A stretch of 64,000 bases of DNA from Pseudorhodoferax soli (lineage in GTDB: Bacteria; Pseudomonadota; Gammaproteobacteria; Burkholderiales; Burkholderiaceae_C). Shown here piece by piece: positions 1-64,000 of this stretch; the stretch's first letter is position 1; every line of letters begins with the position of its first letter. The notes below the pieces were generated by a model. The model made no database searches. It was not told the DNA's origin and worked only from the letters and a program-made list of their open reading frames with translations. The stretch lies in the NCBI RefSeq assembly GCF_003337555.1, contig NZ_QPJK01000004.1, positions 471,320 to 535,319 of the forward strand, read 5' to 3'. A program made the translations under genes and the position numbers.

Positions 1-703
1 CCTGCACGGCCACGCAGAGGTTGGAGCGGCCGGTGTCGGACGGCACCAGCACGGCCACGCACAACAGGCCGGGCAGGAACTCCTCGTCGTCCAGCGCATG
101 GCCGGCGCGGCGCACGGCCTTGAGCGCAGTTTCCAGCTGCGCCAGGTCGGTGACGGTCTTGGGCGTGTAGGCCATCAGCGGCGCGTGGCCCAGGAGCCGC
201 TGGCGTTGCGCCGGGCTCATCTGCGCCAGCAGCAGCTTGCCGCTGGCCGAGCAGTGCGCCGGCACGCGCGAGCCGGGCGCCAGGTAGAAGCGCAGCGGCG
301 CGGCGGTCTCCACGCGGTCGAGGTAGACCACCTCGTCGCCGGCCAGCGCGGTGATGTTGCAGCTCTCGCCCACCTCTTCCACGAGCCGGCGCAGCACGGC
401 ATGGCGCGCGCCGTGGAAGGTGTCGTTGCGCAGCAGGTTCTCGGCCAGGCGGCGCAGCCGCACGCCGGTGCCGTAGTGGCGGCCGTCGCCCTCGCGCTGC
501 AGCAGGCCTGCACCCTCCAGCTGCTGCAGCATGCGGTGCAGCGTGGGCTTGGGCAGGCCGGTCTCGTCCACCACGGACTGCAGGGTGAACAGCTGGTCGC
601 GCCCGGCGATGACCTCGAGCAGCGCGAACAGACGCATCGTGGGCGTGTCGCCCGGGAGCTCGGCCGCGCCGCCGGCGGGCTGGGAAGGGGGAACGATGTG
701 CAT
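1..703 (-). CDS. IclR-family transcriptional regulator (3' end cut off by window edge)
   Basis: DNA-binding regulator divergent from xsc. The N-terminal winged helix-turn-helix is visible (LQSVVDETGLPKPTLHRML), followed by the IclR effector domain with VVYLDRVE and the typical AHCSASGKLLLA segment. About 234 codons are present and the C-terminus lies beyond base 1. I chose the ATG at 703; an in-frame ATG at 721 is also possible, and neither has a strong Shine-Dalgarno. Its position back-to-back with xsc suggests it controls sulfoacetaldehyde breakdown, but the effector cannot be read from sequence. It resembles the second IclR gene at 9205, for example in the KPTLHR recognition helix. Confidence 0.88.
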   Translation of the reverse strand, partial: MHIVPPSQPAGGAAELPGDTPTMRLFALLEVIAGRDQLFTLQSVVDETGLPKPTLHRMLQQLEGAGLLQREGDGRHYGTGVRLRRLAENLLRNDTFHGARHAVLRRLVEEVGESCNITALAGDEVVYLDRVETAAPLRFYLAPGSRVPAHCSASGKLLLAQMSPAQRQRLLGHAPLMAYTPKTVTDLAQLETALKAVRRAGHALDDEEFLPGLLCVAVLVPSDTGRSNLCVAVQ

Positions 704-723
704 GGTGTGGGATGTTCTCATAT

Positions 724-759
724 TCCGTTATTCGGACCAATAAGTTTCGATTTTCGAAA
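724..759. promoter_or_regulatory. Candidate IclR operator between iclR and xsc
   Basis: Two short inverted repeats lie just upstream of the predicted xsc -35 box: TCCG/CGGA (724-727 and 733-736, 5-nt spacer) and TTTCG/CGAAA (745-749 and 755-759, 5-nt spacer). The stretch is AT-rich in an otherwise GC-rich region. A site directly upstream of -35 would suit an activator. The arms are short and the assignment to the divergent IclR protein is inference. Confidence 0.35.
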
Positions 760-763
760 TTTG

Positions 764-792
764 TTGACGTTTTGCGGCCGTGCTTTCAGAAT
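764..792 (+). promoter_or_regulatory. Predicted sigma-70 promoter of xsc-pta
   Basis: TTGACG (764-769, five of six matches to the -35 consensus) is followed after 17 nt by CAGAAT (787-792, four of six matches to -10). The xsc start codon at 834 carries a GGAG Shine-Dalgarno at 823-826. No start site has been mapped. Confidence 0.45.
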
Positions 793-833
793 CCGCCGGC
801 GATTCAACCCACCCGCCTTTACCGGAGACTCCC

Positions 834-2651
834 ATGAGCCAGACCCCCACCGACGGCCGCAGCGTCGTTGCCGGCGTGCAGAAGATGACGCCTTCCGAAG
901 CCTTTGTCGAAACCATGGTCGCCAACGGCGTGCGGCACATCTTCGGCATCATGGGCTCGGCCTTCATGGACGCGATGGACATCTTCGCGCCGGCCGGCAT
1001 CACGCTGATCCCGGTGGTGCACGAGCAGGGCGCGGCCCACATGGCCGACGGCTATGCCCGCGCCAGCGGCCAGCATGGCGTGGTGATCGGCCAGAACGGC
1101 CCGGGCATCAGCAACTGCGTGACGGCCATCGCCGCAGCCTACTGGGCGCACAGCCCTGTCGTCATGATCACGCCCGAGACCGGCACCATGGGCATGGGCC
1201 TGGGCGGCTTCCAGGAAGCCAACCAGCTGCCGATGTTCCAGGAGTTCACCAAGTACCAGGGCCACGTGACCAACCCCAAGCGCATGGCCGAGTTCACCGC
1301 GCGCTGCTTCGACCGCGCGATGAGCGAGATGGCGCCCACGCAGCTGAACATCCCGCGCGACTACTTCTATGGCGAGATCCAGTGCGAGATTCCGAAGCCC
1401 ATGCGCGTGGAGCGCGGCTCGGGTGGCGAGAACAGCATGGCGGCTGCAGCCGAGCTGCTGGCGAACGCGAAATTCCCGGTGATCCTGGCCGGCGGCGGCG
1501 TGGTGCTGGGCGATGCGGTGGAAGAGACCAAGGCCCTGGCCGAGCGCCTGGGTGCCCCCGTGTGCAACGGCTACCTGCGCAACGACAGCTTCCCCGCAAG
1601 CCATCCGCTGTGGGCCGGTCCGCTGGGCTACCAGGGCAGCAAGGCGGCCATGAAGCTGATCAGCCAGGCCGACGTGGTGATCGCGCTGGGCTCGCGCATG
1701 GGGCCGTTCGGCACGCTGCCCCAGCACGGCATGGACTACTGGCCCAAGGACGCCAAGATCATCCAGGTCGAGGCCGACCACACCAACCTGGGCCTGGTGA
1801 AGAAGATCCACGTGGGCATCCACGGCGACGCCAAGGCCGTGGCCAAGGCCCTGCTGGCACGCATCGGCGGCCAGACCCTCGCCTGCGACGCCACCAAGGG
1901 CGAGCGCGCCCAGAAGATCGCTGCCGAGAAGGCCGCCTGGGAGAAGGAGCTGACGGAGTGGACGCAGGAGCGCGACCAATACAGCCAGGACATGGTGGAA
2001 GAAGCCAAGGGCGAGAAGACCTTCAACGGCGGCCAGTACCTGAGCCCGCGCCAGGTGCTGCGCGAGCTGGAGAAAGCCATGCCGCCGCGCGCGATGGTGT
2101 CCACCGACATCGGCAACATCAACGCCGTGTCGAACAGCTACCTGCGCTTCGAGGAGCCGCGCAGCTTCTTCGCGCCCATGAGCTTCGGCAACTGCGGCTA
2201 CTCGCTGCCCACCATGATCGGCGCCAAGCTGGCCTGCCCGGACCGCCCGGCCATCGCCTACGCGGGCGACGGTGCCTGGGCCATGAGCATGACCGAGATC
2301 ATGACGGCCGTGCGCCACGGCATCCCGGTCACGGCCGTGGTGTTCCACAACCGCCAGTGGGGCGCGGAGAAGAAGAACCAGGTGGATTTCTACAACCGCC
2401 GCTTCGTCGCCGGCGAGCTCGACAGCCCGAGCTTCGCGGGCATCGCGCAGAGCATGGGCGCCGAAGGCATCGTGGTGGACGACCTGGCCCAGGTGGGTGC
2501 CGCGCTGAAGAAGGCCATCGACCTGCAGATGAACGAGAAGAAGACCTGCGTGATCGAGATCATGTGCACGCGCGAACTGGGCGACCCGTTCCGCCGCGAT
2601 GCGCTGGCCAAGCCGGTGCGCTTCCTGGACAAGTACAAGGACTACGTCTGA
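834..2651 (+). CDS. xsc: Sulfoacetaldehyde acetyltransferase
   Basis: Thiamine-diphosphate enzyme that converts sulfoacetaldehyde plus phosphate to acetyl phosphate and sulfite, the desulfonation step shared by taurine and isethionate degradation. The 605-residue protein has the three-domain layout of the acetolactate synthase superfamily. The ThDP-activating Glu is E64 in VVHEQGAAHMADGYAR, and the Mg-ThDP motif starts at GDG 478-480 and runs to HNRQWGAEKKNQ. The long FHNRQWG and CTRELGDPFRRDALAKPVR stretches are characteristic of Xsc rather than acetolactate synthase. The start was chosen by the GGAG at 823-826; a longer in-frame version would begin inside the promoter. pta follows 16 bp downstream and removes acetyl phosphate. 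Confidence 0.95.
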   Translation: MSQTPTDGRSVVAGVQKMTPSEAFVETMVANGVRHIFGIMGSAFMDAMDIFAPAGITLIPVVHEQGAAHMADGYARASGQHGVVIGQNGPGISNCVTAIAAAYWAHSPVVMITPETGTMGMGLGGFQEANQLPMFQEFTKYQGHVTNPKRMAEFTARCFDRAMSEMAPTQLNIPRDYFYGEIQCEIPKPMRVERGSGGENSMAAAAELLANAKFPVILAGGGVVLGDAVEETKALAERLGAPVCNGYLRNDSFPASHPLWAGPLGYQGSKAAMKLISQADVVIALGSRMGPFGTLPQHGMDYWPKDAKIIQVEADHTNLGLVKKIHVGIHGDAKAVAKALLARIGGQTLACDATKGERAQKIAAEKAAWEKELTEWTQERDQYSQDMVEEAKGEKTFNGGQYLSPRQVLRELEKAMPPRAMVSTDIGNINAVSNSYLRFEEPRSFFAPMSFGNCGYSLPTMIGAKLACPDRPAIAYAGDGAWAMSMTEIMTAVRHGIPVTAVVFHNRQWGAEKKNQVDFYNRRFVAGELDSPSFAGIAQSMGAEGIVVDDLAQVGAALKKAIDLQMNEKKTCVIEIMCTRELGDPFRRDALAKPVRFLDKYKDYV

Positions 2652-2667
2652 GTCCGGGGGGCGGACG

Positions 2668-3603
2668 GTGCAGCCGCTGCCCGGTCTGGAGACCCATCCG
2701 CGCCTGGCGGCTCTGATCGCGAGGGCGCGGGCCGGTGCCGCCGAGCGCCTGCCGCGCATCGGGCTGGTCTACCCCTGCGACGCGCTGGCGCTCGATGCGG
2801 CGCAGCACATCGCGGCCAGCGGCATCGGCCAGCCGGTGCTGATCGGCCCCCGCGTGGCCATTGCGCAGGCCGCCGCGGCCGCCGGCGTCGACCTGTCCGG
2901 CATGGCCCTGGTCGACACCGCCGACACCGGCCCGGCTGCGGCGCTGGAGGCCACCCGGCTGGCGCGCAACGGCCAGGTCGACGCGCTCATGAAGGGCTCG
3001 CTGCACACCGACGAGCTGATGTCCGCCGTGGTCCACAAGGAGAACGGCTTGCGTGGCGAGCGCCGCATCAGCCACGTGTTCCTGTTCGACCTGCCGCACT
3101 ACCCCAAGCTGCTGGCCATGGCCGACTGCGTGGTGAACATCGCGCCGGACCTGCGCACCAAGCAGGACATCCTCGGCAATGCCGTCGGACTCTTGCAGCG
3201 CCTCGGCAACCCCCGGCCCAAGGTCGGCATCGTGGCCGCAGTGGAGACCGTGACGGCCGCCATCCCGGCCACGCTGGACGCGCAGGCCCTGGTCGCGCAG
3301 GCGCACGCCGGCGCCTGGCCGGGCGCCATCGTCGAAGGCCCGTTCGGCTTCGACAACGTGTTCTCGGCCGAGGCCGCGCGCATCAAGAAAATCGGGGGCC
3401 TGGTGCCGGGCGACGCCGACCTGCTGCTGCTGCCCGACCTCAACGCCGGCAACATGCTCTACAAGAGCTTCGTCTACGTGGGCGGAGGCGACTGCGCGGG
3501 CCTGGTGCTGGGCGCGCGCGTGCCGGTGGTGGTGACCTCGCGCGCGGACTCGGCCGGCGCGCGCATCGCGTCGGTGGCGCTGGCGGTGCTGGCGGCGGGG
3601 TGA
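2668..3603 (+). CDS. pta: Phosphate acetyltransferase
   Basis: Converts the acetyl phosphate made by Xsc to acetyl-CoA. The 311-residue protein is the short, single-domain PTA_PTB type; the closing domain carries the family stretches EGPFGFDNVFS and PDLNAGNMLYKSFVYVGG. The GTG start at 2668 lies just behind a G-rich ribosome-binding site (2656-2664) and is the first plausible start after the xsc stop at 2651. The xsc-pta pairing is the standard arrangement in sulfonate degraders, so a phosphate butyryltransferase role is unlikely. Confidence 0.92.
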   Translation: MQPLPGLETHPRLAALIARARAGAAERLPRIGLVYPCDALALDAAQHIAASGIGQPVLIGPRVAIAQAAAAAGVDLSGMALVDTADTGPAAALEATRLARNGQVDALMKGSLHTDELMSAVVHKENGLRGERRISHVFLFDLPHYPKLLAMADCVVNIAPDLRTKQDILGNAVGLLQRLGNPRPKVGIVAAVETVTAAIPATLDAQALVAQAHAGAWPGAIVEGPFGFDNVFSAEAARIKKIGGLVPGDADLLLLPDLNAGNMLYKSFVYVGGGDCAGLVLGARVPVVVTSRADSAGARIASVALAVLAAG

Positions 3604-3830
3604 GCGCGGCGATGCAGTCCATCCGCTTCAGCAGCTTCGACAGGCTGGTGGACATCGTCGGCGACGGCCGGCATTGGCGGGCTTTCTCCGCCAACCTGGA
3701 CGGCAAGCGCGTGCCCGCCGACTTCGTGGTCCCCGATGAGCTCGCGGAAGAAGAACTGCAGCAGTACCTGGAAGACCTGTCCCATGAGCATGCCACGCCC
3801 AGCAACGGCGACGTCCACCGCCTCGGCTGA
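3600..3830 (+). CDS. Small conserved protein of unknown function, DUF7661-like
   Basis: A 76-residue soluble protein beginning at GTG 3600, which overlaps the pta stop codon; ATG 3612 is an alternative. The centre (WRAFSANLDGKRVPADFVVP) and the end (LQQYLEDLSHEHATP) match my recollection of a family of about 70-residue bacterial proteins ending in YLxDLxHExAxP. Function is unknown. It overlaps the next gene by 47 bp, so pta, this gene and the acetyltransferase are probably translated from one message. Family identity is from memory and not verified. Confidence 0.6.
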   Translation: MSAAMQSIRFSSFDRLVDIVGDGRHWRAFSANLDGKRVPADFVVPDELAEEELQQYLEDLSHEHATPSNGDVHRLG

Positions 3831-4389
3831 ACGCCTGCCCCTAGGGTTGCCGGCGGAACCGGATGCCATCCTGGCCTTGCGCAGCGCCGGCCCGGGCGAC
3901 GCCGCACGGCTGGCAGTCCTGGCAACCCAGGTCTGGCTGCACACCTATGCCACCGACGGCATCGGCGACGACATCGCCCGCCATGTCCTGTCGGAGCTCG
4001 GCGTCGACAGGTACGCCGCATTGCTCGGAGATCCGCGCACCAGCGTGCTCGTGGCAGAGCGCGGCCAACGGCTCGTTGGCATGGCGGTGGCCCGCGGCAA
4101 GGCGCCCTGTCCGGCGGGCGCGCCATCCACAGTGGAGTTGCAGACGCTCTATGTGCAGGCGCACTTCATCGGGAGTGGCATCGGCAAACGGCTGTTGCAG
4201 GCCGTCGAGGCGCAGGTGCTCGCCGCCGCAGACTGTGCGCCTTGGCTCATGGTCAACGCGCGCAACGACCGCGCCCTGGCCTTCTACAGACGCCAGGGCT
4301 ACACGCAGATCGGCACCGACTGGTTCGTGCTGGGCGAGACGCGCCACGAAAACCTGGTGCTGATCGGCCCTGGACGCGGCGGCCGCTGA
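3784..4389 (+). CDS. GNAT-family N-acetyltransferase
   Basis: Predicted cytosolic acetyl-CoA-dependent acetyltransferase of 201 residues. The acetyl-CoA-binding segment is seen in ELQTLYVQAHFIGSGIGKRLLQAVE (the Q/RxxGxG/A-type loop), and the C-terminal NARNDRALAFYRRQGY is the usual GNAT strand-helix. The substrate is unknown. It is the last gene of the xsc-pta run and ends 9 bp before the convergent TRAP permease gene. ATG 3790 is an equally possible start. There is no sign of a toxin-antitoxin pairing of the DUF1778-GNAT kind. Confidence 0.8.
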   Translation: MSMPRPATATSTASAERLPLGLPAEPDAILALRSAGPGDAARLAVLATQVWLHTYATDGIGDDIARHVLSELGVDRYAALLGDPRTSVLVAERGQRLVGMAVARGKAPCPAGAPSTVELQTLYVQAHFIGSGIGKRLLQAVEAQVLAAADCAPWLMVNARNDRALAFYRRQGYTQIGTDWFVLGETRHENLVLIGPGRGGR

Positions 4390-4398
4390 GGGGCCACC

Positions 4399-5711
4399 TC
4401 ACCCCGTCACGCGCGGCAACCACGTCGCCAGCGCCGGGAACAGCATCAGGATCCCCACCGCCAGCACCTGCAGCGCCATGAACTGCAGCATGCCGGCGTA
4501 GATGTGCTTGAGCTCCCACTGCGGCACCACGCCCTTGAGGAAGTAGGCGGACAACGCCACCGGTGGCGACAGCCAGGCCGTCTGCAGCGTGACGGCCACC
4601 AGCGTGCAGAACCACAGCAGGTCGATGCCCGCGGCCTGCACGATGGGCAGCACGACGGGCACCACGATCAGCACGATGGGCACCCATTCCAGCGGCCAGC
4701 CCAGCACGAAGATCAGGCCGAGGATCAGCCCCAGCATGACCATCGGCGGCAGCGACAGGCCCAGCAGCCAGTCGGCCATGAACTGCGGGCTGCCGAGCCG
4801 CGCGAACACCGAGCCGAACAGGTTGCTGGCCACACCAGCAACAGGATCATGCTGGAGACCTCCAGCGTCTGCAGCATGGACTTGCGGATCTGCGGCCAGC
4901 GCATGCGGCCCGAGCCCACGGTCAGCACGAAGGTGGCAGCGCAGCCCACGGCACCGGCGTCGGTGGGCGTGGCGATGCCCAGCAGGATCACGCCCAGCGT
5001 GGCCATGATGACCACGATGACCGGCAGCACGCCCAGGGCCAGGTCCTTCACCACCGGCCCCAGCGAGGCGGGCCGCAGCTCCGGCGGCAAGGCCGGGCCC
5101 AGCGCCGGGTTGAGCCAGCAGCGCAGCAGGCACCAGACCAGGAACAGCGTGGAGAGCAGCAGGCCCGGCAGCACAGCGGCGGCGAACAGGTCGGTGGCCG
5201 GCACGCCGACGACCGGGCCCATGACGATCAGCATCACGCTCGGTGGAATGAGGATGCCCAGCGTGCCGCCGGCCGTGATGGCACCGGCGCTGAGCTTGGG
5301 GTCGTAGCCGCTCTTGATCATGGAGGGCCCGGCCATCACGCCCAGCAGCGTGACGGCCGAGCCGACGATGCCGGTGGCCGCCGCGAAGATCGTGGCGGTG
5401 ACGATCACGGCGATGTACAGCGAGCCGCGCACGCCGGCCAGCAGCTGCTGGATGCCGCGGAACAGCCGTTCCATCAGGCCGGACTGCTCCAGCAGGAAGC
5501 CCATGAACAGGAAGAACGGGATGGAGGCCAGCACGGTGTCGCGCATGACCGAGAAGGTCTGCAGGATGGCCAGGTCGAACACCACCGGGCCCAGCGCGAT
5601 GAAGCCCGTGGCCAGTGACAGCGCCCCCAACGTGAACGAGATCGGAAAGCCGATGAAGATGGCGCCGAACAGGACCAGCAGCGCGACGATGCCCAGGATC
5701 TCGTCGCTCAT
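4399..5711 (-). pseudogene. iseM: TRAP transporter large permease (DctM/IseM type), interrupted by a frameshift
   Basis: Twelve-helix-class permease subunit of a TRAP transporter. Codons from ATG 5711 read MSDEILGIVALLVLFGAIF through ITAGGTLGILIPPSVMLIV as in DctM proteins. At about 4830-4836 the frame shifts: after SSMILLLV the continuation is found in the next frame as ASNLFGSVFARLG and runs normally to the stop at 4399. Adding one base there restores a 437-residue protein, the normal family length. The local sequence has GGTGTGG where GGTGGTGG would keep the frame. Either the gene is inactive or this is an assembly error. It overlaps the small permease gene by 4 bp. Confidence 0.82.
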
Positions 5712-6265
5712 ACCGCGATCTCCGCTGGCGCCTCGGCTGCCGGCCAGGCCCCCGTGCGCAGCGTGTGCAGGCACTTCAGGCACTCGCTGACGCCTTGCAG
5801 CATCAGCAGCGCGCCGGCCAGCGGCAGCGACAGCTTGAACGGCCAGGTGATCGGCTGCCAGGAGCTGCTGACGAAGGTCTCGTGGGTGACGAAGGCCTTC
5901 CAGAAGTAGCCCCAGCCCACGAACAGCAGCACCCCCACGAAGGGGAAGAACATCAGCAGGTAGCCGGCCAGGTCCACCCCGGCCTGGCGCCGCGGCGACC
6001 AGTCGGCGTAGAAGCTGTCGGTGCGCACATGGCCCTTGCGCTGCAGCGTGTAGGCCGCACCCAGCATGAAGAAGCTGCCGTACAGCATGAAGGTCATGTC
6101 GTAGGCCCATTGCGTGGGCGCGTTGAACACATAGCGCGCCACGACCTCGTAGCTCAGCGACAGCACCAGCGGCACGATCATCCAGGCCACGGCGTGACCC
6201 GAGACAATGGCCACGCGGTCGAGTGCGCGCGCGAGGCGCAGCAGGCCCGATTCCATCGATTGCAT
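5708..6265 (-). CDS. iseL: TRAP transporter small permease (DctQ/IseL type)
   Basis: Small membrane subunit of a TRAP transporter, 185 residues, with four predicted membrane helices (around VAWMIVPLVLSL, MTFMLYGSFFMLGAAYTL, GYLLMFFPFVGVLLFVGW and LSLPLAGALLMLQ). Start ATG 6265 is preceded by GGAG with 6-nt spacing; ATG 6271 has no room for a ribosome-binding site. The stop overlaps the large-permease start. With the receptor gene upstream it forms a receptor-small-large order. The isethionate assignment rests on the neighbouring GMC dehydrogenase, IclR gene and xsc. Confidence 0.85.
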   Translation of the reverse strand: MQSMESGLLRLARALDRVAIVSGHAVAWMIVPLVLSLSYEVVARYVFNAPTQWAYDMTFMLYGSFFMLGAAYTLQRKGHVRTDSFYADWSPRRQAGVDLAGYLLMFFPFVGVLLFVGWGYFWKAFVTHETFVSSSWQPITWPFKLSLPLAGALLMLQGVSECLKCLHTLRTGAWPAAEAPAEIAV

Positions 6266-6316
6266 CCGCATCTCCGTTGGGATGGCGCAGGGCCGCCGTT
6301 GGCCCGGCGCCTTTGC

Positions 6317-7435
6317 TCACTTGTAGGGCGAATCGATGCCCAGGTTGTAGTACAGGCCGACGATCTTGTTCCAGTACGGCACGACGAGCTTGGCGAAGGT
6401 GCGCTGCGACTCCAGCACTTCCTTGAAGAAGGGGTTCTTGCCGGCCTCGCGGTCGTAGACCAGGTTGGTGGCCTTGATGAAGGCGGGGAAGATGTCCTTG
6501 GGCGTGTCGTGCACCTGCACCTTGAACTCGCCCTGGATCTTCTGCAGCGCCTGCGCGTTGCGCTGCACGTTGTAGCTGTAGGTCTCGGTCATGCAGGCCA
6601 GGGCCGCGGTCTCGACGATGGCCTTGTGCTCCGGCGCGAGCTTCTCCCACACGCGCTTGTTGATGAGCAGCTCGCCCACGTCGGTGGACTGGTGCAGCCC
6701 CTGCAGGTAGTAGTGCTTGAACACGGTGTGAAAGCCCAGCGCCAGGTCGTCGGCGGGGCCGATCCACTCGGCCGCGTCGATCACGCCTCGCTGCGCCGCC
6801 GGCACGATCTCGCCGCCCGGCATGGCCACGGCGTTGATGCCCATCTCCTTGAAGATCTCGCCCACCAGGCCCGGAGGCGCGCGGTACTTGAGCTTGCGCA
6901 TGTCGTCCAGCGAGCTGATCGGTGTCTTGAACCAGCCCAGCGGATCCGGCCCCATGGGCTGCACCATGAGCGGCTCGATGTTGAGCTTGAGCACCTCGGC
7001 GTAGAAGCGCCGGTACAGCGCCATGCCGCCGCCCTGCAGCAGCCAGGCCACGTGCGAGATCTGGTCCATGCCGGTGCCGGCACCGGCCGCGGGGTTGGAG
7101 AACAGGCCGGCCGCGGTGTTCTTGCCCGACCAGTAGTGCGTCCACGAATAGCCGCCGTCCACCACGCCCTTGTCCACCGCATCGAGCATCTCGAAGGCGT
7201 TGACCACCGCGCCGTCGGGCAGCATCTCCATCTTGATCTTGCCGCCGGACATCTTGTCGCAGCGATCGCCCAGCTTCTTCATGAGGTCGAAGTAGATGCT
7301 GGAGGTGGGTACCGCCGTCTGGATCTTCATGCGCACCGCGCTCTGTGCGCCGACCACCGTGGGGGCCGCCAGGCCGGCGGCGGCCAGGGCCGAGGCCGCG
7401 CCACCGAGGGCGCCGCGCCGTGTGAGTTCCGCCAT
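6317..7435 (-). CDS. iseK: TRAP transporter substrate-binding protein (DctP/IseK type)
   Basis: Periplasmic receptor of 372 residues that captures an organic anion for the TRAP permeases. The N-terminus (LTRRGALGGAASALAAAGLA) is a twin-arginine-like signal with cleavage after about residue 31. Core motifs such as AAEWIGPADDLALGFHTVFKHYY and the ISSLDDMRKLKYR stretch place it in the DctP family that includes 2-oxoacid receptors. Start ATG 7435 has GGAG 7 nt upstream. Given the adjacent GMC dehydrogenase and xsc, isethionate is the likely ligand; taurine (TauK) or a 2-oxoacid cannot be excluded from sequence. Confidence 0.85.
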   Translation of the reverse strand: MAELTRRGALGGAASALAAAGLAAPTVVGAQSAVRMKIQTAVPTSSIYFDLMKKLGDRCDKMSGGKIKMEMLPDGAVVNAFEMLDAVDKGVVDGGYSWTHYWSGKNTAAGLFSNPAAGAGTGMDQISHVAWLLQGGGMALYRRFYAEVLKLNIEPLMVQPMGPDPLGWFKTPISSLDDMRKLKYRAPPGLVGEIFKEMGINAVAMPGGEIVPAAQRGVIDAAEWIGPADDLALGFHTVFKHYYLQGLHQSTDVGELLINKRVWEKLAPEHKAIVETAALACMTETYSYNVQRNAQALQKIQGEFKVQVHDTPKDIFPAFIKATNLVYDREAGKNPFFKEVLESQRTFAKLVVPYWNKIVGLYYNLGIDSPYK

Positions 7436-7505
7436 GTTCTGTCTCCTTCTCGTCGCCAGTTGAGAAACCGCGCGCCGTCACCGGGCAGGCGCGCCCCGCC
7501 ATCCA

Positions 7506-9131
7506 TCAAGGCCGCCTGCGCGCGTCCTCCCGGATCATGTCCACCGCCTTCTCGGCCATCATCACCGCCGGTGCATGCGTGTTGCCCGACACCAGCGTGG
7601 GCATGGCCGAGCAATCGATGACGCGCAACGCGGCGATGCCGCGCACGCGCAGCCGCGGGTCGAGCACGGCGGCCGCGTCCACGCCCATGCGGCAGGTGCC
7701 GCTGGGGTGGAAGATGGTGGCGCCGTTGTCGCGGCAGAAGGCCAGCAGCGCAGCCTCGTCGGCGGCATCGGGCCCGGGCTTGACCTCGCGCCGCACGTAG
7801 GGCCGCATCGAAGGTGCGGCCGCGATCGCGCGGGCTGCCTGCATGCCGGCCACGGCCGTGCGCCGGTCCAGTTCGGTGGCCAGGTAGTTGGGCTGCATGG
7901 AAGGCGGCTCGAACGGGTCGGCCGAGCGGATGCGCACGCGCCCGCGCGACTCGGGCCGCAGCTGGCACACCGACATTGTGAAGCCCGAGAACGGATGCAC
8001 CTTGCCGCCGGCCATGTCGGCCGACAGCGTGGCCACGTGGAACTGGATGTCGGGCGTGGTGGCCACGGGCAGGCCATCGGGCCCGCGCAGGGCGCGCAGA
8101 AAGCAGCCGCCCTGGTTGATGCCGACCGCCAGCGGGCCGCTGCGCGCCAGCAGCCACTGCAGGCCCAGCCGCGTCTGGCCCCACCAGGTGCGCAGCTGGT
8201 CGTTGGTGGTGATGGGCTTGGTGCACTCGTAGATCAGCCGGATCTGCAGGTGGTCCTGCAGGTTCTCGCCCACGCCTGGCGCGTCGTGCACCACGGGAAT
8301 GCCGTGTTCGGCCAGCAGCGCGGGCGGGCCGATGCCCGAGAGCTGCAGCAGTTGCGGCGACTGCAGCGCGCCGGCCGCCAGCAGCACCTCGCCGCGGCAG
8401 CGTGCCTCGCGCAGGATGCCGTCCTGGCGCCAGCGCACGCCCACGGCACGCCGCCCCTCCAGCAGCACGCCGGAGGCGAAGGCGCCGGTCTCCACGCGCA
8501 GGTTGGGGCGGCCGCGGGCTGGCTTGAGGTAGGCCTTGGCGGCGCTCACGCGCAGGCCGCGGTGCGTGGTCAGCTGGTAGTAGCCGGCACCCTCCTGGCG
8601 CGCGCCGTTGAAATCGGACGTCGCCGGCACGCCGATCTCGCCGGCCCCGGCGATGAAGGCCTCGATGAGCTCGTGCCGCGCGCCGATGTCCGACACCCGC
8701 AGCGGGCCCGCGTCGCCATGCAGCGCGATGGCGCCGCGCTGGTTGTTCTCGGACTTCACGAAGTAGGGCAGCACCTCGTCGTAGCTCCAGCCGGTGTTGC
8801 CCAGCGCGGCCCAGTGGTCGTAGTCCTCCTGCTGGCCGCGGATGTAGATCAAGCCGTTGATGGAGCTGCTGCCGCCCAAGGTCTTGCCGCGCGGCCAGTA
8901 GATGCGCCGGCCGTTCATGTTCGGGTCCGGGTCGGTCTGGTAGCACCAGTTGAGCTCGGGGCTCCACATGGTCTTGCCATAGCCGATCGGCAGGTGGATC
9001 CAGGGCGAGCGGTCAGGCGGGCCGGCCTCCAGCAGCAGCACGCGCGTGCCCGGGTCCTCGGACAGGCGCGCCGCCAGCACACAGCCAGCGGAGCCGGCAC
9101 CCACGACAATGTGATCGAACACCTCTGACAT
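7506..9131 (-). CDS. iseJ: GMC-family flavoprotein dehydrogenase, probable isethionate dehydrogenase
   Basis: FAD-dependent alcohol dehydrogenase of 541 residues. The dinucleotide-binding motif GAGSAG is at 11-16, the GMC signature segments are RGKTLGGSSSINGLIYIRG and GALQSPQLLQLSGIG, and the C-terminal active-site histidines are H475 (HPSGTCRMG) and H519 (SGNTHAP). Known isethionate clusters pair a GMC dehydrogenase (IseJ) with a TRAP system (IseKLM) and an IclR regulator (IseR), the same set as here next to xsc. The product would be sulfoacetaldehyde. Without that context it would be called a choline-dehydrogenase-like enzyme, so the substrate is inference. Confidence 0.85.
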   Translation of the reverse strand: MSEVFDHIVVGAGSAGCVLAARLSEDPGTRVLLLEAGPPDRSPWIHLPIGYGKTMWSPELNWCYQTDPDPNMNGRRIYWPRGKTLGGSSSINGLIYIRGQQEDYDHWAALGNTGWSYDEVLPYFVKSENNQRGAIALHGDAGPLRVSDIGARHELIEAFIAGAGEIGVPATSDFNGARQEGAGYYQLTTHRGLRVSAAKAYLKPARGRPNLRVETGAFASGVLLEGRRAVGVRWRQDGILREARCRGEVLLAAGALQSPQLLQLSGIGPPALLAEHGIPVVHDAPGVGENLQDHLQIRLIYECTKPITTNDQLRTWWGQTRLGLQWLLARSGPLAVGINQGGCFLRALRGPDGLPVATTPDIQFHVATLSADMAGGKVHPFSGFTMSVCQLRPESRGRVRIRSADPFEPPSMQPNYLATELDRRTAVAGMQAARAIAAAPSMRPYVRREVKPGPDAADEAALLAFCRDNGATIFHPSGTCRMGVDAAAVLDPRLRVRGIAALRVIDCSAMPTLVSGNTHAPAVMMAEKAVDMIREDARRRP

Positions 9132-9134
9132 TGG

Positions 9135-9197
9135 ATTTCCGGAACGTTGGCTTCCGAAATGAAGTCGAGGCGATTATTCTTGGAATAAAACGTTCCG
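9135..9197. promoter_or_regulatory. Paired inverted operator-like sites between iseJ and iseR
   Basis: CGGAACGTT (9140-9148) and AACGTTCCG (9189-9197) form a perfect 9-bp inverted repeat, with the palindromic AACGTT core in each arm and centres 48 bp apart. The first arm lies inside a larger imperfect dyad (ATTTC/GAAAT ends, 9135-9160). The sites fill the short gap between the divergent start codons at 9131 and 9205, so one regulator could control both genes. Confidence 0.45.
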
Positions 9198-9204
9198 TTT
9201 CTTG

Positions 9205-9993
9205 ATGAATACCCTGAGCAAGCCCGTGAAAGCGTCAGCCCCCTCGAAACTGCCCGATTCGTCCGCGGCCCGCAGCCTGCGTGTGCTGGCGGCCGTGGCG
9301 GGGGCGGGCCATGCGCTCACGCTGGCCGAGTTGGCCGAGCGACTGGGCCTGCCCAAACCCACGCTGCACCGGCTCTGCGGCCAGCTGCAGGAGGGCGGCT
9401 TTCTCGCGCGCGATGTGGACGAACGCTGCTTCGTGGTGGGCCCCGCACTGCGCCAGCTGGCCTTCGACACGCTGAACCATGGCGCTGCGCGCGGGCTGCG
9501 CCACGATGTGCTGGCGCGGCTGGTGCAGCAGGTCGGCGAAACCTGCAACTTCACCACGCTGGACGGCATGCGCGTGCTCTACCTGGACCGCGTGGAGGCG
9601 CACTGGCCGTTGCGGCTCACGCTGGAGGTCGGCTCGCATGTGCCGCTGCATGCCACCGCCAGCGGCAAGCTCTTCCTGGCGCTGATGCCGGCCGCCGAGC
9701 GCGATGCGCTGATCGGCCAGCTGGTGCTGGAGCGGCTCACGCCCGAGACGCTCACCGACGCACAGGCGCTGCGCGCCGAATGCGTGCAGATTGCGGCCCA
9801 GGGCCATGCCGACGACCGTGGCGAGTTCATCGCCGGGTTGATCGCCGTGGCCGTGCCGGTGCTCGACAGCCAGGGGCGGCCCAGGGCGGCGATCGCCGTG
9901 CATGCGCCGACGGCCCGCATGTCGCTGGCGCAGGCGCGCGAGAAGCTGCCCTTCCTGCACGCGGCCGCGGCGCGGATGCGCACGCTGCTGTAG
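9205..9993 (+). CDS. iseR: IclR-family transcriptional regulator, probable IseR
   Basis: 262-residue regulator with an N-terminal winged helix (LTLAELAERLGLPKPTLHRLCGQL, about residues 38-61) and an IclR effector domain (VLYLDRVEAHWPLRLTLEVG, then LHATASGKLFLALM). It is divergent from the GMC dehydrogenase gene and separated by only 73 bp holding a paired inverted repeat, which points to control of the iseJ-TRAP operon and itself. ATG 9205 is preceded immediately by an in-frame TTG at 9202. The isethionate-responsive role is inferred from the cluster layout. Confidence 0.88.
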   Translation: MNTLSKPVKASAPSKLPDSSAARSLRVLAAVAGAGHALTLAELAERLGLPKPTLHRLCGQLQEGGFLARDVDERCFVVGPALRQLAFDTLNHGAARGLRHDVLARLVQQVGETCNFTTLDGMRVLYLDRVEAHWPLRLTLEVGSHVPLHATASGKLFLALMPAAERDALIGQLVLERLTPETLTDAQALRAECVQIAAQGHADDRGEFIAGLIAVAVPVLDSQGRPRAAIAVHAPTARMSLAQAREKLPFLHAAAARMRTLL

Positions 9994-10041
9994 CGCGGCT
10001 GCTGCGTAGCGGACCCGGGCAGGACGGCAGGACTGCTGCGG

Positions 10042-11106
10042 CTAAACAGGCTTGCACAGACCCAGGATCCGTTCCTGCTGCGCGCAGTCCTTCGCAGGTT
10101 TCGATTTGACAGGCACTGCCACATTCGCCTTCCCGGCGATACAGGAGCGGATTTCCCGCGTCGTCGGAGCGTAGTAGAACCAGCCGCGACCGAGATCCGG
10201 AAGCGCCAACTCCACCTCTCTCCACTTCGGGTGCCCTTTTTCTTGGAGCGTCGAGAAGTTCTGGCACAGCGCGCGCGCCATATTGCGCAGGTTGGTCTCT
10301 GTCTCCTTGAGCTGAAAATCGTAGGTGACAAGGAAGGCCTTGACCGCCAATCCCGGGATGTCCGTTGTCAGCAGGTTGGGATAATTTTTGGCCAGAACGC
10401 TGGCTGCGAAATAGGTCTTGAGAACCCCTGCGCTGGTTGAATGGTTGGGGTCGAACTTGAGCAGTTTGATCAGCTTGCGCGATTCCGGCTTCATGTCGAC
10501 GAACAGCTTGGCAGGCTGGCCGGCGACAACGGCAACCACGTCGACCGTCTTGTCGGTCACCAATTTGCTCAGCGCCTCTTCGTTGGAGAGGTAACTGGTG
10601 CCTGCCTGCGGCATGGGTCCGCCAAACATCAGGCGGTAGAGCGTTGCAGAGGTCAGCGCCGTTCCGCTTCCTGACTCGCCGGCATTGACCTTCGCATTCT
10701 GGATCTCGTGGATATAGTTCAGCTCCGAGTCGGCCCGGACGATGAAATAGATTTCCTCGTTATAGAGCGGCATGACCACCCGCAACGGCCGGATCATGTC
10801 GCGGGCTTCCACATTTCCGCCAGCGGCAATGTCGAGAAAGGCCTGGTAGACGTCCGATTGCACCAAGGCCAGTTTGACGCCCGCGTCGTAACGCAAGCGC
10901 CGGACATTTTCTGCCGATCCGGCTGAAGGCAGGGCGTCGAGCTTGATGTCCGCAGAGGGCGCAACCAGCTGGGCGAGATCGTTCCCGATCTTGATGTAGG
11001 TTCCCCGCTCGGAAGCGGTGACGATTTTGTATTCCACCGCCGCGAGCGCAGGGAGATGGGAGAGCACTCCCATCAGCAGCAGCACGCTCCATATGAAGTT
11101 GTTCAT
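10042..11106 (-). CDS. TAXI-family TRAP-type periplasmic receptor without permease
   Basis: 354-residue exported solute-binding protein of the TAXI family. A Sec signal peptide (MNNFIWSVLLLMGVLSHLPALAA) precedes VEYKIVTASERGTYIKIGNDLAQ, the usual TAXI opening; NAGESGSGTALTSATLYRLMF and TSYLSNEEALSKLVTDKTVDVVA follow. No TRAP membrane gene of the matching fused type lies nearby, so it may act as a sensor or adaptor rather than in uptake. The last residues are CAQQERILGLCKPV, a motif shared with the protein encoded just upstream. The stop of that gene overlaps closely with this start (11106/11108). GC content is clearly lower than in flanking genes, suggesting acquisition. Confidence 0.85.
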   Translation of the reverse strand: MNNFIWSVLLLMGVLSHLPALAAVEYKIVTASERGTYIKIGNDLAQLVAPSADIKLDALPSAGSAENVRRLRYDAGVKLALVQSDVYQAFLDIAAGGNVEARDMIRPLRVVMPLYNEEIYFIVRADSELNYIHEIQNAKVNAGESGSGTALTSATLYRLMFGGPMPQAGTSYLSNEEALSKLVTDKTVDVVAVVAGQPAKLFVDMKPESRKLIKLLKFDPNHSTSAGVLKTYFAASVLAKNYPNLLTTDIPGLAVKAFLVTYDFQLKETETNLRNMARALCQNFSTLQEKGHPKWREVELALPDLGRGWFYYAPTTREIRSCIAGKANVAVPVKSKPAKDCAQQERILGLCKPV

Positions 11107-11107
11107 T

Positions 11108-11773
11108 TCAGCGCTTCTCCTGTCGTGGTTCCGGATTGCACAGCCCCAGCGTTGCGACGGCAGGCGGGCATTTTTCAACGCCCGATGGGTCTGGGCCGTT
11201 CTTGACTTCGGCGTCGGTGGCCGGCAATGGGCGCGCAGCCGGCACAGCGTCGGCGCCTTCTGGCAGCGGCACACGTGGATTTGGAACCGGGCCCACCGGT
11301 TTGGAAGCGGCGTCCGTTTCGGCTGCCATATTGGCGGGTGCCGCATTCCCACGAAAAAAATACGCCGCCGCAGCACCTGCAATCAGCAGGAGCAATATTG
11401 CCAAGACCGCCGCGGGTGTGCCACGTTCAGGCTTCGCGCCGGTATCCGGCTTGTCGAGAACACCGGCAGGCAGGTGCCCCGCCTCCGAACGCGCCACTCC
11501 GATGTCTGTCGATGGGGAGTAAGCGGATTCCCTGTCGACGATCGCCGGCGGGAACGGGAATTCAAGTCTCGTCGCAACTGGCAGAGAGAACTTGGCGCCG
11601 CATTTGTAGCAGTTCGTCGCTGTTCGCAGGTCGACTGCGCCACACCGGCGACAGGGTTGCAAATTCAACTGTCCGTCGCAACGACGGCAATCGTCTGCAT
11701 CAGCCGGATTGATGTGCTGGCAGAAGAGGCACTGGAGACTGGGCATCTGCGACATCTCGGGTGGTGACCTCAT
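11108..11773 (-). CDS. Membrane-anchored double zinc-ribbon protein
   Basis: About 221 residues. Two CxxC-CxxC zinc ribbons occupy the N-terminus (C15/C18 with C29/C32 and C41/C44 with C55/C58 if ATG 11773 is used), a Pro-rich linker follows, then one membrane helix (AAVLAILLLLIAGAAAAYFF, about 121-140) and a Pro/Ala-rich tail ending in CPPAVATLGLCNPEPRQ. The predicted topology puts the ribbons in the cytoplasm and the tail in the periplasm. The tail motif C-x6-LGLC-[KN]-P matches the end of the periplasmic TAXI protein encoded directly downstream, so the two probably work together. ATG 11755 or 11746 are alternative starts. No function is known to me. GC is low, as in its partner. Confidence 0.7.
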   Translation of the reverse strand: MRSPPEMSQMPSLQCLFCQHINPADADDCRRCDGQLNLQPCRRCGAVDLRTATNCYKCGAKFSLPVATRLEFPFPPAIVDRESAYSPSTDIGVARSEAGHLPAGVLDKPDTGAKPERGTPAAVLAILLLLIAGAAAAYFFRGNAAPANMAAETDAASKPVGPVPNPRVPLPEGADAVPAARPLPATDAEVKNGPDPSGVEKCPPAVATLGLCNPEPRQEKR

Positions 11774-11899
11774 ACAGTCAGCGAAGTTGCGTCAGTACTT
11801 TGGTGAATCAGGGCCAGTAAATCGGAGTGCGGGCGAACCGATTTTTATCTTACGTCAACGCGCCGACACAGCAGCCATCGTTTGCCCCCTCCCCCACCC

Positions 11900-11919
11900 G
11901 AGGTGCCTTAAGACACCTC
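11900..11919. repeat. Near-perfect 20-bp palindrome in the intergenic stretch
   Basis: GAGGTG (11900-11905) and CACCTC (11914-11919) enclose the palindrome CTTAAG (11907-11912), giving 9 of 10 paired positions. It lies upstream of the zinc-ribbon gene and downstream of the TauE-like gene, both on the minus strand. It could be an operator or the stem of a terminator; no T-run follows. Nothing else is recognisable in 11774-12037 apart from an AT-rich patch near 11820-11850. Confidence 0.35.
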
Positions 11920-12037
11920 CCTGGTCGGCCCGAGAAACAAAGGTCCGCCACGGGAGTGCAGGCGCAAGCACTCCGAAGCGACGCGGAACCCGCTTTTCAA
12001 CACATGGGCCGAGGCGAACGCACGCCCGGCCACACCA

Positions 12038-12844
12038 TCACACCGCGCCGACCACACCCCAGACTGCCCGCCCCAGCGCCAACACGGCCAGCACACCCAG
12101 CAGATCCAGAAGCCGCCGCCGGAACTGGTCCGGCGACACGCGCGCGAACGCGTGGCTGCCGAGCCAGATGCCGGCCACCATGGCCGGCGCCAGCCACAGC
12201 GCCCAACGCCAGGTGCCGGCGCCCACCAGCGCGCCCGCATCGGCGGCACGCGGCAGCATGGCGGCGAAGGCCAGGGCCAGCACGTCGGAGCACAGCAGCA
12301 TCAGCACCATGGTCGCGCGCAGCGCGGACGGCGCCATGCGCGTGGCGCTCAGCAGCACGGCCACCACGATGCCGCCGATGGCGGCCACGCCGTTGACCAC
12401 GCCCGAGGCCATGCCGACCGCGCCGCGCATGCGCGGCGTGGGCTCCAGCGCCGGCCGCGCGCCGCTGCGCAGGGCCAGCACGGCGGCCACCAGCAAGCCG
12501 CCGATCACCAGGCGCAACCCGCTCTCGGGCAGCCAGGCGAGCAGGGCCACGCCGACCGGCACGCCCAGCACCTGCCCGGCCACCAGCGCGCGCAGCCAGG
12601 GCCAGTCGGCGTCGCGCAGGCCCACGCGCAGCATGTGCAGGCTGGCCAGGATCTCCAGCAGGAAGATGGAAGGGATCACGGCCGAGGGCGCGACCAGCAG
12701 CGACAGGCCGGCCACGCTGAAGGCCGAGAAGCCGAAGCCCGCGAAGCCGCGCACGAAGCCGGCGCCCAGCACCACGGCCAGGGCCGCCACCAGGGACCAG
12801 CCGGCCAGCGGAGGGAGCAGCAGCGTGGCGGTCAAGAGCGACAC
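12038..12844 (-). CDS. TauE/SafE-family anion exporter
   Basis: Polytopic membrane protein of about 268 residues of the TauE/SafE (DUF81) family. It begins with hydrophobic segments around GAGFVRGFAGFGFSAFSVAGL, the family's Gly-rich signature, and repeats a related pattern at GVVNGVAAIGGIVVAVLLS. Members near xsc genes are thought to export sulfite or sulfoacetate, which fits here because Xsc releases sulfite. The longest frame starts at GTG 12844, but a GGGAGG sits 8 nt before an in-frame TTG at 12835, which is the better start. Other TauE/SafE proteins have unrelated roles, so the substrate stays open. Confidence 0.82.
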   Translation of the reverse strand: MSLLTATLLLPPLAGWSLVAALAVVLGAGFVRGFAGFGFSAFSVAGLSLLVAPSAVIPSIFLLEILASLHMLRVGLRDADWPWLRALVAGQVLGVPVGVALLAWLPESGLRLVIGGLLVAAVLALRSGARPALEPTPRMRGAVGMASGVVNGVAAIGGIVVAVLLSATRMAPSALRATMVLMLLCSDVLALAFAAMLPRAADAGALVGAGTWRWALWLAPAMVAGIWLGSHAFARVSPDQFRRRLLDLLGVLAVLALGRAVWGVVGAV

Positions 12845-12911
12845 CTCCCGTCAGGCCGTGCACGGGGTGCAGGTGGCGGGCGGACCGCCACGGCGAGGAT
12901 GCAGCACGCCT

Positions 12912-13271
12912 TCAAGGCGGTGCGTTCCTGAGCCTGCGCAACTGCTCCTCGGTGCGCCCGAGCTGGGCGCGCAAGGCCTCGATCTCCTGCTCGAGCAGCT
13001 CGATGCGGGCCGCCCGGCTGGCCTGCGCCGGCCCGGCATGGCAGCGTGCCTGCAATGCCGCCAGCTGCTTGTCCAGCTCGCGGCGCAGCAGCATGCGGCC
13101 TTTCGCGCGCGCATCGCCGATCTCCTCCTCGATGGCCGACAGCTGCGCGGCGCACGCGGTGTCGTCCACCGCGGCCGCGGGCTGTTGGGCAAAGGCGGGT
13201 GCCGCCAGGGCGGCGAGGAAGGCCGCTGAGAACGCCATTCGGCAGGCCAAGGTGCAAGGGCTGACGCGCAT
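12912..13271 (-). CDS. DUF1090-family periplasmic coiled-coil protein
   Basis: 119-residue exported protein. A signal peptide ends at about residue 28 (FLAALAAPAFAQ). The mature part has two cysteines (CAAQLSAIEEEIGDARAKG and LQARC) and a heptad-rich C-terminal helix (ELLEQEIEALRAQLGRTEEQL) predicted to form a coiled coil. This is the pattern of DUF1090 (E. coli YqjC) proteins, whose role is unknown. It stands alone between the exporter and the taurine ABC operon and shows no link to sulfonate metabolism. Confidence 0.8.
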   Translation of the reverse strand: MRVSPCTLACRMAFSAAFLAALAAPAFAQQPAAAVDDTACAAQLSAIEEEIGDARAKGRMLLRRELDKQLAALQARCHAGPAQASRAARIELLEQEIEALRAQLGRTEEQLRRLRNAPP

Positions 13272-13398
13272 ACCGGTCCGTGGAGAAGGGCCTCCGAGCA
13301 TGCCAGCAATTGCGCCACCGACCTCTGCTACCGGCATGCCCGGCGCGCCCAGGGGCGATTGCCGCACCGGCAGGCCGGCGCGCCACCGGTGCCTGCGG

Positions 13399-14256
13399 CT
13401 ACATGCGCCCCTTCCACGGCACCACGCGCCGCTCGACCCAGCGCATCAGCAGGTCGAACAGGTAGGCCACCACGCCGATCACCACGATGCCCATGATCAC
13501 GATGTCGGTGCGCAGGAAGTTCGATGCGTTGAGCACCATCTGCCCCAGGCCCATGTTGGCCGCCACCATCTCGGCCGCCACCAGCGTGGTCCAGCCGAAG
13601 CCAATGGCGATGCGCATGCCCACCAGGATCTCGGGCATGGCCGCAGGCAGCACCACATGGCGCACCACCTGCCAGTAGCTCGCGCCCATGGAGTAGGCGG
13701 CGTTGATCTGCTCCTGCGCGGCGCTGCGCATGCCCGAGCGCGCGGCTAGCGCCAGTGGCGCGAAGCACGACAGGAAGATCAGCAGCACCTTGGGCAGCTC
13801 GTCGATGCCGAACCAGATGATGATCAGCGGCAGGTAGGCCAGCGGCGGCAGCGGGCGGTAGAACTCCAGCGGGGGGTCGAAGATGCCGCGCGCCCAGCGG
13901 CTCATGCCCATGGCGATGCCGACCGGGATCGCCGTCACGCAGGCCAGGAAGAAGGCCGAGAACACGCGGAACATGCTGGCCAGGAAGTGCTGCCACAGCG
14001 GCTTGTCATTGGCCTGGCCGGTCAGGTACTGCCAGAACTGCTCGAACACGGCCTGCGGCGTGGGCAGGAACAGCGGCTTGACCCAGCCCATGTTGGTCAC
14101 GATGGTCCACAGCGCCAGCAGCGTGACCACGGTGGCCACGCTGATGGCGCCGCTGTTGCCTTCTCCGGGCGTGCGGAAGCGGCTGGTCTTGACGGGGGCG
14201 GCGGATTGCACCGCGGCAGCCGCCGGCACGGTCATGGCGGGGGCACTGTCAGGCAT
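13399..14256 (-). CDS. tauC: Taurine ABC transporter permease
   Basis: Inner-membrane permease of 285 residues in the nitrate/sulfonate/taurine ABC class. After a Pro/Ala-rich start come about six helices and the cytoplasmic coupling loop ([29 protein letters not shown]) that docks onto the ATPase. Start ATG 14256 lies inside the end of tauB (8-bp overlap), so the two are translationally coupled. The order tauA-tauB-tauC and the neighbouring tauR and tauXY support taurine as substrate rather than alkanesulfonates. Confidence 0.88.
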
Positions 14257-15046
14257 GGGCGGGCTCCAGTGCTTCGCGGTGGTGGATGATGGCCAGCACC
14301 TCTTCGCGCATGCGGATGAAGGCCGGCTCGGACTTGACCTTGCGCGCGTCGCCATGCGCGAGGAATTGGCGCGAGAACGGCACCTCGTCGTAGACGTGCG
14401 AGATGCGGCCGGGGCTGGGGCTCATGACGATCAGGCGGGTGGAGAGGAACAGCGCCTCCTCCACGTCGTGGGTGATGAAGAACACCATCTTCTGCGTGGC
14501 CATCCACGCGCGCAGCAGGATCTCCTGCACCTGCTCGCGCGTGAAGGCATCCAGCGCGCCCATGGGCTCGTCCATGAGCAGCACGGCCGGGTCGTTGGCC
14601 AGCGCCCGCGCGATGCCCACGCGCTGCTGCATGCCGCCCGAGAGTTCGTAGACGGCGCGGTCGGCGTACTTGGCCAGGCCCACCAGGGCCAGCTTCTCTT
14701 CGGCAATGCGTCCACGCTCGGCCGCCGGCACGCCGCGCAGCCGCAGGCCCAGCGCCACGTTGTCGCGGACGTTGAGCCAGGGCATCAGCGCGTGCTTTTG
14801 GAACACCACGCCGCGGTCGGCACCGGGGCCCACCACCGGCCGGCCGTCCAGCAGCACCTGGCCCGACGAGGGCGGCAGGAAGCCGGCGATGCAGTTGAGC
14901 AGCGTGGTCTTGCCGCAGCCCGAGGCGCCGAGCGCAACCACGAAGTCGCCGCCCTGCATGCGCAGGTTGACGGGCGCCAGCGCCTGCAGCGTGCCGCCCG
15001 TGACGGCGTAGTTGACCGTCAGCTCACGGATGTCGAGCGTGGGCAT
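14249..15046 (-). CDS. tauB: Taurine ABC transporter ATP-binding protein
   Basis: 265-residue ATPase driving taurine uptake. Walker [10 protein letters not shown] spans 40-48, the Q-loop is in [12 protein letters not shown], the signature is LSGGMQQR, and Walker B is [13 protein letters not shown] followed by [16 protein letters not shown]. The sequence pattern is that of TauB/SsuB proteins. The gene starts 9 bp downstream of tauA and overlaps tauC, giving a tight three-gene operon. Confidence 0.9.
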
Positions 15047-15055
15047 CGCCTCGCC

Positions 15056-16057
15056 TCACTGGCCCAGGGCCTTCTTCACATACATGTCGGTCACGAAGCT
15101 CGCATAGCTCGGCTTGACCTCCTGCACGCGGCCTTGCTCCTTGAGGAATTCCGCCGTGCCTGTCATCGCCTTGGCCGCGCCGCCGCCCAGCCAGTTGGCC
15201 GATAGCTGCTCTTGCAGCGTGGGGAAGCTGTACAGCGCCATGCCGGCCGGCACGTCCTTGGCGTCGGCCTTGGTCCACTTGGCCACGGCCTTGACCTGCG
15301 GCGAATCGGGCGTCCAGCCCTTCAGGCCCGTGCGCACCTCGGCGTTGGCGCGGTCCAGCGCCTTCACGAAGGCGACCATGAAGGCCTCGTTGGCGGCGGC
15401 CCACTTGGCGTCCACCACGATGCCCTCGAAGGTGGGATAGCCCTGCTTGCCGATGCTGCCGGAGGTGGCGATGACCTTGCCGTTGCCCTTGACCTTGCTG
15501 AGCACCGGGTCCCAGATGAAGGTGGCGTCGATGTCGCCGCGCTCCCAGGCGGCCGCCACCTCGGGCGGGCGCATGTTGTTGACGTTGACCTGGCGCGCGT
15601 CCACACCCGCGGCCTTGAGCGCGGCCATGAGCTGGTAGTGCGCGGTGGAGACGAAGGGCACGCCCACGCGCTTGCCCTTGAGGTCGGCCAGCGTGTTCAC
15701 GCCCGCGCCGTTGCGAGCCACCAGGGCCTCGGCATCGGCGATGTCGGCCGAGACCCAGAACAGCCGGATGTCCTGCCCCTGGCTGGCCGCCGCCGTCAGC
15801 GGGCTGGAGCCGACCTCGCCCATCTGCACGTTGCCCGAGGCCATGGCGCGGATCACATCGCCACCGCCGCCGAACATGCGCCAGTTGATCTTGTAGCCGG
15901 TGGCCTTCTCGACCTCGCCGGACTCCATGACCAGGCGCAGCGGCACCAGCATGTCCTGGTGGGCGAAGGTCACCTCCTTGGTCTGGGCCTGGGCCCCGGC
16001 TGCGAGGACGAGCGCGGCGGCAGCGGCCGCGCGGTGCATGGATCGACGGGTGAACAT
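15056..16057 (-). CDS. tauA: Taurine ABC transporter substrate-binding protein
   Basis: Periplasmic receptor of 333 residues. A Sec signal peptide (about 1-25, ending in LVLAAGAQAQ) precedes KEVTFAHQDMLVPLRLVMESGEVEKATGYKINWRMF, the usual TauA opening. Internal segments such as ASGNVQMGEVGSSPLTAAASQG and DLKGKRVGVPFVSTAHYQL match taurine-binding proteins. Start ATG 16057 has a GGAG just upstream. The 203-bp space up to tauR has no clear promoter consensus, although several CTGG motifs occur in it. Confidence 0.9.
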   Translation of the reverse strand: MFTRRSMHRAAAAAALVLAAGAQAQTKEVTFAHQDMLVPLRLVMESGEVEKATGYKINWRMFGGGGDVIRAMASGNVQMGEVGSSPLTAAASQGQDIRLFWVSADIADAEALVARNGAGVNTLADLKGKRVGVPFVSTAHYQLMAALKAAGVDARQVNVNNMRPPEVAAAWERGDIDATFIWDPVLSKVKGNGKVIATSGSIGKQGYPTFEGIVVDAKWAAANEAFMVAFVKALDRANAEVRTGLKGWTPDSPQVKAVAKWTKADAKDVPAGMALYSFPTLQEQLSANWLGGGAAKAMTGTAEFLKEQGRVQEVKPSYASFVTDMYVKKALGQ

Positions 16058-16260
16058 CTTGGAGATCTCCTGGTTCCCAACGGAAGCACATGTGGCCACC
16101 GCTGGACTGCGGCGCCGGGCGGGGGGCGAGCCGGGCCAATGTGCAGCAAAGGCACACGACACAAAAGAACCAGCGTGCGCCCGTCCATGGGGCCAGGGGA
16201 CCAGGGTGAACCCTTGGTTTGGTGCGGCGCGCACCGACGCCGTGCGCCGCGCAGGGACGC

Positions 16261-17784
16261 TCAGGTGCGCCGCGCGCCGCGCGCCGCCGCGAGTTCGTCC
16301 ACGGCCTTGGCCAGCGCCGCGATGCCGTCGTCGATGCGTTCGGTGGCAATCGACGACAGCCGCAGCCGGAAGTGCGGGCAGGGATAGGGCGGGTGCTGGA
16401 AGAACACGTCGCCCGGCTCGATCAGCACGCCGTGGCGCTGCGCGATGGCGGCCAGCTCAGCGCCGTCCATCCAGGCCGGGGTGTTCACCCACATCGAGGC
16501 GCCGCCCCGCGGCAGCTCGAACGCGAAATCCGGCAGGTGCGTGCGCAGCGCGCGGGCCACCTGCTGCACGCGCTCCTGCATCACGAAGTTGACGCGGCGC
16601 GCGTGCGATTCGTGGTGGCCGAGCGAGATGAACAGCGCGTAGGCATGCTGCAGGAAGGCGCTCGGGTGCCGCACCATGGCATGGCGCAACAGCCGCAGCT
16701 CGGCGATGAGCGCCCGCGGCGCGACGATGTAGCCCAGCCGCATGGCCGGCGACAGGCTCTTGGACAGCGAGCCCACATAGACCACGCGGCCGCTCTTGTC
16801 CAGGCTCTTGAGCGCGGGCATGGGCGCGCCCTCGTACAGGTTCTCGGCCTCGTAGTCGTCCTCGATGATCACGAAGTTGGCCAGTTCGGCCTTGCGCAGC
16901 AGCCACTCGCGCCGCGTGAGCGTCAGCGTGGCGGTGGTCGGGCTCTGGTGCGAGGGCGTGACGAACAAGTAGTCCAGCGGCGCCAGCGTGTCCACCACCA
17001 CGCCCTCGCCGTCCACCGCCACCGGCACCCAGCGCGGGCGCCGCAGCGAGAAGGTGTTGCGCGCATGCGGGTGGCCGGGTTCCTCGAAGCCCAGGCGCTG
17101 GCGCTCGTCCAGCAGCGCGTCGGCCAGCAGCTGGAAGGCCTGCTGCGCACCCACGGTGACGAGGATCTCCTCCTTCAGCGCGAACACGCCCCGCTTGGGC
17201 AGCAGGTGCAGGCGGATCTGCTCGATCAGGTCGGGCACGTCGTCGGTCTCGAAGTCCGGCGTCCAGTGCGCCAGCTGGGCGCGCGCCAGGCTGCGCATGC
17301 AGCACTCGCGGAAGCCCTCGATCGGGAACAGCTCGGGATCGTGCGTGCCGTAGACGAAGGGAAACGGCACCTCGCGCCAGCGTTCCGGCTTGGTCAGCGT
17401 GGGTGCGTCCGCCAGCGAGCGCAGCACGCGCGCGCCCCAGTCCGGTGCCACGCCGCCGCCGCTGCCGAAGCTGGCCTGCGGCGTGGCGCCCACGCTGGCC
17501 GGCCGCGCGTTGCGCGCCACGAAGACGCCGCTGCGCGCACGCGCCTCCAGGAAGCCCTCGTCGATCAGCTGCTGGTAGGCCGCCGTGGCGGTGTTGCGCG
17601 ACAGGCCGAGGAGGCGCGAGAGTTCGCGCGAGGACGGCATCGCCGCGCCGGCCGGCAGCCGGCCCTCCAGGATGGGCTGCACGATGGCCAGCCGCAAGCG
17701 GCCCTGCAAGGGCAGGCCGGGCTGCTCGGGCACGACGAACAGCCTGGCCCACTGGTGGTGCGCATCGGCGCCGGGGGTGCTCAT
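16261..17784 (-). CDS. tauR: MocR/GntR-type regulator with aminotransferase domain, TauR
   Basis: 507-residue regulator: a GntR winged helix at the N-terminus (MPSSRELSRLLGLSRNTATAAYQQL) fused to a fold-type I aminotransferase domain that binds PLP. The PLP-lysine is K342 in VGSLSKSLSPAMRLGYIVAP. TauR is the known activator of taurine genes in alphaproteobacteria, sensing taurine through PLP. Here the gene is flanked by tauA (same strand, downstream) and tauX (divergent), which supports the name. It lacks any sign of being a real aminotransferase gene without DNA-binding domain. Confidence 0.88.
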   Translation of the reverse strand: MSTPGADAHHQWARLFVVPEQPGLPLQGRLRLAIVQPILEGRLPAGAAMPSSRELSRLLGLSRNTATAAYQQLIDEGFLEARARSGVFVARNARPASVGATPQASFGSGGGVAPDWGARVLRSLADAPTLTKPERWREVPFPFVYGTHDPELFPIEGFRECCMRSLARAQLAHWTPDFETDDVPDLIEQIRLHLLPKRGVFALKEEILVTVGAQQAFQLLADALLDERQRLGFEEPGHPHARNTFSLRRPRWVPVAVDGEGVVVDTLAPLDYLFVTPSHQSPTTATLTLTRREWLLRKAELANFVIIEDDYEAENLYEGAPMPALKSLDKSGRVVYVGSLSKSLSPAMRLGYIVAPRALIAELRLLRHAMVRHPSAFLQHAYALFISLGHHESHARRVNFVMQERVQQVARALRTHLPDFAFELPRGGASMWVNTPAWMDGAELAAIAQRHGVLIEPGDVFFQHPPYPCPHFRLRLSSIATERIDDGIAALAKAVDELAAARGARRT

Positions 17785-17817
17785 GGGAGGCGCAGTCTAG
17801 CGCCATGCCGGCACGCG

Positions 17818-17846
17818 ACTGGCGTGGTGGATTGGGGGCCACTGGC
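17818..17846. promoter_or_regulatory. Candidate TauR direct repeats upstream of tauX
   Basis: ACTGGC occurs twice in the same orientation (17818-17823 and 17841-17846), 23 bp apart, about two helical turns, in the 120-bp gap between divergent tauR and tauX. MocR-type regulators bind direct repeats, so this is a plausible TauR target. Six-base repeats are short and could be chance. Confidence 0.3.
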
Positions 17847-17904
17847 ACTATCGCTGCACGGATCAATTGCCTAACCTGCGACGCAACCTGAACAGGAGAG
17901 CGTC

Positions 17905-18303
17905 TTGAACACCACCCCCCCGCCCGTCACCGAAGCCACCCTGGCCGCCTTCAGCGACGCCTGGAACCGCCACGACATCGAGGCCCTGATGTCCTTCATG
18001 AGCGAGGACTGCATCTTCCAGACTGCGGGCGGACCGGATGCCTGCGGCACGCGCCACGTCGGCGCGGCCGCGGTGCGCCAGGCGTTTCCGGCGGCCTGGG
18101 CCACCATGCCCGATGCACAGTGGCGCAACGGCAAGCACTTCGTGCAGGGCGACTTCGGCGTGTCCGAATGGACCTTCACCGGAACGGCGGCGGACGGCAC
18201 GCGTGTGGAGGTCGACGGCGTGGACCTGTTCACCTTCAAGAACGGCAAGATCCACCTGAAGAACGTGTTCCGCAAGACGCGGCCGAACCTGCCGGCGCGC
18301 TGA
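17905..18303 (+). CDS. tauX: Taurine dehydrogenase small subunit
   Basis: 132-residue protein with the NTF2/SnoaL-like fold pattern (LAAFSDAWNRHDIEALMSFMSEDCIFQT at the start, VDLFTFKNGKIHLKNVF near the end). TauX of taurine degraders is a small subunit of this size that works with the flavoprotein TauY to oxidise taurine to sulfoacetaldehyde and ammonium, passing electrons to the respiratory chain. The start is TTG 17905, supported by AGGAG 9 nt upstream. tauY begins 3 bp after its stop. Confidence 0.85.
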   Translation: MNTTPPPVTEATLAAFSDAWNRHDIEALMSFMSEDCIFQTAGGPDACGTRHVGAAAVRQAFPAAWATMPDAQWRNGKHFVQGDFGVSEWTFTGTAADGTRVEVDGVDLFTFKNGKIHLKNVFRKTRPNLPAR

Positions 18304-18306
18304 CAG

Positions 18307-19737
18307 ATGAGCAGCGTGCCTTTCACCGCGTCCGCCAGTCCGGCCGAACGGCGCTACGACCCGCGCTACGACCCCCTGGTCGCGCCCGATCCGGGTGCAG
18401 GACGCGCCTACGCACCGACCTGGTGGGTGGCGAGCGCCGGCCAGCCGCCGCCCGACGACGGCCCCGTGCGCGGCGACTTCGATGCCGACGTGGTCGTCAT
18501 CGGCGCCGGCGCGACCGGCATGTCCACGGCGCTGTACCTGGCGCAGGAGCACGGCATCGCCGCCGTGGTGCTGGAGGCCAACCAGACGTCCTGGGGCTGC
18601 TCCAGCCGCAGCGGCGGCCAGGGCCAGAACGCCAGCGGCCGGCTCAAGCGCAGCCAGTGGATCGCGCGCTGGGGCCTGGACACCGCACGCGCACTCGACC
18701 GCGAGATCCGCACAGGCTTCGAGAACTTCGCCGAGCTCACGCGCCAGATCGACTGCGAGGCCTACGACGGCGGCCATCTCTACATGGCGCACCGGCCCGA
18801 GAAGATCGACTACCTGCGCGATGAGTCGCGCGTGATGAACGAGCAGTTCGGCTACCGCACGCGCATGCTCACGCCGGGCCAGATCCGCGAGGAGTTCTGC
18901 GACGAACGCGAGGCCGCCGGCGCGATGTGGGAGGAGCACGGCATCGGCATCCATCCGCTCAAGTTCACCTTCGGCCTGATGCGGCGGGCCCGCGCGCTGG
19001 GCGTGAAGGTGCATCCGGCCAGCCCGGTGCAGGGCTGGCAGACCATCGGCGGCGTGCACCATCTGCGCACGCCCGGTGGCACCGTGCGGGCGCGCCGCGT
19101 CGCCGTGTGCACGGGCGGCTACACCGGCCAGCAGCTGCACCCGCTGCTCAAGAACAAGATCATGCCGATCCTGTCGAATTCGGTCGTCACGCGCGAGCTG
19201 ACGGCCGCGGAGATGGCCGCCTGCGGCGTGCGCAGCGAGACCTTCCTGACCGACACGCGCACGCTGCGCTTTTACTACCGCTTCCTGCGCGGCAACCGGC
19301 TGCAGCTGGGCAGCCGCAGTGCCGTCACGGGCGCCGACGCCGAAGCGCCCGAACACCTCAAGCTGCTCACCGATGCGATCGCGCGCAAGTTCCCTCCGTT
19401 GGCCGGTGTCGCGATCGACCACTCGTGGTGGGGCTGGGTGGACGTGAGCCACGACATGATGCCGCGCATCACGCGGCCCGACCCGGCGCAGACCATCTGG
19501 TATGCCGTGGGCTACGGCGGCAACGGCGTGTCGTTCTCCACCTGGGCCGGCAAGCGCCTGGCCCAGCGCGTGACGGGCCAGGACGCCGAGCGCGCCGTGT
19601 TCTCCCTGCCCATCTACGACGGGCCGCTGGAGTTCCCCAATGCGTTCGGCGTGGTGCGTTCGTCCTTGCTGGCACCGTTCCGCCGCATCGGCCAGCGTGC
19701 GCTCTACAAGTGGTATTGGCTGCGCGACGAGAAGTAG
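18307..19737 (+). CDS. tauY: Taurine dehydrogenase large subunit
   Basis: 476-residue FAD-dependent oxidoreductase of the DAO (DadA-like) superfamily. The FAD motif is in DADVVVIGAGATGMSTALYLAQEHG (about 57-81), followed by the conserved SSRSGGQGQNASGRLKRSQW and, near the end, VGYGGNGVSFSTWAGKRLA. It lies directly behind tauX and opposite tauR, the arrangement of the taurine dehydrogenase genes described in Paracoccus and Rhodobacter relatives. On its own it might be annotated gamma-glutamylputrescine oxidase-like. The product sulfoacetaldehyde feeds Xsc at the other end of the region. Confidence 0.87.
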   Translation: MSSVPFTASASPAERRYDPRYDPLVAPDPGAGRAYAPTWWVASAGQPPPDDGPVRGDFDADVVVIGAGATGMSTALYLAQEHGIAAVVLEANQTSWGCSSRSGGQGQNASGRLKRSQWIARWGLDTARALDREIRTGFENFAELTRQIDCEAYDGGHLYMAHRPEKIDYLRDESRVMNEQFGYRTRMLTPGQIREEFCDEREAAGAMWEEHGIGIHPLKFTFGLMRRARALGVKVHPASPVQGWQTIGGVHHLRTPGGTVRARRVAVCTGGYTGQQLHPLLKNKIMPILSNSVVTRELTAAEMAACGVRSETFLTDTRTLRFYYRFLRGNRLQLGSRSAVTGADAEAPEHLKLLTDAIARKFPPLAGVAIDHSWWGWVDVSHDMMPRITRPDPAQTIWYAVGYGGNGVSFSTWAGKRLAQRVTGQDAERAVFSLPIYDGPLEFPNAFGVVRSSLLAPFRRIGQRALYKWYWLRDEK

Positions 19738-19896
19738 CACGACGGGACGTCGCACGACGACGGTGCGTGCCAAGGGAAAACACTGCCCCTCTGGCACCAG
19801 CAGTTCACCGCCTGTGGCATGCGTGGTTGGTGTGCTTCGTGCGTATCGTCGGCGCAAGGCCGCGATGGGCGCGGCCACAGACCAGAGGACTTCCGC

Positions 19897-21495
19897 ATGC
19901 GTTCATTTTTCCTGCACCGCCGCGCCCTCGGCAGCATCGCCCTCGCCGCGGCTGCGCTGGCCACGGCGGCCCTGCCCAGCCAGGCCCAGGAGCAGCCCAA
20001 GAAGGGCGGCACGCTGGTGGTGGGCAGCACCCAGGTGCCACGCCACCTCAACGGTGCGGTGCAGTCCGGCATTGCCACCGCCATGCCGTCCACGCAGCTG
20101 TTCGCCAGCCCCCTGCGCTTCGATGACAAGTGGCAGCCCCAGCCCTACCTGGCCGAGTCCTGGAAGCTGGCGGAGGACGGCAAGTCGCTCACGCTGAACC
20201 TGCGCAAGAACGCCGTGTTCCACGACGGCAAGCCCATCACCTCCGAAGACGTGGCCTTCTCCATCATGGCCGTGAAGGCCAACCACCCGTTCCAGACCAT
20301 GCTGGCGCCGGTGGAGAAGGTCGAAACGCCGGACCCCTACACGGCCATCATCCGCATGAGCCAGCCGCACCCGGCGATCCTGCTCGCCATGAGCCCGGCG
20401 CTCGCCCCCATCCTGCCCAAGCATGTCTACGGCGACGGCGTCGACCTCAAGTCCCATCCGCGCAACACCACCGATGTGGTGGGCTCCGGACCGTTCAAGC
20501 TCGTCGAGTTCCGCGCCGGGCAGCGCATCGTGATGGAGCGCTTCGACAAGTTCTTCCTGCCGGGCAAGCCCTACCTGGACAAGGTGATCATGAACATCGT
20601 GCCCGACACCTCCAGCCTGCTGCTGGGGCTGGAGCGCGGCGACATCCAGATGGTGCCCTACGTGGCCGTTTCCATCGACCTCAAGCGGCTGCAGAACAAC
20701 CCCAACATCGCACTCACGAACAAGGGCTTCGAAGGCATCGGTGCGCTGAACTGGCTGGCCATCAACACCGCCAAGAAGCCGCTGGACGACGTGCGTGTGC
20801 GCAAGGCCATCGCCTATGCGATCGACAAGAACTTCATCACCAAGGCCTTGATGGGCGGCTTCGCCACGCCGGCCGACGGCCCCATCGTGGGAAGCAGCCC
20901 GTTCGCGGTGGCCGACCTCGTGCGCTACCCGGTGGACCTCAAGAAGGCCGCCGCGCTGCTGGACGAGGCGGGCCTGAAGCCAGGCGGCAACGGCGAGCGC
21001 TTCAAGATCAGCATCGACTACCTGCCCGGTGCAGACGAACAGCAAAAGAACGTGGCCGAGTACCTGCGCGCCCAGCTCAAGAAGGTCGGCATCGCGGTGG
21101 AGGTGCGCGCCTCGGCCGACTTCCCGGCCTGGGCCAAGCGGCTGGCCACGCACGACTTCGACCTGTCGATGGACACCGTCTTCAACTGGGGCGACCCGGT
21201 CATCGGCGTGCACCGCACCTACCTGTCGAACAACATCAAGCCGGTGGTCTGGACCAACACCCAGTCGTACAAGAACGCGCAGGTCGACGAGCTGCTCAAC
21301 ACGGCCGGCGGCATCATGGACGAGACCCGCCGCAAGGCCTACTACGCCACCTTCCAGAAGATCGTGACGGACGAGGTGCCCATCGTCTTCATCAACAACG
21401 CGCCCTACTTCACGGCGACGCGCAAGAACGTGGGCAACGTGCCGACGACGATCTGGGGGCCCGCGTCTCCCTACGACGAGGTCTTCCTGAAGTAA
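19897..21495 (+). CDS. Oligopeptide/dipeptide-type ABC transporter substrate-binding protein
   Basis: 532-residue periplasmic binding protein of family 5 (SBP_bac_5). It has a signal peptide (LHRRALGSIALAAAALATAALPSQAQ), then KKGGTLVVGSTQVPRHLN, the family motif FHDGKPITSEDVAFSIMAV, and TNKGFEGIGALNWLAINTAKKPLDDVRVRKA. The ligand may be a peptide or another small polar molecule. Its permease and ATPase genes start at 22814, separated by an opposing regulator gene. The downstream amidohydrolase suggests the ligand is an amide or similar compound. Start ATG 19897 gives the signal peptide. Confidence 0.9.
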   Translation: MRSFFLHRRALGSIALAAAALATAALPSQAQEQPKKGGTLVVGSTQVPRHLNGAVQSGIATAMPSTQLFASPLRFDDKWQPQPYLAESWKLAEDGKSLTLNLRKNAVFHDGKPITSEDVAFSIMAVKANHPFQTMLAPVEKVETPDPYTAIIRMSQPHPAILLAMSPALAPILPKHVYGDGVDLKSHPRNTTDVVGSGPFKLVEFRAGQRIVMERFDKFFLPGKPYLDKVIMNIVPDTSSLLLGLERGDIQMVPYVAVSIDLKRLQNNPNIALTNKGFEGIGALNWLAINTAKKPLDDVRVRKAIAYAIDKNFITKALMGGFATPADGPIVGSSPFAVADLVRYPVDLKKAAALLDEAGLKPGGNGERFKISIDYLPGADEQQKNVAEYLRAQLKKVGIAVEVRASADFPAWAKRLATHDFDLSMDTVFNWGDPVIGVHRTYLSNNIKPVVWTNTQSYKNAQVDELLNTAGGIMDETRRKAYYATFQKIVTDEVPIVFINNAPYFTATRKNVGNVPTTIWGPASPYDEVFLK

Positions 21496-21543
21496 GCGGG
21501 CGCCGCCAGCCCTACCAACATGCGCCCGGCCGCACGCAAAGGA

Positions 21544-22704
21544 TCAGGCTCCGTGGCCTCCTACGGCGTCGATGGCGCGCGAAGACGTGGCAGCCGCCCC
21601 GGCGGTGTCCGCCAGCTGCTGCGCAATGCGCTGGAATTCGGCCTGGATGTCCAGGAAGGCATCGACCACACCCGGGTCGAACTGGGTGCCGCGCCCTTCC
21701 GCAATGGCCTGTACCGCCTGCGCGTGCGGCACGGGCTGGCGGTACAGGCGCCCGCTCGCGAGCGCCTCGTAGGCGTCCACCACGGCCACCAGCCGCGCCG
21801 CCGGTGCGATGGCCTCGCCAGCCAGGCCATGCGGATAGCCGCTGCCGTCCCAGCGCTCCTGGTGCGCACGGGCCATGGTGCCGGCCATTTGCAGCAAGGG
21901 CGTGCTGCCGCCCAGCTCCTGCGCGATGTGTTGCAGCAGCGTGTGGCCATGCTCGGCGTGCCGGCGCACGATGCCACGCTCCTCGGTGCTCAGCGCCCCG
22001 GCCTTGAAGAGGATGCGGTCCGGCACATCCGCCATGCCGATGTCGTACAGCGGCACCGCCTTGACCATGAGCCGCACCGCCTCCTCCGTCAACGCCGGGG
22101 CGTAGCGCGGGTCCAGCTGCAGGCGGTCCGCCAGCGCCTGCAGACCGGCCTGCAGGCGCTGCACATGCCGTCCGCCTTCGAACGCGCGGGCGTGCAGCAG
22201 CCCCGCCATGGTGCCGATGATCGCGTCGTACTGGCGCTCCGCCACTGCCAGGCGGCGCGCCACTTCGTGCTCCAGGAACTGGTTCTGGTCGCGCAGGAAA
22301 TCGGCCGTGGCCTTCAGGCGCAGCTGGGCCGCGATGCGCGCCAGCACGATGGGCGGGCTGACCGGCTTGGCGATGTAGTCGACCGCGCCCATGCCCAGGC
22401 CCATCTCCTCGTCCACGGCGTCGTCCAGCACGGTCAGGAAGATGACCGGGATGTCGCGCGTGCGCGGGTCCTGCTTGATCCGACCGCAGACCGCGTAGCC
22501 GTCCATCTCGGGCATCACCACGTCCAGCAGCACCAGGTCGGGCAAGGAGCCGCGACGCAGCAGCTGCAGCGCCCGCGGGCCGCTGTTCGCAGCGCGGACG
22601 GCGTACCGACCCTGCAGGATGCCAGCCAGCAAGGCCAGGTTCTCGGGCACGTCGTCGACGACGAGGATGGTGGCCCGTGCAGTGGGGTCGTGCGTGGCGT
22701 GCAT
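21544..22704 (-). CDS. Response regulator with degenerate HD-GYP domain
   Basis: 386 residues: REC domain (phospho-acceptor D61 in LVLLDVVMPEMDGY) followed by an HD-GYP domain, normally a cyclic-di-GMP phosphodiesterase. The metal-binding HD pair is Y220-D221 (PLYDIGM) instead of His-Asp, and the HHE motif reads H281-Q282-E283 before RWDGSGYP. The GYP part (289-291) is intact. Loss of two metal ligands suggests weak or no hydrolysis and perhaps a binding or protein-interaction role. It is encoded opposite to the peptide transporter and separates the receptor gene from the permease genes. No partner kinase is adjacent. Confidence 0.88.
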   Translation of the reverse strand: MHATHDPTARATILVVDDVPENLALLAGILQGRYAVRAANSGPRALQLLRRGSLPDLVLLDVVMPEMDGYAVCGRIKQDPRTRDIPVIFLTVLDDAVDEEMGLGMGAVDYIAKPVSPPIVLARIAAQLRLKATADFLRDQNQFLEHEVARRLAVAERQYDAIIGTMAGLLHARAFEGGRHVQRLQAGLQALADRLQLDPRYAPALTEEAVRLMVKAVPLYDIGMADVPDRILFKAGALSTEERGIVRRHAEHGHTLLQHIAQELGGSTPLLQMAGTMARAHQERWDGSGYPHGLAGEAIAPAARLVAVVDAYEALASGRLYRQPVPHAQAVQAIAEGRGTQFDPGVVDAFLDIQAEFQRIAQQLADTAGAAATSSRAIDAVGGHGA

Positions 22705-22813
22705 GGCGTCTTCCGATGGCGTTGTCGCATGCAGTGTATGCGCGTAGACCCTCGTGATATGGACTGCACACACCACCCATACTGGCCCGCATCTCCACAA
22801 CCACTTTGACAAC

Positions 22814-23791
22814 ATGAACATGCTGCGCGCTCTTGCAATCCGCCTGCTCCAGGGCTTTCTGTTGGTGCTGGCCGTGGTGGTCCTGAACTTCATGCTGGTG
22901 CATGCCGCACCCGGCGATCCGGTCGAGACCATTGCCGGCGCCAGCGGCGGCATGAGCCCCGAACTCATGGCGCAGCTGCGCAGCCAGTACGGGCTGGACC
23001 GCCCGCTGCCGGTGCAGCTGGGCATCTACCTCGGCCACGTGCTGAGCGGCGACCTGGGCTATTCGTACTTCTTCAACCTGCCGGTGGCGCAGATGATCTT
23101 CGAGCGCGTGCCCGCCACGCTGCTGTTGGTGGTCTCGGCCGTGCTGCTGGCCTTCGTGGCCGGCACGCTGCTGGGCGTGCTGTCCGCGCGCCGGCCCAAC
23201 GGCCTGCTGTCCCAGTGCATCACCGTGCTCTCGCTGGTGGGCTTCGCCGCGCCGGTGTTCTGGACCGGCATGCTGCTGGTGCTGCTGTTCGCGTCGGTGC
23301 TGCCGATCCTGCCGGTGTCCGGCATGCGCTCGGCCGACTCGGTCGGCGCCAGCGGCCTGACCGACATGCTGGACGTGCTGCACCACCTGGTGCTGCCCAC
23401 CGTCACGCTGGCCTTGGTCTACCTCGCGCAATACAGCCGGCTGGCGCGCTCGTCGATGCTGGACGTGCTCGGCTCGGACTACATCCGCACCGCGCGCGCC
23501 AAGGGCCTGGCCGAGCACGTGGTGCTCTACAAGCACGCGCTGCGCAACGCGCTGCTGCCAGTGGTCACCATGCTGGGCCTGCAATTCGGCAACGTGATGG
23601 CCGGCGCCATCATCGTGGAGACCGTCTTCAACTGGCCGGGACTGGGCCGCCTGGCCTTCGACTCGGTGCTGCGGCGCGACTACCCGACCATCCTCGGGGT
23701 GCTGCTGTTCTCCTCCATCGTGGTGGTGGTCATGAACCTGCTCACGGACCTCGCCTACCGCTTCATCGACCCCCGCATCAAGACCGCCTGA
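22814..23791 (+). CDS. Dipeptide/oligopeptide ABC transporter permease (DppB type)
   Basis: 325-residue membrane protein with about six helices. DppB-type marks are APGDP (32-36), the periplasmic region with YGLDRPLPVQ, and the coupling loop YIRTARAKGLAEHVVLYKHALRNALLP. It opens a tightly packed operon of five further genes up to 29413. ATG 22814 is used; ATG 22820 is also in frame. No good ribosome-binding site is visible before either. Confidence 0.9.
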   Translation: MNMLRALAIRLLQGFLLVLAVVVLNFMLVHAAPGDPVETIAGASGGMSPELMAQLRSQYGLDRPLPVQLGIYLGHVLSGDLGYSYFFNLPVAQMIFERVPATLLLVVSAVLLAFVAGTLLGVLSARRPNGLLSQCITVLSLVGFAAPVFWTGMLLVLLFASVLPILPVSGMRSADSVGASGLTDMLDVLHHLVLPTVTLALVYLAQYSRLARSSMLDVLGSDYIRTARAKGLAEHVVLYKHALRNALLPVVTMLGLQFGNVMAGAIIVETVFNWPGLGRLAFDSVLRRDYPTILGVLLFSSIVVVVMNLLTDLAYRFIDPRIKTA

Positions 23792-23799
23792 GGCCCACC

Positions 23800-24707
23800 A
23801 TGACCACGACAGCCCCACCCCTGGACCCCCTGTCGGCCGCGCGGCCGGCACCCGCCGCCCTCGCGGCCGAGCATCCCGCACGGGAAGCACTGCGCATGTT
23901 CATGCGCAACCGCACGGCCATCGCCGGCATGGTGATGCTGATCGCCGTGCTGCTGGTGGCCATCGCGGGCCCCTGGGTCTACCCAGCCGACCCCTTCGAG
24001 ATCCGCACCATGCCGCTGACACCGCCGTTCAGCGAGGACGCCTGGCTGGGCAGCGACCAGCTCGGCCGCGATGTGCTGACCGGCATCGTCTACGGCGGCC
24101 GCGCCACGCTGATGGTGGGGGCCTTCGCGGCGCTGCTGTCGGTGGCCATCGGCGTCACGCTGGGCGCGCTGGCCGGCTACTACGGCGGCCGCGTGGACGC
24201 GCTGCTGATGCGCGTGACCGAGTTCTTCCAGGTGCTGCCGGCGCTGCTGTTCGCGATGGTGGTGGTCACGCTGTTCTCGCCTTCGCTGGTCACCGTCACG
24301 CTGGCCATCGGCATCGTCAGCTGGCCCGGCACCGCACGGCTCGCGCGGGCCGAGTTCCTCAAGACCAAGAACCTGGAGTTCGTGCGCGCCGAACGTGCCA
24401 TCGGCGCGCGCGACGCCCGCATCATCTGGAAGGTGATCCTGCCCAACGCACTGCCTTCGCTGGTGGTGTCGGCCACGCTGGCCGTGGGCGCTGCCATCCT
24501 GTTCGAGGCCGGCCTGTCCTTCCTCGGCCTGGGCGACCCGAACCAGATGAGCTGGGGCCTCATGATCGGCTCGGCGCGCCAGTACGTGCTGTCGTGCTGG
24601 TGGGCCGTGGCCTTCCCGGGCGCTGCGATCTTCGTCACCGTGCTGGCCGTCAGCCTGATCGGCGACGGCCTCAACGATGCCTTGAACCCCAAACTCCGGG
24701 AGCGGTG

Positions 24708-24708
<1 letters not shown>
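23800..24708 (+). CDS. Dipeptide/oligopeptide ABC transporter permease (DppC type)
   Basis: 302-residue membrane permease, partner of the preceding gene. A cytoplasmic N-terminal extension precedes the first helix (IAGMVMLIAVLLVAIAGPWV). The LGSDQLGRDVLTGIVYGGR segment typical of DppC/OppC follows, and the coupling loop is FVRAERAIGARDARIIWKVILPNALPS. It begins 8 bp after the DppB-type stop and its own stop overlaps the next start (TGATG). Confidence 0.9.
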
Positions 24709-25738
<1,030 letters not shown>

Positions 25739-25742
<4 letters not shown>

Positions 25743-26767
25743 ACGCGCGCACCGAAGACATCCTGCTGCAGGTCGACGACCTGCAGGTGCATTTCCCGCG
25801 GCCGCGCAGCGGCATGTTCCAGCCGCCCGAGGTCGTCAAGGCCGTCGATGGCGTGTCCTTCCGCGTGCGCCGCGGCAGCACGCTGGCCGTGGTCGGCGAA
25901 TCGGGCTCGGGCAAGACGACCACGGCGCTGGCCGTGATGCGGCTGGCGCCCGTGACGGCCGGCCGCATGCGGCTGGGCGACACCGACCTGGCGGCGCTGT
26001 CCGGCGAACCCCTGCGCCAGGCGCGCCGGCGCATGCAGATCGTGTTCCAGGACCCGTTCTCCTCGCTGAACCCGCGCCAGCGCGCCGGTGCCGCCGTGCG
26101 CGCGCCCCTGGACCTCATGCAGGTCGGCACCCCCGCCGAGCGCGAGGCCCGCGTGGCCGAGTTGTTCACGCAGGTCGGCCTGCGGCCCGAGCAGCAGCAC
26201 CTCTTCCCGCACCAGTTCTCGGGCGGCCAGCGCCAGCGCATCAACATCGCGCGCGCGCTGGCCACCAACCCCGAGCTGGTGGTGTGCGACGAACCCGTGT
26301 CGGCACTGGACATCGCGATCCGCGCGCAGATCCTGAACCTGCTGGCACGGCTGCAGAAGGACCTGGGCCTGACCTTCCTGTTCATCTCGCACGACATGGC
26401 CGTGGTCGAGCACATCTGCGACGACATCGCCGTGATGTACCTGGGCCAGATCGTCGAGCAGGGGCCGCGCAAGACCTTCTTCGCCCGGCCGCTGCACCCC
26501 TACAGCGTGGCGCTGATGTCCGCCGTGCCCGCGGTGGGCGGCGGGCGCCAGCGCGCCGCGCAGCGCATCAAGCTCATGGGCGATCCACCGAGCCCGATCA
26601 ACCCGCCGCCCGGCTGCCGCTTCGCCGGCCGCTGCCCGGTGGCCGTGCCCGCCTGCGCGGCCGAACTGCCGCCGCTGCGCGAGGCCGCGCCCGGACACTG
26701 GGTGCGCTGCATCCGTGTCGAGCACCACGCCGGAGTCCCTGTCCCACCGCTGGCGATGCCCGCCTGA
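25739..26767 (+). CDS. Dipeptide/oligopeptide ABC transporter ATP-binding protein (DppF type)
   Basis: 342-residue second ATPase of the heteromeric transporter. Walker A GESGSGKTT, Q-loop VFQDPFSSLNPRQR, signature FSGGQRQR, Walker B ELVVCDEPVSALD, switch FISHDMAVVEHICD, and the C-terminal HPYSVALMSAVP element with CRFAGRCPVAVPAC. It overlaps the DppD-type gene by 4 bp and the amidohydrolase starts 16 bp later, so all are likely one transcript. Confidence 0.9.
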
Positions 26768-26783
26768 AAGCCACACCACCCGC

Positions 26784-28448
26784 ATGACCACCACCATCTA
26801 CCGCGCCCGCAAGATCATCACGCTCGAAGCCGGCCAGCCCGAAGCCACGCACGTGGCCGTCCGCGATGGCCGCATCCTGGCCGTCGGCGACCTGGAGCGC
26901 TGCGCCGCCTGGGGGCCTTACCAGCTCGACGAACGCTTCGCCGACAAGGTGCTGCTGCCGGGCCTGGTCGAAGGCCATTGCCACCTCAAGGAAGGCAGCA
27001 TGTGGGAGTGGACGTACACCGGCTGGTTCGACCGGCGCGACCCGGCCGGCACCACATGGCCAGGGCTGCGTTCCATGGACGCCGTGGTCGCGCGCCTGTC
27101 CGAGATGGCCGCGCGCGCGGACGCCGAGGGCCGCCCGGCCGGCGAGCCGCTGATCGCCTGGGGCTTCGACCCGATCTACTTCGGCGGCGAGCGCATGACG
27201 GTCGAGCACCTGGACCGCGCCAGCGCCACGCGGCCGATCGTGGTCGCGCATGCCAACGGCCACCTCATGAACGTGAACACGGCCATGCTGCGCACTGCCG
27301 AGATCACGCGGGACAACGAGGTCGAGGGCGTGGTCAAGTTCGCCGCCGGCCATGCGCAGGCCGGCGAGCCCACGGGCGAGTTGCAGGAGCCGGCCGCCAT
27401 GTTCCTGGTGCTGCGCAAGGTCGGCAATGCCGGCCTGCTGGCACCGATGACCGAGGCCGGCGTGCGCTCCTTCGCGCGGCTGGCCTGCCGCCAGGGCGTG
27501 ACCACCGCCACCGACCTCGTCAACAAGCTGACCACGGACGACGTGCGCGTGCTGGAGAGCGCACTGGCCGACGACGCCGTCTCCATCCGCATCCTGCCGG
27601 CCTTCCAGGCCTTCCACGGCACGCACGCCGCGCAGGCCGGCGCCGAACACGTCAAGGCGCTGATGGCGCGCAACACCGACCGGCTGCGCTACGGCCTGGT
27701 CAAGATGATGCTGGACGGCTCGATCCAGGGCTTCTCGGCGCGGCTGCGCTGGCCCGGCCACTTCAACGGCGCGCCCAATGGCATCTGGGTCATGGCGCCC
27801 GCGCAGTACGAGGCCGATTTCGAGACCTACCACCGCGCCGGCCTGCTGGTGCATACCCACACCAACGGCGACGAGGCCAGCGAGGTCGCCATCGACGCCA
27901 TCGGCCGCGTGCTGGCGCGCGCGCCACGGCCCGACCACCGCCACACGCTGCAACACGGCCAGATGATCGACGCGCCGCTGTTCCGCCGCATGGCCGCGCT
28001 GGGCCTGGCCGCCAACCTGTTCGCCAACCACCTTTGGTACTGGGGCGACCAGCACTACGAGATGACCATGGGCCCGGACCGCGCCATGCGGCTGGATGCC
28101 TGCGCCAGCGCACTGGCGGCCGGCGTGCCGCTGGCGATCCACTCCGATGCGCCGGTCACGCCGTTGGCGCCGTTGTTCACGGCCTGGTGCGCGGTCAACC
28201 GCGTGACGCCCAAGGGCCGCGTGCTCGGCGAGGGCGAACGGTTGACGGTGCTGCAGGCCTTGCACGCGGTCACGCTGGGGCCGGCCTACACGCTGAGGCT
28301 GGACCACGAGATCGGCTCCATCGCCTGCGGCAAGCGTGCCGACTTTTGCGTGCTCGAAGACGATCCGCTCAGCGTCGATCCGATGGCGCTGAAGGACATC
28401 CGCGTCTGGGGCACGGTGCTGTCCGGCCGCGTGTTCCAGGCGGATTGA
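26784..28448 (+). CDS. YtcJ-type metal-dependent amidohydrolase
   Basis: 554-residue cytosolic hydrolase of the amidohydrolase superfamily (Amidohydro_3). Metal ligands are visible as HCH in GLVEGHCHLKEG, the probable bridging Lys in VKMMLDGSIQG, His in LLVHTHTNGDEA, His in HTLQHGQM, and Asp in AIHSDAPVTP. The N- and C-terminal beta-sandwich pieces (ARKIITLEAGQPEATHVAVRDG and GKRADFCVLEDDPL) are typical. The substrate is unknown. Its place behind a peptide-type ABC transporter suggests it hydrolyses the imported compound, and the next gene encodes a metal-chaperone-type GTPase that could load its metal. Confidence 0.88.
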   Translation: MTTTIYRARKIITLEAGQPEATHVAVRDGRILAVGDLERCAAWGPYQLDERFADKVLLPGLVEGHCHLKEGSMWEWTYTGWFDRRDPAGTTWPGLRSMDAVVARLSEMAARADAEGRPAGEPLIAWGFDPIYFGGERMTVEHLDRASATRPIVVAHANGHLMNVNTAMLRTAEITRDNEVEGVVKFAAGHAQAGEPTGELQEPAAMFLVLRKVGNAGLLAPMTEAGVRSFARLACRQGVTTATDLVNKLTTDDVRVLESALADDAVSIRILPAFQAFHGTHAAQAGAEHVKALMARNTDRLRYGLVKMMLDGSIQGFSARLRWPGHFNGAPNGIWVMAPAQYEADFETYHRAGLLVHTHTNGDEASEVAIDAIGRVLARAPRPDHRHTLQHGQMIDAPLFRRMAALGLAANLFANHLWYWGDQHYEMTMGPDRAMRLDACASALAAGVPLAIHSDAPVTPLAPLFTAWCAVNRVTPKGRVLGEGERLTVLQALHAVTLGPAYTLRLDHEIGSIACGKRADFCVLEDDPLSVDPMALKDIRVWGTVLSGRVFQAD

Positions 28449-28453
28449 GGCCC

Positions 28454-29413
28454 ATGGCCTGTGCGCCGCCGCGCCTGCCGCTGACCGTCATCGGCGGCTT
28501 CCTGGGCGCCGGCAAGACCACACTGCTGAACCACTGGCTGCGCCACGCCGACGGCCAGCGCCTGGCGGTGCTGGTGAACGACTTCGGCGCGCTGAATGTC
28601 GACGCTGCACTGATCGAACACAACAGCGGCGACACCCTCGCGCTGAGCAACGGCTGCGTCTGCTGCCAGATCGGCGACGACCTGTCGCGCGCGCTGATCG
28701 GCGTGCTGGAGCAGCGTGCGCGTTTCGACGCGGTGGTCATCGAGGCCAGCGGCGTTTCCGACCCCTGGCGCATCGCCCAGCTCGGCAAGGCCGATCCGGC
28801 GCTGGTGCTCGATGGCGTGGTGGTGCTGGTCGATGCCGACGCAGTGCTGGCACAGGCCGCCGACCGGCTGCTGACCGACACACTGGCGCGCCAGTTGGCG
28901 CAGGCCGACCTGGTGCTGCTGAACAAGGCGGACCTGGCCGATGCCGCGACGCTGCAGCGCGTGCATGCCTGGGTCGCCACGCACGCGCCGCGCGCCCGCC
29001 GCTGCGAGACCGTGCGCGCCGAAGCGCCGCTGGCGCTGCTGAGCGGCACCGCACTGCTGCGCGCGGCCGAGCCGCCAGCACCGCGCAGCGACGCGCGCTT
29101 GCACTTCCCGCAGGCGCGCCACGGCCAGCAGTTCGCAACCTGGTCGGCGCGGCCGCCGCACGGCCTGCCGCAGGAGCGGCTGGCGCAATGGCTCGCCGAG
29201 GTGCCGGCCGGTGTGCTGCGCATGAAGGGCATCGTGCGCACCGGGCCCGACGACTGGCACGCACTGCAGTTCGCCGGCCGCCACGCCAGCCTGCGGCCCG
29301 CTGCGGCGCCCGATGGCGGCGCGATGCTGGTCGCGATCGGGCTTGCAGGGCAGTTGCCGGTGGCGGCGCTGGAGGCGTTGGTGCACGAAACCGGCGGCAC
29401 GATGCCGGCTTGA
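28454..29413 (+). CDS. COG0523/CobW-family metal-chaperone GTPase
   Basis: 319-residue G3E-class GTPase. P-loop GGFLGAGKTTLL (about 14-25), metal-binding CxCC motif in NGCVCCQIGDDL, switch region VVIEASGVSDP, and specificity motif NKADL. A CobW C-terminal domain follows. Members deliver zinc or other metals to client enzymes. It starts 5 bp after the amidohydrolase gene, and that metal-dependent enzyme is the obvious client candidate. The cobalamin connection of CobW itself has no support here. Confidence 0.88.
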   Translation: MACAPPRLPLTVIGGFLGAGKTTLLNHWLRHADGQRLAVLVNDFGALNVDAALIEHNSGDTLALSNGCVCCQIGDDLSRALIGVLEQRARFDAVVIEASGVSDPWRIAQLGKADPALVLDGVVVLVDADAVLAQAADRLLTDTLARQLAQADLVLLNKADLADAATLQRVHAWVATHAPRARRCETVRAEAPLALLSGTALLRAAEPPAPRSDARLHFPQARHGQQFATWSARPPHGLPQERLAQWLAEVPAGVLRMKGIVRTGPDDWHALQFAGRHASLRPAAAPDGGAMLVAIGLAGQLPVAALEALVHETGGTMPA

Positions 29414-29485
29414 CCGTGCCTGTGGCACAGGCATAGCATCGCGCACCCCTTGCAGGGGGACAAGACCCACAACAGGAGACAAGCG

Positions 29486-30763
29486 ATGAATCGAATGATC
29501 TTGGGGGTGCTCCCTTGCGTGCTCGCGGCCTGCGGCACGCCTTCCACCATGACGACAGCCACACCGCAGGGGGCCGTGCCCATGCTGTCGCACCAGGCGG
29601 TGCTGACCAAACTCGACAGCCCATGGGACATGGCCTTCCTGCCCAACGGCACCATGTTCTTCACCGAGAAATGCCTCGGCCTCTCGGTGCGGCAGACCAA
29701 CGGCACGGTCGTCAAGCTGCTCGGCATGAAGGATGCGAAGGGCTATGCCGCCAGCGCAGGCGATCTGTTCTGCGAAGGCCAGGCCGGCATGATGGGGGTG
29801 GCCGTCGATCCGAACTTCGCCAGCAACCGCTACCTCTACGTCATGTCGACCTCGAGCATGACGGCGCCCGGCACCAACCGCGTGATGCGGTTCAAGGTCA
29901 ACGAAGGTGCCACTGCCGTGTCCGAGCGCGTCGACATCGTCGCCGACATTCCGTACAAGCCGCGCGCCAGCGACCACCCGTTCGGCGGCCCCGGCGCGCA
30001 CAACGGCGGGCGCATCCGCTTCAGCCCGGGCGACGGCTACCTGTACGTGACCACCGGCGACACGCACAACGGCGAGGTGCCGCAGAGCCCGACCCGTGTC
30101 GGCGGCAAGGTGCTGCGCATCGACCGCGACGGCAAGGCCGCTCCGGGCAACGGCGCGCCGGCCGGCTTCGACCCGCGCATCTACACCTACGGCCACCGCA
30201 ATCCGCAGGGCATCGCCTTCCGGCCAGGCACCAACCAGCCCTACACCGCCGAGAACGGCCCCTGGCACTCCGACGAGGTGACGGCCCTGGTGCCGGGCGG
30301 CAACGCCGGCTGGGACCCGCGCCCCAACATGGCCGGCCGCGGCCCCTGCCCCGACAACTACTGTGGCTACAGCCCCAACCAGATGGGCGCGGTGGACCCC
30401 AAGGTGCGCTCGGTCTTCATGCCGATGACGGACAGCAAGACCTACCCGAACGCGATGAAGCCGGCCTGGAACAACGACGGGCTGTCGCAGGGCATGTCCT
30501 CCGGCACCTTCCTGTCGGGCCCGCAATGGAAGGGCTGGGACGGCCGCATGGTCATCAGCCTGACCGGCATCGGCATCCACGGCACGCCGGTGGGCAACCG
30601 GCTGGACGTGCTGGCCATCGCGGCCGATGGCCTGTCGGCCACGCGCACCACGGTCACGCTGCCCATGCCGGCCGGGCGCTTCCGCTCGCTGGTGCAGGGA
30701 CCCGACGGCAACCTGTACGTGGCCACGGACGAGGGCGCGATCGCGCGCCTGACGCCGGGCTGA
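29486..30763 (+). CDS. PQQ-type soluble sugar dehydrogenase, lipoprotein
   Basis: 425-residue exported protein of the glucose/sorbosone dehydrogenase (GSDH) beta-propeller family. The lipobox LAAC (Cys16, in VLPCVLAACG) predicts a membrane-anchored lipoprotein. Family motifs include SPWDMAFLPNGTMFFTEK, GAHNGGRIRFSPGDGYLYVTTGD and YGHRNPQGIAF. PQQ binding is inferred from family. A cytochrome c gene begins 9 bp downstream and may accept the electrons. A clear AGGAG lies 8 nt before ATG 29486. The substrate is unknown. Confidence 0.86.
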   Translation: MNRMILGVLPCVLAACGTPSTMTTATPQGAVPMLSHQAVLTKLDSPWDMAFLPNGTMFFTEKCLGLSVRQTNGTVVKLLGMKDAKGYAASAGDLFCEGQAGMMGVAVDPNFASNRYLYVMSTSSMTAPGTNRVMRFKVNEGATAVSERVDIVADIPYKPRASDHPFGGPGAHNGGRIRFSPGDGYLYVTTGDTHNGEVPQSPTRVGGKVLRIDRDGKAAPGNGAPAGFDPRIYTYGHRNPQGIAFRPGTNQPYTAENGPWHSDEVTALVPGGNAGWDPRPNMAGRGPCPDNYCGYSPNQMGAVDPKVRSVFMPMTDSKTYPNAMKPAWNNDGLSQGMSSGTFLSGPQWKGWDGRMVISLTGIGIHGTPVGNRLDVLAIAADGLSATRTTVTLPMPAGRFRSLVQGPDGNLYVATDEGAIARLTPG

Positions 30764-30771
30764 GGCGGGCC

Positions 30772-31086
30772 ATGCGGACAGCCGTGCTGCTCTGCGTCGC
30801 GGGTGTGCTCGGCGCGGCCGCGCCGGCCGTACTTGCCCAAGACGACGAGATGTACAAGAGCAAGAACTGCTTTGCCTGTCACCGCGTCGACCGCAACCAC
30901 CTGGGTCCCGCGTTCAAGGCCGTCGGGGCCAAGTACGCTGACGAGGCCGGGGCCGATGCCAAGCTGGCGCAGAAGATCCGCGAGGGCAGCGGCGGCGTCT
31001 GGGGCACGACGCCGATGCCGCCGCAGGCCCAGGTCACCGAAGCCGAGGCCCTGACGCTGGCGCGCTGGATCCTGTCGCTCAAGTGA
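30772..31086 (+). CDS. Class I cytochrome c (c551-like)
   Basis: 104-residue periplasmic cytochrome with a signal peptide (about 1-22, ending in PAVLAQ), a single CFACH heme-binding motif, and the probable axial Met in TTPMPPQ. Length and spacing match c551/c5-type electron carriers. It is co-encoded with the PQQ-type dehydrogenase, its likely electron donor. Its last 8 bp overlap the end of the convergent D-aminoacylase gene. Confidence 0.9.
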   Translation: MRTAVLLCVAGVLGAAAPAVLAQDDEMYKSKNCFACHRVDRNHLGPAFKAVGAKYADEAGADAKLAQKIREGSGGVWGTTPMPPQAQVTEAEALTLARWILSLK

Positions 31087-32803
31087 GCCGCTGCGGCCCG
31101 CGCAGCAGCCGGCCGGGCAGCGCGCCGGTGCGCTGGCCGTTCTCCATGATGGCCTCGCCGGCCTTGAAGGTGGCGCGGTAGCCCTCGGCCGTCTGCACCA
31201 GGCGGCGCCCGCCGGCCGGCAGGTCGAAGGCCACGTAGGGCGGCGGAATGCGCAGGCGCGCGAAGTCGATGATGTTCACATCGGCCAGGTAGCCCGGCTG
31301 CAGCAGGCCGCGGTCGTGCAGGCCGTAGATGGCGGCGGTGCCCTGGGTCTGGCGCTGCACCATGAGTTCCAGCGGCAGCGTGGGCCCGCGCGTGCGGTCG
31401 CGCGCCCAGTGCGTGAGCATGTAGGTGGGCATGCTCACGTCGCAGATGTAGCCGCAGTGCGCGCCGCCATCGGCCAGGCTCATCATCGTGCGCGGGTGCT
31501 GCAGCTGGGTGTGCAGCTGGCTGAGGTCGTTGTAGGCGTAGTTGAAGCTCGGGAAGTAGACGATGCCCTTGCCGTCCAGCGCCATCAGCATGTCGTAGGC
31601 CACCTCCAGCGGCGAGCGGCCTTCGCGCTGCGCGATGGAGGCGATGCTGTTCTCCTGCGCCGGCTCGTAATCGGGCTCCGCGCCCAGCGCATACATCTTG
31701 TGGAAGCTCTGCGTGAGGTAGGCCAGGCGCGAGTCGTGCTCCATGGCCTGGCGCATGGCGGCGGCGTCGGTCAGTTGGGCGCGCACCGCGGGGTCGCGCA
31801 GGCGCGCCAACTTCTCATCCCACGGCAGCGGCGCCAGCTGCTGCCACAGCGGGTGCGCCATGAAGGGGTGGGTGGACCCCAGCCATGCCATCAGGATGCC
31901 GGCCGGCCGGCCCGCCACGGCGCCGTAGAGCGGGATGTCTTCCTGCTGCGCGGCGTCCAGCGCGGCCAGCAGGCGCTTCCAGGTGTCGGGCGTCTGGTCG
32001 GTCTGCACCAGCGCGAAGGCCACGGGCAGGCGGTTGCGCCGCGCCACCTCGGCCAGCCAGGGCACCTCGGTCTCCATCTGGCTGTGGTTGGACGTCATCT
32101 GGAACACGCCGTGGCCCACCTCGCCCATGGCGCGTGCGATGCCGAGGATCTCGTCGGGCGAGGCGAAGGTGCCGGGCGGGTACTTGCGCTGCTGGTACTT
32201 GTGGATCAGCGTGCGCGTGGTCGAGAAGCCCAGCGCACCGGCCGTCAGGGCCTCGCGCACCAGCTGCACCATCTGTGCGATGTCTGCGGGCGTGGCCTCG
32301 TCGTGCGTGATGCCGCGCTCGCCCATCACATAGGTGCGCAGCGCGGAGTGCGGGATCTGCGCGCCGACATCGAGCGCGCGCGGCTTGCGCGCCAAGGCGT
32401 CCAGGTACTCGGGGAAGCTCTCCCACTCCCACTGGATGCCTTCCTCCAGCACGGTGCCGGGGATGTCTTCCACGCCCTCCATCACGCTGATGAGCCAGTC
32501 GTGCTTGTCGGGCCGCACCGGCGCGAAGCCCACGCCGCAGTTGCCCATGACCACGCTGGTCACGCCGTGGTCGGTGGACGGGCTCAGGTACGGATCCCAG
32601 GTGACCTGGCCGTCGTAGTGGGTGTGCACGTCGACCCAACCCGGCGTGACGATGGCGCCCGTGGCATCGACCTCGCGCCTGCCGGCGCCCAGCTTGCCGC
32701 CGACTTCGGCGATGCGGCCCCCGGTGATGCCGACATCGCCGGTGAAGCGCGGCGCGCCGCTGCCGTCGACGATGGTGCCGCCGCGGATGACGGTATCGAA
32801 CAT
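31079..32803 (-). CDS. N-acyl-D-amino-acid deacylase family amidohydrolase
   Basis: 574-residue enzyme of the D-aminoacylase branch of the amidohydrolase superfamily, which hydrolyses N-acyl-D-amino acids and relatives. It opens with [19 protein letters not shown], has the HxH motif in [14 protein letters not shown], the [11 protein letters not shown] segment typical of this branch, [12 protein letters not shown], and the late Asp in [14 protein letters not shown]. Start ATG 32803 is favoured. The Bug receptor gene ends 14 bp upstream, so both form an operon, probably for uptake and hydrolysis of one carboxylate, under the divergent LacI regulator. Confidence 0.87.
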
Positions 32804-32817
32804 GGTGGTCTTCCTTC

Positions 32818-33815
32818 TCAATCCAGTTTGATCTTGGCAGCGCGGATCACTTCGCCCCAGCGCTCGGTGTCGCGCTGCACGATGGCCGCGAAATCGGCGC
32901 CGGACGCGCCGGAGGGCTCGTTGCCCTGGGCCTCGATGAGCCTGAGCATCTCGGGGCTGCGCACGATCTTGGCGAGGATGGCCGAGATCTTCTGCGCCGT
33001 GGCCGGCGCCATGTGGCCGGGGCCGAAGATGCCCTGCCAGCCCACGATGTCCAGGCCCTGAACGCCCTGCTCGACCATGGTGGGCACATCGGGCAGCGCC
33101 GACACGCGTGTCGGCTCGCCGCGCCCAGGCCCTTGGCCTTGCCCGACTTGATGGCCTGTACCGCGGTGGCCGTGCCGTCGAAGTACAGCTGCACGTCGCC
33201 GGCCATCAGCGCCTGCGAGGCGTCGGCGGTGCCCTTGTAGGGCACGTGGACCATGTCGATGCCGGCGCGCATCTTGAGCAGTTCACCGTTCAGGTGCGAG
33301 GTCGAGCCCAGCGCGAACGAGGCGAAGTTGAGCTTGCCCGGATTGGCCTTGGCATAGGCCACCAGTTCGCGCACCGAGTTGTACGGCGCGTTGATGGGCG
33401 CGGTCAGCACGGTGGCCGACTTCATCACCTGCGTGAGCGGCGTGAAGTCCTTGACCGGGTCGTAGGGCAGCTTGCTGTACAGGTGCGGGTTCTGCGTGTG
33501 CGTGACGACGATGGTGTAGAGCAGCGTGTGGCCGTCGGCCGGAGCGCGTGCCACCTCGGAAGCACCGATGAACGTGCCGGCGCCCGGCTTGTTGTCGACC
33601 ACCACAGGCTGGCCGCCCAGCTCCTCGCTGAACATGCGCGCGATCAGCCGTGCCGTGTTGTCCGACCCGGCGCCGGCCGAGAACGGCACGACGATGCGGA
33701 TGGGCTTGCCGGGGATCGGGAAGCCGGTCTGGGCGTGGGCCGGCAGCCATGGGGCAGCGCCGAGCAGGCCAGCCAGCGGCAGGGCCAGCAGGCCACGGCG
33801 GGAAAAGGTGCGCAT
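32818..33815 (-). pseudogene. Bug/TctC-type periplasmic receptor, interrupted by a frameshift
   Basis: Extracytoplasmic solute receptor of the tripartite tricarboxylate (Bug) family. From ATG 33815: signal peptide with FSRRGLLALPLAGLLGA, then FPIPGKPIRIVVPFSAGAGSDNTAR and HVPYKGTADASQALMAGDVQ. After GKAKGLGA, near 33115-33128, the frame is lost and the family continuation RVSALPDVPTMVEQGVQGLD is found one frame over, running to the stop at 32818. One added base restores 332 residues, the normal length. It is either a decayed gene or an assembly indel, as in the TRAP permease at 4832. No TctA or TctB membrane genes are nearby. Confidence 0.85.
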
Positions 33816-33864
33816 GGGGTCGTCTCCTCTGTAGGCCCGCGCGGGAGTGGCGCGGGAAGCCGCT

Positions 33865-33880
33865 ATGCAAGCGCTTGCAT
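33865..33880. promoter_or_regulatory. LacI-type operator, perfect 16-bp palindrome
   Basis: ATGCAAGCGCTTGCAT is a perfect palindrome with the central CG-flanked core usual for LacI-family operators. It lies in the 219-bp gap between the Bug receptor gene and the divergent lacI-type gene, 50 bp upstream of the Bug start. A half-site GCTTGCA recurs at about 33987-33993, closer to the regulator's own start. Confidence 0.7.
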
Positions 33881-34034
33881 CCATTGTTGTCGACGCTGTT
33901 TTTGAGCCGCATCCGGGAATTCACCAATCGATGTGACCGATGGATCAAGATCTTCACAGCGCAACGCGTGCCGGCGGTGCACACGCTTGCAGGCCCTTCG
34001 CGTGAGGCAGGCGGGATGCGCGACACTGGCGTCC

Positions 34035-35084
34035 ATGCCCCTGCCCTCCTCCTCCGCGGCCGTGCCAGGTACACCGCCCAGGTCCGCGTCGCTGGCCGAT
34101 GTAGCCGCCCTGGCCGGCGTGTCGGCCGGCACGGTGTCGCGCGCACTGTCGCGCCCGGACATGCTCAGCGAAGCCACGCGCACGCGTGTGCTGGCCGCCG
34201 CTGAACGCCTGGGCTATGTGGCCAACGGCGCGGCGCGGGCGCTGGCGATGCGCCGCACCTTCACGGTGGGCGCGATCGTGCCGCGCTTCGGCCGCTCCTC
34301 CTTTCCCACCATGGTGCAGGCGCTGGAGGCAACGCTGGCCGCAGCGGGCTACACCTTGCTGCTGTCGGCGCCCGAGCGTGAGCGCGGCCACGATCCGGCC
34401 CTGCTGCGCGCGCTGCTGGAGCGTGGCGTCGACGCCGTGGCCCTGCTCGGCGCCGACCAGCCGCCCGCCATGTTCGCGGCGCTGGCCGCGCACCGGCGCC
34501 CCTTCGTCCTGCTGTGGGCCGAGCACAGCGCCGAGGGCCCCTGCGTGGGCTTCGACGAGGCCGATGCCGGCGCGCAGCTCATCGCGCACCTGGCGGGGCT
34601 GGGCCACCGCAGCATCGGCATACTGAGCGGCAGCACCGTGGACAACGAGCGCGCGCAGCGTCGCCTGCGCGGCCTGACGGCGGCCATCGCGCGGCATGGC
34701 CTGCAGCTGCACCCCGCGGCCGTGGTCGAGACGGAGACCGGCTTCGCGCAGGGCTTCGCGGCCATGCAGGCCCTGCGCGCACGGCGCACGCCGGTGACGG
34801 CCGTGGTCTGCGCCAACGACTACCTGGCAGCCGGTGCGCTGTCGGCGCTGGACCAGGCCGGCGTGGCCGTGCCGGCGCAGATGTCGGTGGCCAGCTTCAA
34901 CGACAACGATTTCTCCGCCTTCCTGCACCCGCCGCTCACCACGGTGCGCCTGCCGATCCAGGAGATCGGCGAGCAGGCCGGCCGGCTGCTGCTGGCCAGC
35001 CTGCGCGGTGATGCGCCGCCTGGCAATCCGTTGCTGCCGGTCACGCTGGTGGTGCGGGCAAGCACGGGGCCCGCGCCGGGCTGA
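34035..35084 (+). CDS. LacI-family transcriptional regulator
   Basis: 349-residue regulator with an N-terminal LacI helix-turn-helix (ASLADVAALAGVSAGTVSRALSRP, about 19-40, then hinge-helix NGAARALAMRR) and a periplasmic-binding-protein-like effector domain (TFTVGAIVPRFGRSSFPTMVQALE onward). Divergent from the Bug receptor/D-aminoacylase pair with a perfect LacI-type palindrome between, so it probably represses that operon until the substrate is present. ATG 34035 gives the normal N-terminus. Confidence 0.9.
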   Translation: MPLPSSSAAVPGTPPRSASLADVAALAGVSAGTVSRALSRPDMLSEATRTRVLAAAERLGYVANGAARALAMRRTFTVGAIVPRFGRSSFPTMVQALEATLAAAGYTLLLSAPERERGHDPALLRALLERGVDAVALLGADQPPAMFAALAAHRRPFVLLWAEHSAEGPCVGFDEADAGAQLIAHLAGLGHRSIGILSGSTVDNERAQRRLRGLTAAIARHGLQLHPAAVVETETGFAQGFAAMQALRARRTPVTAVVCANDYLAAGALSALDQAGVAVPAQMSVASFNDNDFSAFLHPPLTTVRLPIQEIGEQAGRLLLASLRGDAPPGNPLLPVTLVVRASTGPAPG

Positions 35085-35127
35085 GGCCGCTCAGAGTGCT
35101 ACGAGGCAGCGCGGGTCTCGCGTGCGC

Positions 35128-36039
35128 TCAGGCGGGCAGCAGGCCGTGGCGGCGCAGGAAGGCCAGCAGGCTGGCCTGCACCGTGGTCGTCGCGCCGTCC
35201 TCGCGCTGCGCGAGCGCGTCGGCGGGATAGAAGTGCCCGGCACCCGGCACCAGCACCCGCTCGCACACAACGCCCTGCGCGCGAAAGCCCTGCGCCATCG
35301 CCGGGGTGTGCGCCGCGATGTAGTCCAGGTCGTGTTCGGCGCTGACCAGCAGCACGGCCGGGGCAGGCACGCCACGGCGCGCGGCCAGGTGGCGGAGCTG
35401 GTCGTGGGCATCCATGTAGCCCGACAGCGCGACCACCGCCGCGGCCGGCACGCCCTCGGCGAAGGCCGCGTTCAGCGCCGTGCGCGCACCGGCCGAGAAG
35501 CCGCCCAGCACCAGCCGCCGCGGATCGATGTTCCAGTCGCTGGCCTGCGCCAGCACGTGGCGCGCGGCCATGGCCATGTCGTCGCTGGCCGCCTCGATGC
35601 CGCGCCACAGCATGGCATCGGTGGCCGGTGGCAGGCCCAGCAGTTCGCGCACCACGTCCACGCGCGAGCGCGGGATGCTGGCCGGCTCTGCCACCGCGCA
35701 GGTGCTGCCCGGGTCCGGGTCTTCCTGCACCAGCCGGTAGTCGATGGAACAGGCCACCATGCCTTGGCCGGCCAGCAGGCGGCAGTAGTCGGCCACCGAG
35801 GTGTTGCGCGCCTCGGGCGTCTCGAACGCGTCGTCTTCCTTGCTGCCGCGGTGGAAGGCGCCGCCGAACGCCAGCACGGCTACGGGGCGCGGGGCGCCAC
35901 CGCCGTCGTCGGCGGGCGCGTAGCGGTCGAGCCGCAGCGCGCGCAGCCGGCCAGGCCGGCCGTCGGCGCAGTCCACGCGCGCATGGCCGTAGACGATGTC
36001 GCGCGTCACCTGCACGCGTGCTTGCAGGACGGCGCTCAT
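35128..36039 (-). CDS. Alpha/beta hydrolase
   Basis: 303-residue hydrolase. The nucleophile elbow is GFSAG (VLGGFSAGARTALNAAF), an oxyanion-type segment lies in AVLAFGGAFHRGS, and candidate acid and His are in SAEHDLDYIAAH and GAGHFYPAD. It resembles esterase/dienelactone-hydrolase-like proteins with an N-terminal extension. The start overlaps the stop of the upstream Bug receptor gene by 4 bp, so the two are coupled: probable uptake and hydrolysis of an ester or lactone. The substrate is unknown. Confidence 0.82.
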   Translation of the reverse strand: MSAVLQARVQVTRDIVYGHARVDCADGRPGRLRALRLDRYAPADDGGGAPRPVAVLAFGGAFHRGSKEDDAFETPEARNTSVADYCRLLAGQGMVACSIDYRLVQEDPDPGSTCAVAEPASIPRSRVDVVRELLGLPPATDAMLWRGIEAASDDMAMAARHVLAQASDWNIDPRRLVLGGFSAGARTALNAAFAEGVPAAAVVALSGYMDAHDQLRHLAARRGVPAPAVLLVSAEHDLDYIAAHTPAMAQGFRAQGVVCERVLVPGAGHFYPADALAQREDGATTTVQASLLAFLRRHGLLPA

Positions 36040-37007
36040 TCGATGCGCGCGCCGGACTCGCGCGCCACGCGGGCCCAGGTCTGCACGTCCTGCGCGAACT
36101 GGCGGCCCCACTGCGCGGCCGAGAGCGCGGGCTCGATCGGGATCGAACCGCCCTGCACGATCAGCGTGCGCATCTCGGGCGTGGCCATGGCCTCGCCCAT
36201 GGCCGCGTTGAGCTGCGCCACCAACGGCGCCGGCATGCCGGCCGGCCCGAACACCGCATACCAGCCCACGGTGTCGAAGGCCACGCCGGCCTGCGTCAGC
36301 GTGGGCACGTCGGGCAGCGAGGGCGAGCGCTGCGCGCCCGTGATGGCCAGCGCCTTGAGCCGGCCGGACTGCACCAGCGGCGTCATCGAGACCACGTCCA
36401 TGATGGCGAAATCGATCCGGCCGGAGAGGATGTCGGCCAGCGCCGCCTGCCCACCCTTGTACGGCACGTGCGCGAAGCGCACGCCCGACAGCAGGCGGAT
36501 GCTCTCGCCCACCAGGTGCGGCGGCGAGCCGTTGCCGAAGCTCGCGTAGCTCAGGCTGTCGGGCGCCTTGCGCGCCGCCGCGACGATGTCGGCCACGCTG
36601 GCGAACGGCGCATCGGCGCGCGCCACGATCAGCAGCGGCACCGTGGCCAGCTGCGCGATGGGCGTGAAGTCCTTGACCGGGTCGAACGGCAGGCTCTTGA
36701 ACATGGCCGGCGCGATGGCGAACGGCGCGGCCGTCAGCATCAGCGTGCTGCCGTCCGGCGCGGCGCGCGCCACGGCCTCGGCACCGATGTTGCCGCTGGC
36801 GCCGGCCCGGTTGTCCACCAGCACCGGCTGGCCCAGCCGCTGGCGCAGCTGCTCGGCCAGCTTGCGGGCCACGATGTCGGTGCCGCCGCCGGCCGGAAAC
36901 GGCACGACGAGGCGGATCGGCTTGTCCGCAGCCGCCCACGCGGCAGAGGTGGCGGAGGTGGCCCAGGCCATGGCAAGTCCCAGGGCGGTTCTTCGGCGCA
37001 TGTGCAT
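36036..37007 (-). CDS. Bug/TctC-type periplasmic solute receptor
   Basis: 323-residue exported receptor. Signal peptide ends near residue 26 (TSAAWAA), followed by DKPIRLVVPFPAGGGTDIVARKLAEQLRQRLGQPVLVDNRAGASGNIGAE. Other family landmarks are FDPVKDFTPIAQLATVP, SYASFGNGSPPHLVGE and HVPYKGGQAALADILSGRID. Start ATG 37007 has AGGAG 6 nt upstream. No permease genes of the tripartite system are in the window, as usual for the many orphan Bug receptors in Burkholderiales. A LysR gene is divergent. Confidence 0.9.
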   Translation of the reverse strand: MHMRRRTALGLAMAWATSATSAAWAAADKPIRLVVPFPAGGGTDIVARKLAEQLRQRLGQPVLVDNRAGASGNIGAEAVARAAPDGSTLMLTAAPFAIAPAMFKSLPFDPVKDFTPIAQLATVPLLIVARADAPFASVADIVAAARKAPDSLSYASFGNGSPPHLVGESIRLLSGVRFAHVPYKGGQAALADILSGRIDFAIMDVVSMTPLVQSGRLKALAITGAQRSPSLPDVPTLTQAGVAFDTVGWYAVFGPAGMPAPLVAQLNAAMGEAMATPEMRTLIVQGGSIPIEPALSAAQWGRQFAQDVQTWARVARESGARIE

Positions 37008-37042
37008 CGTGTGCTCCTTGCAGGAAGGCCTGCGTGGCCGGA

Positions 37043-37063
37043 TGATGCGCCGCCGATCCATCA
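37043..37063. promoter_or_regulatory. Candidate LysR-type binding dyad
   Basis: TGATG (37043-37047) and CATCA (37059-37063) form an inverted repeat with an 11-nt spacer in the 73-bp gap between the Bug receptor gene and the divergent LysR gene. The position suits an LTTR recognition site controlling both. The arms are only 5 bp. Confidence 0.35.
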
Positions 37064-37080
37064 CGATCCACAGCAAAACC

Positions 37081-38133
37081 ATGATCGATGCATCAGAGAA
37101 ACCCATGGCTGGCGACGGCGAGATGCTCGCGTTGCACCTGCGCCGGCTGCGGCTGCGGCACTTCGAGGTGCTGCTGGCCGTGGCGCGCCATGGCAGCCTC
37201 ACGGCCAGCGCGCCGGCGTTGGGCAGCACGCAGCCCGCCGTCTCGCAGTGGCTGGCCGAGATCGAGGCGGCCGTGGGCGTGCCGCTGTTCGTGCGCGGGC
37301 GCCAGCTCAAGCCCACGCAGCAGCTGGCGCCGGTGCTGCGCCATGCGCGCCGCGTGGTGGCCGACAGCCGCCGGCTGGAGCACGAGCTGGCGGCCGTGGC
37401 GCGCGGCGCCGACGGCCTGCTGCGCATCGGCAGCATGACGGGCCCCAGCATCGACCTGCTGCCACAGGCGCTGCTGGCGCTGCGGGCCGAGGGATCGGCG
37501 CCGCACTTCGAGGTGGTGGAGGACATCGCCCAGGGCCTGTGGGAGCGCTTCGCGCGGCGCGAACTCGACCTCATCGTCGGCCGGCTGGACGAGCGCGCCT
37601 ATGCGCCGGGCCTGGCGGCGCAGGCGCTGTACGCCGAACCCCACTGCGTGGTGGCCGGCCTGCACCACCCGCTTGGCAGCGGCAAGGCGGACTGGGCGCA
37701 GGCCGCGGCCTGGCCCTGGATCCTGCCGCCGCGCCACACCATGCTGCGGCGCGCCGTCGACGCCAGCTTCCTCGACCAGGCCCTGGCGCCGCCCGTGCCC
37801 TGGCTGGAGACCGGCGCACCGGGCCTGGTGCAGCGGCTGCTGCAGGCCAGCGACTGCCTGGTCGTGGTGTCCGGCGCGGCCGGCCGGCATTACGCGGCGC
37901 TGGGCGTGCTGCAGGTGCTGCCGCTGCGGCTCAAGGTGGATGTGGGGCCCATCGGCATGGCCTGGGCGGCCGACGACGACAGCCCGGCGTTGCAGCGCAT
38001 GCTGCAGGCGTTGCGGACCTGCGCGCACGAGCGCACGCCGCCCGCCGCCCCTAGGCCGGCGCGCCCGCGGCGATCTGCGCCAGCACCTGCCGCAGCCGCG
38101 GCGCGGCGGCGTCGAGGAAGCGGCGCATCTTGA
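37081..38133 (+). CDS. LysR-family transcriptional regulator
   Basis: 350-residue LysR regulator. Winged helix at about 19-80 (LRHFEVLLAVARHGSLTASAPALGSTQPAVSQWLAEIE), then the LysR substrate-binding domain. It is divergent from the Bug/alpha-beta hydrolase operon it likely controls. The normal LysR core ends near ALRTCAHERTPP; the last 27 or so residues (Arg/Ala/Pro-rich) read antisense through the 3' end of the convergent LysR gene. A palindromic CTAG at 38051-38054 holds a TAG stop one base out of frame, so a one-base error just before it could explain the odd tail. Confidence 0.87.
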   Translation: MIDASEKPMAGDGEMLALHLRRLRLRHFEVLLAVARHGSLTASAPALGSTQPAVSQWLAEIEAAVGVPLFVRGRQLKPTQQLAPVLRHARRVVADSRRLEHELAAVARGADGLLRIGSMTGPSIDLLPQALLALRAEGSAPHFEVVEDIAQGLWERFARRELDLIVGRLDERAYAPGLAAQALYAEPHCVVAGLHHPLGSGKADWAQAAAWPWILPPRHTMLRRAVDASFLDQALAPPVPWLETGAPGLVQRLLQASDCLVVVSGAAGRHYAALGVLQVLPLRLKVDVGPIGMAWAADDDSPALQRMLQALRTCAHERTPPAAPRPARPRRSAPAPAAAAARRRRGSGAS

Positions 38134-38974
38134 GCGGCATCTGCCCGCGCGCGGCGTGGACCAAGTGCACCGGCGCGGGCGCGGGCTCGCAGGCCTCCAG
38201 CACCGGCTGCAGCGCGCCGCTGCGCAACGCATCGGCCACCTGGTAATGCAGGAGCCGCACGAAGCCGACGCCGCGCACGGCGGCATCGGCCGCCGCCTGC
38301 GGGTTCGTGACCGTGAGCCGCGGGCGCACCGCGACATCGCGCGCCGCGCCAGTGAGCGGATCGCGGAAGCGCCAGGACGGTGCGGGCATGGGCGTGTCGA
38401 CGGCGATGCAGGGCAGCCGGGCCAGATCCTCGGGCAGCTGCGGCACGCCCTGCGCGGCGAGCAACGCCGGACTGGCGCAAGCCAGCGTGCGCAGCAGGCC
38501 GACCTGCGTGGCGACCATGGCGCTGTCGGGCAGGCGGCCGATGCGCACCGCCATGTCCACATGGTCGTCGAGCAGGTCCACGTTGCGGTCGGCCAGCACG
38601 AGGCGGATGTCGATCTGCGGGAAGGCCGCCAGGAAGTCCGCCACGATGGGCAGCACATGCAGCCGGCCGAACAGCACCGGCGCTGTGACGACGAGCTCGC
38701 CCTTGGGCGCCGTGTACTCGCCGGCCGCCTCCTGTTCGGCCGCGTCCACCAGCTCCAGGATGCGCCGCGCGGCGGCCACATAGGCGTGGCCGGCATCGGT
38801 CAGCGTGAGCTTGCGCGTGGTGCGCAACAGCAGGCGCGTGCCCAGCTGCGCCTCCAGGTCGGCGACGCGGCGGCTCAGCGTGGCCAGCGGCACCTGCAGC
38901 GCCCGGCCAGCCGCCGACAGGCTGCCGGTCTCGGTCACCTTCACCAGCATCGCCATGGCATCGAGGCGGTCCAT
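38051..38974 (-). CDS. LysR-family transcriptional regulator
   Basis: 307-residue LysR protein of the group that opens with MDRLDAMAMLVKVTETGSLSAAGRALQVPLATLSRRVADLE. The effector-domain segment RLVLADRNVDLLDDHVDMAVRIG is typical of that group. ATG 38974 is preceded by GAGAGG with good spacing; longer in-frame starts exist at 38986 and 39025. It is divergent from the flavin-reductase-like gene at 39073, the probable target. Its 3' end overlaps the convergent LysR frame. Confidence 0.88.
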   Translation of the reverse strand: MDRLDAMAMLVKVTETGSLSAAGRALQVPLATLSRRVADLEAQLGTRLLLRTTRKLTLTDAGHAYVAAARRILELVDAAEQEAAGEYTAPKGELVVTAPVLFGRLHVLPIVADFLAAFPQIDIRLVLADRNVDLLDDHVDMAVRIGRLPDSAMVATQVGLLRTLACASPALLAAQGVPQLPEDLARLPCIAVDTPMPAPSWRFRDPLTGAARDVAVRPRLTVTNPQAAADAAVRGVGFVRLLHYQVADALRSGALQPVLEACEPAPAPVHLVHAARGQMPLKMRRFLDAAAPRLRQVLAQIAAGAPA

Positions 38975-38992
38975 TCGTCCTCTCATATTCCG

Positions 38993-39007
38993 GGAGAGTG
39001 ATTCTCC
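38993..39007. promoter_or_regulatory. Inverted repeat in the lysR/flavin-protein divergent promoter region
   Basis: GGAGA (38993-38997) and TCTCC (39003-39007) with a 5-nt spacer sit about 20 bp upstream of the LysR start codon within the 98-bp divergent gap. Possible LysR operator; short arms. Confidence 0.3.
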
Positions 39008-39072
39008 GAATCGCCGGATTATCAAGCTTGCCGGAAAGGTGGACCATGGGCACTCCCAACCAGGAGAAGCAC

Positions 39073-39633
39073 ATGGCCTACGGATTCCTCGACATCGCGA
39101 TCACCCCGAGCGTGCGCGCCGCGCAAGCCGAGATGGGCGCCGACGGCTTGTGGACCGACTTCCCGGGCCACCGTGCGTTCGACCGCTTCACCGAAGCCGA
39201 GGCGCAATTCATCGCCGACCGCGACAGCTTCTACATGGGCACCGTGTCCGAGACCGGCTGGCCCTACATGCAGCACCGCGGCGGGCCGCGTGGCTTCCTG
39301 AAGGTGCTGGACGCGCAGACGCTGGCCTTCGCGGATTTCCGCGGCAACCGGCAGTACATCAGCGCGGGCAACCTGCGCGCCAACGACCGGGTGAGCCTGT
39401 TCCTGATGGACTACCGGCGCCGGGCGCGGCTGAAGATCTACGCGCATGCCCAGGTGCTGGCGCTCGACGCCGACCCGGCGCTGACCGACCAGGTGGTGGT
39501 GCCCGGCTACCGCGGCAAGCCCGAGCGCATCGTGCGGCTGCGGTTGGAAGCGTTCGACTGGAATTGCCCCCAGCACATCACGCCGCGCTGGAGCGAGGCG
39601 GAGGTGGCCGCGTTGCAGGCGGACAGCGACTGA
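39073..39633 (+). CDS. Pyridoxamine 5'-phosphate oxidase-like flavin-binding protein
   Basis: 186-residue protein of the split-barrel FMN-binding superfamily. The core DRDSFYMGTVSETGWPYMQHRGGPRGFLKVLD matches the PNPOx-like family, followed by FADFRGNRQYISAGNLRANDRVSLFLMDY. These proteins use or bind FMN or similar cofactors; the reaction here is unknown. GGAG 8 nt upstream supports ATG 39073; ATG 39046 is a longer alternative. Divergent from a LysR gene, which probably regulates it. Confidence 0.82.
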   Translation: MAYGFLDIAITPSVRAAQAEMGADGLWTDFPGHRAFDRFTEAEAQFIADRDSFYMGTVSETGWPYMQHRGGPRGFLKVLDAQTLAFADFRGNRQYISAGNLRANDRVSLFLMDYRRRARLKIYAHAQVLALDADPALTDQVVVPGYRGKPERIVRLRLEAFDWNCPQHITPRWSEAEVAALQADSD

Positions 39634-39957
39634 GGAACCGGCAGCGCACCGCGCCGCCCGCAGCCCACTGGCCACCGGCCACCGGCCGCTGCCCAGACTG
39701 CAGCGGCCATTGGGCGGCCCCCTGGAACCCGGGTATTCCCCAGGCCCATGGTGCATTGACTTCCCGTTCGAAGGCGCCATACAGTCAGTCGTACGACGAC
39801 TGGCCAGCGTTTGGTGCGGAAGTTAAACGTTTACTTACAAGAAATCTGGCACGTGGCGCGCATTCGATGGGCAAGACATCGTATGAGTTGCCGCGTGCTT
39901 CCCTGACGCAGCCCCTGGGGGCCCCGCGTCCTTTCACAGCCACCTGGAGGAGACACC
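39634..39957. other. Intergenic stretch upstream of the PL10-type lipoprotein gene
   Basis: No coding frame with recognisable content. It holds a hairpin with 8-bp arms GGCCGCTG/CAGCGGCC (39684-39691 and 39701-39708, 9-nt loop), possibly ending the flavin-protein transcript but without a T-run. An AT-rich block follows at about 39815-39850 and may carry the promoter of the next gene. The sequence GGCCACC is repeated in tandem near 39670-39685. Confidence 0.4.
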
Positions 39958-41970
39958 ATGGAGCGCAGACTTTTCCTCGGTTCCGTTGCCGGAGCCTTTT
40001 TGACCACCGCCTGCGGCGGCGGCGATGACGGCGGCGAGCCGGTCAACCCGGCCGAGCCGGAGTTGCCCGTCGACCCCGATCCGTTCCGCCAGTCGACCAA
40101 GCTCGCGATGCGGCGGGCCGCGCGCTACATGGACGAGAGCGTGTCGTCCAGCGGCGCCTACGTCTGGTCCTACCTGGCCGCGAACCGCAACAAGTGCTGG
40201 GGCGAGATGGAGGCCACGCCCACCATGGTGTGGATGCAGCCGACCGGCACGCCATCGGTGGGCCACGCCCTGATCGATGCCTACCATGCCACCAAGGACG
40301 AAACCTTCTACAAGGCCGCCGAGCGCACGGCGCTGGTCATGGTCGAGGCCCAGCATGCCTCGGGCGGCTGGAACTACATCCACGACCTGGCCGGCGAGCC
40401 GGCGCTCAAGCGCTGGTACGAGACGGTCGGCGCCAACGGCTGGCGGCTGGAGGAGTTCCAGCACTACTACGGCAACGCCACCTTCGACGACGCCACCACG
40501 GCCGTGTCCGCGCAGTTCATGCTGCGCATGTACCTGGAGAAGAAGGACCCGCGCTTCAAGGCCGCGCTGGACAAGGCCATCGCCTTCGTGCTAGACGCGC
40601 AGTTCAAGAGCGGCGTCGTCGCCGGCGGCTGGCCGCAGCGCTTTCCGCGCGCCTACAACGCCACCAAGGCGATGCCGGCGCCCAACTGGCCGCCGACCGG
40701 GCCGGGCTGGGAGCAGCTGGTGGCCGGCAACCAGAATGGCGACTACATCGTCCAGGGCCCGGGCGGCGTGCCGGGCCAGCCGGGCTACACCGGCATCTTC
40801 AGCGGCATGGAAGACGGCGACTACACGAACTTCGTGACCTTCAACGACGACGTGATGGGCGAGAACATCAAGTTCCTGATGCTCGCCTCCTTCGGCCTGG
40901 GCGACATGAGCCTGAAGGCCCCGGCCGTGGCCGCCATGGACTGCATGTACAACATCATGTACGAGTACGACGGCGACACCACCAAGGCCAGCAACCCGAA
41001 TGCGACGGCGACGCCGCAGGCCGGCTGGGGCCTGCAGCACCTGTCCGCCGACACGGTGGATGCCTACGGCGTGCTGCGCAAGGCCGGGCTGCCGGCCGCG
41101 GCACGCAGCTACGAGCCGCGCGGCCTGAGCCCCTCGGTCTCGATCACCAACGCCACGCAGCTGTTCCACTACTTCCGGCTGACCGGCGACAGGAAGTACC
41201 TGTCCAAGCTCGGCAAGGTGTTCGACTGGATCGACACCTGCGCGCTGCGCAACAACCAGCGCTCGCGCACCGCGGAGCGGCCGGACGGCGACCCGGAGAG
41301 CATCCTGACCGGCACGCACGCGCGGGTCGTGGAGCTGGAGTCGAACCGCCCGCGCTTCCCGCACCGCTACGGGACGAACATCCACAACGGCGCCTACTTC
41401 ATCGACCACGACTGGCGCCGCACGCCGGGCCACTACGGTGCCTCGCAGAACGCCAGCACCGCCGGGCCCCGGGCGACGCTGGCCAGGATGCAGGCGCTCT
41501 CCAATGCCGAGATCGCCGCGATGGTGGCCAGCTCGCCGCTCAACGTGCAGGGCGAACGGGCGCTGCCCACCTACTTCACCGTCAATGGCGAGGTGGACTT
41601 CCCGCACCTGTGGGCCAATGCCGTGAAGGGCACGGCGGCGCGGAGCCAGGAGCAGACCCAGACCCTGATCGACAGCCTGGGCGAGAAGAGCCACTGGAGC
41701 GAACCGCAGTCGACCTTCACCAACGCCTACACCCAGGACGGGCCGAGCACGCCTTACCTGGGCAAGGAGTACATGAGCACGCACGTGGGCGACCAGTTCG
41801 ACACCTCGCCGTTCGGCAGCAACCAGATGCCGGCCAAGGAGCCCTATGTCTCCAGCCCGCCCGTGGCCGAGCAGGTCATCAACAGCAGCACCTTCGTGGG
41901 CAACCTGGGCAACCTGGTGAGCTTCATCGCGCCAGTCGCCACGGTGAACGATCCGGCCTACAAGGCCTGA
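39958..41970 (+). CDS. PL10 pectate-lyase-family lipoprotein
   Basis: 670-residue exported protein. A short signal with Cys19 in LTTACGGG suggests a lipoprotein, followed by a Pro/Glu/Asp-rich linker. The PL10 pectate lyase core is recognisable: GGWPQRFP (223-230), DYTNFVTFNDDVM (288-300), and HARVVELESNRPRF (454-467) where the catalytic Arg of Pel10 enzymes (here probably R456) would lie. Between the first two motifs there are about 57 residues instead of the short loop I would expect, and about 200 residues follow the last motif. Pectate or another uronate polymer is a possible substrate. A GGAGGAG precedes ATG 39958. Confidence 0.75.
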   Translation: MERRLFLGSVAGAFLTTACGGGDDGGEPVNPAEPELPVDPDPFRQSTKLAMRRAARYMDESVSSSGAYVWSYLAANRNKCWGEMEATPTMVWMQPTGTPSVGHALIDAYHATKDETFYKAAERTALVMVEAQHASGGWNYIHDLAGEPALKRWYETVGANGWRLEEFQHYYGNATFDDATTAVSAQFMLRMYLEKKDPRFKAALDKAIAFVLDAQFKSGVVAGGWPQRFPRAYNATKAMPAPNWPPTGPGWEQLVAGNQNGDYIVQGPGGVPGQPGYTGIFSGMEDGDYTNFVTFNDDVMGENIKFLMLASFGLGDMSLKAPAVAAMDCMYNIMYEYDGDTTKASNPNATATPQAGWGLQHLSADTVDAYGVLRKAGLPAAARSYEPRGLSPSVSITNATQLFHYFRLTGDRKYLSKLGKVFDWIDTCALRNNQRSRTAERPDGDPESILTGTHARVVELESNRPRFPHRYGTNIHNGAYFIDHDWRRTPGHYGASQNASTAGPRATLARMQALSNAEIAAMVASSPLNVQGERALPTYFTVNGEVDFPHLWANAVKGTAARSQEQTQTLIDSLGEKSHWSEPQSTFTNAYTQDGPSTPYLGKEYMSTHVGDQFDTSPFGSNQMPAKEPYVSSPPVAEQVINSSTFVGNLGNLVSFIAPVATVNDPAYKA

Positions 41971-41980
41971 AGGCAGCGCT

Positions 41981-42005
41981 GCCCCCATGCCGCGCGGCAG
42001 GGGGC
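41981..42005. terminator. GC-rich hairpin between convergent genes
   Basis: GCCCCC (41981-41986) and GGGGGC (42000-42005) enclose the self-complementary TGCCGCGCGGCA with a single bulged A. It lies in the 42-bp gap between the convergent PL10-type gene and soeC, where a bidirectional transcription barrier is expected. No T-run, so intrinsic termination is uncertain. Confidence 0.45.
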
Positions 42006-42012
42006 GGTGCGT

Positions 42013-42939
42013 TCAGGAGACGACCTGGTAGTACAGGTTCTGCGGATGCCGTGCCTGGGCGAAGAAGAACCAGCGCTCGGCGAGCAGGCCCGGCACCTGC
42101 AGCGCCACGGCGAGGCCCCACAGCCAGCCCGGGCCGCCGGCCAGCGCGCCCGCCGCGCACAGCGCCGGCAGCACGAAGCCGCACAGCAGGAACAGCCAAC
42201 GCAGGTTCTTGAGGAAGGCCTGCGTCCTGCCGTGAAAGAACTCCCGCGTGTTGAACGCGCCGGCCGACATGCCCATGGATGTCTGCACGAGCCTGGGCGT
42301 GCGGATGCCGGTGGCGCTGTGCAGGGTGGATTTCGGCCGCAGCGCCGCGTTGCGCGCCAGGCTGGCCCAGCGCGCCGCCAGCGCCGCCAGCAGCACGCCC
42401 AGTGCAGCCGGGCCGGTGCGGCGCAGCAAGGCATCCTCGTCCGCGCCCGCCGCTAGCGCACTGGCCAGCACCAGGCCCGCGCCCTGGCCGATCAGGATGA
42501 AGTTGACCAGCGTGAGCGGCTGCGCCCACTCCTGGATGAAGCGCAGGCAGGCGTAGATCATGGCCGTGCACAGCCACAGCAGCGCGGCCAGCACCAAGGC
42601 GCCCAGCGGCAACCAGACCGGCGCCGCGCCGTCGGCCGGCAGCAGCGCCCACCACAGCAGCGTCCAGCCGATGAAGGCCGGCAGCACCAGGCACTCGCGC
42701 GAGAGCCAGGAGGTGCGCCACATCAGCACGGCGCGCCAGGCCCGCTCCTTGCGGCCCAGGTGGCCGAAGGACGACAGGAGACCGACGGTGGCCATCGCGG
42801 CGGCCAGCAGCAGCGTGTTGGCGACGAAGCCGCCTTGCATGGCCACCCCCATCAGCGTGGCCATGGCCAGCGCCACCACCAGGCCCTGCGCGGCGCCGGC
42901 GATGGCCGTGAACACCACGACGGACATGGCGGGGTTCAT
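42013..42939 (-). CDS. soeC: Sulfite dehydrogenase membrane anchor subunit (DmsC-like)
   Basis: 308-residue integral membrane protein with about eight helices (starting MSVVVFTAIAGAAQGLVVALAMATL), matching the DmsC family of quinone-reactive anchors. Internal landmarks are SWLSRECLVLPAFIGWTLLWW and SFGHLGRKERAWRA. It would hold the molybdoprotein and iron-sulfur subunits on the cytoplasmic face and pass electrons to quinone. Start ATG 42939 overlaps the soeB stop by 4 bp. The order A-B-C is that of SoeABC. Confidence 0.82.
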   Translation of the reverse strand: MNPAMSVVVFTAIAGAAQGLVVALAMATLMGVAMQGGFVANTLLLAAAMATVGLLSSFGHLGRKERAWRAVLMWRTSWLSRECLVLPAFIGWTLLWWALLPADGAAPVWLPLGALVLAALLWLCTAMIYACLRFIQEWAQPLTLVNFILIGQGAGLVLASALAAGADEDALLRRTGPAALGVLLAALAARWASLARNAALRPKSTLHSATGIRTPRLVQTSMGMSAGAFNTREFFHGRTQAFLKNLRWLFLLCGFVLPALCAAGALAGGPGWLWGLAVALQVPGLLAERWFFFAQARHPQNLYYQVVS

Positions 42940-43688
42940 GGGTTCTCCCCCGGTGCCGACTGCATGGACCGCCGCGGCAGGTACTGGTTGGCCGGCTGCG
43001 TCTCCCACTCGGGCATCAGCGCATAGCCACCGCGCTCGCGGATGGCGATGGAGACCTCGCTGTTCGGGTCCTTCACATCGCCGAACAGCCGCGCGTTGGT
43101 CGGGCAGGCCTTCACGCAGGCGGGCTTGCGGTCCTCTGGCGCGAGCTTCTGGTCGTGCACCCGGTCCACGCAGAGCGTGCACTTGGTCATGACCTGGCGC
43201 TCTTCGTCGAGCTCGCGCGCGCCGTAGGGGCAGGCCCAGGCGCAGTACTTGCAGCCGATGCACTTGTCGTAGTCGACCAGCACGATCCCGTCCTCGGCGC
43301 GCTTGTAGCTCGCGCCCGTGGGGCAGACCGGCACGCAGGGCGGATCCTCGCAGTGCAGGCAGCTCTTGGGAAAGTGCACCGTGTCCATGGTCGGGAACAC
43401 GCCCGCCTCGTAGGTCTGCACGCGGTTGAAGAAGGTGCCGGTGGGGTCGGCCCCGTAGGCGCGCTCGTCGGCCAGCGGGCCGGCCGAGCCCGAGGTGTTC
43501 CATTCCTTGCACGAGGTCACGCAGGCGTGGCAGCCCACGCAGACGTTGAGGTCGATGACGAGCGCCAGCTGCTTGGCTAGCGTGTCGCCTTGCTTCCAGC
43601 GCGCGCTGGGCGGGTTGGCTGGCGCGGGAGCCGGTGCGGGCGACACCAGCGCCTGCGGGCTGAGCAGGTCCTTGAGCCACTGGATCAT
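42936..43688 (-). CDS. soeB: Sulfite dehydrogenase iron-sulfur subunit
   Basis: 250-residue electron-transfer protein with four Cys groups for four [4Fe-4S] clusters: CVGCHACVTSCKEWN, CLHCEDPPCVPVCPTGA, CIGCKYCAWACPYGA, and CTLC with ACVKACPTNA. An Ala/Pro-rich N-terminal stretch of about 40 residues precedes the first cluster; there is no export signal. The start overlaps soeA's stop and the stop overlaps soeC's start, so all three are coupled. It transfers electrons from the Mo centre to the anchor. Confidence 0.88.
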   Translation of the reverse strand: MIQWLKDLLSPQALVSPAPAPAPANPPSARWKQGDTLAKQLALVIDLNVCVGCHACVTSCKEWNTSGSAGPLADERAYGADPTGTFFNRVQTYEAGVFPTMDTVHFPKSCLHCEDPPCVPVCPTGASYKRAEDGIVLVDYDKCIGCKYCAWACPYGARELDEERQVMTKCTLCVDRVHDQKLAPEDRKPACVKACPTNARLFGDVKDPNSEVSIAIRERGGYALMPEWETQPANQYLPRRSMQSAPGENP

Positions 43689-46627
43689 TTCTTGCCCCCT
43701 GCGAAATACGCCAACACACGCTGGGCTTTGCCGCGCACGCCGGGTGCGGGCGGCACGGCGGCGAACTGCGGGTAGCTCTCGTGCGGCTCCTCGGGCTCGG
43801 CAGGGCGGATGCGCACGCGCACGTCGTACCAGCCGGCCTGGCCCGTGATGGGATCGGAGTTGCTGATGGTGCCGGCAGGCGTGCCCGCACATGGCAGCTC
43901 CTCGCTGATCAGGTGGTTGAGCAAAAAGCCCTTGCGCGCCTCGTCCGATCCCGGTGCGAGCTGCCAGGCGCTGTCGGCCTTGCCGATGGCGTTCCAGGTC
44001 CACACCGTGCCGGGCTCCACGGCCTCGGTGTAGCGGGCCATGCCGCGGACCTTGCCCCACTGGCTCTCGACCCAGCACCAGCCGCCATCCACGATGCCCG
44101 CGGCCAGCGCCGTCTTCGGGTTCACGTGCAGGTAGTTGTGGCTGTGGATCTGGCGCAGCCAGGCGTTCTGCGAGTCCCAGGAGTGGTACATCGCCATGGG
44201 CCGCTGCGTCACCGCGTTGAGCGGGTAGGCCGCGAGGTCGGTGGCGGCCTCCTCCAGCGGCGCATACCAGAAGGGCAGCGGATCGAAGTAAGTGGCGATC
44301 CGCTCGCGCAGGTGCTCGGGCGGCTGGCGGCCTCCGCACTTGCCCTGGGCCGCGAGGCGGAAGCACTGCAGCGTGTCGCTGTACAGCGCCAGCTGCACCG
44401 GGTCGTTCTTCTGCCGCCAGCCCTTGTCCTTGGCGAAGTCCAGGTAGGCGCGGTTCCAGTTGCGCATGTACTGCATGCCCTCGGGCATGTGGTACTGGAA
44501 CACGCAGTTGTTCTGCGCATACATCTCCCACTGCCTGGGGTTGGGCTCGCCGCGCAGGTGGTCGGTGCCGTCCTTGCCGCGCCAGCCCATCAGGAATCCG
44601 ATGCCCGGAGCCGGCTGGAAGTTGACGACGAAATCGGGGTAGTCCTTGAACTTGGGCGCACCTTCGGCCATAGTGAAGGCCGGGAACTTGAGGCGCGAGG
44701 CCAGTTCGATCAGCACCTCCTGGAACGGCCGGCACTGGCCCGTGGGCGGCAGCACCGGCACGCGCACCGAGTCGACCGGGCCGTCGAACTCGGAGATCGG
44801 CCGGTCGAGCATGCCCATCACGTCGTGCCGCTCCAGGTAGGTGGTGTCGGGCAGCACCAGGTCGGCGAAGGCCACCGTCTCGCTCTGGAACGCATCGCAG
44901 ACCACGAGGAAGGGGATGCAGTGCTCGCCATGCTCGTCCTTGCGGTTGAGCATCTCGCGCACGGCCTGCGTGTTCATGCTGCTGTTCCAGGCCATGTTGG
45001 CCATGAAGATCATCAGCGTGTCGATGCGGTAGGGGTCGCCCTTCACCGCATTGGTGATCACGTTGTGCATGAGCCCGTGGGCCGACAGCGGGTGCTCCCA
45101 CGAGAAGGCGTGGTCGATGCGGATCGGCGAGCCATCGGGGTAGATCGCCAGTTCGTCCGGATTGGCCGGAAAGCCCAGCGGCGCCGCGTTGAGCGGCGTG
45201 TTGGGCTGGATCATGGCCGGGTCGTTGAAGGCCCGGTAGTTGGGCACGATGTGGCGCGGGTACGGCGCCTTGTGGCGGAACCCGCCCGGCCGGTCGATGG
45301 TGCCCAGCACGCTCATCAGCACCGACAGCGCGCGCACGGTCTGGAAGCCGTTGGAATGCGCCGCCAGCCCGCGCATGGCGTGGAAGGCCACGGGCCGGCC
45401 GATGGTGGTGGGGTGCTGCTTGCCCCAGGCGTCTTCCCAGGGGATGGGCAGCTCGAAGGCCTGGTGCATGGCGGTCTCGCCCATCTCGCGCGCCAGTTGG
45501 CGGATGCGCGCGGCCGGCACGCCGCAGATGGCCTCGGCCCAGTCGGGCGTGCAGTCGGCCACGCGCTCCCGGAGCAGCTGGAACGACGGCGCAACCCGTG
45601 TGCCGTCTGGCAGGGTGTAGTGGCCTTCGAGGGCCGGGTCGCAGCCGTCGGCGATGCCTTCGGGGTAGGCGTTGAGCGCACGGCCGCCGTTCTTGCACCA
45701 GATCAGCTTGTTGTGCGGGTGGCGGCCGTCGCCCGGCGGGCCGCGCGCAGGGTCGGGGTCGAAGGCGAACAGGCCGTCGCGCGCGCCGTCGTCCAGCACC
45801 ACGAGCTGCGGCGCGTTGGTGAAGCGCTTGAGGAAGTCGTGGTCGATCAGGTCGTCGGCGATCAGCACATGCAGCAGCGCCATGAACAGCGCGCCGTCTG
45901 TGCCGGGCTTGATCGGGATCCACTCGTCGGCAATCGCCGCGTAGCCCGTGCGGATGGGGTTGATGGCGATGAAGCGGCCGCCCGCGCGCTTGAACTTGCC
46001 GAGCGCCATCTTCATCGGGTTGCTGTGGTGGTCCTCGGCCGTGCCGATCATCACGAACAGCTTGGACCGTTCCAGGTCCGGCCCGCCGAACTCCCAGAAG
46101 CTGCCGCCGATGGTGTAGATCATGCCGGCCGCCATGTTGACCGAGCAGAAGCCGCCATGCGCCGCGTAGTTGGGCGTGCCGAACTGGCGTGCGAACAGGC
46201 CGGTGAGCGCCTGCATCTGGTCGCGCCCCGTGAAGAGGGCGAACTTCTTGGGGTCGGTGGCGCGGATCTTGGCGAGCCGCTCGGTCAGCAGGCCCAGGGC
46301 TTCGTCCCACGAGATCGGCTCGAACTCGCCGGCGCCGCGTTCGCTGCCCGGCTTGCGCCTGAGCGGCTGCGTGAGCCGGGCCGGCGAGTACTGCTTCATG
46401 ATGCCGGCCGAACCCTTGGCGCAGATCACGCCCTGGTTCAGCGGGTGCGCGGGGTTGCCGTCGATGTAGCGCACCTCGGGGCCGCGCTCGCCCTCGCGCA
46501 GGTGCACGCGGATGCCGCAGCGGCAGGCGCACATGTAGCAGGTGGTGGTCTTGACCGTGGTGGCGTCGGTGGGTGCGGGCGCGGCCAGCGGGTCGTGCAA
46601 AGGCTCGAGAGAGAGGAACTGGAACAC
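43685..46627 (-). CDS. soeA: Sulfite dehydrogenase molybdopterin subunit
   Basis: 980-residue molybdenum enzyme of the DMSO-reductase family. The N-terminal [4Fe-4S] ligands are C30, C33, C37 (CYMCACRC) and C69 (GVICAKGSAG); the Mo ligand is probably C161 in HGGFCSVNMAAG. It lacks a twin-arginine signal, as expected for the cytoplasmic sulfite-oxidising SoeA and unlike exported thiosulfate or polysulfide reductases. Together with SoeBC it would oxidise sulfite to sulfate with quinone as acceptor. Sulfite comes from Xsc, encoded about 43 kb away in this window. The identification rests on domain pattern, missing Tat signal and context; another Mo oxidoreductase is possible. Confidence 0.83.
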   Translation of the reverse strand: MFQFLSLEPLHDPLAAPAPTDATTVKTTTCYMCACRCGIRVHLREGERGPEVRYIDGNPAHPLNQGVICAKGSAGIMKQYSPARLTQPLRRKPGSERGAGEFEPISWDEALGLLTERLAKIRATDPKKFALFTGRDQMQALTGLFARQFGTPNYAAHGGFCSVNMAAGMIYTIGGSFWEFGGPDLERSKLFVMIGTAEDHHSNPMKMALGKFKRAGGRFIAINPIRTGYAAIADEWIPIKPGTDGALFMALLHVLIADDLIDHDFLKRFTNAPQLVVLDDGARDGLFAFDPDPARGPPGDGRHPHNKLIWCKNGGRALNAYPEGIADGCDPALEGHYTLPDGTRVAPSFQLLRERVADCTPDWAEAICGVPAARIRQLAREMGETAMHQAFELPIPWEDAWGKQHPTTIGRPVAFHAMRGLAAHSNGFQTVRALSVLMSVLGTIDRPGGFRHKAPYPRHIVPNYRAFNDPAMIQPNTPLNAAPLGFPANPDELAIYPDGSPIRIDHAFSWEHPLSAHGLMHNVITNAVKGDPYRIDTLMIFMANMAWNSSMNTQAVREMLNRKDEHGEHCIPFLVVCDAFQSETVAFADLVLPDTTYLERHDVMGMLDRPISEFDGPVDSVRVPVLPPTGQCRPFQEVLIELASRLKFPAFTMAEGAPKFKDYPDFVVNFQPAPGIGFLMGWRGKDGTDHLRGEPNPRQWEMYAQNNCVFQYHMPEGMQYMRNWNRAYLDFAKDKGWRQKNDPVQLALYSDTLQCFRLAAQGKCGGRQPPEHLRERIATYFDPLPFWYAPLEEAATDLAAYPLNAVTQRPMAMYHSWDSQNAWLRQIHSHNYLHVNPKTALAAGIVDGGWCWVESQWGKVRGMARYTEAVEPGTVWTWNAIGKADSAWQLAPGSDEARKGFLLNHLISEELPCAGTPAGTISNSDPITGQAGWYDVRVRIRPAEPEEPHESYPQFAAVPPAPGVRGKAQRVLAYFAGGKK

Positions 46628-46648
46628 AGGCGCCTCGTGGGAGTTTCG

Positions 46649-46668
46649 TTATGCGCCGATCGGCATAA
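46649..46668. promoter_or_regulatory. LysR-type operator upstream of soeABC
   Basis: TTATGC (46649-46654) and GCATAA (46663-46668) form a perfect inverted repeat with an 8-nt spacer containing the palindrome CGATCG. It lies 22-41 bp upstream of the soeA start and within the 107-bp gap to the divergent LysR gene, which is AT-rich compared with its surroundings. Confidence 0.5.
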
Positions 46669-46734
46669 GCAAATAACCGGCGGCCCATCGTATAGCCCCG
46701 TAGTCGCATCAAAAAGCCGATAATTTTTCTCACG

Positions 46735-47646
46735 ATGATCGAAAAACCTGATCAGCGCCTGCGGCTGAACCTGCGCCAGCTGGAGGTATTCGTCGCCACG
46801 GCGCACGCCGGTTCGACCCGCGGCGCGGCGGGGCGCGTGTCGCGTTCGCAGTCGGCCGCCAGCGCCGCGCTGGCCGAGCTGGAAGCCGCCCTGGGCGTGC
46901 CGCTGTTCGACCGCGTGGGCCGGCGCCTGCTGCTCAACGAGAACGGCCGCGCGCTGCTGCCGCGCGCCAGCACCGTGCTGGAACACGCCACCGAGCTGCA
47001 AACTCTGTTCGCGGGCGAGCACGCCACTCCGCTGCACGTGGCGGCCAGCTTCACCATCGGCGAATACCTGTTGCCCGGCCTGGTGGCGGAGTGGACACGC
47101 GCCCACCCGCGCAGCCGCGTGCGCCTGCGCATCGCCAACACCAGCGAGGTGATCGAGGCGGTGGCCGCCTTCACGGTGGACGTGGGCTTCATCGAGGGAC
47201 CGCAGACGCACCCCGACCTCATGGTGCGGCCCTGGCGCCAGGACGAACTCGTGATCGTGGCCGCGCCCGACCACCCGCTGGCCGCGCGCGTGGCCACCCA
47301 CCGGCAACTGGCCGACGCCACCTGGATCCTGCGCGAACCCGAGTCCGGCACGCGCCAGGCCACGGACAGCTGGCTCATGGCACACCTGGACCGGCTGGAC
47401 GTGGGCTTCGAGCTGGGCAGCACCGAGGCCATCAAGCGGCTGGTGGCGGCCGGCGCGGGGCTGGGTTGCCTGTCGCTCCAGGCGGTGGCGCAGTCCCTGG
47501 AGGAGGGCCGGCTGGTGGCGCTGCGCACGCGGCTGCCGAAGGCGGTGCGCCGGCTGGCGGTGGTGACGCACCGGCACCGAGCGCTGGGGCGGACGGCGGC
47601 AGAGTTCGTGGGCCATTGCACGACGGGCGCTGCACCAACGGTCTGA
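46735..47646 (+). CDS. LysR-family regulator, probable controller of soeABC
   Basis: 303-residue LysR protein. Helix-turn-helix in LRQLEVFVATAHAGSTRGAAGRVSRSQSAASAALAELEAALGVPLFDRVG, then a LysR substrate-binding domain with SFTIGEYLLPGLVAEWTRAHP as in CysL/CbbR-like members. CysL-type regulators govern sulfite reductase genes in Bacillus, which makes a role in sulfite oxidation plausible here. Divergent from soeA with a dyad site between. A GATAAT hexamer lies 10 nt before the start codon, so the leader may be very short. Confidence 0.88.
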   Translation: MIEKPDQRLRLNLRQLEVFVATAHAGSTRGAAGRVSRSQSAASAALAELEAALGVPLFDRVGRRLLLNENGRALLPRASTVLEHATELQTLFAGEHATPLHVAASFTIGEYLLPGLVAEWTRAHPRSRVRLRIANTSEVIEAVAAFTVDVGFIEGPQTHPDLMVRPWRQDELVIVAAPDHPLAARVATHRQLADATWILREPESGTRQATDSWLMAHLDRLDVGFELGSTEAIKRLVAAGAGLGCLSLQAVAQSLEEGRLVALRTRLPKAVRRLAVVTHRHRALGRTAAEFVGHCTTGAAPTV

Positions 47647-47775
47647 ACACCTGGCGGCACGACCGTCTGGCGCACAAACGGCGACCAGTCGTCGACTGTG
47701 CACACCTGGATTGGGGTGCATCCGAGGCAGCCGCGGGATACTGCTCTGCGGCCACGCGACCGTTTGAGGATGCCC

Positions 47776-50742
47776 ATGAACGTACTGGAGCCAGCGATCT
47801 ACCTGGTCACGGGTTTCTGTGCCTACGGCGCGCTGAACCACGTGGCGGACAACAACCTGCCGCGCCTGCGCCAGGCGCAATGGCTGCTGGCGGCACTGTG
47901 CGTGTGCATCGCATCGGGCAACCTGCTGTACATCGGCATGGTCGGCAGCACCGAGCTGCCAGCCTTCATCGCGCTGGCGCGGCTGAACCTGGCCACGGTG
48001 GCCATGCTGTACCTGTGCGTGCTGTGGTTCATCGCGCTTTACACCGACGTGCGCCCGCATTGGGTGCTGTGGCCGCTGACGGTGGTGTTTGTGGGGATGT
48101 GGTGCCTGAACTGGTTCGCACCGTACACGGCGTTTTTCGCCGAGCCACCCGTGCTGGAGCGCATTGCACTGCCCTGGGGTGGTGGAGTGACGCTGGCGGT
48201 TGGCCCCACGCACCCAGGTGCCCAGGTGTTCATGCTGGCCCTCGTGGTGCTGATCGGCTACGGCGCCTGCGCGCTGCGCACCATGCAGCGGCGGCCCGGC
48301 GCCGGCTGGGTCGGTCTGGGTCTGGCGCTGCTCGTGTTCAGCACCGTGGTGGCCCTCGTCTCGCGCCTGCGGCTATGGGACGTGCCGCCCGTGGGCAGCG
48401 TGGTCCTGCCCTTCATGCTGGTGGCCTTCAGCCGGGCGCTGCAGTCCGAGGCGCGGAGCCTGCTGGCGCTGAACCAGATGCTGATCGACCAGTTGCCGGC
48501 CAATGTCTATGCGCGCGACCTGGCCGGTCGCTTCACGTTTGTCAACAAGGCCTACGCCCGCACCCATGGCGTCGCCGCGGCCGACATCCAGGGCCGAACG
48601 CCGGAAGCGGTCTGGCCCGACGGCTTCGGCAGCCGCCTGCTGCAATACGACCAGGAGGTGCTGGCGGCCCGCGCATTGGTGGAGAGCGAGGAGCACCGCA
48701 GCGTCGACGGGCAGGAGCACACCTTCCTGTCGCGGCGCTTCCCGATCCGCCTGCCCGATGGCGCCATCGCGGGCGTGGCCGGCATCTCCTCGGACATCAC
48801 CGAGCGCAAGGCCATGGAACAGGCACTGCGCGCGCTGTCGGCCGGTCTGGAACGCCAGGTCGACGCGCGCACCCAGGCCCTGCGCGAGCAGGCCGTGGCG
48901 CTGACCGAGGCCAAGGAGCGTGCCGAGGACGCCGCGGCCAGCAAGGGCCGCTTCCTGGCCACCATGAGCCACGAGATCCGCACGCCGATCAACGCCATCA
49001 TGGGCATGGGCTACCTGGCGCTGAAGTCCGCCGCCGACGCGCGCCAGCGCGACCAGTTGTGCAAGATCCAGGGCGCGGCGGAGCACCTGCTGGGCATCCT
49101 GAACGACATCCTCGACTTCTCCAAGATCGAGGCGGGCCGGGTGGACATCGAGTGCACCGACTTCGCCCTCGACCAGGTGCTGCTGAACCTGCGCACCGTG
49201 GTGGCCGGGAAGGCCGATGCCAAGCACCTCGCGTTCACCGTCACCACCGCAGCGGACGTGCCGCCGCACCTGCGCGGCGATCCGCTGCGGGTGGGCCAGG
49301 TGCTGATCAACTACGCCACCAACGCCATCAAGTTCACCGAACGCGGCGCGGTGGCGGTCCAGGTGGGCGTGGACGCGCTGGACGCAGGCGGCGTGCTGCT
49401 GCGCTTCGCGGTGCGCGACACCGGCATCGGGCTGACGCCCGAGCAGATCGGGCGGCTGTTCCAGAGCTTCTCGCAGGCCGACCAGTCGACTACACGCCGC
49501 TTCGGCGGCACCGGGCTGGGCCTGGCCATCTGCAAGAACCTGGTGGAGCTGATGGGCGGCCAGGTCGGCGTCGACAGCACGCCGGGCCAGGGCTCGACGT
49601 TCTGGTTCACCGTGCGGCTGCAGCTCGGCACCGCAGGGGCGGCGGCGGGCGCGCCGCCGGCGGTCGATCCGGCCCGGCTCGCCACCTTGCGCGGCTTCCA
49701 TGTGCTGCTGGCAGAGGACAACCTGCTGAACCAGGAGATCGCCAGCGAACTGCTGGCCGAGGTCGGCATCACGGTGGACGTGGCGTGCAATGGCCAGGAG
49801 GCGCTGGACCTGGCCACCACGCGGCCCTACGCGCTGGTGCTGATGGACATGCAGATGCCCGGCATGGACGGCATCGAGGCGACCCGGCAGATCCGCCGCA
49901 GGCTGACGGCCGCGCAGCTTCCCATCGTCGCCATGACCGCCAACGCGATGGCGGTCGACCGGGAACGCTGCCTGGCCGCCGGCATGGACGACTTCCTGTC
50001 CAAGCCGATCGATCTGCAGGCGCTGTGGCAGTGCCTGCTGCGCTGGCTGGCTGGGCCACAACCGGCAGCGGTGGCCCCGATGGCGGCAGTGGCCTCGGCG
50101 GCCGCCGTGGCGCAGCCCGCGCTGCCGGTTGCACCCGCGCCACCGATCACGGCCTTCGCGTTACCAATCGACGGCCTGGATGCGCAGCGCGGCCTGCGGC
50201 AGCTGGGCGGACGCGAGGCCCTGTACCTGCGCATGCTGCGCAGCTTCGCGGGCAGCCAGGCCGACGCGGTGGCGCGCATGCAACAAGCCCTGCAGCGGCA
50301 GGACGGTGCCGAAGCCAGGCGCGTCGCGCACACGCTGCGCGGCCTGGCCGCCGGCATCGGCGCCGGCCCGCTGGCCCGGCTCGTCGGCGAACTGGAGCAC
50401 GGCATCGCCGCCGGCAGGCCGGCAACGGACCTGGCGCCGCAGCTGGACGCCGCCGAGCGCCTGTTGCAGCCGCTCGTGCGGGGGCTCTCCGAGGCCTTGC
50501 CTGCGGAGGCCGAGGTCGAGACCAAGGTCACGGCTGCGGCACTGCGCAGCCCGGTCGACGCTGGCAGCGCCAGGCTCATCGCCCTGTTGCGCGACAGCGA
50601 CCCTGGTGTGCTCGACTACTTCGCACAGCACCGCAGCACGCTCGAAGCCGAGCTCGGGACGGAGACCGCGGCGCTGGGCCGCCACATCGCCGACTACCGC
50701 TTCGACGAAGCACTGGCGCTGCTGGGCGTGGCGCAGAGCTGA
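47776..50742 (+). CDS. Hybrid histidine kinase (7TM, PAS, HisKA, HATPase, REC, Hpt)
   Basis: 988-residue multi-domain sensor. About seven membrane helices occupy 1-225, then a PAS domain ([27 protein letters not shown] region) with a PAC end ([14 protein letters not shown]), a coiled coil, HisKA with H399 ([14 protein letters not shown]), HATPase (N-box [28 protein letters not shown]), a receiver domain with D691 ([13 protein letters not shown]), and a C-terminal Hpt domain with H852 ([13 protein letters not shown]). A complete phosphorelay in one protein, but no obvious output regulator nearby. GAGG upstream supports ATG 47776. The input signal is unknown. Confidence 0.9.
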
Positions 50743-50766
50743 ACTGCGCCGCCGGCCCCACGCGCA

Positions 50767-51900
50767 TCAGCCAGCGTCAGGCGCAGCCAGGAACGCGTCG
50801 CCCGGCGTCAACGGCGCATGCCGGTAGCTGGCCGGCGTGCGGCTCAGCTTCACCGGTGCGCCCACGCCGCGGTAGCCGCCTTCCAGTTCAACCACCATGC
50901 CCCGGTGCGCGGTGTGCGGGTGCGTCAGCGCGGCGTCCACAGCCAGCACGGGCGCGGCCGGCACGCCGGCGGCCATCAGGTCGTCGACCAGCTGGCGACC
51001 GTCGAACTTCGCCAGCGCGGCCTCCAGCAGCGGCTTGAGCGCATCGCGGTGCACCGAGCGGCCGCCGGCCTCGCGGTAGTCCGCGTGCGCGGCAAGTTCG
51101 GGCACGCCGATGACGCGGCACAGGGCGGCGAACTGGCGGTCGTTGCCCACCGCCAGGAACACCGGGTCGGTGGCCGTGCGCACGGTGTCGTAGGGGTAGA
51201 TGTTGGGATGGGCGTTGCCGGTGCGACCCGGCACGCGGCCGTCCATGAACCAGTTGGCTGCATGCGGGTGCAGCAGCGAGATGCCGGCGTCGTACAGCGC
51301 GGCCTCGACGAGCTGGCCCTGGCCGCTCTTGTGCCGCTCCTGCAGCGCCAGCAGCACGCCGATCACCGCGTTCAGGCCGGTGACCATGTCGACCACGGGC
51401 AGGCCCACGCGCAGCGGCTCGCCACCGGCCTCGCCGTTCACGCTCATGAGACCGGTCATGGCCTGCACGGCGGCGTCGTAGCCCGGCAGCGCGCCGAGCG
51501 GGCCGTCGGCACCGAAGCCCGAGACGCGGCACCAGATCAGGCGCGGAAAGCGCTCGGACAGCTGCGCGTAGCCGATGCCCCAGCGCTCCATGGTGCCGGT
51601 CTTGAAGTTCTCGACCAGCACGTCGGCCTGCCCCACCAGCGCCAGCAGCTTGTCGCGCTCGGCCGGGTCGCTCAGGTCCAGGTGCTGCACGCGCTTGTTG
51701 CGGTTCAGCCCGTGGTAGTACGAGGCCACCCCGTCCTTGAACGGCGGCCCCCAGGTGCGGGTGTCGTCGCCGCCAGGTGGCTCGACCTTGAGCACGTCGG
51801 CGCCGTGGTCGCCGAGGATCTGGCCGCAGTAGGGGCCGCCGAGGATGCGCGAGAGGTCGAGCACGCGGATGCCCGCCAGGGCGCCGGGGGCAGTGGTCAT
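50767..51900 (-). CDS. CaiB/BaiF (family III) CoA-transferase
   Basis: 377-residue family III CoA-transferase that moves CoA between carboxylic acids. It opens with LAGIRVLDLSRILGGPYCGQILGDHGADVLKVEPPGGDDTR; the catalytic Asp is D142 in GYDAAVQAMTG. Last gene of an operon with a hotdog thioesterase, a Bug receptor and an acyl-CoA dehydrogenase, so it probably activates the carboxylate that the receptor brings in. The specific acid is unknown. Confidence 0.9.
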   Translation of the reverse strand: MTTAPGALAGIRVLDLSRILGGPYCGQILGDHGADVLKVEPPGGDDTRTWGPPFKDGVASYYHGLNRNKRVQHLDLSDPAERDKLLALVGQADVLVENFKTGTMERWGIGYAQLSERFPRLIWCRVSGFGADGPLGALPGYDAAVQAMTGLMSVNGEAGGEPLRVGLPVVDMVTGLNAVIGVLLALQERHKSGQGQLVEAALYDAGISLLHPHAANWFMDGRVPGRTGNAHPNIYPYDTVRTATDPVFLAVGNDRQFAALCRVIGVPELAAHADYREAGGRSVHRDALKPLLEAALAKFDGRQLVDDLMAAGVPAAPVLAVDAALTHPHTAHRGMVVELEGGYRGVGAPVKLSRTPASYRHAPLTPGDAFLAAPDAG

Positions 51901-51910
51901 GGGAAGTCTC

Positions 51911-52336
51911 CTAGTCCTTGGACGGTGTGCGCTCCACCAGCTTGAAGGTGCCGGTCGCCAGCGTGAGCAGGTTGCCGTCGGCGTCGTGCGCCTCGCCGCG
52001 CACGAAGCACAGCGATTTGCCGCGCCGCTCGCAGCGGGCCGTGGCGGTCACGTCGCCGCGGGTGCCGGCGACATAGTGCAGCGCCATGTCCACCGTGATG
52101 ACGCCGTAGCGCGCGGGGTCGTGCGCACGCGCGGCGCACGAGAGCACGCTGTCCATCAGCACCGCGTAGGCGCCGCCGTGCACGTCGCCGCGGCTGTTGG
52201 CGTGTTGCGGGTTGGCCGGCATCAGCACGCGGGCCTCGTCGCCTTCGATGTGCAGGCCGCGCAGGCCGAAGGCCTGGACCATGGGCATGCGCAGGCTGAA
52301 CAGGGTGTCGGGGGCTTCGTTGTCGAAAGAAGGCAT
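51911..52336 (-). CDS. PaaI-type hotdog-fold thioesterase
   Basis: 141-residue acyl-CoA thioesterase of the PaaI/4HBT family. The active-site stretch NSRGDVHGGAYAVLMDSVLSCAARA holds the conserved HGG motif and catalytic Asp; the core strand ITVDMALHYVAGTRGDVTATARC follows. It lies 10 bp upstream of the CoA-transferase gene and would release or proofread acyl-CoA in the same pathway. Confidence 0.87.
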   Translation of the reverse strand: MPSFDNEAPDTLFSLRMPMVQAFGLRGLHIEGDEARVLMPANPQHANSRGDVHGGAYAVLMDSVLSCAARAHDPARYGVITVDMALHYVAGTRGDVTATARCERRGKSLCFVRGEAHDADGNLLTLATGTFKLVERTPSKD

Positions 52337-52387
52337 GGCAAACGTCGGGTTGGGTCGAAAACGCCCGAGGTTACTGGACGGTTGCCA

Positions 52388-53356
52388 TCAGTCGAGTTGC
52401 GCACCGGACTGCTTGACCACCGCCGCCCAGGCGGTCTTCTGCGCGGCGATGAACTTGGCCAGCTGCGCGGGCGCATGGTCGGGCGCGCTCTCCAGCCCCT
52501 GGGTGGCGAACAGCTCCTTGACCTTGGGGCTGGCCAGCACCTCCACGAACGCCTTGTTGAGCTTGGCAACGCGCTCGGCCGGCGTGCCGGCGGGCGCCAC
52601 GATGCCGAAGAACACGCTCACGTCGTAGCCGGGCACGCCTTGCTCGGCAATCGTTGGCAGGTCGGGCAGCGCCTGCGAGCGCTGTGCCGTGGCGATGCCC
52701 AGCGCGCGCAGCTTGCCGGCCTTCACATAGGGCAGTGCGGTCAGCACGTCGGTGAAGCTCATGCTGACCTGGCCGCCCAGCAGGTCGTTCAGCGCGGGGC
52801 CGGTGCCCTTGTAAGGAATGTGCTGGATGTCGGTGCCGGCCTTCTCGTTGAACAGCACACCGGCCAGGTGCGAGGACGCGCCGTTGCCCGACGAGGCATA
52901 GCTGAGCTTGGCCGGGTTGGCCTTGGCGTAGGCGATCAGCTCCTTCACGTTCTGCGCCGGCACGTTGGGGTTGACCACCAGGATGTTGGGCAGGTGGCCG
53001 ACCTGGATCACCGGCGCGAAGCTCTTGACCGGGTCGTAGCCGCTCTTGCGGTACAGGCTGACGTTGATCGCGAGCGGGCCCGAGGTGCCGAACAGCAGCG
53101 TCTGCCCGTCGGCCGCGGCGCGCGCCACGTACTCGGCGCCGATGTTGCCGCCCGCGCCGGCGCGGTTCTCCACGATCACGGGCTGGCCCAGCTTGTCCTT
53201 CATCTCGGCGGCCAGTGTGCGCGCCATGGCATCGGTCGGCCCGCCGGGCGGGAAGGGCACGACCAGCATGACGGGCTTGTCGGGGAAGGTTTCGGCCTGG
53301 GCCATGGGCGCGATGGCCAGCAGCGCGGCGGACAGCAGGGTGGCGAGGATGCGCAT
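52388..53356 (-). CDS. Bug/TctC-type periplasmic solute receptor
   Basis: 322-residue exported receptor. Signal peptide 1-21 (LATLLSAALLAIAPMAQA), then ETFPDKPVMLVVPFPPGGPTDAMARTLAAEMKDKLGQPVIVENRAGAGGNIGAEYVA. Other family landmarks are HIPYKGTGPALNDLLGGQVSMSF and SQALPDLPTIAEQGVPGYD. It sits between the acyl-CoA dehydrogenase and thioesterase genes on the same strand, so its ligand is likely the carboxylate metabolised by these enzymes. No TctAB genes nearby. Confidence 0.9.
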   Translation of the reverse strand: MRILATLLSAALLAIAPMAQAETFPDKPVMLVVPFPPGGPTDAMARTLAAEMKDKLGQPVIVENRAGAGGNIGAEYVARAAADGQTLLFGTSGPLAINVSLYRKSGYDPVKSFAPVIQVGHLPNILVVNPNVPAQNVKELIAYAKANPAKLSYASSGNGASSHLAGVLFNEKAGTDIQHIPYKGTGPALNDLLGGQVSMSFTDVLTALPYVKAGKLRALGIATAQRSQALPDLPTIAEQGVPGYDVSVFFGIVAPAGTPAERVAKLNKAFVEVLASPKVKELFATQGLESAPDHAPAQLAKFIAAQKTAWAAVVKQSGAQLD

Positions 53357-53426
53357 GGTTGTCTCCTTGGGGGCAGTGCGGCGGCCGGCCGCCGGATGCG
53401 GCGGGCGGGCGCGGGGATCGAAAAGC

Positions 53427-55136
53427 TCAGGCGGCGATGGCGGCGGGATGCGTTGCGCCGGCCTGCCAGTCCGCTGGGATGTCGGCCATCGCAAGCGGGT
53501 CGCGCGGCAGCACGCGGTGCAGCAGCACCAGCTGCGCCCAGCGCAGCCGCGCGGCCGAACCCGTGCGCTGCGCCTCCCAGGCCATGGCGATGGCGCTGGT
53601 GCAGTGGTACAGGCCGGATGCGGCCTGGCGCGCGAGCACCTCACCGCCCTGGGCCGCCGCGGTGTGCCCGAGCGCTGCGGCGCGCGCGAGGGCCTCGCGC
53701 AGCGCACGCGCGAAGGCCGGGGCCGGGGCGGCCCCGTCCAGCAGCGCGTGCAGATGCGCCTGCAGCACGGGCAGCGCGTTCTCGCGCTGGATGGCACGCA
53801 CCACGTCCAGCGCCACGATGTTGCTGGTGCCTTCCCAGATCGAGCCCAGGTGCGCGTCGCGCACGAGGCGCGCGTCGGACCATTCCTCGATGTAGCCGCA
53901 GCCGCCGCGCACCTCCATCGCGTCGCCCGTGACCTTGCGCGCATCGCGGCAGGCGCGGAACTTGATCATGGGCGTGAGGATGCGCAGCAGCGCGTAGGCA
54001 CCCTCCTCCCCCGCATCCGACCGTGCCAGCGCTTGCGCGGTCTGGAACACCATGCTGCGCGCCTGCTCGGCCGGCAGGCGCAGCTTGTCGAGCTGGCGCT
54101 GCATGAGCGGCATGTCGGCCAGGCGCTTGCCGAAGGCCATGCGCTGGCTGGCGATGAACTCGGCCTCGGCACAGGCGCGGCGCATCATGCCCGCCGAGCG
54201 CACACCGTTGGACAGGCGCGAGTTGTTGACCATGTCGGCCATCTGCACGAAGCCGCGGCCGCGCTCGCCCACCAGCCAGGCCACCGCGCCGTCCAGCGTG
54301 ATCTCGCCCGAGGCCATGGAGCGTGTGCCCAGCTTGTGCTTCAAGCGCACGATGCGGTAGTGGTTCAGGCTGCCGTCGTCCAGGCGGCGCGGCAGCAGGA
54401 ACAGCGAGACGCCCTTGATGCCGGCCGGCGCGCCGTCGGGCCGGGCCAGCACCATGGCGAAGTCGGCATCCGGGTTGGAGCAGAACCACTTGTCGCCGGT
54501 CAGGCGCCAGCTGCCGTCGCCCTGCGCGGTGGCCCGCGTCAGCGTGGCGGCGATGTCGGAGCCGGCGGCCTGCTCGGTCATGAACATGGCGCCCTGGGCC
54601 AGTTCGTCGAAATCCAACGAGGTCAGGCGTGGCAGGCAGCGCGCCACCAGCGCCGGGTCGCCGAACTTCTTGAGCGTGCGCGTGAGCGAGTCCGTCATCG
54701 AGACCGGGCAGCACAGGCCGAACTCGGCCTGCACGAACAGGTAGAACAGCACGTACTTGACGGCCGGCGGCATCTTGCCTTGCCAGCCGAAGCTCTCCTC
54801 GCGGTGCGAGATGGAGCCCATGGCGAACTCGGAGAGCGCGAGCCGCTCCATCTCCACATAGGCCGGGTGCTTGACGATGGTCTGCACGTCCAGCCCCGTG
54901 CGCGTGCGGTGCTCCAGCACCGGCGGATTGTGGTCGGCCGTGCCGGCCAGATCGTCGAGCGGGCCGCCGGCCAGGGCGCCCAGCCGCTCGAAGTGCGGCA
55001 GCATGTGGCGGCGCAGTTCGTCGGGCAGGTAGAGCGCCAGCAGCTGCTGCAACTCGGTGTCGGTCGCGAACAGGTTCTGGCCGTGGCGGTCGGGGATGGG
55101 ATGGGCGGCGTGGTCGGCAGCTGCGTCTTGGGGCAT
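53427..55136 (-). CDS. Acyl-CoA dehydrogenase (AidB-like)
   Basis: 569-residue flavoprotein of the acyl-CoA dehydrogenase superfamily. The FAD/substrate signature is in FMTEQAAGSDIAATLTRA and WFCSNPDADFAMVLAR, the mid-domain helix in NNSRLSNGVRSAGMMRRACAEAEFIASQRMAFGKRL, and the C-terminal domain has VRGGCGYIEEWSDARLVRDAHLGSIWEGTSNI. The length and an N-terminal extension of about 130 residues resemble AidB-type members more than short-chain dehydrogenases. GGAG lies 7 nt before ATG 55136. First gene of the minus-strand operon; a LysR gene is divergent. Confidence 0.88.
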   Translation of the reverse strand: MPQDAAADHAAHPIPDRHGQNLFATDTELQQLLALYLPDELRRHMLPHFERLGALAGGPLDDLAGTADHNPPVLEHRTRTGLDVQTIVKHPAYVEMERLALSEFAMGSISHREESFGWQGKMPPAVKYVLFYLFVQAEFGLCCPVSMTDSLTRTLKKFGDPALVARCLPRLTSLDFDELAQGAMFMTEQAAGSDIAATLTRATAQGDGSWRLTGDKWFCSNPDADFAMVLARPDGAPAGIKGVSLFLLPRRLDDGSLNHYRIVRLKHKLGTRSMASGEITLDGAVAWLVGERGRGFVQMADMVNNSRLSNGVRSAGMMRRACAEAEFIASQRMAFGKRLADMPLMQRQLDKLRLPAEQARSMVFQTAQALARSDAGEEGAYALLRILTPMIKFRACRDARKVTGDAMEVRGGCGYIEEWSDARLVRDAHLGSIWEGTSNIVALDVVRAIQRENALPVLQAHLHALLDGAAPAPAFARALREALARAAALGHTAAAQGGEVLARQAASGLYHCTSAIAMAWEAQRTGSAARLRWAQLVLLHRVLPRDPLAMADIPADWQAGATHPAAIAA

Positions 55137-55157
55137 GGTCTGTCTCCGTTGAAACGC

Positions 55158-55179
55158 CATGGTGCAGGCTTGAACCATG
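55158..55179. promoter_or_regulatory. Candidate LysR operator between acyl-CoA dehydrogenase and lysR
   Basis: CATGGT (55158-55163) and ACCATG (55174-55179) form a perfect 6-bp inverted repeat with a 10-nt spacer, in the 89-bp divergent gap. It starts 21 bp upstream of the dehydrogenase start codon. Confidence 0.4.
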
Positions 55180-55225
55180 CATGTCCAATATCGTTGCTGA
55201 CTTGATCCATAGGAGATACCTATTG

Positions 55226-56167
55226 ATGGAACTGCGCCACCTGCGCTACTTCGCCGTGCTGGCCGACGAGCTGCACTTCGGCCGTGCCGCCGAGCGGCTG
55301 GCGATCTCGCAGCCGCCGCTGTCGGTGGCGATCCGCCAACTGGAAGACAGCGTGGGCGCGCGGCTGTTCGAACGCAACAGCAAGCAGGTCCGGCTCACGC
55401 CGGCCGGCCAGGCGCTGCGGGCGTCGGCGCGCAAGCTGCTGCGCCAGGCCGAGGAGGCGGCGCTGGAGGCGCGCGAGGTGGCGGCCGGTTCGGCCGGGCG
55501 GCTGCGGATCGGCTTCGTCGGCGCGATGCTGTACCGCGGCCTGCCGCAGGCGCTGGCGGCGTTCCAGGCCAGCCATCCGGCCGTGCGCATCAGCCTGGCC
55601 GAGCTCAATTCGGCCGAGCAGATCACCGACCTGCTGCACGACAGGCTGGACCTGGGCTTCATGCACACCGCGCGGCTTCCGGCCGAGCTCAGCGCGCGCC
55701 TGCTGCTCAGCGAGCCTTTCGTGGCCTGCCTGCCAGCGGACCATGCCCTGGCGCGCAAGCGCCGCGTGGCGCCGGCCACGCTGCGCGAGGAGGCCTTCGT
55801 CCTGTTCTCGCGCGCCGCCTCGCCCGATTACCACGAGCGCATCCTGGCCATCTGCGCACAGGCCGGCTTCCTGCCGGAAGTCCGGCACGAAGTGCGCCAC
55901 TGGCTGGCGGTGGTGTCGATGGTGGCGCAGGGGCTGGGCGTGGCCCTGGTGCCGCAGGCCATGCAGCGCTGCGGTCTGCAAGGCGCCGTGTTCCGTTCGC
56001 TGCAAGGCGTCACGGCGTTGTCGGAGGCCTATGCCGTGTGGCGGCCCGGACCGCACAACGTGCTGGTGGACGGCCTGCTCCATGCGGTACGCCAGGCGCG
56101 GCCTGCCGAAGCGGTCGGCGCGGGCCTGCGGGGCGGTGCGGGGCAAAGACACGATTCGTTGCAATGA
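55226..56167 (+). CDS. LysR-family transcriptional regulator
   Basis: 313-residue LysR protein with the classic opening MELRHLRYFAVLADELHFGRAAERLAISQPPLSVAIRQLEDSVGARLFERNSKQ, and an effector domain typical of BenM/CatM-like members (LRIGFVGAMLYRGLPQAL, LLSEPFVACLPADHALA). Divergent from the acyl-CoA operon it likely controls. The Shine-Dalgarno AGGAG (55211-55215) lies within a small inverted repeat (ATAGG/CCTAT, 55209-55223). Confidence 0.9.
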   Translation: MELRHLRYFAVLADELHFGRAAERLAISQPPLSVAIRQLEDSVGARLFERNSKQVRLTPAGQALRASARKLLRQAEEAALEAREVAAGSAGRLRIGFVGAMLYRGLPQALAAFQASHPAVRISLAELNSAEQITDLLHDRLDLGFMHTARLPAELSARLLLSEPFVACLPADHALARKRRVAPATLREEAFVLFSRAASPDYHERILAICAQAGFLPEVRHEVRHWLAVVSMVAQGLGVALVPQAMQRCGLQGAVFRSLQGVTALSEAYAVWRPGPHNVLVDGLLHAVRQARPAEAVGAGLRGGAGQRHDSLQ

Positions 56168-56264
56168 GGTCGAACACTGTTTTTAAATACAGCTAAGATG
56201 GATTTCAGGCCCCCGCCGGTGGCCCCCACCTATCGCCCCCCATCGCAGCGCTTGCTCCCTCACC

Positions 56265-56843
56265 ATGACCTCGGCCGCCGCTCCCGCCATTGCCCAGATC
56301 GCTGCCAGCGCGGTGTCGCCCGCTGCCGCTTCGCCGCTGGTCTTCGGCTGGCTCAGCGTGCCGTTGCTGACAGCGGTGATCCTCGCGTGCTCGGCCACGG
56401 TCGCCTTCGTCGGCCTGTCCTTCACGTTGCTGGCCTCGCGCGCCGACACCTTCCGCAACCTGCGCGTGGGCTTCAATGCCTTGCGTGCGTCCATGCCCGC
56501 GCGGTTCTGGACCTTGACCGAGATGCCTGAACCCGCGCAATTCGCGCAGCTGGTGAAGTACTGGCAGTACGCCTTCGACGAGTGGGTCATCACGCGCGAG
56601 CTGAACCCCCTGGTGTTCGGCCGGCTCTGGCGCGCCTACTACCGCGACGTGATCCGCGTCTCGTGCAAAAGCCCGGTGATGGTGGCCGCGCTGTTCCAGG
56701 CAGCAGAGGGCGCCACGGCGGCGGTCGACTTCAAGTTCATCGCGCTGGTGCTGGGGCCGCGCTTCACCGAACCCGCCGTGCTGGCGCGCGCCAAGGAGCT
56801 GGCGCAGCAGCACCGCATCGCAGTGCCTGCAGGCTGCCCGTAG
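56265..56843 (+). CDS. Hypothetical protein with one membrane segment
   Basis: 192 residues, no family recognised. After an Ala-rich start there is one strong membrane helix (VPLLTAVILACSATVAFVGLSFTLLA, about 32-57), then a soluble mostly helical part (FRNLRVGFNALRASMPARFWTLTEMPEPAQFAQLVKYWQYAFDEW). Codon usage and third-position GC match its neighbours, so it is probably real. It follows the LysR gene by about 100 bp on the same strand, with an AT-rich patch between (56175-56200) that may hold its promoter. Confidence 0.65.
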   Translation: MTSAAAPAIAQIAASAVSPAAASPLVFGWLSVPLLTAVILACSATVAFVGLSFTLLASRADTFRNLRVGFNALRASMPARFWTLTEMPEPAQFAQLVKYWQYAFDEWVITRELNPLVFGRLWRAYYRDVIRVSCKSPVMVAALFQAAEGATAAVDFKFIALVLGPRFTEPAVLARAKELAQQHRIAVPAGCP

Positions 56844-56858
56844 CCGAAGCGCTGGCGC

Positions 56859-56963
56859 TCAGGTGCTGCCGCGCAGGCCCCCCAACCGCGCACCGAGGAT
56901 CTGGCCCGCCCCGTCCATGAGGCGGTCCAGCAGCGCCTGCACCGTGGCCATGGTCCCGCTCAT
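56859..56963 (-). CDS. Possible 34-residue protein coupled to the iron-ADH gene
   Basis: An ATG at 56963 overlaps the TGA of the alcohol dehydrogenase gene and opens a 34-codon frame (MSGTMATVQALLDRLMDGAG..., ending GLRGST). The middle could form an amphipathic helix. No family is recognised; it could be a chance frame in GC-rich DNA or a remnant of a longer gene. Confidence 0.25.
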   Translation of the reverse strand: MSGTMATVQALLDRLMDGAGQILGARLGGLRGST

Positions 56964-58168
56964 CAGGCCGCGAGCTGCAGGATCTCCAGCACGTCGGCCG
57001 GCTCGGTGATGCGCCGCGCATTGCCGCGCGTGAAGATCTCGCCCATGCTGATGCGCGCGATGTTGTCGAACTGCTCGGCCTGCACCCCCACGGCGCGCAG
57101 GTTGCCGGGCAGGCCCAGCTGCGCCACCAGGTCGGCGAAGGCATCGCCGGCCGGCACGCCGGGCCGGCCCAGCGCCTCGGCCAGCAGGCGCTGGCGCTCG
57201 GCCGTTGACGGCGCGCTCCAGCGCAGCACGGCGGGCATCAGCACCGGCGTGCAGAAGTAGTGCGGCACGCCGCAGGTGCCGCCCAGCACATGGCCGATGG
57301 CGTGGCTGGGGCCCATCATCACGCCGCCGAACACGCTGCGGCTGGACAGCCCGTACGAGCACAGCCACGACGCGATCTGGCAGGCCGCGCGCAGCTCCAG
57401 GTTGCCGGGGTCGGCCTGCCACTGCGGCAGCAGCGCGGCCATGCGGCGGATGCCTTCGAGCACCACGGTGTCCGACAGCGGCGTGGGCGAGATGGACAGC
57501 AGCGCCTCGATGGCGTGGTCCAGCGCGCGCGTGGCCGAGCCCAGCCACAGGTGGGCCGGCGTGTGCACCGTCAGCGCCGGGTCCAGCACCACCATGCGCG
57601 GCATCATGTGGGCGTGGAAGAAGGTCTGCTTGTGGTGGTGGCGCTCGTCCGTCACCAGGCAGCCGGCGTTGAACTCGCCGCCGTTGAGCGTGCTGGGCAC
57701 GGCGACCATGCGCACCTGCGGGCCTTCGAAGCTCGGCCGCACGATGCGGCCCTCGGGGCTGAGCTTGGTCTCGAACGCGTCCAGGCCCTGCAGGTGCTCG
57801 TCGGTGAAGCCGTGGCGCAGGCACAGCGTGACCATCTTGGCCCCGTCGATGACCGAGCCGCCGCCCACGGCCACGACCAGGTCGGCCCCCACCTCCTGCG
57901 CCGCCTGCGCGGCACGCGCCACGCCGCGGCGCGTGGTGTGCTGGGGCATGCCGTCGAAGGTGCCGGCATGGCGCTCGCCCAGCGCCGCGGCGATGCCGCG
58001 CACCACGTCGGTGGTGGTGTTCAGCGTGCGGCTGGCCATGATGAACACGCGCCGCGCGCCGGCGCGCTCGGCCTCGGTCACGATGGCCTCGGCCGCGGGG
58101 CGGCCGAAGTGCACGCGCTCGATGGCGGGAAAGCTGTGGGCGCCGACGGCGGCTGGGATGGGCTGCAT
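56963..58168 (-). CDS. Iron-containing alcohol dehydrogenase / maleylacetate reductase-like enzyme
   Basis: 401-residue NAD(P)-dependent oxidoreductase of the iron-ADH superfamily. The cofactor-binding motif is VAVGGGSVIDGAKM, and the metal region includes ATRALDHAIEALLS, GPSHAIGHVLGG and CGVPHYFCTP. At the first metal-ligand position the usual Asp (four residues before the His of HAIE) is Arg, as the sequence reads RALDH. Maleylacetate reductases also lack that Asp, which favours this branch over Fe-dependent alcohol dehydrogenases. The N-terminal stretch FPAIERVHFGRPAAEAI also resembles maleylacetate reductases. Divergent from an IclR gene. Confidence 0.82.
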   Translation of the reverse strand: MQPIPAAVGAHSFPAIERVHFGRPAAEAIVTEAERAGARRVFIMASRTLNTTTDVVRGIAAALGERHAGTFDGMPQHTTRRGVARAAQAAQEVGADLVVAVGGGSVIDGAKMVTLCLRHGFTDEHLQGLDAFETKLSPEGRIVRPSFEGPQVRMVAVPSTLNGGEFNAGCLVTDERHHHKQTFFHAHMMPRMVVLDPALTVHTPAHLWLGSATRALDHAIEALLSISPTPLSDTVVLEGIRRMAALLPQWQADPGNLELRAACQIASWLCSYGLSSRSVFGGVMMGPSHAIGHVLGGTCGVPHYFCTPVLMPAVLRWSAPSTAERQRLLAEALGRPGVPAGDAFADLVAQLGLPGNLRAVGVQAEQFDNIARISMGEIFTRGNARRITEPADVLEILQLAA

Positions 58169-58217
58169 GGTGGTCTCCGATGAGGGTGGTTGGGCGGGCC
58201 TGCAATGCACCCCTCTT

Positions 58218-58316
58218 GTTCTGCACTGCAGTCGGTCGTTCCGGTCGGTGCCATTCTGAGCAGCAAGCGGCGAAAATGGCAGCATGGCCACCCGATCAAA
58301 AACTGCAGTGCAGAAC
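58218..58316. promoter_or_regulatory. Paired operator sites flanking the iclR start
   Basis: GTTCTGCACTGCAG (58218-58231) and CTGCAGTGCAGAAC (58303-58316) are exact inverted copies. Each contains the self-complementary core CTGCA-S-TGCAG. Centres of the cores are 82 bp apart, close to eight helical turns. One copy lies in the divergent gap and the other inside the iclR coding start, a layout suited to looping and autoregulation. Confidence 0.6.
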
Positions 58317-59159
58317 ACCCAGGTCCCTGCCGCCCCCACCACGCGCGACCCGCAGGACCGCCACTTCGTCACCGCGCTCGCGCGTGGCCTCAAGGTGCTG
58401 AGCTGCTTCAAGTCGGGCGAGGAGCGCCTGGGCAACCAGGAGCTGGCCCAGCGCTGCAAGCTGCCCAAGTCCACCGTCACGCGCCTCACCCACACGCTGA
58501 CGCGGCTGGACTACCTGCACCACATTGAGGAGTCGGGCCGCTACCGCCTGGGCGTGGCGGCGCTGGCGCTCGGCGGCACCACGCTGGCGCGGCTGGACGT
58601 CAAGGAGGTCAGCCGGCCCCTGATGCAGGCGCTGGCCAACGCCACCAGCACCCTGGTCTCACTGGGCACGCGCGACGACCTGGCCATGCTCTACATCGAG
58701 AACTGCCGCGGCTACTCGCTCGTGACGCTGCGGCTGGAGATCGGCTCGCGCATCCCGCTGGCCTCCACGGCCATGGGCCGGGCCTTCCTGGCCGGTGCCG
58801 AGCCGGCGCTGCGCCAGGGGCTGGAAGACCGCCTGCGCGCGCTCGACCCGCTGCAGTGGCCGCGCCTGCAAAAGGGCATCGACCAGGCCGCAGCCGACAT
58901 CGCCGCCCACGGCTACTGCAGTTCGTTCGGCGACTGGCATGCCGAGATCCACGCCATCGCCGTGCCGCTGCGCACCGGCCAGGGCCTGCCGCCCATGGTG
59001 GTCAACGCCGCCTGCCCGGCCACGGCGACCTCGGCCGAGATGCTCACGCGGCTGGTGCAGCCGCGGCTGATCGAGACGGTCCGGGCGATCGAGGCGCGGT
59101 TGGAGCTTGAAGGTCGGCTGCTGCCTGCATATATTATTCGTCGAACTATTCACGAATAA
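58284..59159 (+). CDS. IclR-family transcriptional regulator
   Basis: 291-residue regulator of the PcaR/PobR-like group: DRHFVTALARGLKVLSCFKSGEERLGNQELAQRCKLPKSTVTRLTHTLTRLDYL includes the winged helix, then the effector domain (MLYIENCRGYSLVTLRLEIGSRIPLASTAMGRAFL). Divergent from the iron-ADH gene with 115 bp between. Conserved similarity begins at about residue 20, so a downstream start is conceivable, but none with a good ribosome-binding site was found. Its last codons overlap an AT-rich dyad that precedes the HipA-like gene. Confidence 0.88.
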   Translation: MATRSKTAVQNTQVPAAPTTRDPQDRHFVTALARGLKVLSCFKSGEERLGNQELAQRCKLPKSTVTRLTHTLTRLDYLHHIEESGRYRLGVAALALGGTTLARLDVKEVSRPLMQALANATSTLVSLGTRDDLAMLYIENCRGYSLVTLRLEIGSRIPLASTAMGRAFLAGAEPALRQGLEDRLRALDPLQWPRLQKGIDQAAADIAAHGYCSSFGDWHAEIHAIAVPLRTGQGLPPMVVNAACPATATSAEMLTRLVQPRLIETVRAIEARLELEGRLLPAYIIRRTIHE

Positions 59160-59160
59160 T
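59133..59160. promoter_or_regulatory. Perfect inverted repeat upstream of the HipA-like gene
   Basis: ATTATTCGT (59133-59141) and ACGAATAAT (59152-59160) are perfect 9-bp arms with a 10-nt spacer, AT-rich in a GC-rich context, ending 8 bp before the HipA-like start. Part of it, GAACTATTCACG (59143-59154), recurs exactly at 59319-59330 inside that gene. Likely operator for the HTH domain of the downstream protein. Confidence 0.55.
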
Positions 59161-59168
59161 TCTTCAAC

Positions 59169-60548
59169 ATGGCTGCAGGACGGCATCCACCGGCGCTCCA
59201 GGACCGCACGCGGGCGCTCGAAGCGCTGCTGCGCGACGAGCCGCTGTCCGCGCAAGCGCTGGGCGCGGCTCTCGGCATCAGCCAGCCCACGCTGTCGCGC
59301 ACGCTGCAGGCAGCGCCTGAACTATTCACGCAGTTCCGCATTCCCGGTGAGCGCACGCCGCGATACGCGCGCCTGCGCGCCCTGCCCGGAGGACTGCTGC
59401 CGCGCCAGACCGTCTACCGCGTCACGGCCACGGGCGCGATCGAGCCGTTCGCCCAGGTGGAATTCCTGGGCGGCGGCGCGACGCTGGAGCGCGGGACGCG
59501 CAGCAGGACCCGGCTGTACGGCGGCCTGCCGCCCTACATGGCCTTCTCCGCGCCGTCCGGCTTCCTGGGCCGCCAGGTGGCGCAATCCGTCGCGTCGCTG
59601 CTGCACCTGCCGCTGAGCCTCAGGGACTGGAGCGACGACCACCGCATCGCCTATCTGTTCACCCGGGGACTGAACCTGGCGGGCAACCTGGTCTATGGCG
59701 ACCTGTCGCTGCAGCTGGAGATGGATCTGCGCCAGGCCGAGGCCACGCCGGCCCGGGACAAGCTGGCGCACTACGTGGCCATGGCCAGCGCGCTCAAGGA
59801 GGCTTCGTTCGGCTCCAGCGCCGGCGGCGAACAGCCGAAGTTCCTGGGCGTGGTGCAGGACGCCGGCCATGTGATCGTCAAGTTCGCGCGCAAGGGCAGC
59901 CGCATGGCAGACCTGTTGCCCCTGGAGCACCTGGCCCTGCGCGCACTGGCCGAAGTGGATGTGCCTGCGGCAGCGTCGGAACTGCTGGCGTCAGGCGACC
60001 ATGTGTTCCTGGAGGTGCGCCGCTTCGACCGGATCGGGCTGCACGGCCGCATCGGCATGTTGTCCGCAGGGTCGGTCGACGATGAATTCTTCGGCGCACG
60101 CGACACCTGGTCGGAGTTCGCAGCGCGCTGCGAGCTGGCCGGCTTCCTGTCCGCGGACGATGCGCGGCGCATCGACGTCATGGCCGCCTTCAGCGAACTG
60201 ATCGGCAACGGAGACCGGCACTTCGAGAACATCTCGCTGCTGATCGGCGAGGATGGCGAATACCAGGGCGTGGCGCCGGCCTACGACATCCTGCCGATGC
60301 GCTACGCCCCCATCGGCGCAGGCGTGGACCCGGACCTGCTGCCCATCGCACCACGCATCGGCAGCATCGGCGCCAAGCCCGCGGTGTGGGCCCGCGCAGC
60401 GCTGGCGGCCGAGCGCTTCTGGACCGCCGCGCAGCACGCCGCCCTGCCCGTCACCATCCCGCCCGCGTTCCGCACGCTGGCAGCGCGCAACCTGGCCGTG
60501 GCGCAGGCGTTCGTGGCGCCCTTGCTGCCGGCGCGCGCCACGCCGTAG
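59169..60548 (+). CDS. Orphan HipA-family kinase with N-terminal HTH (YjjJ-like)
   Basis: 459-residue Ser/Thr kinase-fold protein. An N-terminal helix-turn-helix (LSAQALGAALGISQPTLSRTL, about 27-47) is fused to a HipA kinase core: Gly-rich loop SSAGGEQPKF (216-225), catalytic loop GNGDRHFENIS with D349 and N354, and metal-binding D373 in AYDILPM. HipA toxins phosphorylate glutamyl-tRNA synthetase or other targets. Here no HipB antitoxin gene is adjacent, and the built-in HTH may replace it, as in E. coli YjjJ. A dyad right upstream suggests autoregulation. All catalytic residues are present, so activity is expected. Confidence 0.85.
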   Translation: MAAGRHPPALQDRTRALEALLRDEPLSAQALGAALGISQPTLSRTLQAAPELFTQFRIPGERTPRYARLRALPGGLLPRQTVYRVTATGAIEPFAQVEFLGGGATLERGTRSRTRLYGGLPPYMAFSAPSGFLGRQVAQSVASLLHLPLSLRDWSDDHRIAYLFTRGLNLAGNLVYGDLSLQLEMDLRQAEATPARDKLAHYVAMASALKEASFGSSAGGEQPKFLGVVQDAGHVIVKFARKGSRMADLLPLEHLALRALAEVDVPAAASELLASGDHVFLEVRRFDRIGLHGRIGMLSAGSVDDEFFGARDTWSEFAARCELAGFLSADDARRIDVMAAFSELIGNGDRHFENISLLIGEDGEYQGVAPAYDILPMRYAPIGAGVDPDLLPIAPRIGSIGAKPAVWARAALAAERFWTAAQHAALPVTIPPAFRTLAARNLAVAQAFVAPLLPARATP

Positions 60549-60564
60549 CGCACTGCGCGGGCAA

Positions 60565-61179
60565 TCAGCCGCGCTGGCGCACGATCTCTTCCTCGACCTC
60601 GCGCAGCCGGTCCTTGCCGAAGAAGAGTTCGTCGCCGACGAAGAAGCTCGGCGAGCCGAAGGCGCCGCGCGCGTGCGCCTCGTTGGTGTTGGCCAGCAGC
60701 TGGGCCTTCACGTCGGCGTCCTGCGCCGTGGCGAGCAGTTGCGCGGCCGGCAGGCCGGCTTCCTCCAGCGTGGCGGTCACGACGGCGGGCTGCCCCATGT
60801 CCAGGCCGCGCTCCCACATGGCCACATAGACCGCCTCCACATAGGGCGCGAAGCAGCCGAGCTTGTGCGCCGCCACCGCGCCGCGCATGAGCTGCAGCGT
60901 GTTGATCGGAAAGAAGGGGTTGAAGCGGTAGTTGCCGAGGCTGTGCCGGGCGACGAAGCGGTCGACCTCCATCCGCTCGTAGGCGCGTTTGTTGGGGATG
61001 TCGGCGAAGGCCTCGGCCGGCGAGCGGTTGTTGCAGAGCTTGAACAGCCCGCCCAGCAGGATGGGCACGTAGTCGAAGCGCACGCCGGTGCGCGCCTCGA
61101 TGGCGGGAATGACCCGGTGGGACAGGTAGGCGTTGGGGCTGCCGAAATCGAACAGGAACTGGACGTTGGGGGCGGTCAT
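60565..61179 (-). CDS. 2-Hydroxychromene-2-carboxylate isomerase / DsbA-like (kappa-GST) protein
   Basis: 204-residue thioredoxin-fold protein. QFLFDFGSPNAYLSHRVIPAIEARTG at the N-terminus carries the conserved Ser (S14) that replaces the DsbA cysteine, and the C-terminal GAFGSPSFFVGDELFFGKDRL is typical of the family, which uses glutathione in aromatic isomerisation. Most homologues have untested substrates. It is the last gene of a minus-strand operon with an SDR, an acyl-CoA ligase and a thioesterase. Confidence 0.87.
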   Translation of the reverse strand: MTAPNVQFLFDFGSPNAYLSHRVIPAIEARTGVRFDYVPILLGGLFKLCNNRSPAEAFADIPNKRAYERMEVDRFVARHSLGNYRFNPFFPINTLQLMRGAVAAHKLGCFAPYVEAVYVAMWERGLDMGQPAVVTATLEEAGLPAAQLLATAQDADVKAQLLANTNEAHARGAFGSPSFFVGDELFFGKDRLREVEEEIVRQRG

Positions 61180-61208
61180 GCGGTGTCTCCTTGCAGACGG
61201 TTCTTCGT

Positions 61209-61943
61209 TCACCAGGCTTCCAGCCAGGGCCGCAGCTCCAACTCGTGCGTCCAGGCATTGCGTGGCTGCTGGTGCAGCTGCCAATAGGCCTCGGCGATGC
61301 TCTCGGGGTCGACGATACCCTGTTGGTCCTTCAGCGCGTAGCGCTCGGGGAAGGTGGTGCGGATGAACTCGGTGTCGATGGCGCCGTCGATGACCGGGTG
61401 GGCCACATGGATGCCCTTGGGCCCCAGCTCGCGGGCCATGCTCTGCGCCAGCGCGCGCAGTGCGGCCTTGGCCCCGGCAAAGGCCGCATAGCCGTCGCGC
61501 CCGCGCAGGCTGGCCGTGGCCCCGGTGAAGATGATGCTGCCGCGCCCGCGCGGCAGCATGGCCTTGGCCACCTCTCGGCCCATCAGGAAGCCGCCGAAGC
61601 AGGCCATCTCCCAGACCTTGAAGTACACGCGGGCCGTGGTCTCGGTGATGGGAAAGCGCACGTTGGCGCCGATGTTGAACACCGCCGCCTCGATGGGCGC
61701 GATCTCGGCCTCGATCTTCTGCACCAGGGCCACCATCTCCTCTTCCTTGCGCGCGTCGCTGCCAAAGGCGTGGGCCTTGCCGCCCTCGGCCTCGATCTGC
61801 GCCACCAACGGCGCGAGCTTGTCGGCGCTGCGCCGCGTCACGCAGGCGATGTAGCCCTCGCGCGCGAAACGCCGGGCGATGGCGCCGCCGGTGGCATCGC
61901 CGGCGCCGATCACCAGGACGGCCTTGGGGGTGGGGGTTGTCAT
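61209..61943 (-). CDS. SDR-family oxidoreductase with Phe at the catalytic Tyr position
   Basis: 244-residue short-chain dehydrogenase-like protein. The cofactor motif is VLVIGAGDATGGAIARRFAREG and NIGAN is in the NNAG position. At the active site the YxxxK motif reads F155-A-G-A-K159 (DGYAAFAGAKAALRALA), so the acid/base Tyr is replaced by Phe. Y152 is nearby but out of register. It may have lost dehydrogenase chemistry or use another residue. GGAG lies upstream of ATG 61943. It is flanked by the isomerase and acyl-CoA ligase genes, all on one strand with short gaps. Confidence 0.85.
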   Translation of the reverse strand: MTTPTPKAVLVIGAGDATGGAIARRFAREGYIACVTRRSADKLAPLVAQIEAEGGKAHAFGSDARKEEEMVALVQKIEAEIAPIEAAVFNIGANVRFPITETTARVYFKVWEMACFGGFLMGREVAKAMLPRGRGSIIFTGATASLRGRDGYAAFAGAKAALRALAQSMARELGPKGIHVAHPVIDGAIDTEFIRTTFPERYALKDQQGIVDPESIAEAYWQLHQQPRNAWTHELELRPWLEAW

Positions 61944-61969
61944 GCGGTCTCCTTCAATGGTTCGGGGGG

Positions 61970-63523
61970 TCACAGCACCGGCGGCACGCCGCCCTGCGCC
62001 GGCTGCTGGGCCAGTGTCTTGAGCACGTTCTTGAGCACCTTGCCGGTGGGCGCGGCCGGCAGCGCCGGCAGGAAGCGGATCTCGCTGGGCAGCTTGTAGG
62101 GCGAGAGGCGCTCGCGCAGGTGGCGGCGCAGGCCGTCCTCGTCGAGCGCCGCGCCGCCCTGGGTCTCGACGAAGGCGACCACTTCCTCGTTGTGTTCCAC
62201 GGTGCGCCCGACCACGGCGGACTGCACGACCTGCGGGAAGGCGTTGATGGCCTGCTCCACCTCGACCGGGTAGACGTTGAAGCCGGAGCGGATGATGAGC
62301 TCGCGCGTGCGGCCGGCGATGTGCAGCGCCCCATCGTCCGTGCGCCGGGCCAGGTCGCCGGTGTTGAACCAGCCTTCGGCGTCGACGGCGGCGCGCGTCT
62401 GCTCCGGGTTGCGGTAGTAGCCGCGCATCACGTTGGGCCCGCGCACGTGCAACTCGCCGACCTCGCCGGGCGGCACGGGCTGGCCTGCGCGGTCGAGCAG
62501 CCGCACCTGCACGCCGGGCACCGGCGGGCCCACGGCGCAATCGGCGCGCGGCGCATCGACGGGCGTCTGCGCCACCGTGGGCGCGGTCTCGGTCAGGCCG
62601 TAGCCGTTGTGCAGCGGCAGGCCGAACACGCGCTCCACGTCGGCCTTCAGGCTGGTGGTGAGCGGCGAGCCCGACACGCCGATGAAGCGCAGCCGCGGCG
62701 CCGCCAGCGGCCGGCCCTGGCGCAGCTCCAGCAGCCGCGCGAACATGGCCGGCACGCCCATGAAGACGGTGGCGCCCTGCTGCTCCAGCGCGTCGGCCAG
62801 CGCCTGCGGCGTGAAGCGCGGCTCCAGCAGCAGTGCCGCGCCGCTGGCCATGCTGCCGAGGAACTGGATCGACAGGCCGACCACATGCGCCATGGGCAGC
62901 ACGCCGTACAGCAGGTCGCCCGGGCCGAAGCGCCGCTGCGTGCGCAGCGTGTTGGCCGCGAACAGCAGGTTGGCGTGGCTCAGCATCACGCCCTTGGGCG
63001 CCCCCGAGGTGCCGGAGGTGTAGATCATGGCGGCTACCTGTTCGGCCGCGTCCGCCGCGCTGGGCTCGGGCTGCACCGCATCGGCCAGCGGGCCCAGCAG
63101 CAGCCCGTCGAGCCCGGGCCAGTCCACGGCCGCGGCGCCATGGCGCTCGGCATGGCGGGCCGCGTCGGCCGAGACATGCGCGGTGTAGAGCACGCGCCGC
63201 GCGCCGGAGTGGGCGATGAACTCGTCGATCTCGCGCGGCGACAGGCGCGCGTTGACGATGGCCGGCCAGGCATCCAGCCGGCTCAGCGCGAGCACCAGCA
63301 CGCACAGCGCGACGCAGTTCTCACCGACCAGCAGCACACGGTCGCCAGCGCGCACGCCGGCGGCCTGCAGCGCGGCGGCCGTGGCCAGGCCGGCGCCGTC
63401 GAGCGCGGCATAGCCGAGGGCGGTGTGGGCGTCGCGCACGGCCGGCGCGTCGGGCTGGGTGCGGACCCAGGGGTCCAGCAGCTCATGGATGCGCCGGGGC
63501 GGCGCCGTGGTCGTTTGCGTCAA
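61970..63523 (-). CDS. AMP-dependent acyl-CoA ligase
   Basis: 517-residue adenylate-forming enzyme that activates a carboxylic acid to its CoA ester. The P-loop motif MIYTSGTSGAPKGVMLSHANL, the NGYGLTETAP motif, GWFNTGDLARRTDDGALHIAGR with RELIIRSGFNVYPVEVE, and the C-terminal catalytic Lys in APTGKVLKNVLK are all present. The start is a TTG at 63523, supported by AGGAG 7 nt upstream. The substrate is unknown; the operon context (isomerase, SDR, thioesterase) suggests an aromatic or medium-chain acid. Confidence 0.9.
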   Translation of the reverse strand: MTQTTTAPPRRIHELLDPWVRTQPDAPAVRDAHTALGYAALDGAGLATAAALQAAGVRAGDRVLLVGENCVALCVLVLALSRLDAWPAIVNARLSPREIDEFIAHSGARRVLYTAHVSADAARHAERHGAAAVDWPGLDGLLLGPLADAVQPEPSAADAAEQVAAMIYTSGTSGAPKGVMLSHANLLFAANTLRTQRRFGPGDLLYGVLPMAHVVGLSIQFLGSMASGAALLLEPRFTPQALADALEQQGATVFMGVPAMFARLLELRQGRPLAAPRLRFIGVSGSPLTTSLKADVERVFGLPLHNGYGLTETAPTVAQTPVDAPRADCAVGPPVPGVQVRLLDRAGQPVPPGEVGELHVRGPNVMRGYYRNPEQTRAAVDAEGWFNTGDLARRTDDGALHIAGRTRELIIRSGFNVYPVEVEQAINAFPQVVQSAVVGRTVEHNEEVVAFVETQGGAALDEDGLRRHLRERLSPYKLPSEIRFLPALPAAPTGKVLKNVLKTLAQQPAQGGVPPVL

Positions 63524-63575
63524 GCCTGTCTCCTGTGCGGGACGCCGTGCAGCGTCCTCTGCGCAGGATGGTAGG

Positions 63576-63603
63576 GCGCAAGCCGGCCCGTGAGGGCTTG
63601 CGC
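63576..63603. terminator. Hairpin between thioesterase and acyl-CoA ligase genes
   Basis: GCGCAAGCC (63576-63584) and GGCTTGCGC (63595-63603) are perfect 9-bp arms with a 10-nt loop, in the 142-bp gap between the thioesterase stop and the ligase start on the minus strand. No T-run follows. It could be a transcription barrier, an attenuator or an operator. Confidence 0.4.
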
Positions 63604-63665
63604 AGGCCTGGTGCGCCCAAGTTCAAAACTGCATGGTGGAACGGCAGCCTGCAGGCGCTGGCCTC

Positions 63666-64000
63666 TCAATCAGGCTGCGCCCGGATCTCCTGCGAGCGCT
63701 TGGCCAGCTCGTGCCGCAGCTGCTTGCGCTCCTGCGCCTGGGCATGGCGGCGGCGCTCGTCGGGCGAGAACGGCCGCAGCGGCGCCACCGCCACCGGCTT
63801 GCGCTCCTCGTCCACGGCCACCATCGTGAAGAAGCAGCTGTTCACATGGCGCGAGGCCTGGGTGCGGATGTTCTCGGCGATGACCTTGATGCCGATCTCC
63901 ATCGACGAGGTGCCCGTGTAGTTGACCGAGGCCAGGAAGGTGACGAGTTCGCCGACCAGGATGGGCTCGCGGAACATCACCTGGTCGACCGACAGCGTGA
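63666..64000 (-). CDS. Acyl-CoA thioesterase, hotdog fold (5' part beyond window)
   Basis: C-terminal 111 or so codons of a YciA/BACH-type acyl-CoA thioesterase. The visible part (TLSVDQVMFREPILVGELVTFLASVNYTGTSSMEIGIKV) is the second half of the hotdog domain, followed by FFTMVAVDEERKPVAVAPLRP and a charged Arg/Gln-rich tail. The true start lies past base 64000. It precedes the acyl-CoA ligase operon on the same strand with a hairpin between, so co-transcription is uncertain. Confidence 0.87.
   Translation of the reverse strand, partial: TLSVDQVMFREPILVGELVTFLASVNYTGTSSMEIGIKVIAENIRTQASRHVNSCFFTMVAVDEERKPVAVAPLRPFSPDERRRHAQAQERKQLRHELAKRSQEIRAQPD

What the first reader, a model, noticed from the sequence alone, without database searches (positions are those of the whole stretch)
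10042..11773. TAXI receptor and zinc-ribbon membrane protein share a C-terminal C-x6-LGLC-[KN]-P motif
Two adjacent, unrelated proteins end in the same pattern: CAQQERILGLCKPV and CPPAVATLGLCNPEP. One is periplasmic, and in the other the tail is predicted to be periplasmic, so both motifs would meet in the same compartment. No TRAP permease is encoded. This looks like a two-part device: a ligand-binding TAXI protein coupled through a Cys-bearing tail to a membrane protein with cytoplasmic zinc ribbons. It could be a sensor or a scaffold rather than a transporter. I know of no description of such a pair.
Basis: partly seen in the sequence, partly recalled or inferred. Interest (0 to 1): 0.75.

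Follow-up and report, generated by a model that had tools for sequence, protein, structure and literature searches.

The report
Sensor pair sharing a cysteine tail
Two neighbouring bacterial genes, one for a protein that binds small molecules outside the inner membrane and one for a membrane-spanning protein, end in the same short cysteine-containing tail, which looks like a hook joining them into an unstudied sensing or anchoring device rather than a transporter.

Summary
The TAXI receptor (10042-11106, minus strand) and the zinc-ribbon single-pass membrane protein (11108-11773) are one base apart, and both end in C-x6-LGLC (spacing CX9C). The [KN]-P after it is not conserved.

In an 80-locus scan (capped), 45 of 46 TAXI proteins with a complete LG[LIF]C or LAIC tail follow a gene with the matching tail: 30 with Gly, 14 with Ala/Ser/Asn in its place, 1 without its last Cys. 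A profile of the tails in 16 genomes gave 32 hits at E<=0.002, all in these genes. The partner's cytoplasmic part varies (two ribbons, one, none recognised, an AAA ATPase) while membrane helix and tail stay. Three partners carry the tail twice. Three TAXI relatives fused to a membrane segment lack it.

Best reading: the tail docks TAXI to a membrane-anchored signalling or scaffold protein. An inter-chain disulfide is doubtful: TAXI keeps both Cys in 33 Paraburkholderia-type loci whose partners lack the tail. Docking was not shown structurally. The window's genome has no fused TAXI-type permease over the family cut-off, but a DctP-type TRAP system lies 2.6 kb away.

The parts
10042..11106 (-). 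TAXI-type periplasmic binding protein, 354 aa with signal peptide
   Evidence: PF16868, 104.4 bits, cut-off 27; TIGR02122, 89.1 bits, cut-off 84.35; AlphaFold2 mean pLDDT 89.5; nearest solved folds are TAXI proteins 9ibo, 8s4j, 8u79
11041..11106 (-). signal peptide of the TAXI protein (about residues 1-22, by eye)
   Evidence: Hydrophobic N-terminus MNNFIWSVLLLMGVLSHLPALA; no signal-peptide program was run
10054..10086 (-). TAXI C-terminal tail CAQQERILGLC (CX9C; C341 and C351)
   Evidence: Both Cys and L348 invariant in 70 of 70 rows; modelled as a short helix then LGLC, block pLDDT 68
11108..11773 (-). single-pass membrane protein with cytoplasmic double zinc ribbon, 221 aa, first gene of the pair
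   Evidence: PF12773 DZR, 28.7 bits, cut-off 27.3; homologues upstream of TAXI in relatives
11597..11731 (-). double zinc ribbon (residues 15-59)
11354..11413 (-). predicted transmembrane helix (about residues 121-140)
   Evidence: Hydropathy maximum 2.53 at residue 121; N-in topology inferred from ATPase domains that lie N-terminal to the membrane segment in a relative partner (L060) and in a relative fusion (L049)
11138..11170 (-). membrane protein C-terminal tail CPPAVATLGLC (CX9C; C202 and C212)

Best explanation
The two genes encode a two-part, membrane-tethered receptor. The TAXI protein folds in the periplasm and binds a small, probably amino-acid-like ligand (inferred from the fold). 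The partner sits in the inner membrane by one helix, with its zinc ribbons (or, in relatives, an ATPase or another segment) in the cytoplasm and a flexible Pro/Ala-rich linker in the periplasm ending in a CX9C tail. Each tail probably closes on itself by a disulfide into a small knob, a helical turn followed by LGLC, and the knobs hold TAXI and the membrane partner together, either tail to tail or because the partner's tail takes the place of TAXI's own tail on the TAXI body. Ligand binding would then be passed to, or placed next to, whatever the cytoplasmic module contacts. Shown by sequence: gene order, tails, conservation, specificity, variable cytoplasmic part, tail duplication, absence of the tail in fused forms. 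Inferred: docking, disulfides, ligand, signal direction.
For: 45 of 46 complete small-residue TAXI tails lie next to a partner frame with the tail or a close variant, one of them without its last Cys. Apart from TAXI and the partner, no gene was found in more than 3 of the other loci at E<=1e-15 (at that level the diverged partner itself shows in only 3-4, so the test would miss other short diverged genes). 32 of 32 tail-profile hits at E<=0.002 in 16 genomes are pair members. The cytoplasmic module varies while membrane helix and tail stay: double ribbon over cut-off (P0002), single ribbon over cut-off (L088), no Pfam match (L047; L053, L055, L087), AAA_22 ATPase (L060). The tail occurs twice in 3 of 41 partner frames over 130 aa (L068, L072, L081) and in L169. 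Three divergent TAXI relatives fused to a membrane segment lack the tail: L049 (= L027) with an nSTAND1 match over cut-off, L028 and L029 (membrane segments of the last two by eye). In the clade whose partner has no tail, TAXI has Leu or Met in place of Gly/Ala. AlphaFold2 gives both tails the same local form, a five-residue helix before LGLC. No fused TAXI-type permease over cut-off in 11 of 16 pair-bearing genomes, the window's among them.
Against: No model shows the tails touching: pLDDT of both is about 60-68 and no coordinates were available. Within the family the Gly change and the partner-tail difference fall on one branch, so their coincidence is one event, not a statistic. Partner-only tail profiles recognise TAXI tails weakly or not at all. 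L092 has a tailed TAXI and no adjacent partner; a tail-profile search of its genome gave only TAXI itself (150 of 165 candidates scored). In L050 (same place as L030) the partner lost its last Cys and also a zinc-ribbon Cys, so it may be decaying. The fusions come from two genomes of one genus, so they may be one or two events. The tree is from a quick search and partly unresolved. No ligand, redox state or output is known.
Confidence: 0.5

Rival explanations
1. The tails do not meet: each is an independent disulfide-closed cap or a sorting tag, read by a third shared periplasmic factor.
For: TAXI tail cysteines stay where the partner has no tail; partner-only profiles do not readily find TAXI tails; a tailed TAXI without an adjacent partner exists (L092).
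Against: No third gene was found in more than 3 of the other loci compared (insensitive to short diverged genes), and no further tailed protein was identified in 16 genomes. A general tag should occur on more proteins. The fused TAXI forms lack it.
Confidence: 0.22
2. Tail cysteines of the two proteins form inter-chain disulfides, a split twin-CX9C helical hairpin with one helix from each chain.
For: Both tails have exactly CX9C spacing; 3 of 41 partner frames carry two copies; the periplasm is oxidising (general knowledge). Twin CX9C proteins are recalled, not tested.
Against: TAXI keeps CX9C in 33 loci whose partner has no such tail; one partner lost a Cys while its TAXI did not (L050); AlphaFold2 puts a helix of only five residues between the cysteines, ending before LGLC.
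Confidence: 0.13
3. TAXI is an ordinary binding protein for a transporter encoded elsewhere (TRAP, GltS), and the membrane protein only helps it dock.
For: TAXI proteins normally serve TRAP permeases, and a TAXI-GltS transporter has been proposed (PMC12344293, abstract and passages seen); two GltS matches in the window's genome; a DctP-type TRAP system nearby; 5 of 16 pair genomes do have a fused TAXI-type permease.
Against: 11 of 16 pair genomes, the window's among them, have none over cut-off; GltS in 5 of 16; no permease conserved next to the pair; a docking helper does not need a variable cytoplasmic ribbon or ATPase.
Confidence: 0.1
4. The pair belongs to the FtsZl1 (Tubulin_2) membrane-remodelling machinery and is its periplasmic sensing end.
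For: In G500 a Tubulin_2 gene, a ribbon-like membrane protein and a tailed TAXI follow one another; in G799 a tailed TAXI is divergent from an operon with a large unknown protein, Tubulin_2/GYF_2 and a weak-ribbon membrane protein; a reviewer comment printed with the FtsZl1 paper notes a TRAP-type periplasmic protein beside FtsZl1 in Polaromonas (PMC2875224, passages seen).
Against: Tubulin_2 occurs in 4 of 200 genomes of the family, none of them among the 18 with the TAXI match, and not in the window's genome (the handles listed are of one draw); in 2 of 10 other genomes checked. The four family Tubulin_2 loci carry no TAXI within the stretches read.
Confidence: 0.05

Closest known systems
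TAXI solute-binding proteins of TRAP transporters (VcGluP, TtTAXI)
   Same: Sequence family and fold
   Different: C-terminal CX9C tail; no permease in the operon; no fused TAXI permease over cut-off in the genome
TAXI-GltS system of Bordetella pertussis (PMC12344293; abstract and passages seen)
   Same: A TAXI protein coupled to a membrane protein that is not a TRAP permease
   Different: There the partner is a Na+/glutamate symporter and the TAXI protein is a dimeric predicted lipoprotein; here the partner has one helix and no transport domain
Binding proteins that act through sensor kinases (AioX/AioS type; recalled, not tested)
   Same: Working principle: periplasmic binding protein plus membrane protein passing a signal inward; AioX and ArrX appear as remote fold matches
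   Different: No kinase domain seen in the partners scanned; a zinc ribbon, an AAA ATPase or nothing recognised instead
FtsZl1/Tubulin_2 operons (PMC2875224; passages seen)
   Same: Two deep relatives place a tailed TAXI in or beside such operons
   Different: No Tubulin_2 match in the window's genome
Twin CX9C (CHCH) proteins (recalled)
   Same: Cysteine spacing
   Different: Window proteins have one CX9C tail each; the fold is not shown

Membership tests
TAXI solute-binding protein | Match to TAXI family models over curated cut-off | tested here: met
   PF16868 104.4 bits (cut-off 27), TIGR02122 89.1 bits (cut-off 84.35)
TAXI solute-binding protein | Two-lobed binding-protein fold like solved TAXI structures | tested here: met
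   Foldseek to 9ibo, 8s4j, 8u79, E 1e-19 to 4e-17
TAXI-TRAP transporter | Fused DctQM permease | tested here: not met
   None over the TIGR02123 cut-off in the window's genome; 5 of 16 pair genomes have one
TAXI-GltS transporter | gltS next to TAXI | tested here: not met
   The two GltS matches in the window's genome lie on other contigs; 5 of 16 genomes have any
Double zinc ribbon (PF12773) | Over cut-off in the partner | tested here: met
   P0002 28.7 bits, cut-off 27.3; not reached by any of the 9 partners scanned
Sensor-kinase coupled binding protein | Kinase domain in the membrane partner | tested here: not met
   No kinase family among the hits for P0002 or for the partners scanned
FtsZl1 (Tubulin_2) system | Tubulin_2 gene in the genome | tested here: not met
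   No match at E<=1e-10 in G000
Twin CX9C / CHCH | Two CX9C motifs in one chain forming a helical hairpin | tested here: inconclusive
   One such tail per chain in the window; two in 3 of 41 partner frames; models at pLDDT about 60-68

The most novel reading that the evidence does not exclude
Matching CX9C tails are a reusable hook system: an autonomous periplasmic sensor (TAXI) plugs by a mini-knob into membrane anchors bearing the same knob, and evolution swaps the cytoplasmic module (zinc ribbon, AAA ATPase, unknown), multiplies the knob, or replaces the hook by covalent fusion to an nSTAND NTPase. That would be a modular one-component receptor class without kinase or transporter.
Probability: 0.3. 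Interest if true: 0.78.

Novelty: new variant of a known kind. Interest (0 to 1): 0.62.

Why it matters
Orphan TAXI proteins are readily taken for unpaired transporter parts. This pair, found in many Burkholderiales and in Aromatoleum (Rhodocyclaceae), has a specific non-transporter membrane partner and a short, easily mutated motif that should decide whether they bind. That makes an otherwise vague 'orphan receptor' question directly testable in a laboratory strain.

Tried and rejected
Chance likeness of two tails: rejected by conservation and genome-wide specificity. A general C-terminal tag: no further carrier identified in 16 genomes; the four next hits that I read were, by eye, in spurious frames or away from a C-terminus; hits weaker than these were not read. 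A larger conserved operon: apart from TAXI and the partner, nothing was found in more than 3 of the other loci among the window's first 24 kb and loci L030-L049. An unknown protein of about 480-500 aa lies upstream of the pair in Xenophilus-type loci L045/L128/L122 and Variovorax L080, and near TAXI in L176. Tubulin_2 as a standing partner: rejected for the window. Co-variation of tail residues as statistics: rejected, one branch within the family. Anti-phage defence: no PADLOC match for the two window proteins; marginal hits only for the ATPase-bearing L049 and L060. Tandem repeats in 9000-13000: none. Literature: 'TAXI family' with 'zinc ribbon' gave 0 papers; 'LGLC' with 'C-terminal motif' and 'periplasmic' gave 0; 'TAXI family TRAP transporter' with 'zinc' gave 1, seen in the listing only, on coral-associated bacteria; 'CX9C' with periplasm terms, first 8 of 458 listed, titles and abstract starts only, nothing relevant seen. 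Of 81 TAXI sequences (80 loci and the window) 70 went into the alignment: L098 (cut by its contig) and ten Paraburkholderia-type rows were left out; their tails are.

Full report
WHAT IS THERE. On the minus strand a 221-aa gene (11773-11108) and a 354-aa gene (11106-10042) are separated by one base. The first has a double zinc ribbon (PF12773, 28.7 bits against a cut-off of 27.3), one predicted membrane helix near residue 121 and a Pro/Ala-rich stretch. The second is a TAXI binding protein (PF16868 and TIGR02122 over cut-off) whose model matches solved TAXI proteins. Both end in C-x6-LGLC, a CX9C spacing. Neighbours are an IclR regulator, a GMC oxidoreductase, DctP and DctQ of a TRAP system followed by a DctM-like frame (by eye), and a TauE exporter.

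CONSERVATION. A search of 200 genomes of the same family gave 18 genomes with a TAXI match and 23 matches in all, the window's own included. Wider stretches were taken for 20 of the other 22. Of them 19 carry a TAXI with the CX9C tail; the twentieth (L049) is a fusion without it. Partners were readable in 17 of the 19: 14 match the pattern directly and three are variants, LALC, LSLC and LGLS; one of the other two is cut by its contig and one lies at a withheld stretch. The script sorts them: 45 TAXI with LG[LIF]C or LAIC downstream of a tailed partner frame; 1 such TAXI without partner (L092); 1 TAXI cut by the contig end next to a tailed partner (L098); 31 TAXI ending LLLC or LMLC next to a partner that lacks the tail and ends in an R-A/S-I...GW motif, 30 of the 31 with at least one CxxC pair; 2 LLLC cases where the script found none but where reading showed the same kind of ribbon partner (L109, L129). 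Of the 45 tailed partners, 30 have Gly, 14 have Ala, Ser or Asn at that place, and L050 has lost its last Cys; four frames are cut short.

SPECIFICITY. A profile of both tails in 16 genomes gave 32 hits at E<=0.002, all pair members; at higher E true members and noise mix. The profile was built from tails of this kind, so the hits themselves are by construction; the finding is that no other gene reaches that level. Four of the next hits were read; by eye they lie in spurious frames or away from a C-terminus. A profile of partner tails alone found most partners well but TAXI tails only five times, in four genomes, at E 0.09 to 1.3, and not at E<=5 in the window's genome (150 of 174 candidates scored). 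The two tails are therefore alike in C-x6-LGLC and not much beyond it.

ANATOMY OF THE PARTNER. The part before the helix varies: two ribbons (P0002), one ribbon over cut-off (L088), no Pfam match (L047, L053, L055, L087), or an AAA_22 ATPase (L060). In 38 partners with a clear helix, K+R averaged 2.53 in the 12 residues before and 1.18 in the 12 after it, more before in 26 of 38, in line with a periplasmic tail; the ATPase placement argues the same. Three of 41 partner frames over 130 aa have two tails, and so does L169. TAXI relatives fused to a membrane segment exist in two genomes of one genus: L049 (= L027) with an nSTAND1 match over cut-off, and L028 and L029, whose membrane segments I read by eye (the TAXI match of L028 is under the Pfam cut-off). 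None of the three has the tail.

CYSTEINES. In 70 TAXI rows four cysteines are invariant, positions 259, 300, 319 and 329 of the mature protein. 319 and 329 are the tail pair and are kept in the clade without a partner tail. The tail disulfide is therefore more likely within TAXI than between chains. This is inference; no redox data exist.

HISTORY. On a tree of TAXI bodies without the tails (88 rows, quick method), partner type changes once, and the Gly-to-Leu/Met change coincides with it inside the family; a far relative with FKLC adds another change in that residue. Cys-tail rows lie on both sides of the Paraburkholderia-type clade, so loss of the partner tail there is the simpler reading. 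Many branches are open or unstarred and long branches are flagged.

STRUCTURE. TAXI alone: mean pLDDT 89.5, linker 306-315 under 50, tail block 68. Partner tail plus TAXI in one artificial chain: both tails form a five-residue helix before LGLC, at about 61 to 66. No coordinates were given, so contacts cannot be claimed.

FUNCTION. Transport by the usual partner is unlikely: TIGR02123 over cut-off in 5 of 16 pair genomes and not in the window's; GltS in 5 of 16, the window's among them but on other contigs. Deep relatives put a tailed TAXI in or beside Tubulin_2 operons (G500, G799), and a printed reviewer comment mentions such a neighbour in Polaromonas, but Tubulin_2 has no match in the window's genome or in the 18 family genomes with the TAXI match. 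The best reading is a tethered receptor with an exchangeable cytoplasmic part, confidence 0.5.

NOVELTY. TAXI proteins, and binding proteins proposed to work with membrane partners other than TRAP permeases, are known. A TAXI partner defined by a shared tail was not found in the searches listed in Tried and rejected; subscription papers and preprints were not searchable.

Noticed in passing
L049 7040-9484 (= L027), L028 1432-3717, L029 3-1409: TAXI domains fused to a membrane segment and a further N-terminal part, one with an nSTAND1 NTPase match; looks like a one-chain TAXI sensor.
   Followed up: partly
L093 2777-3937 and the other Paraburkholderia, Caballeronia and Trinickia loci: Partner of the LLLC/LMLC-type TAXI ends in an ERAI...GW motif, and similar ERAI...W segments recur inside it; its role is unknown.
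   Followed up: partly
L176 11446-19501: Operon of a large unknown protein, a secreted or membrane protein without Pfam match, Tubulin_2 with GYF_2, and a weak-ribbon membrane protein, divergent from a tailed TAXI.
   Followed up: partly
L172 5552-10462: Tubulin_2, ribbon-like membrane coiled-coil protein ending RRRLKLCD, and TAXI ending RRLLGLCR in a row.
   Followed up: partly
L176 8171-8446: Small secreted-looking protein made of repeats beginning CYS[IV]R with many cysteines, near the TAXI gene.
   Followed up: no
L050 3151-3972 (same place as L030): Second-copy partner in Pseudorhodoferax aquiterrae lacks the last tail Cys and a zinc-ribbon Cys, possibly decaying.
   Followed up: no
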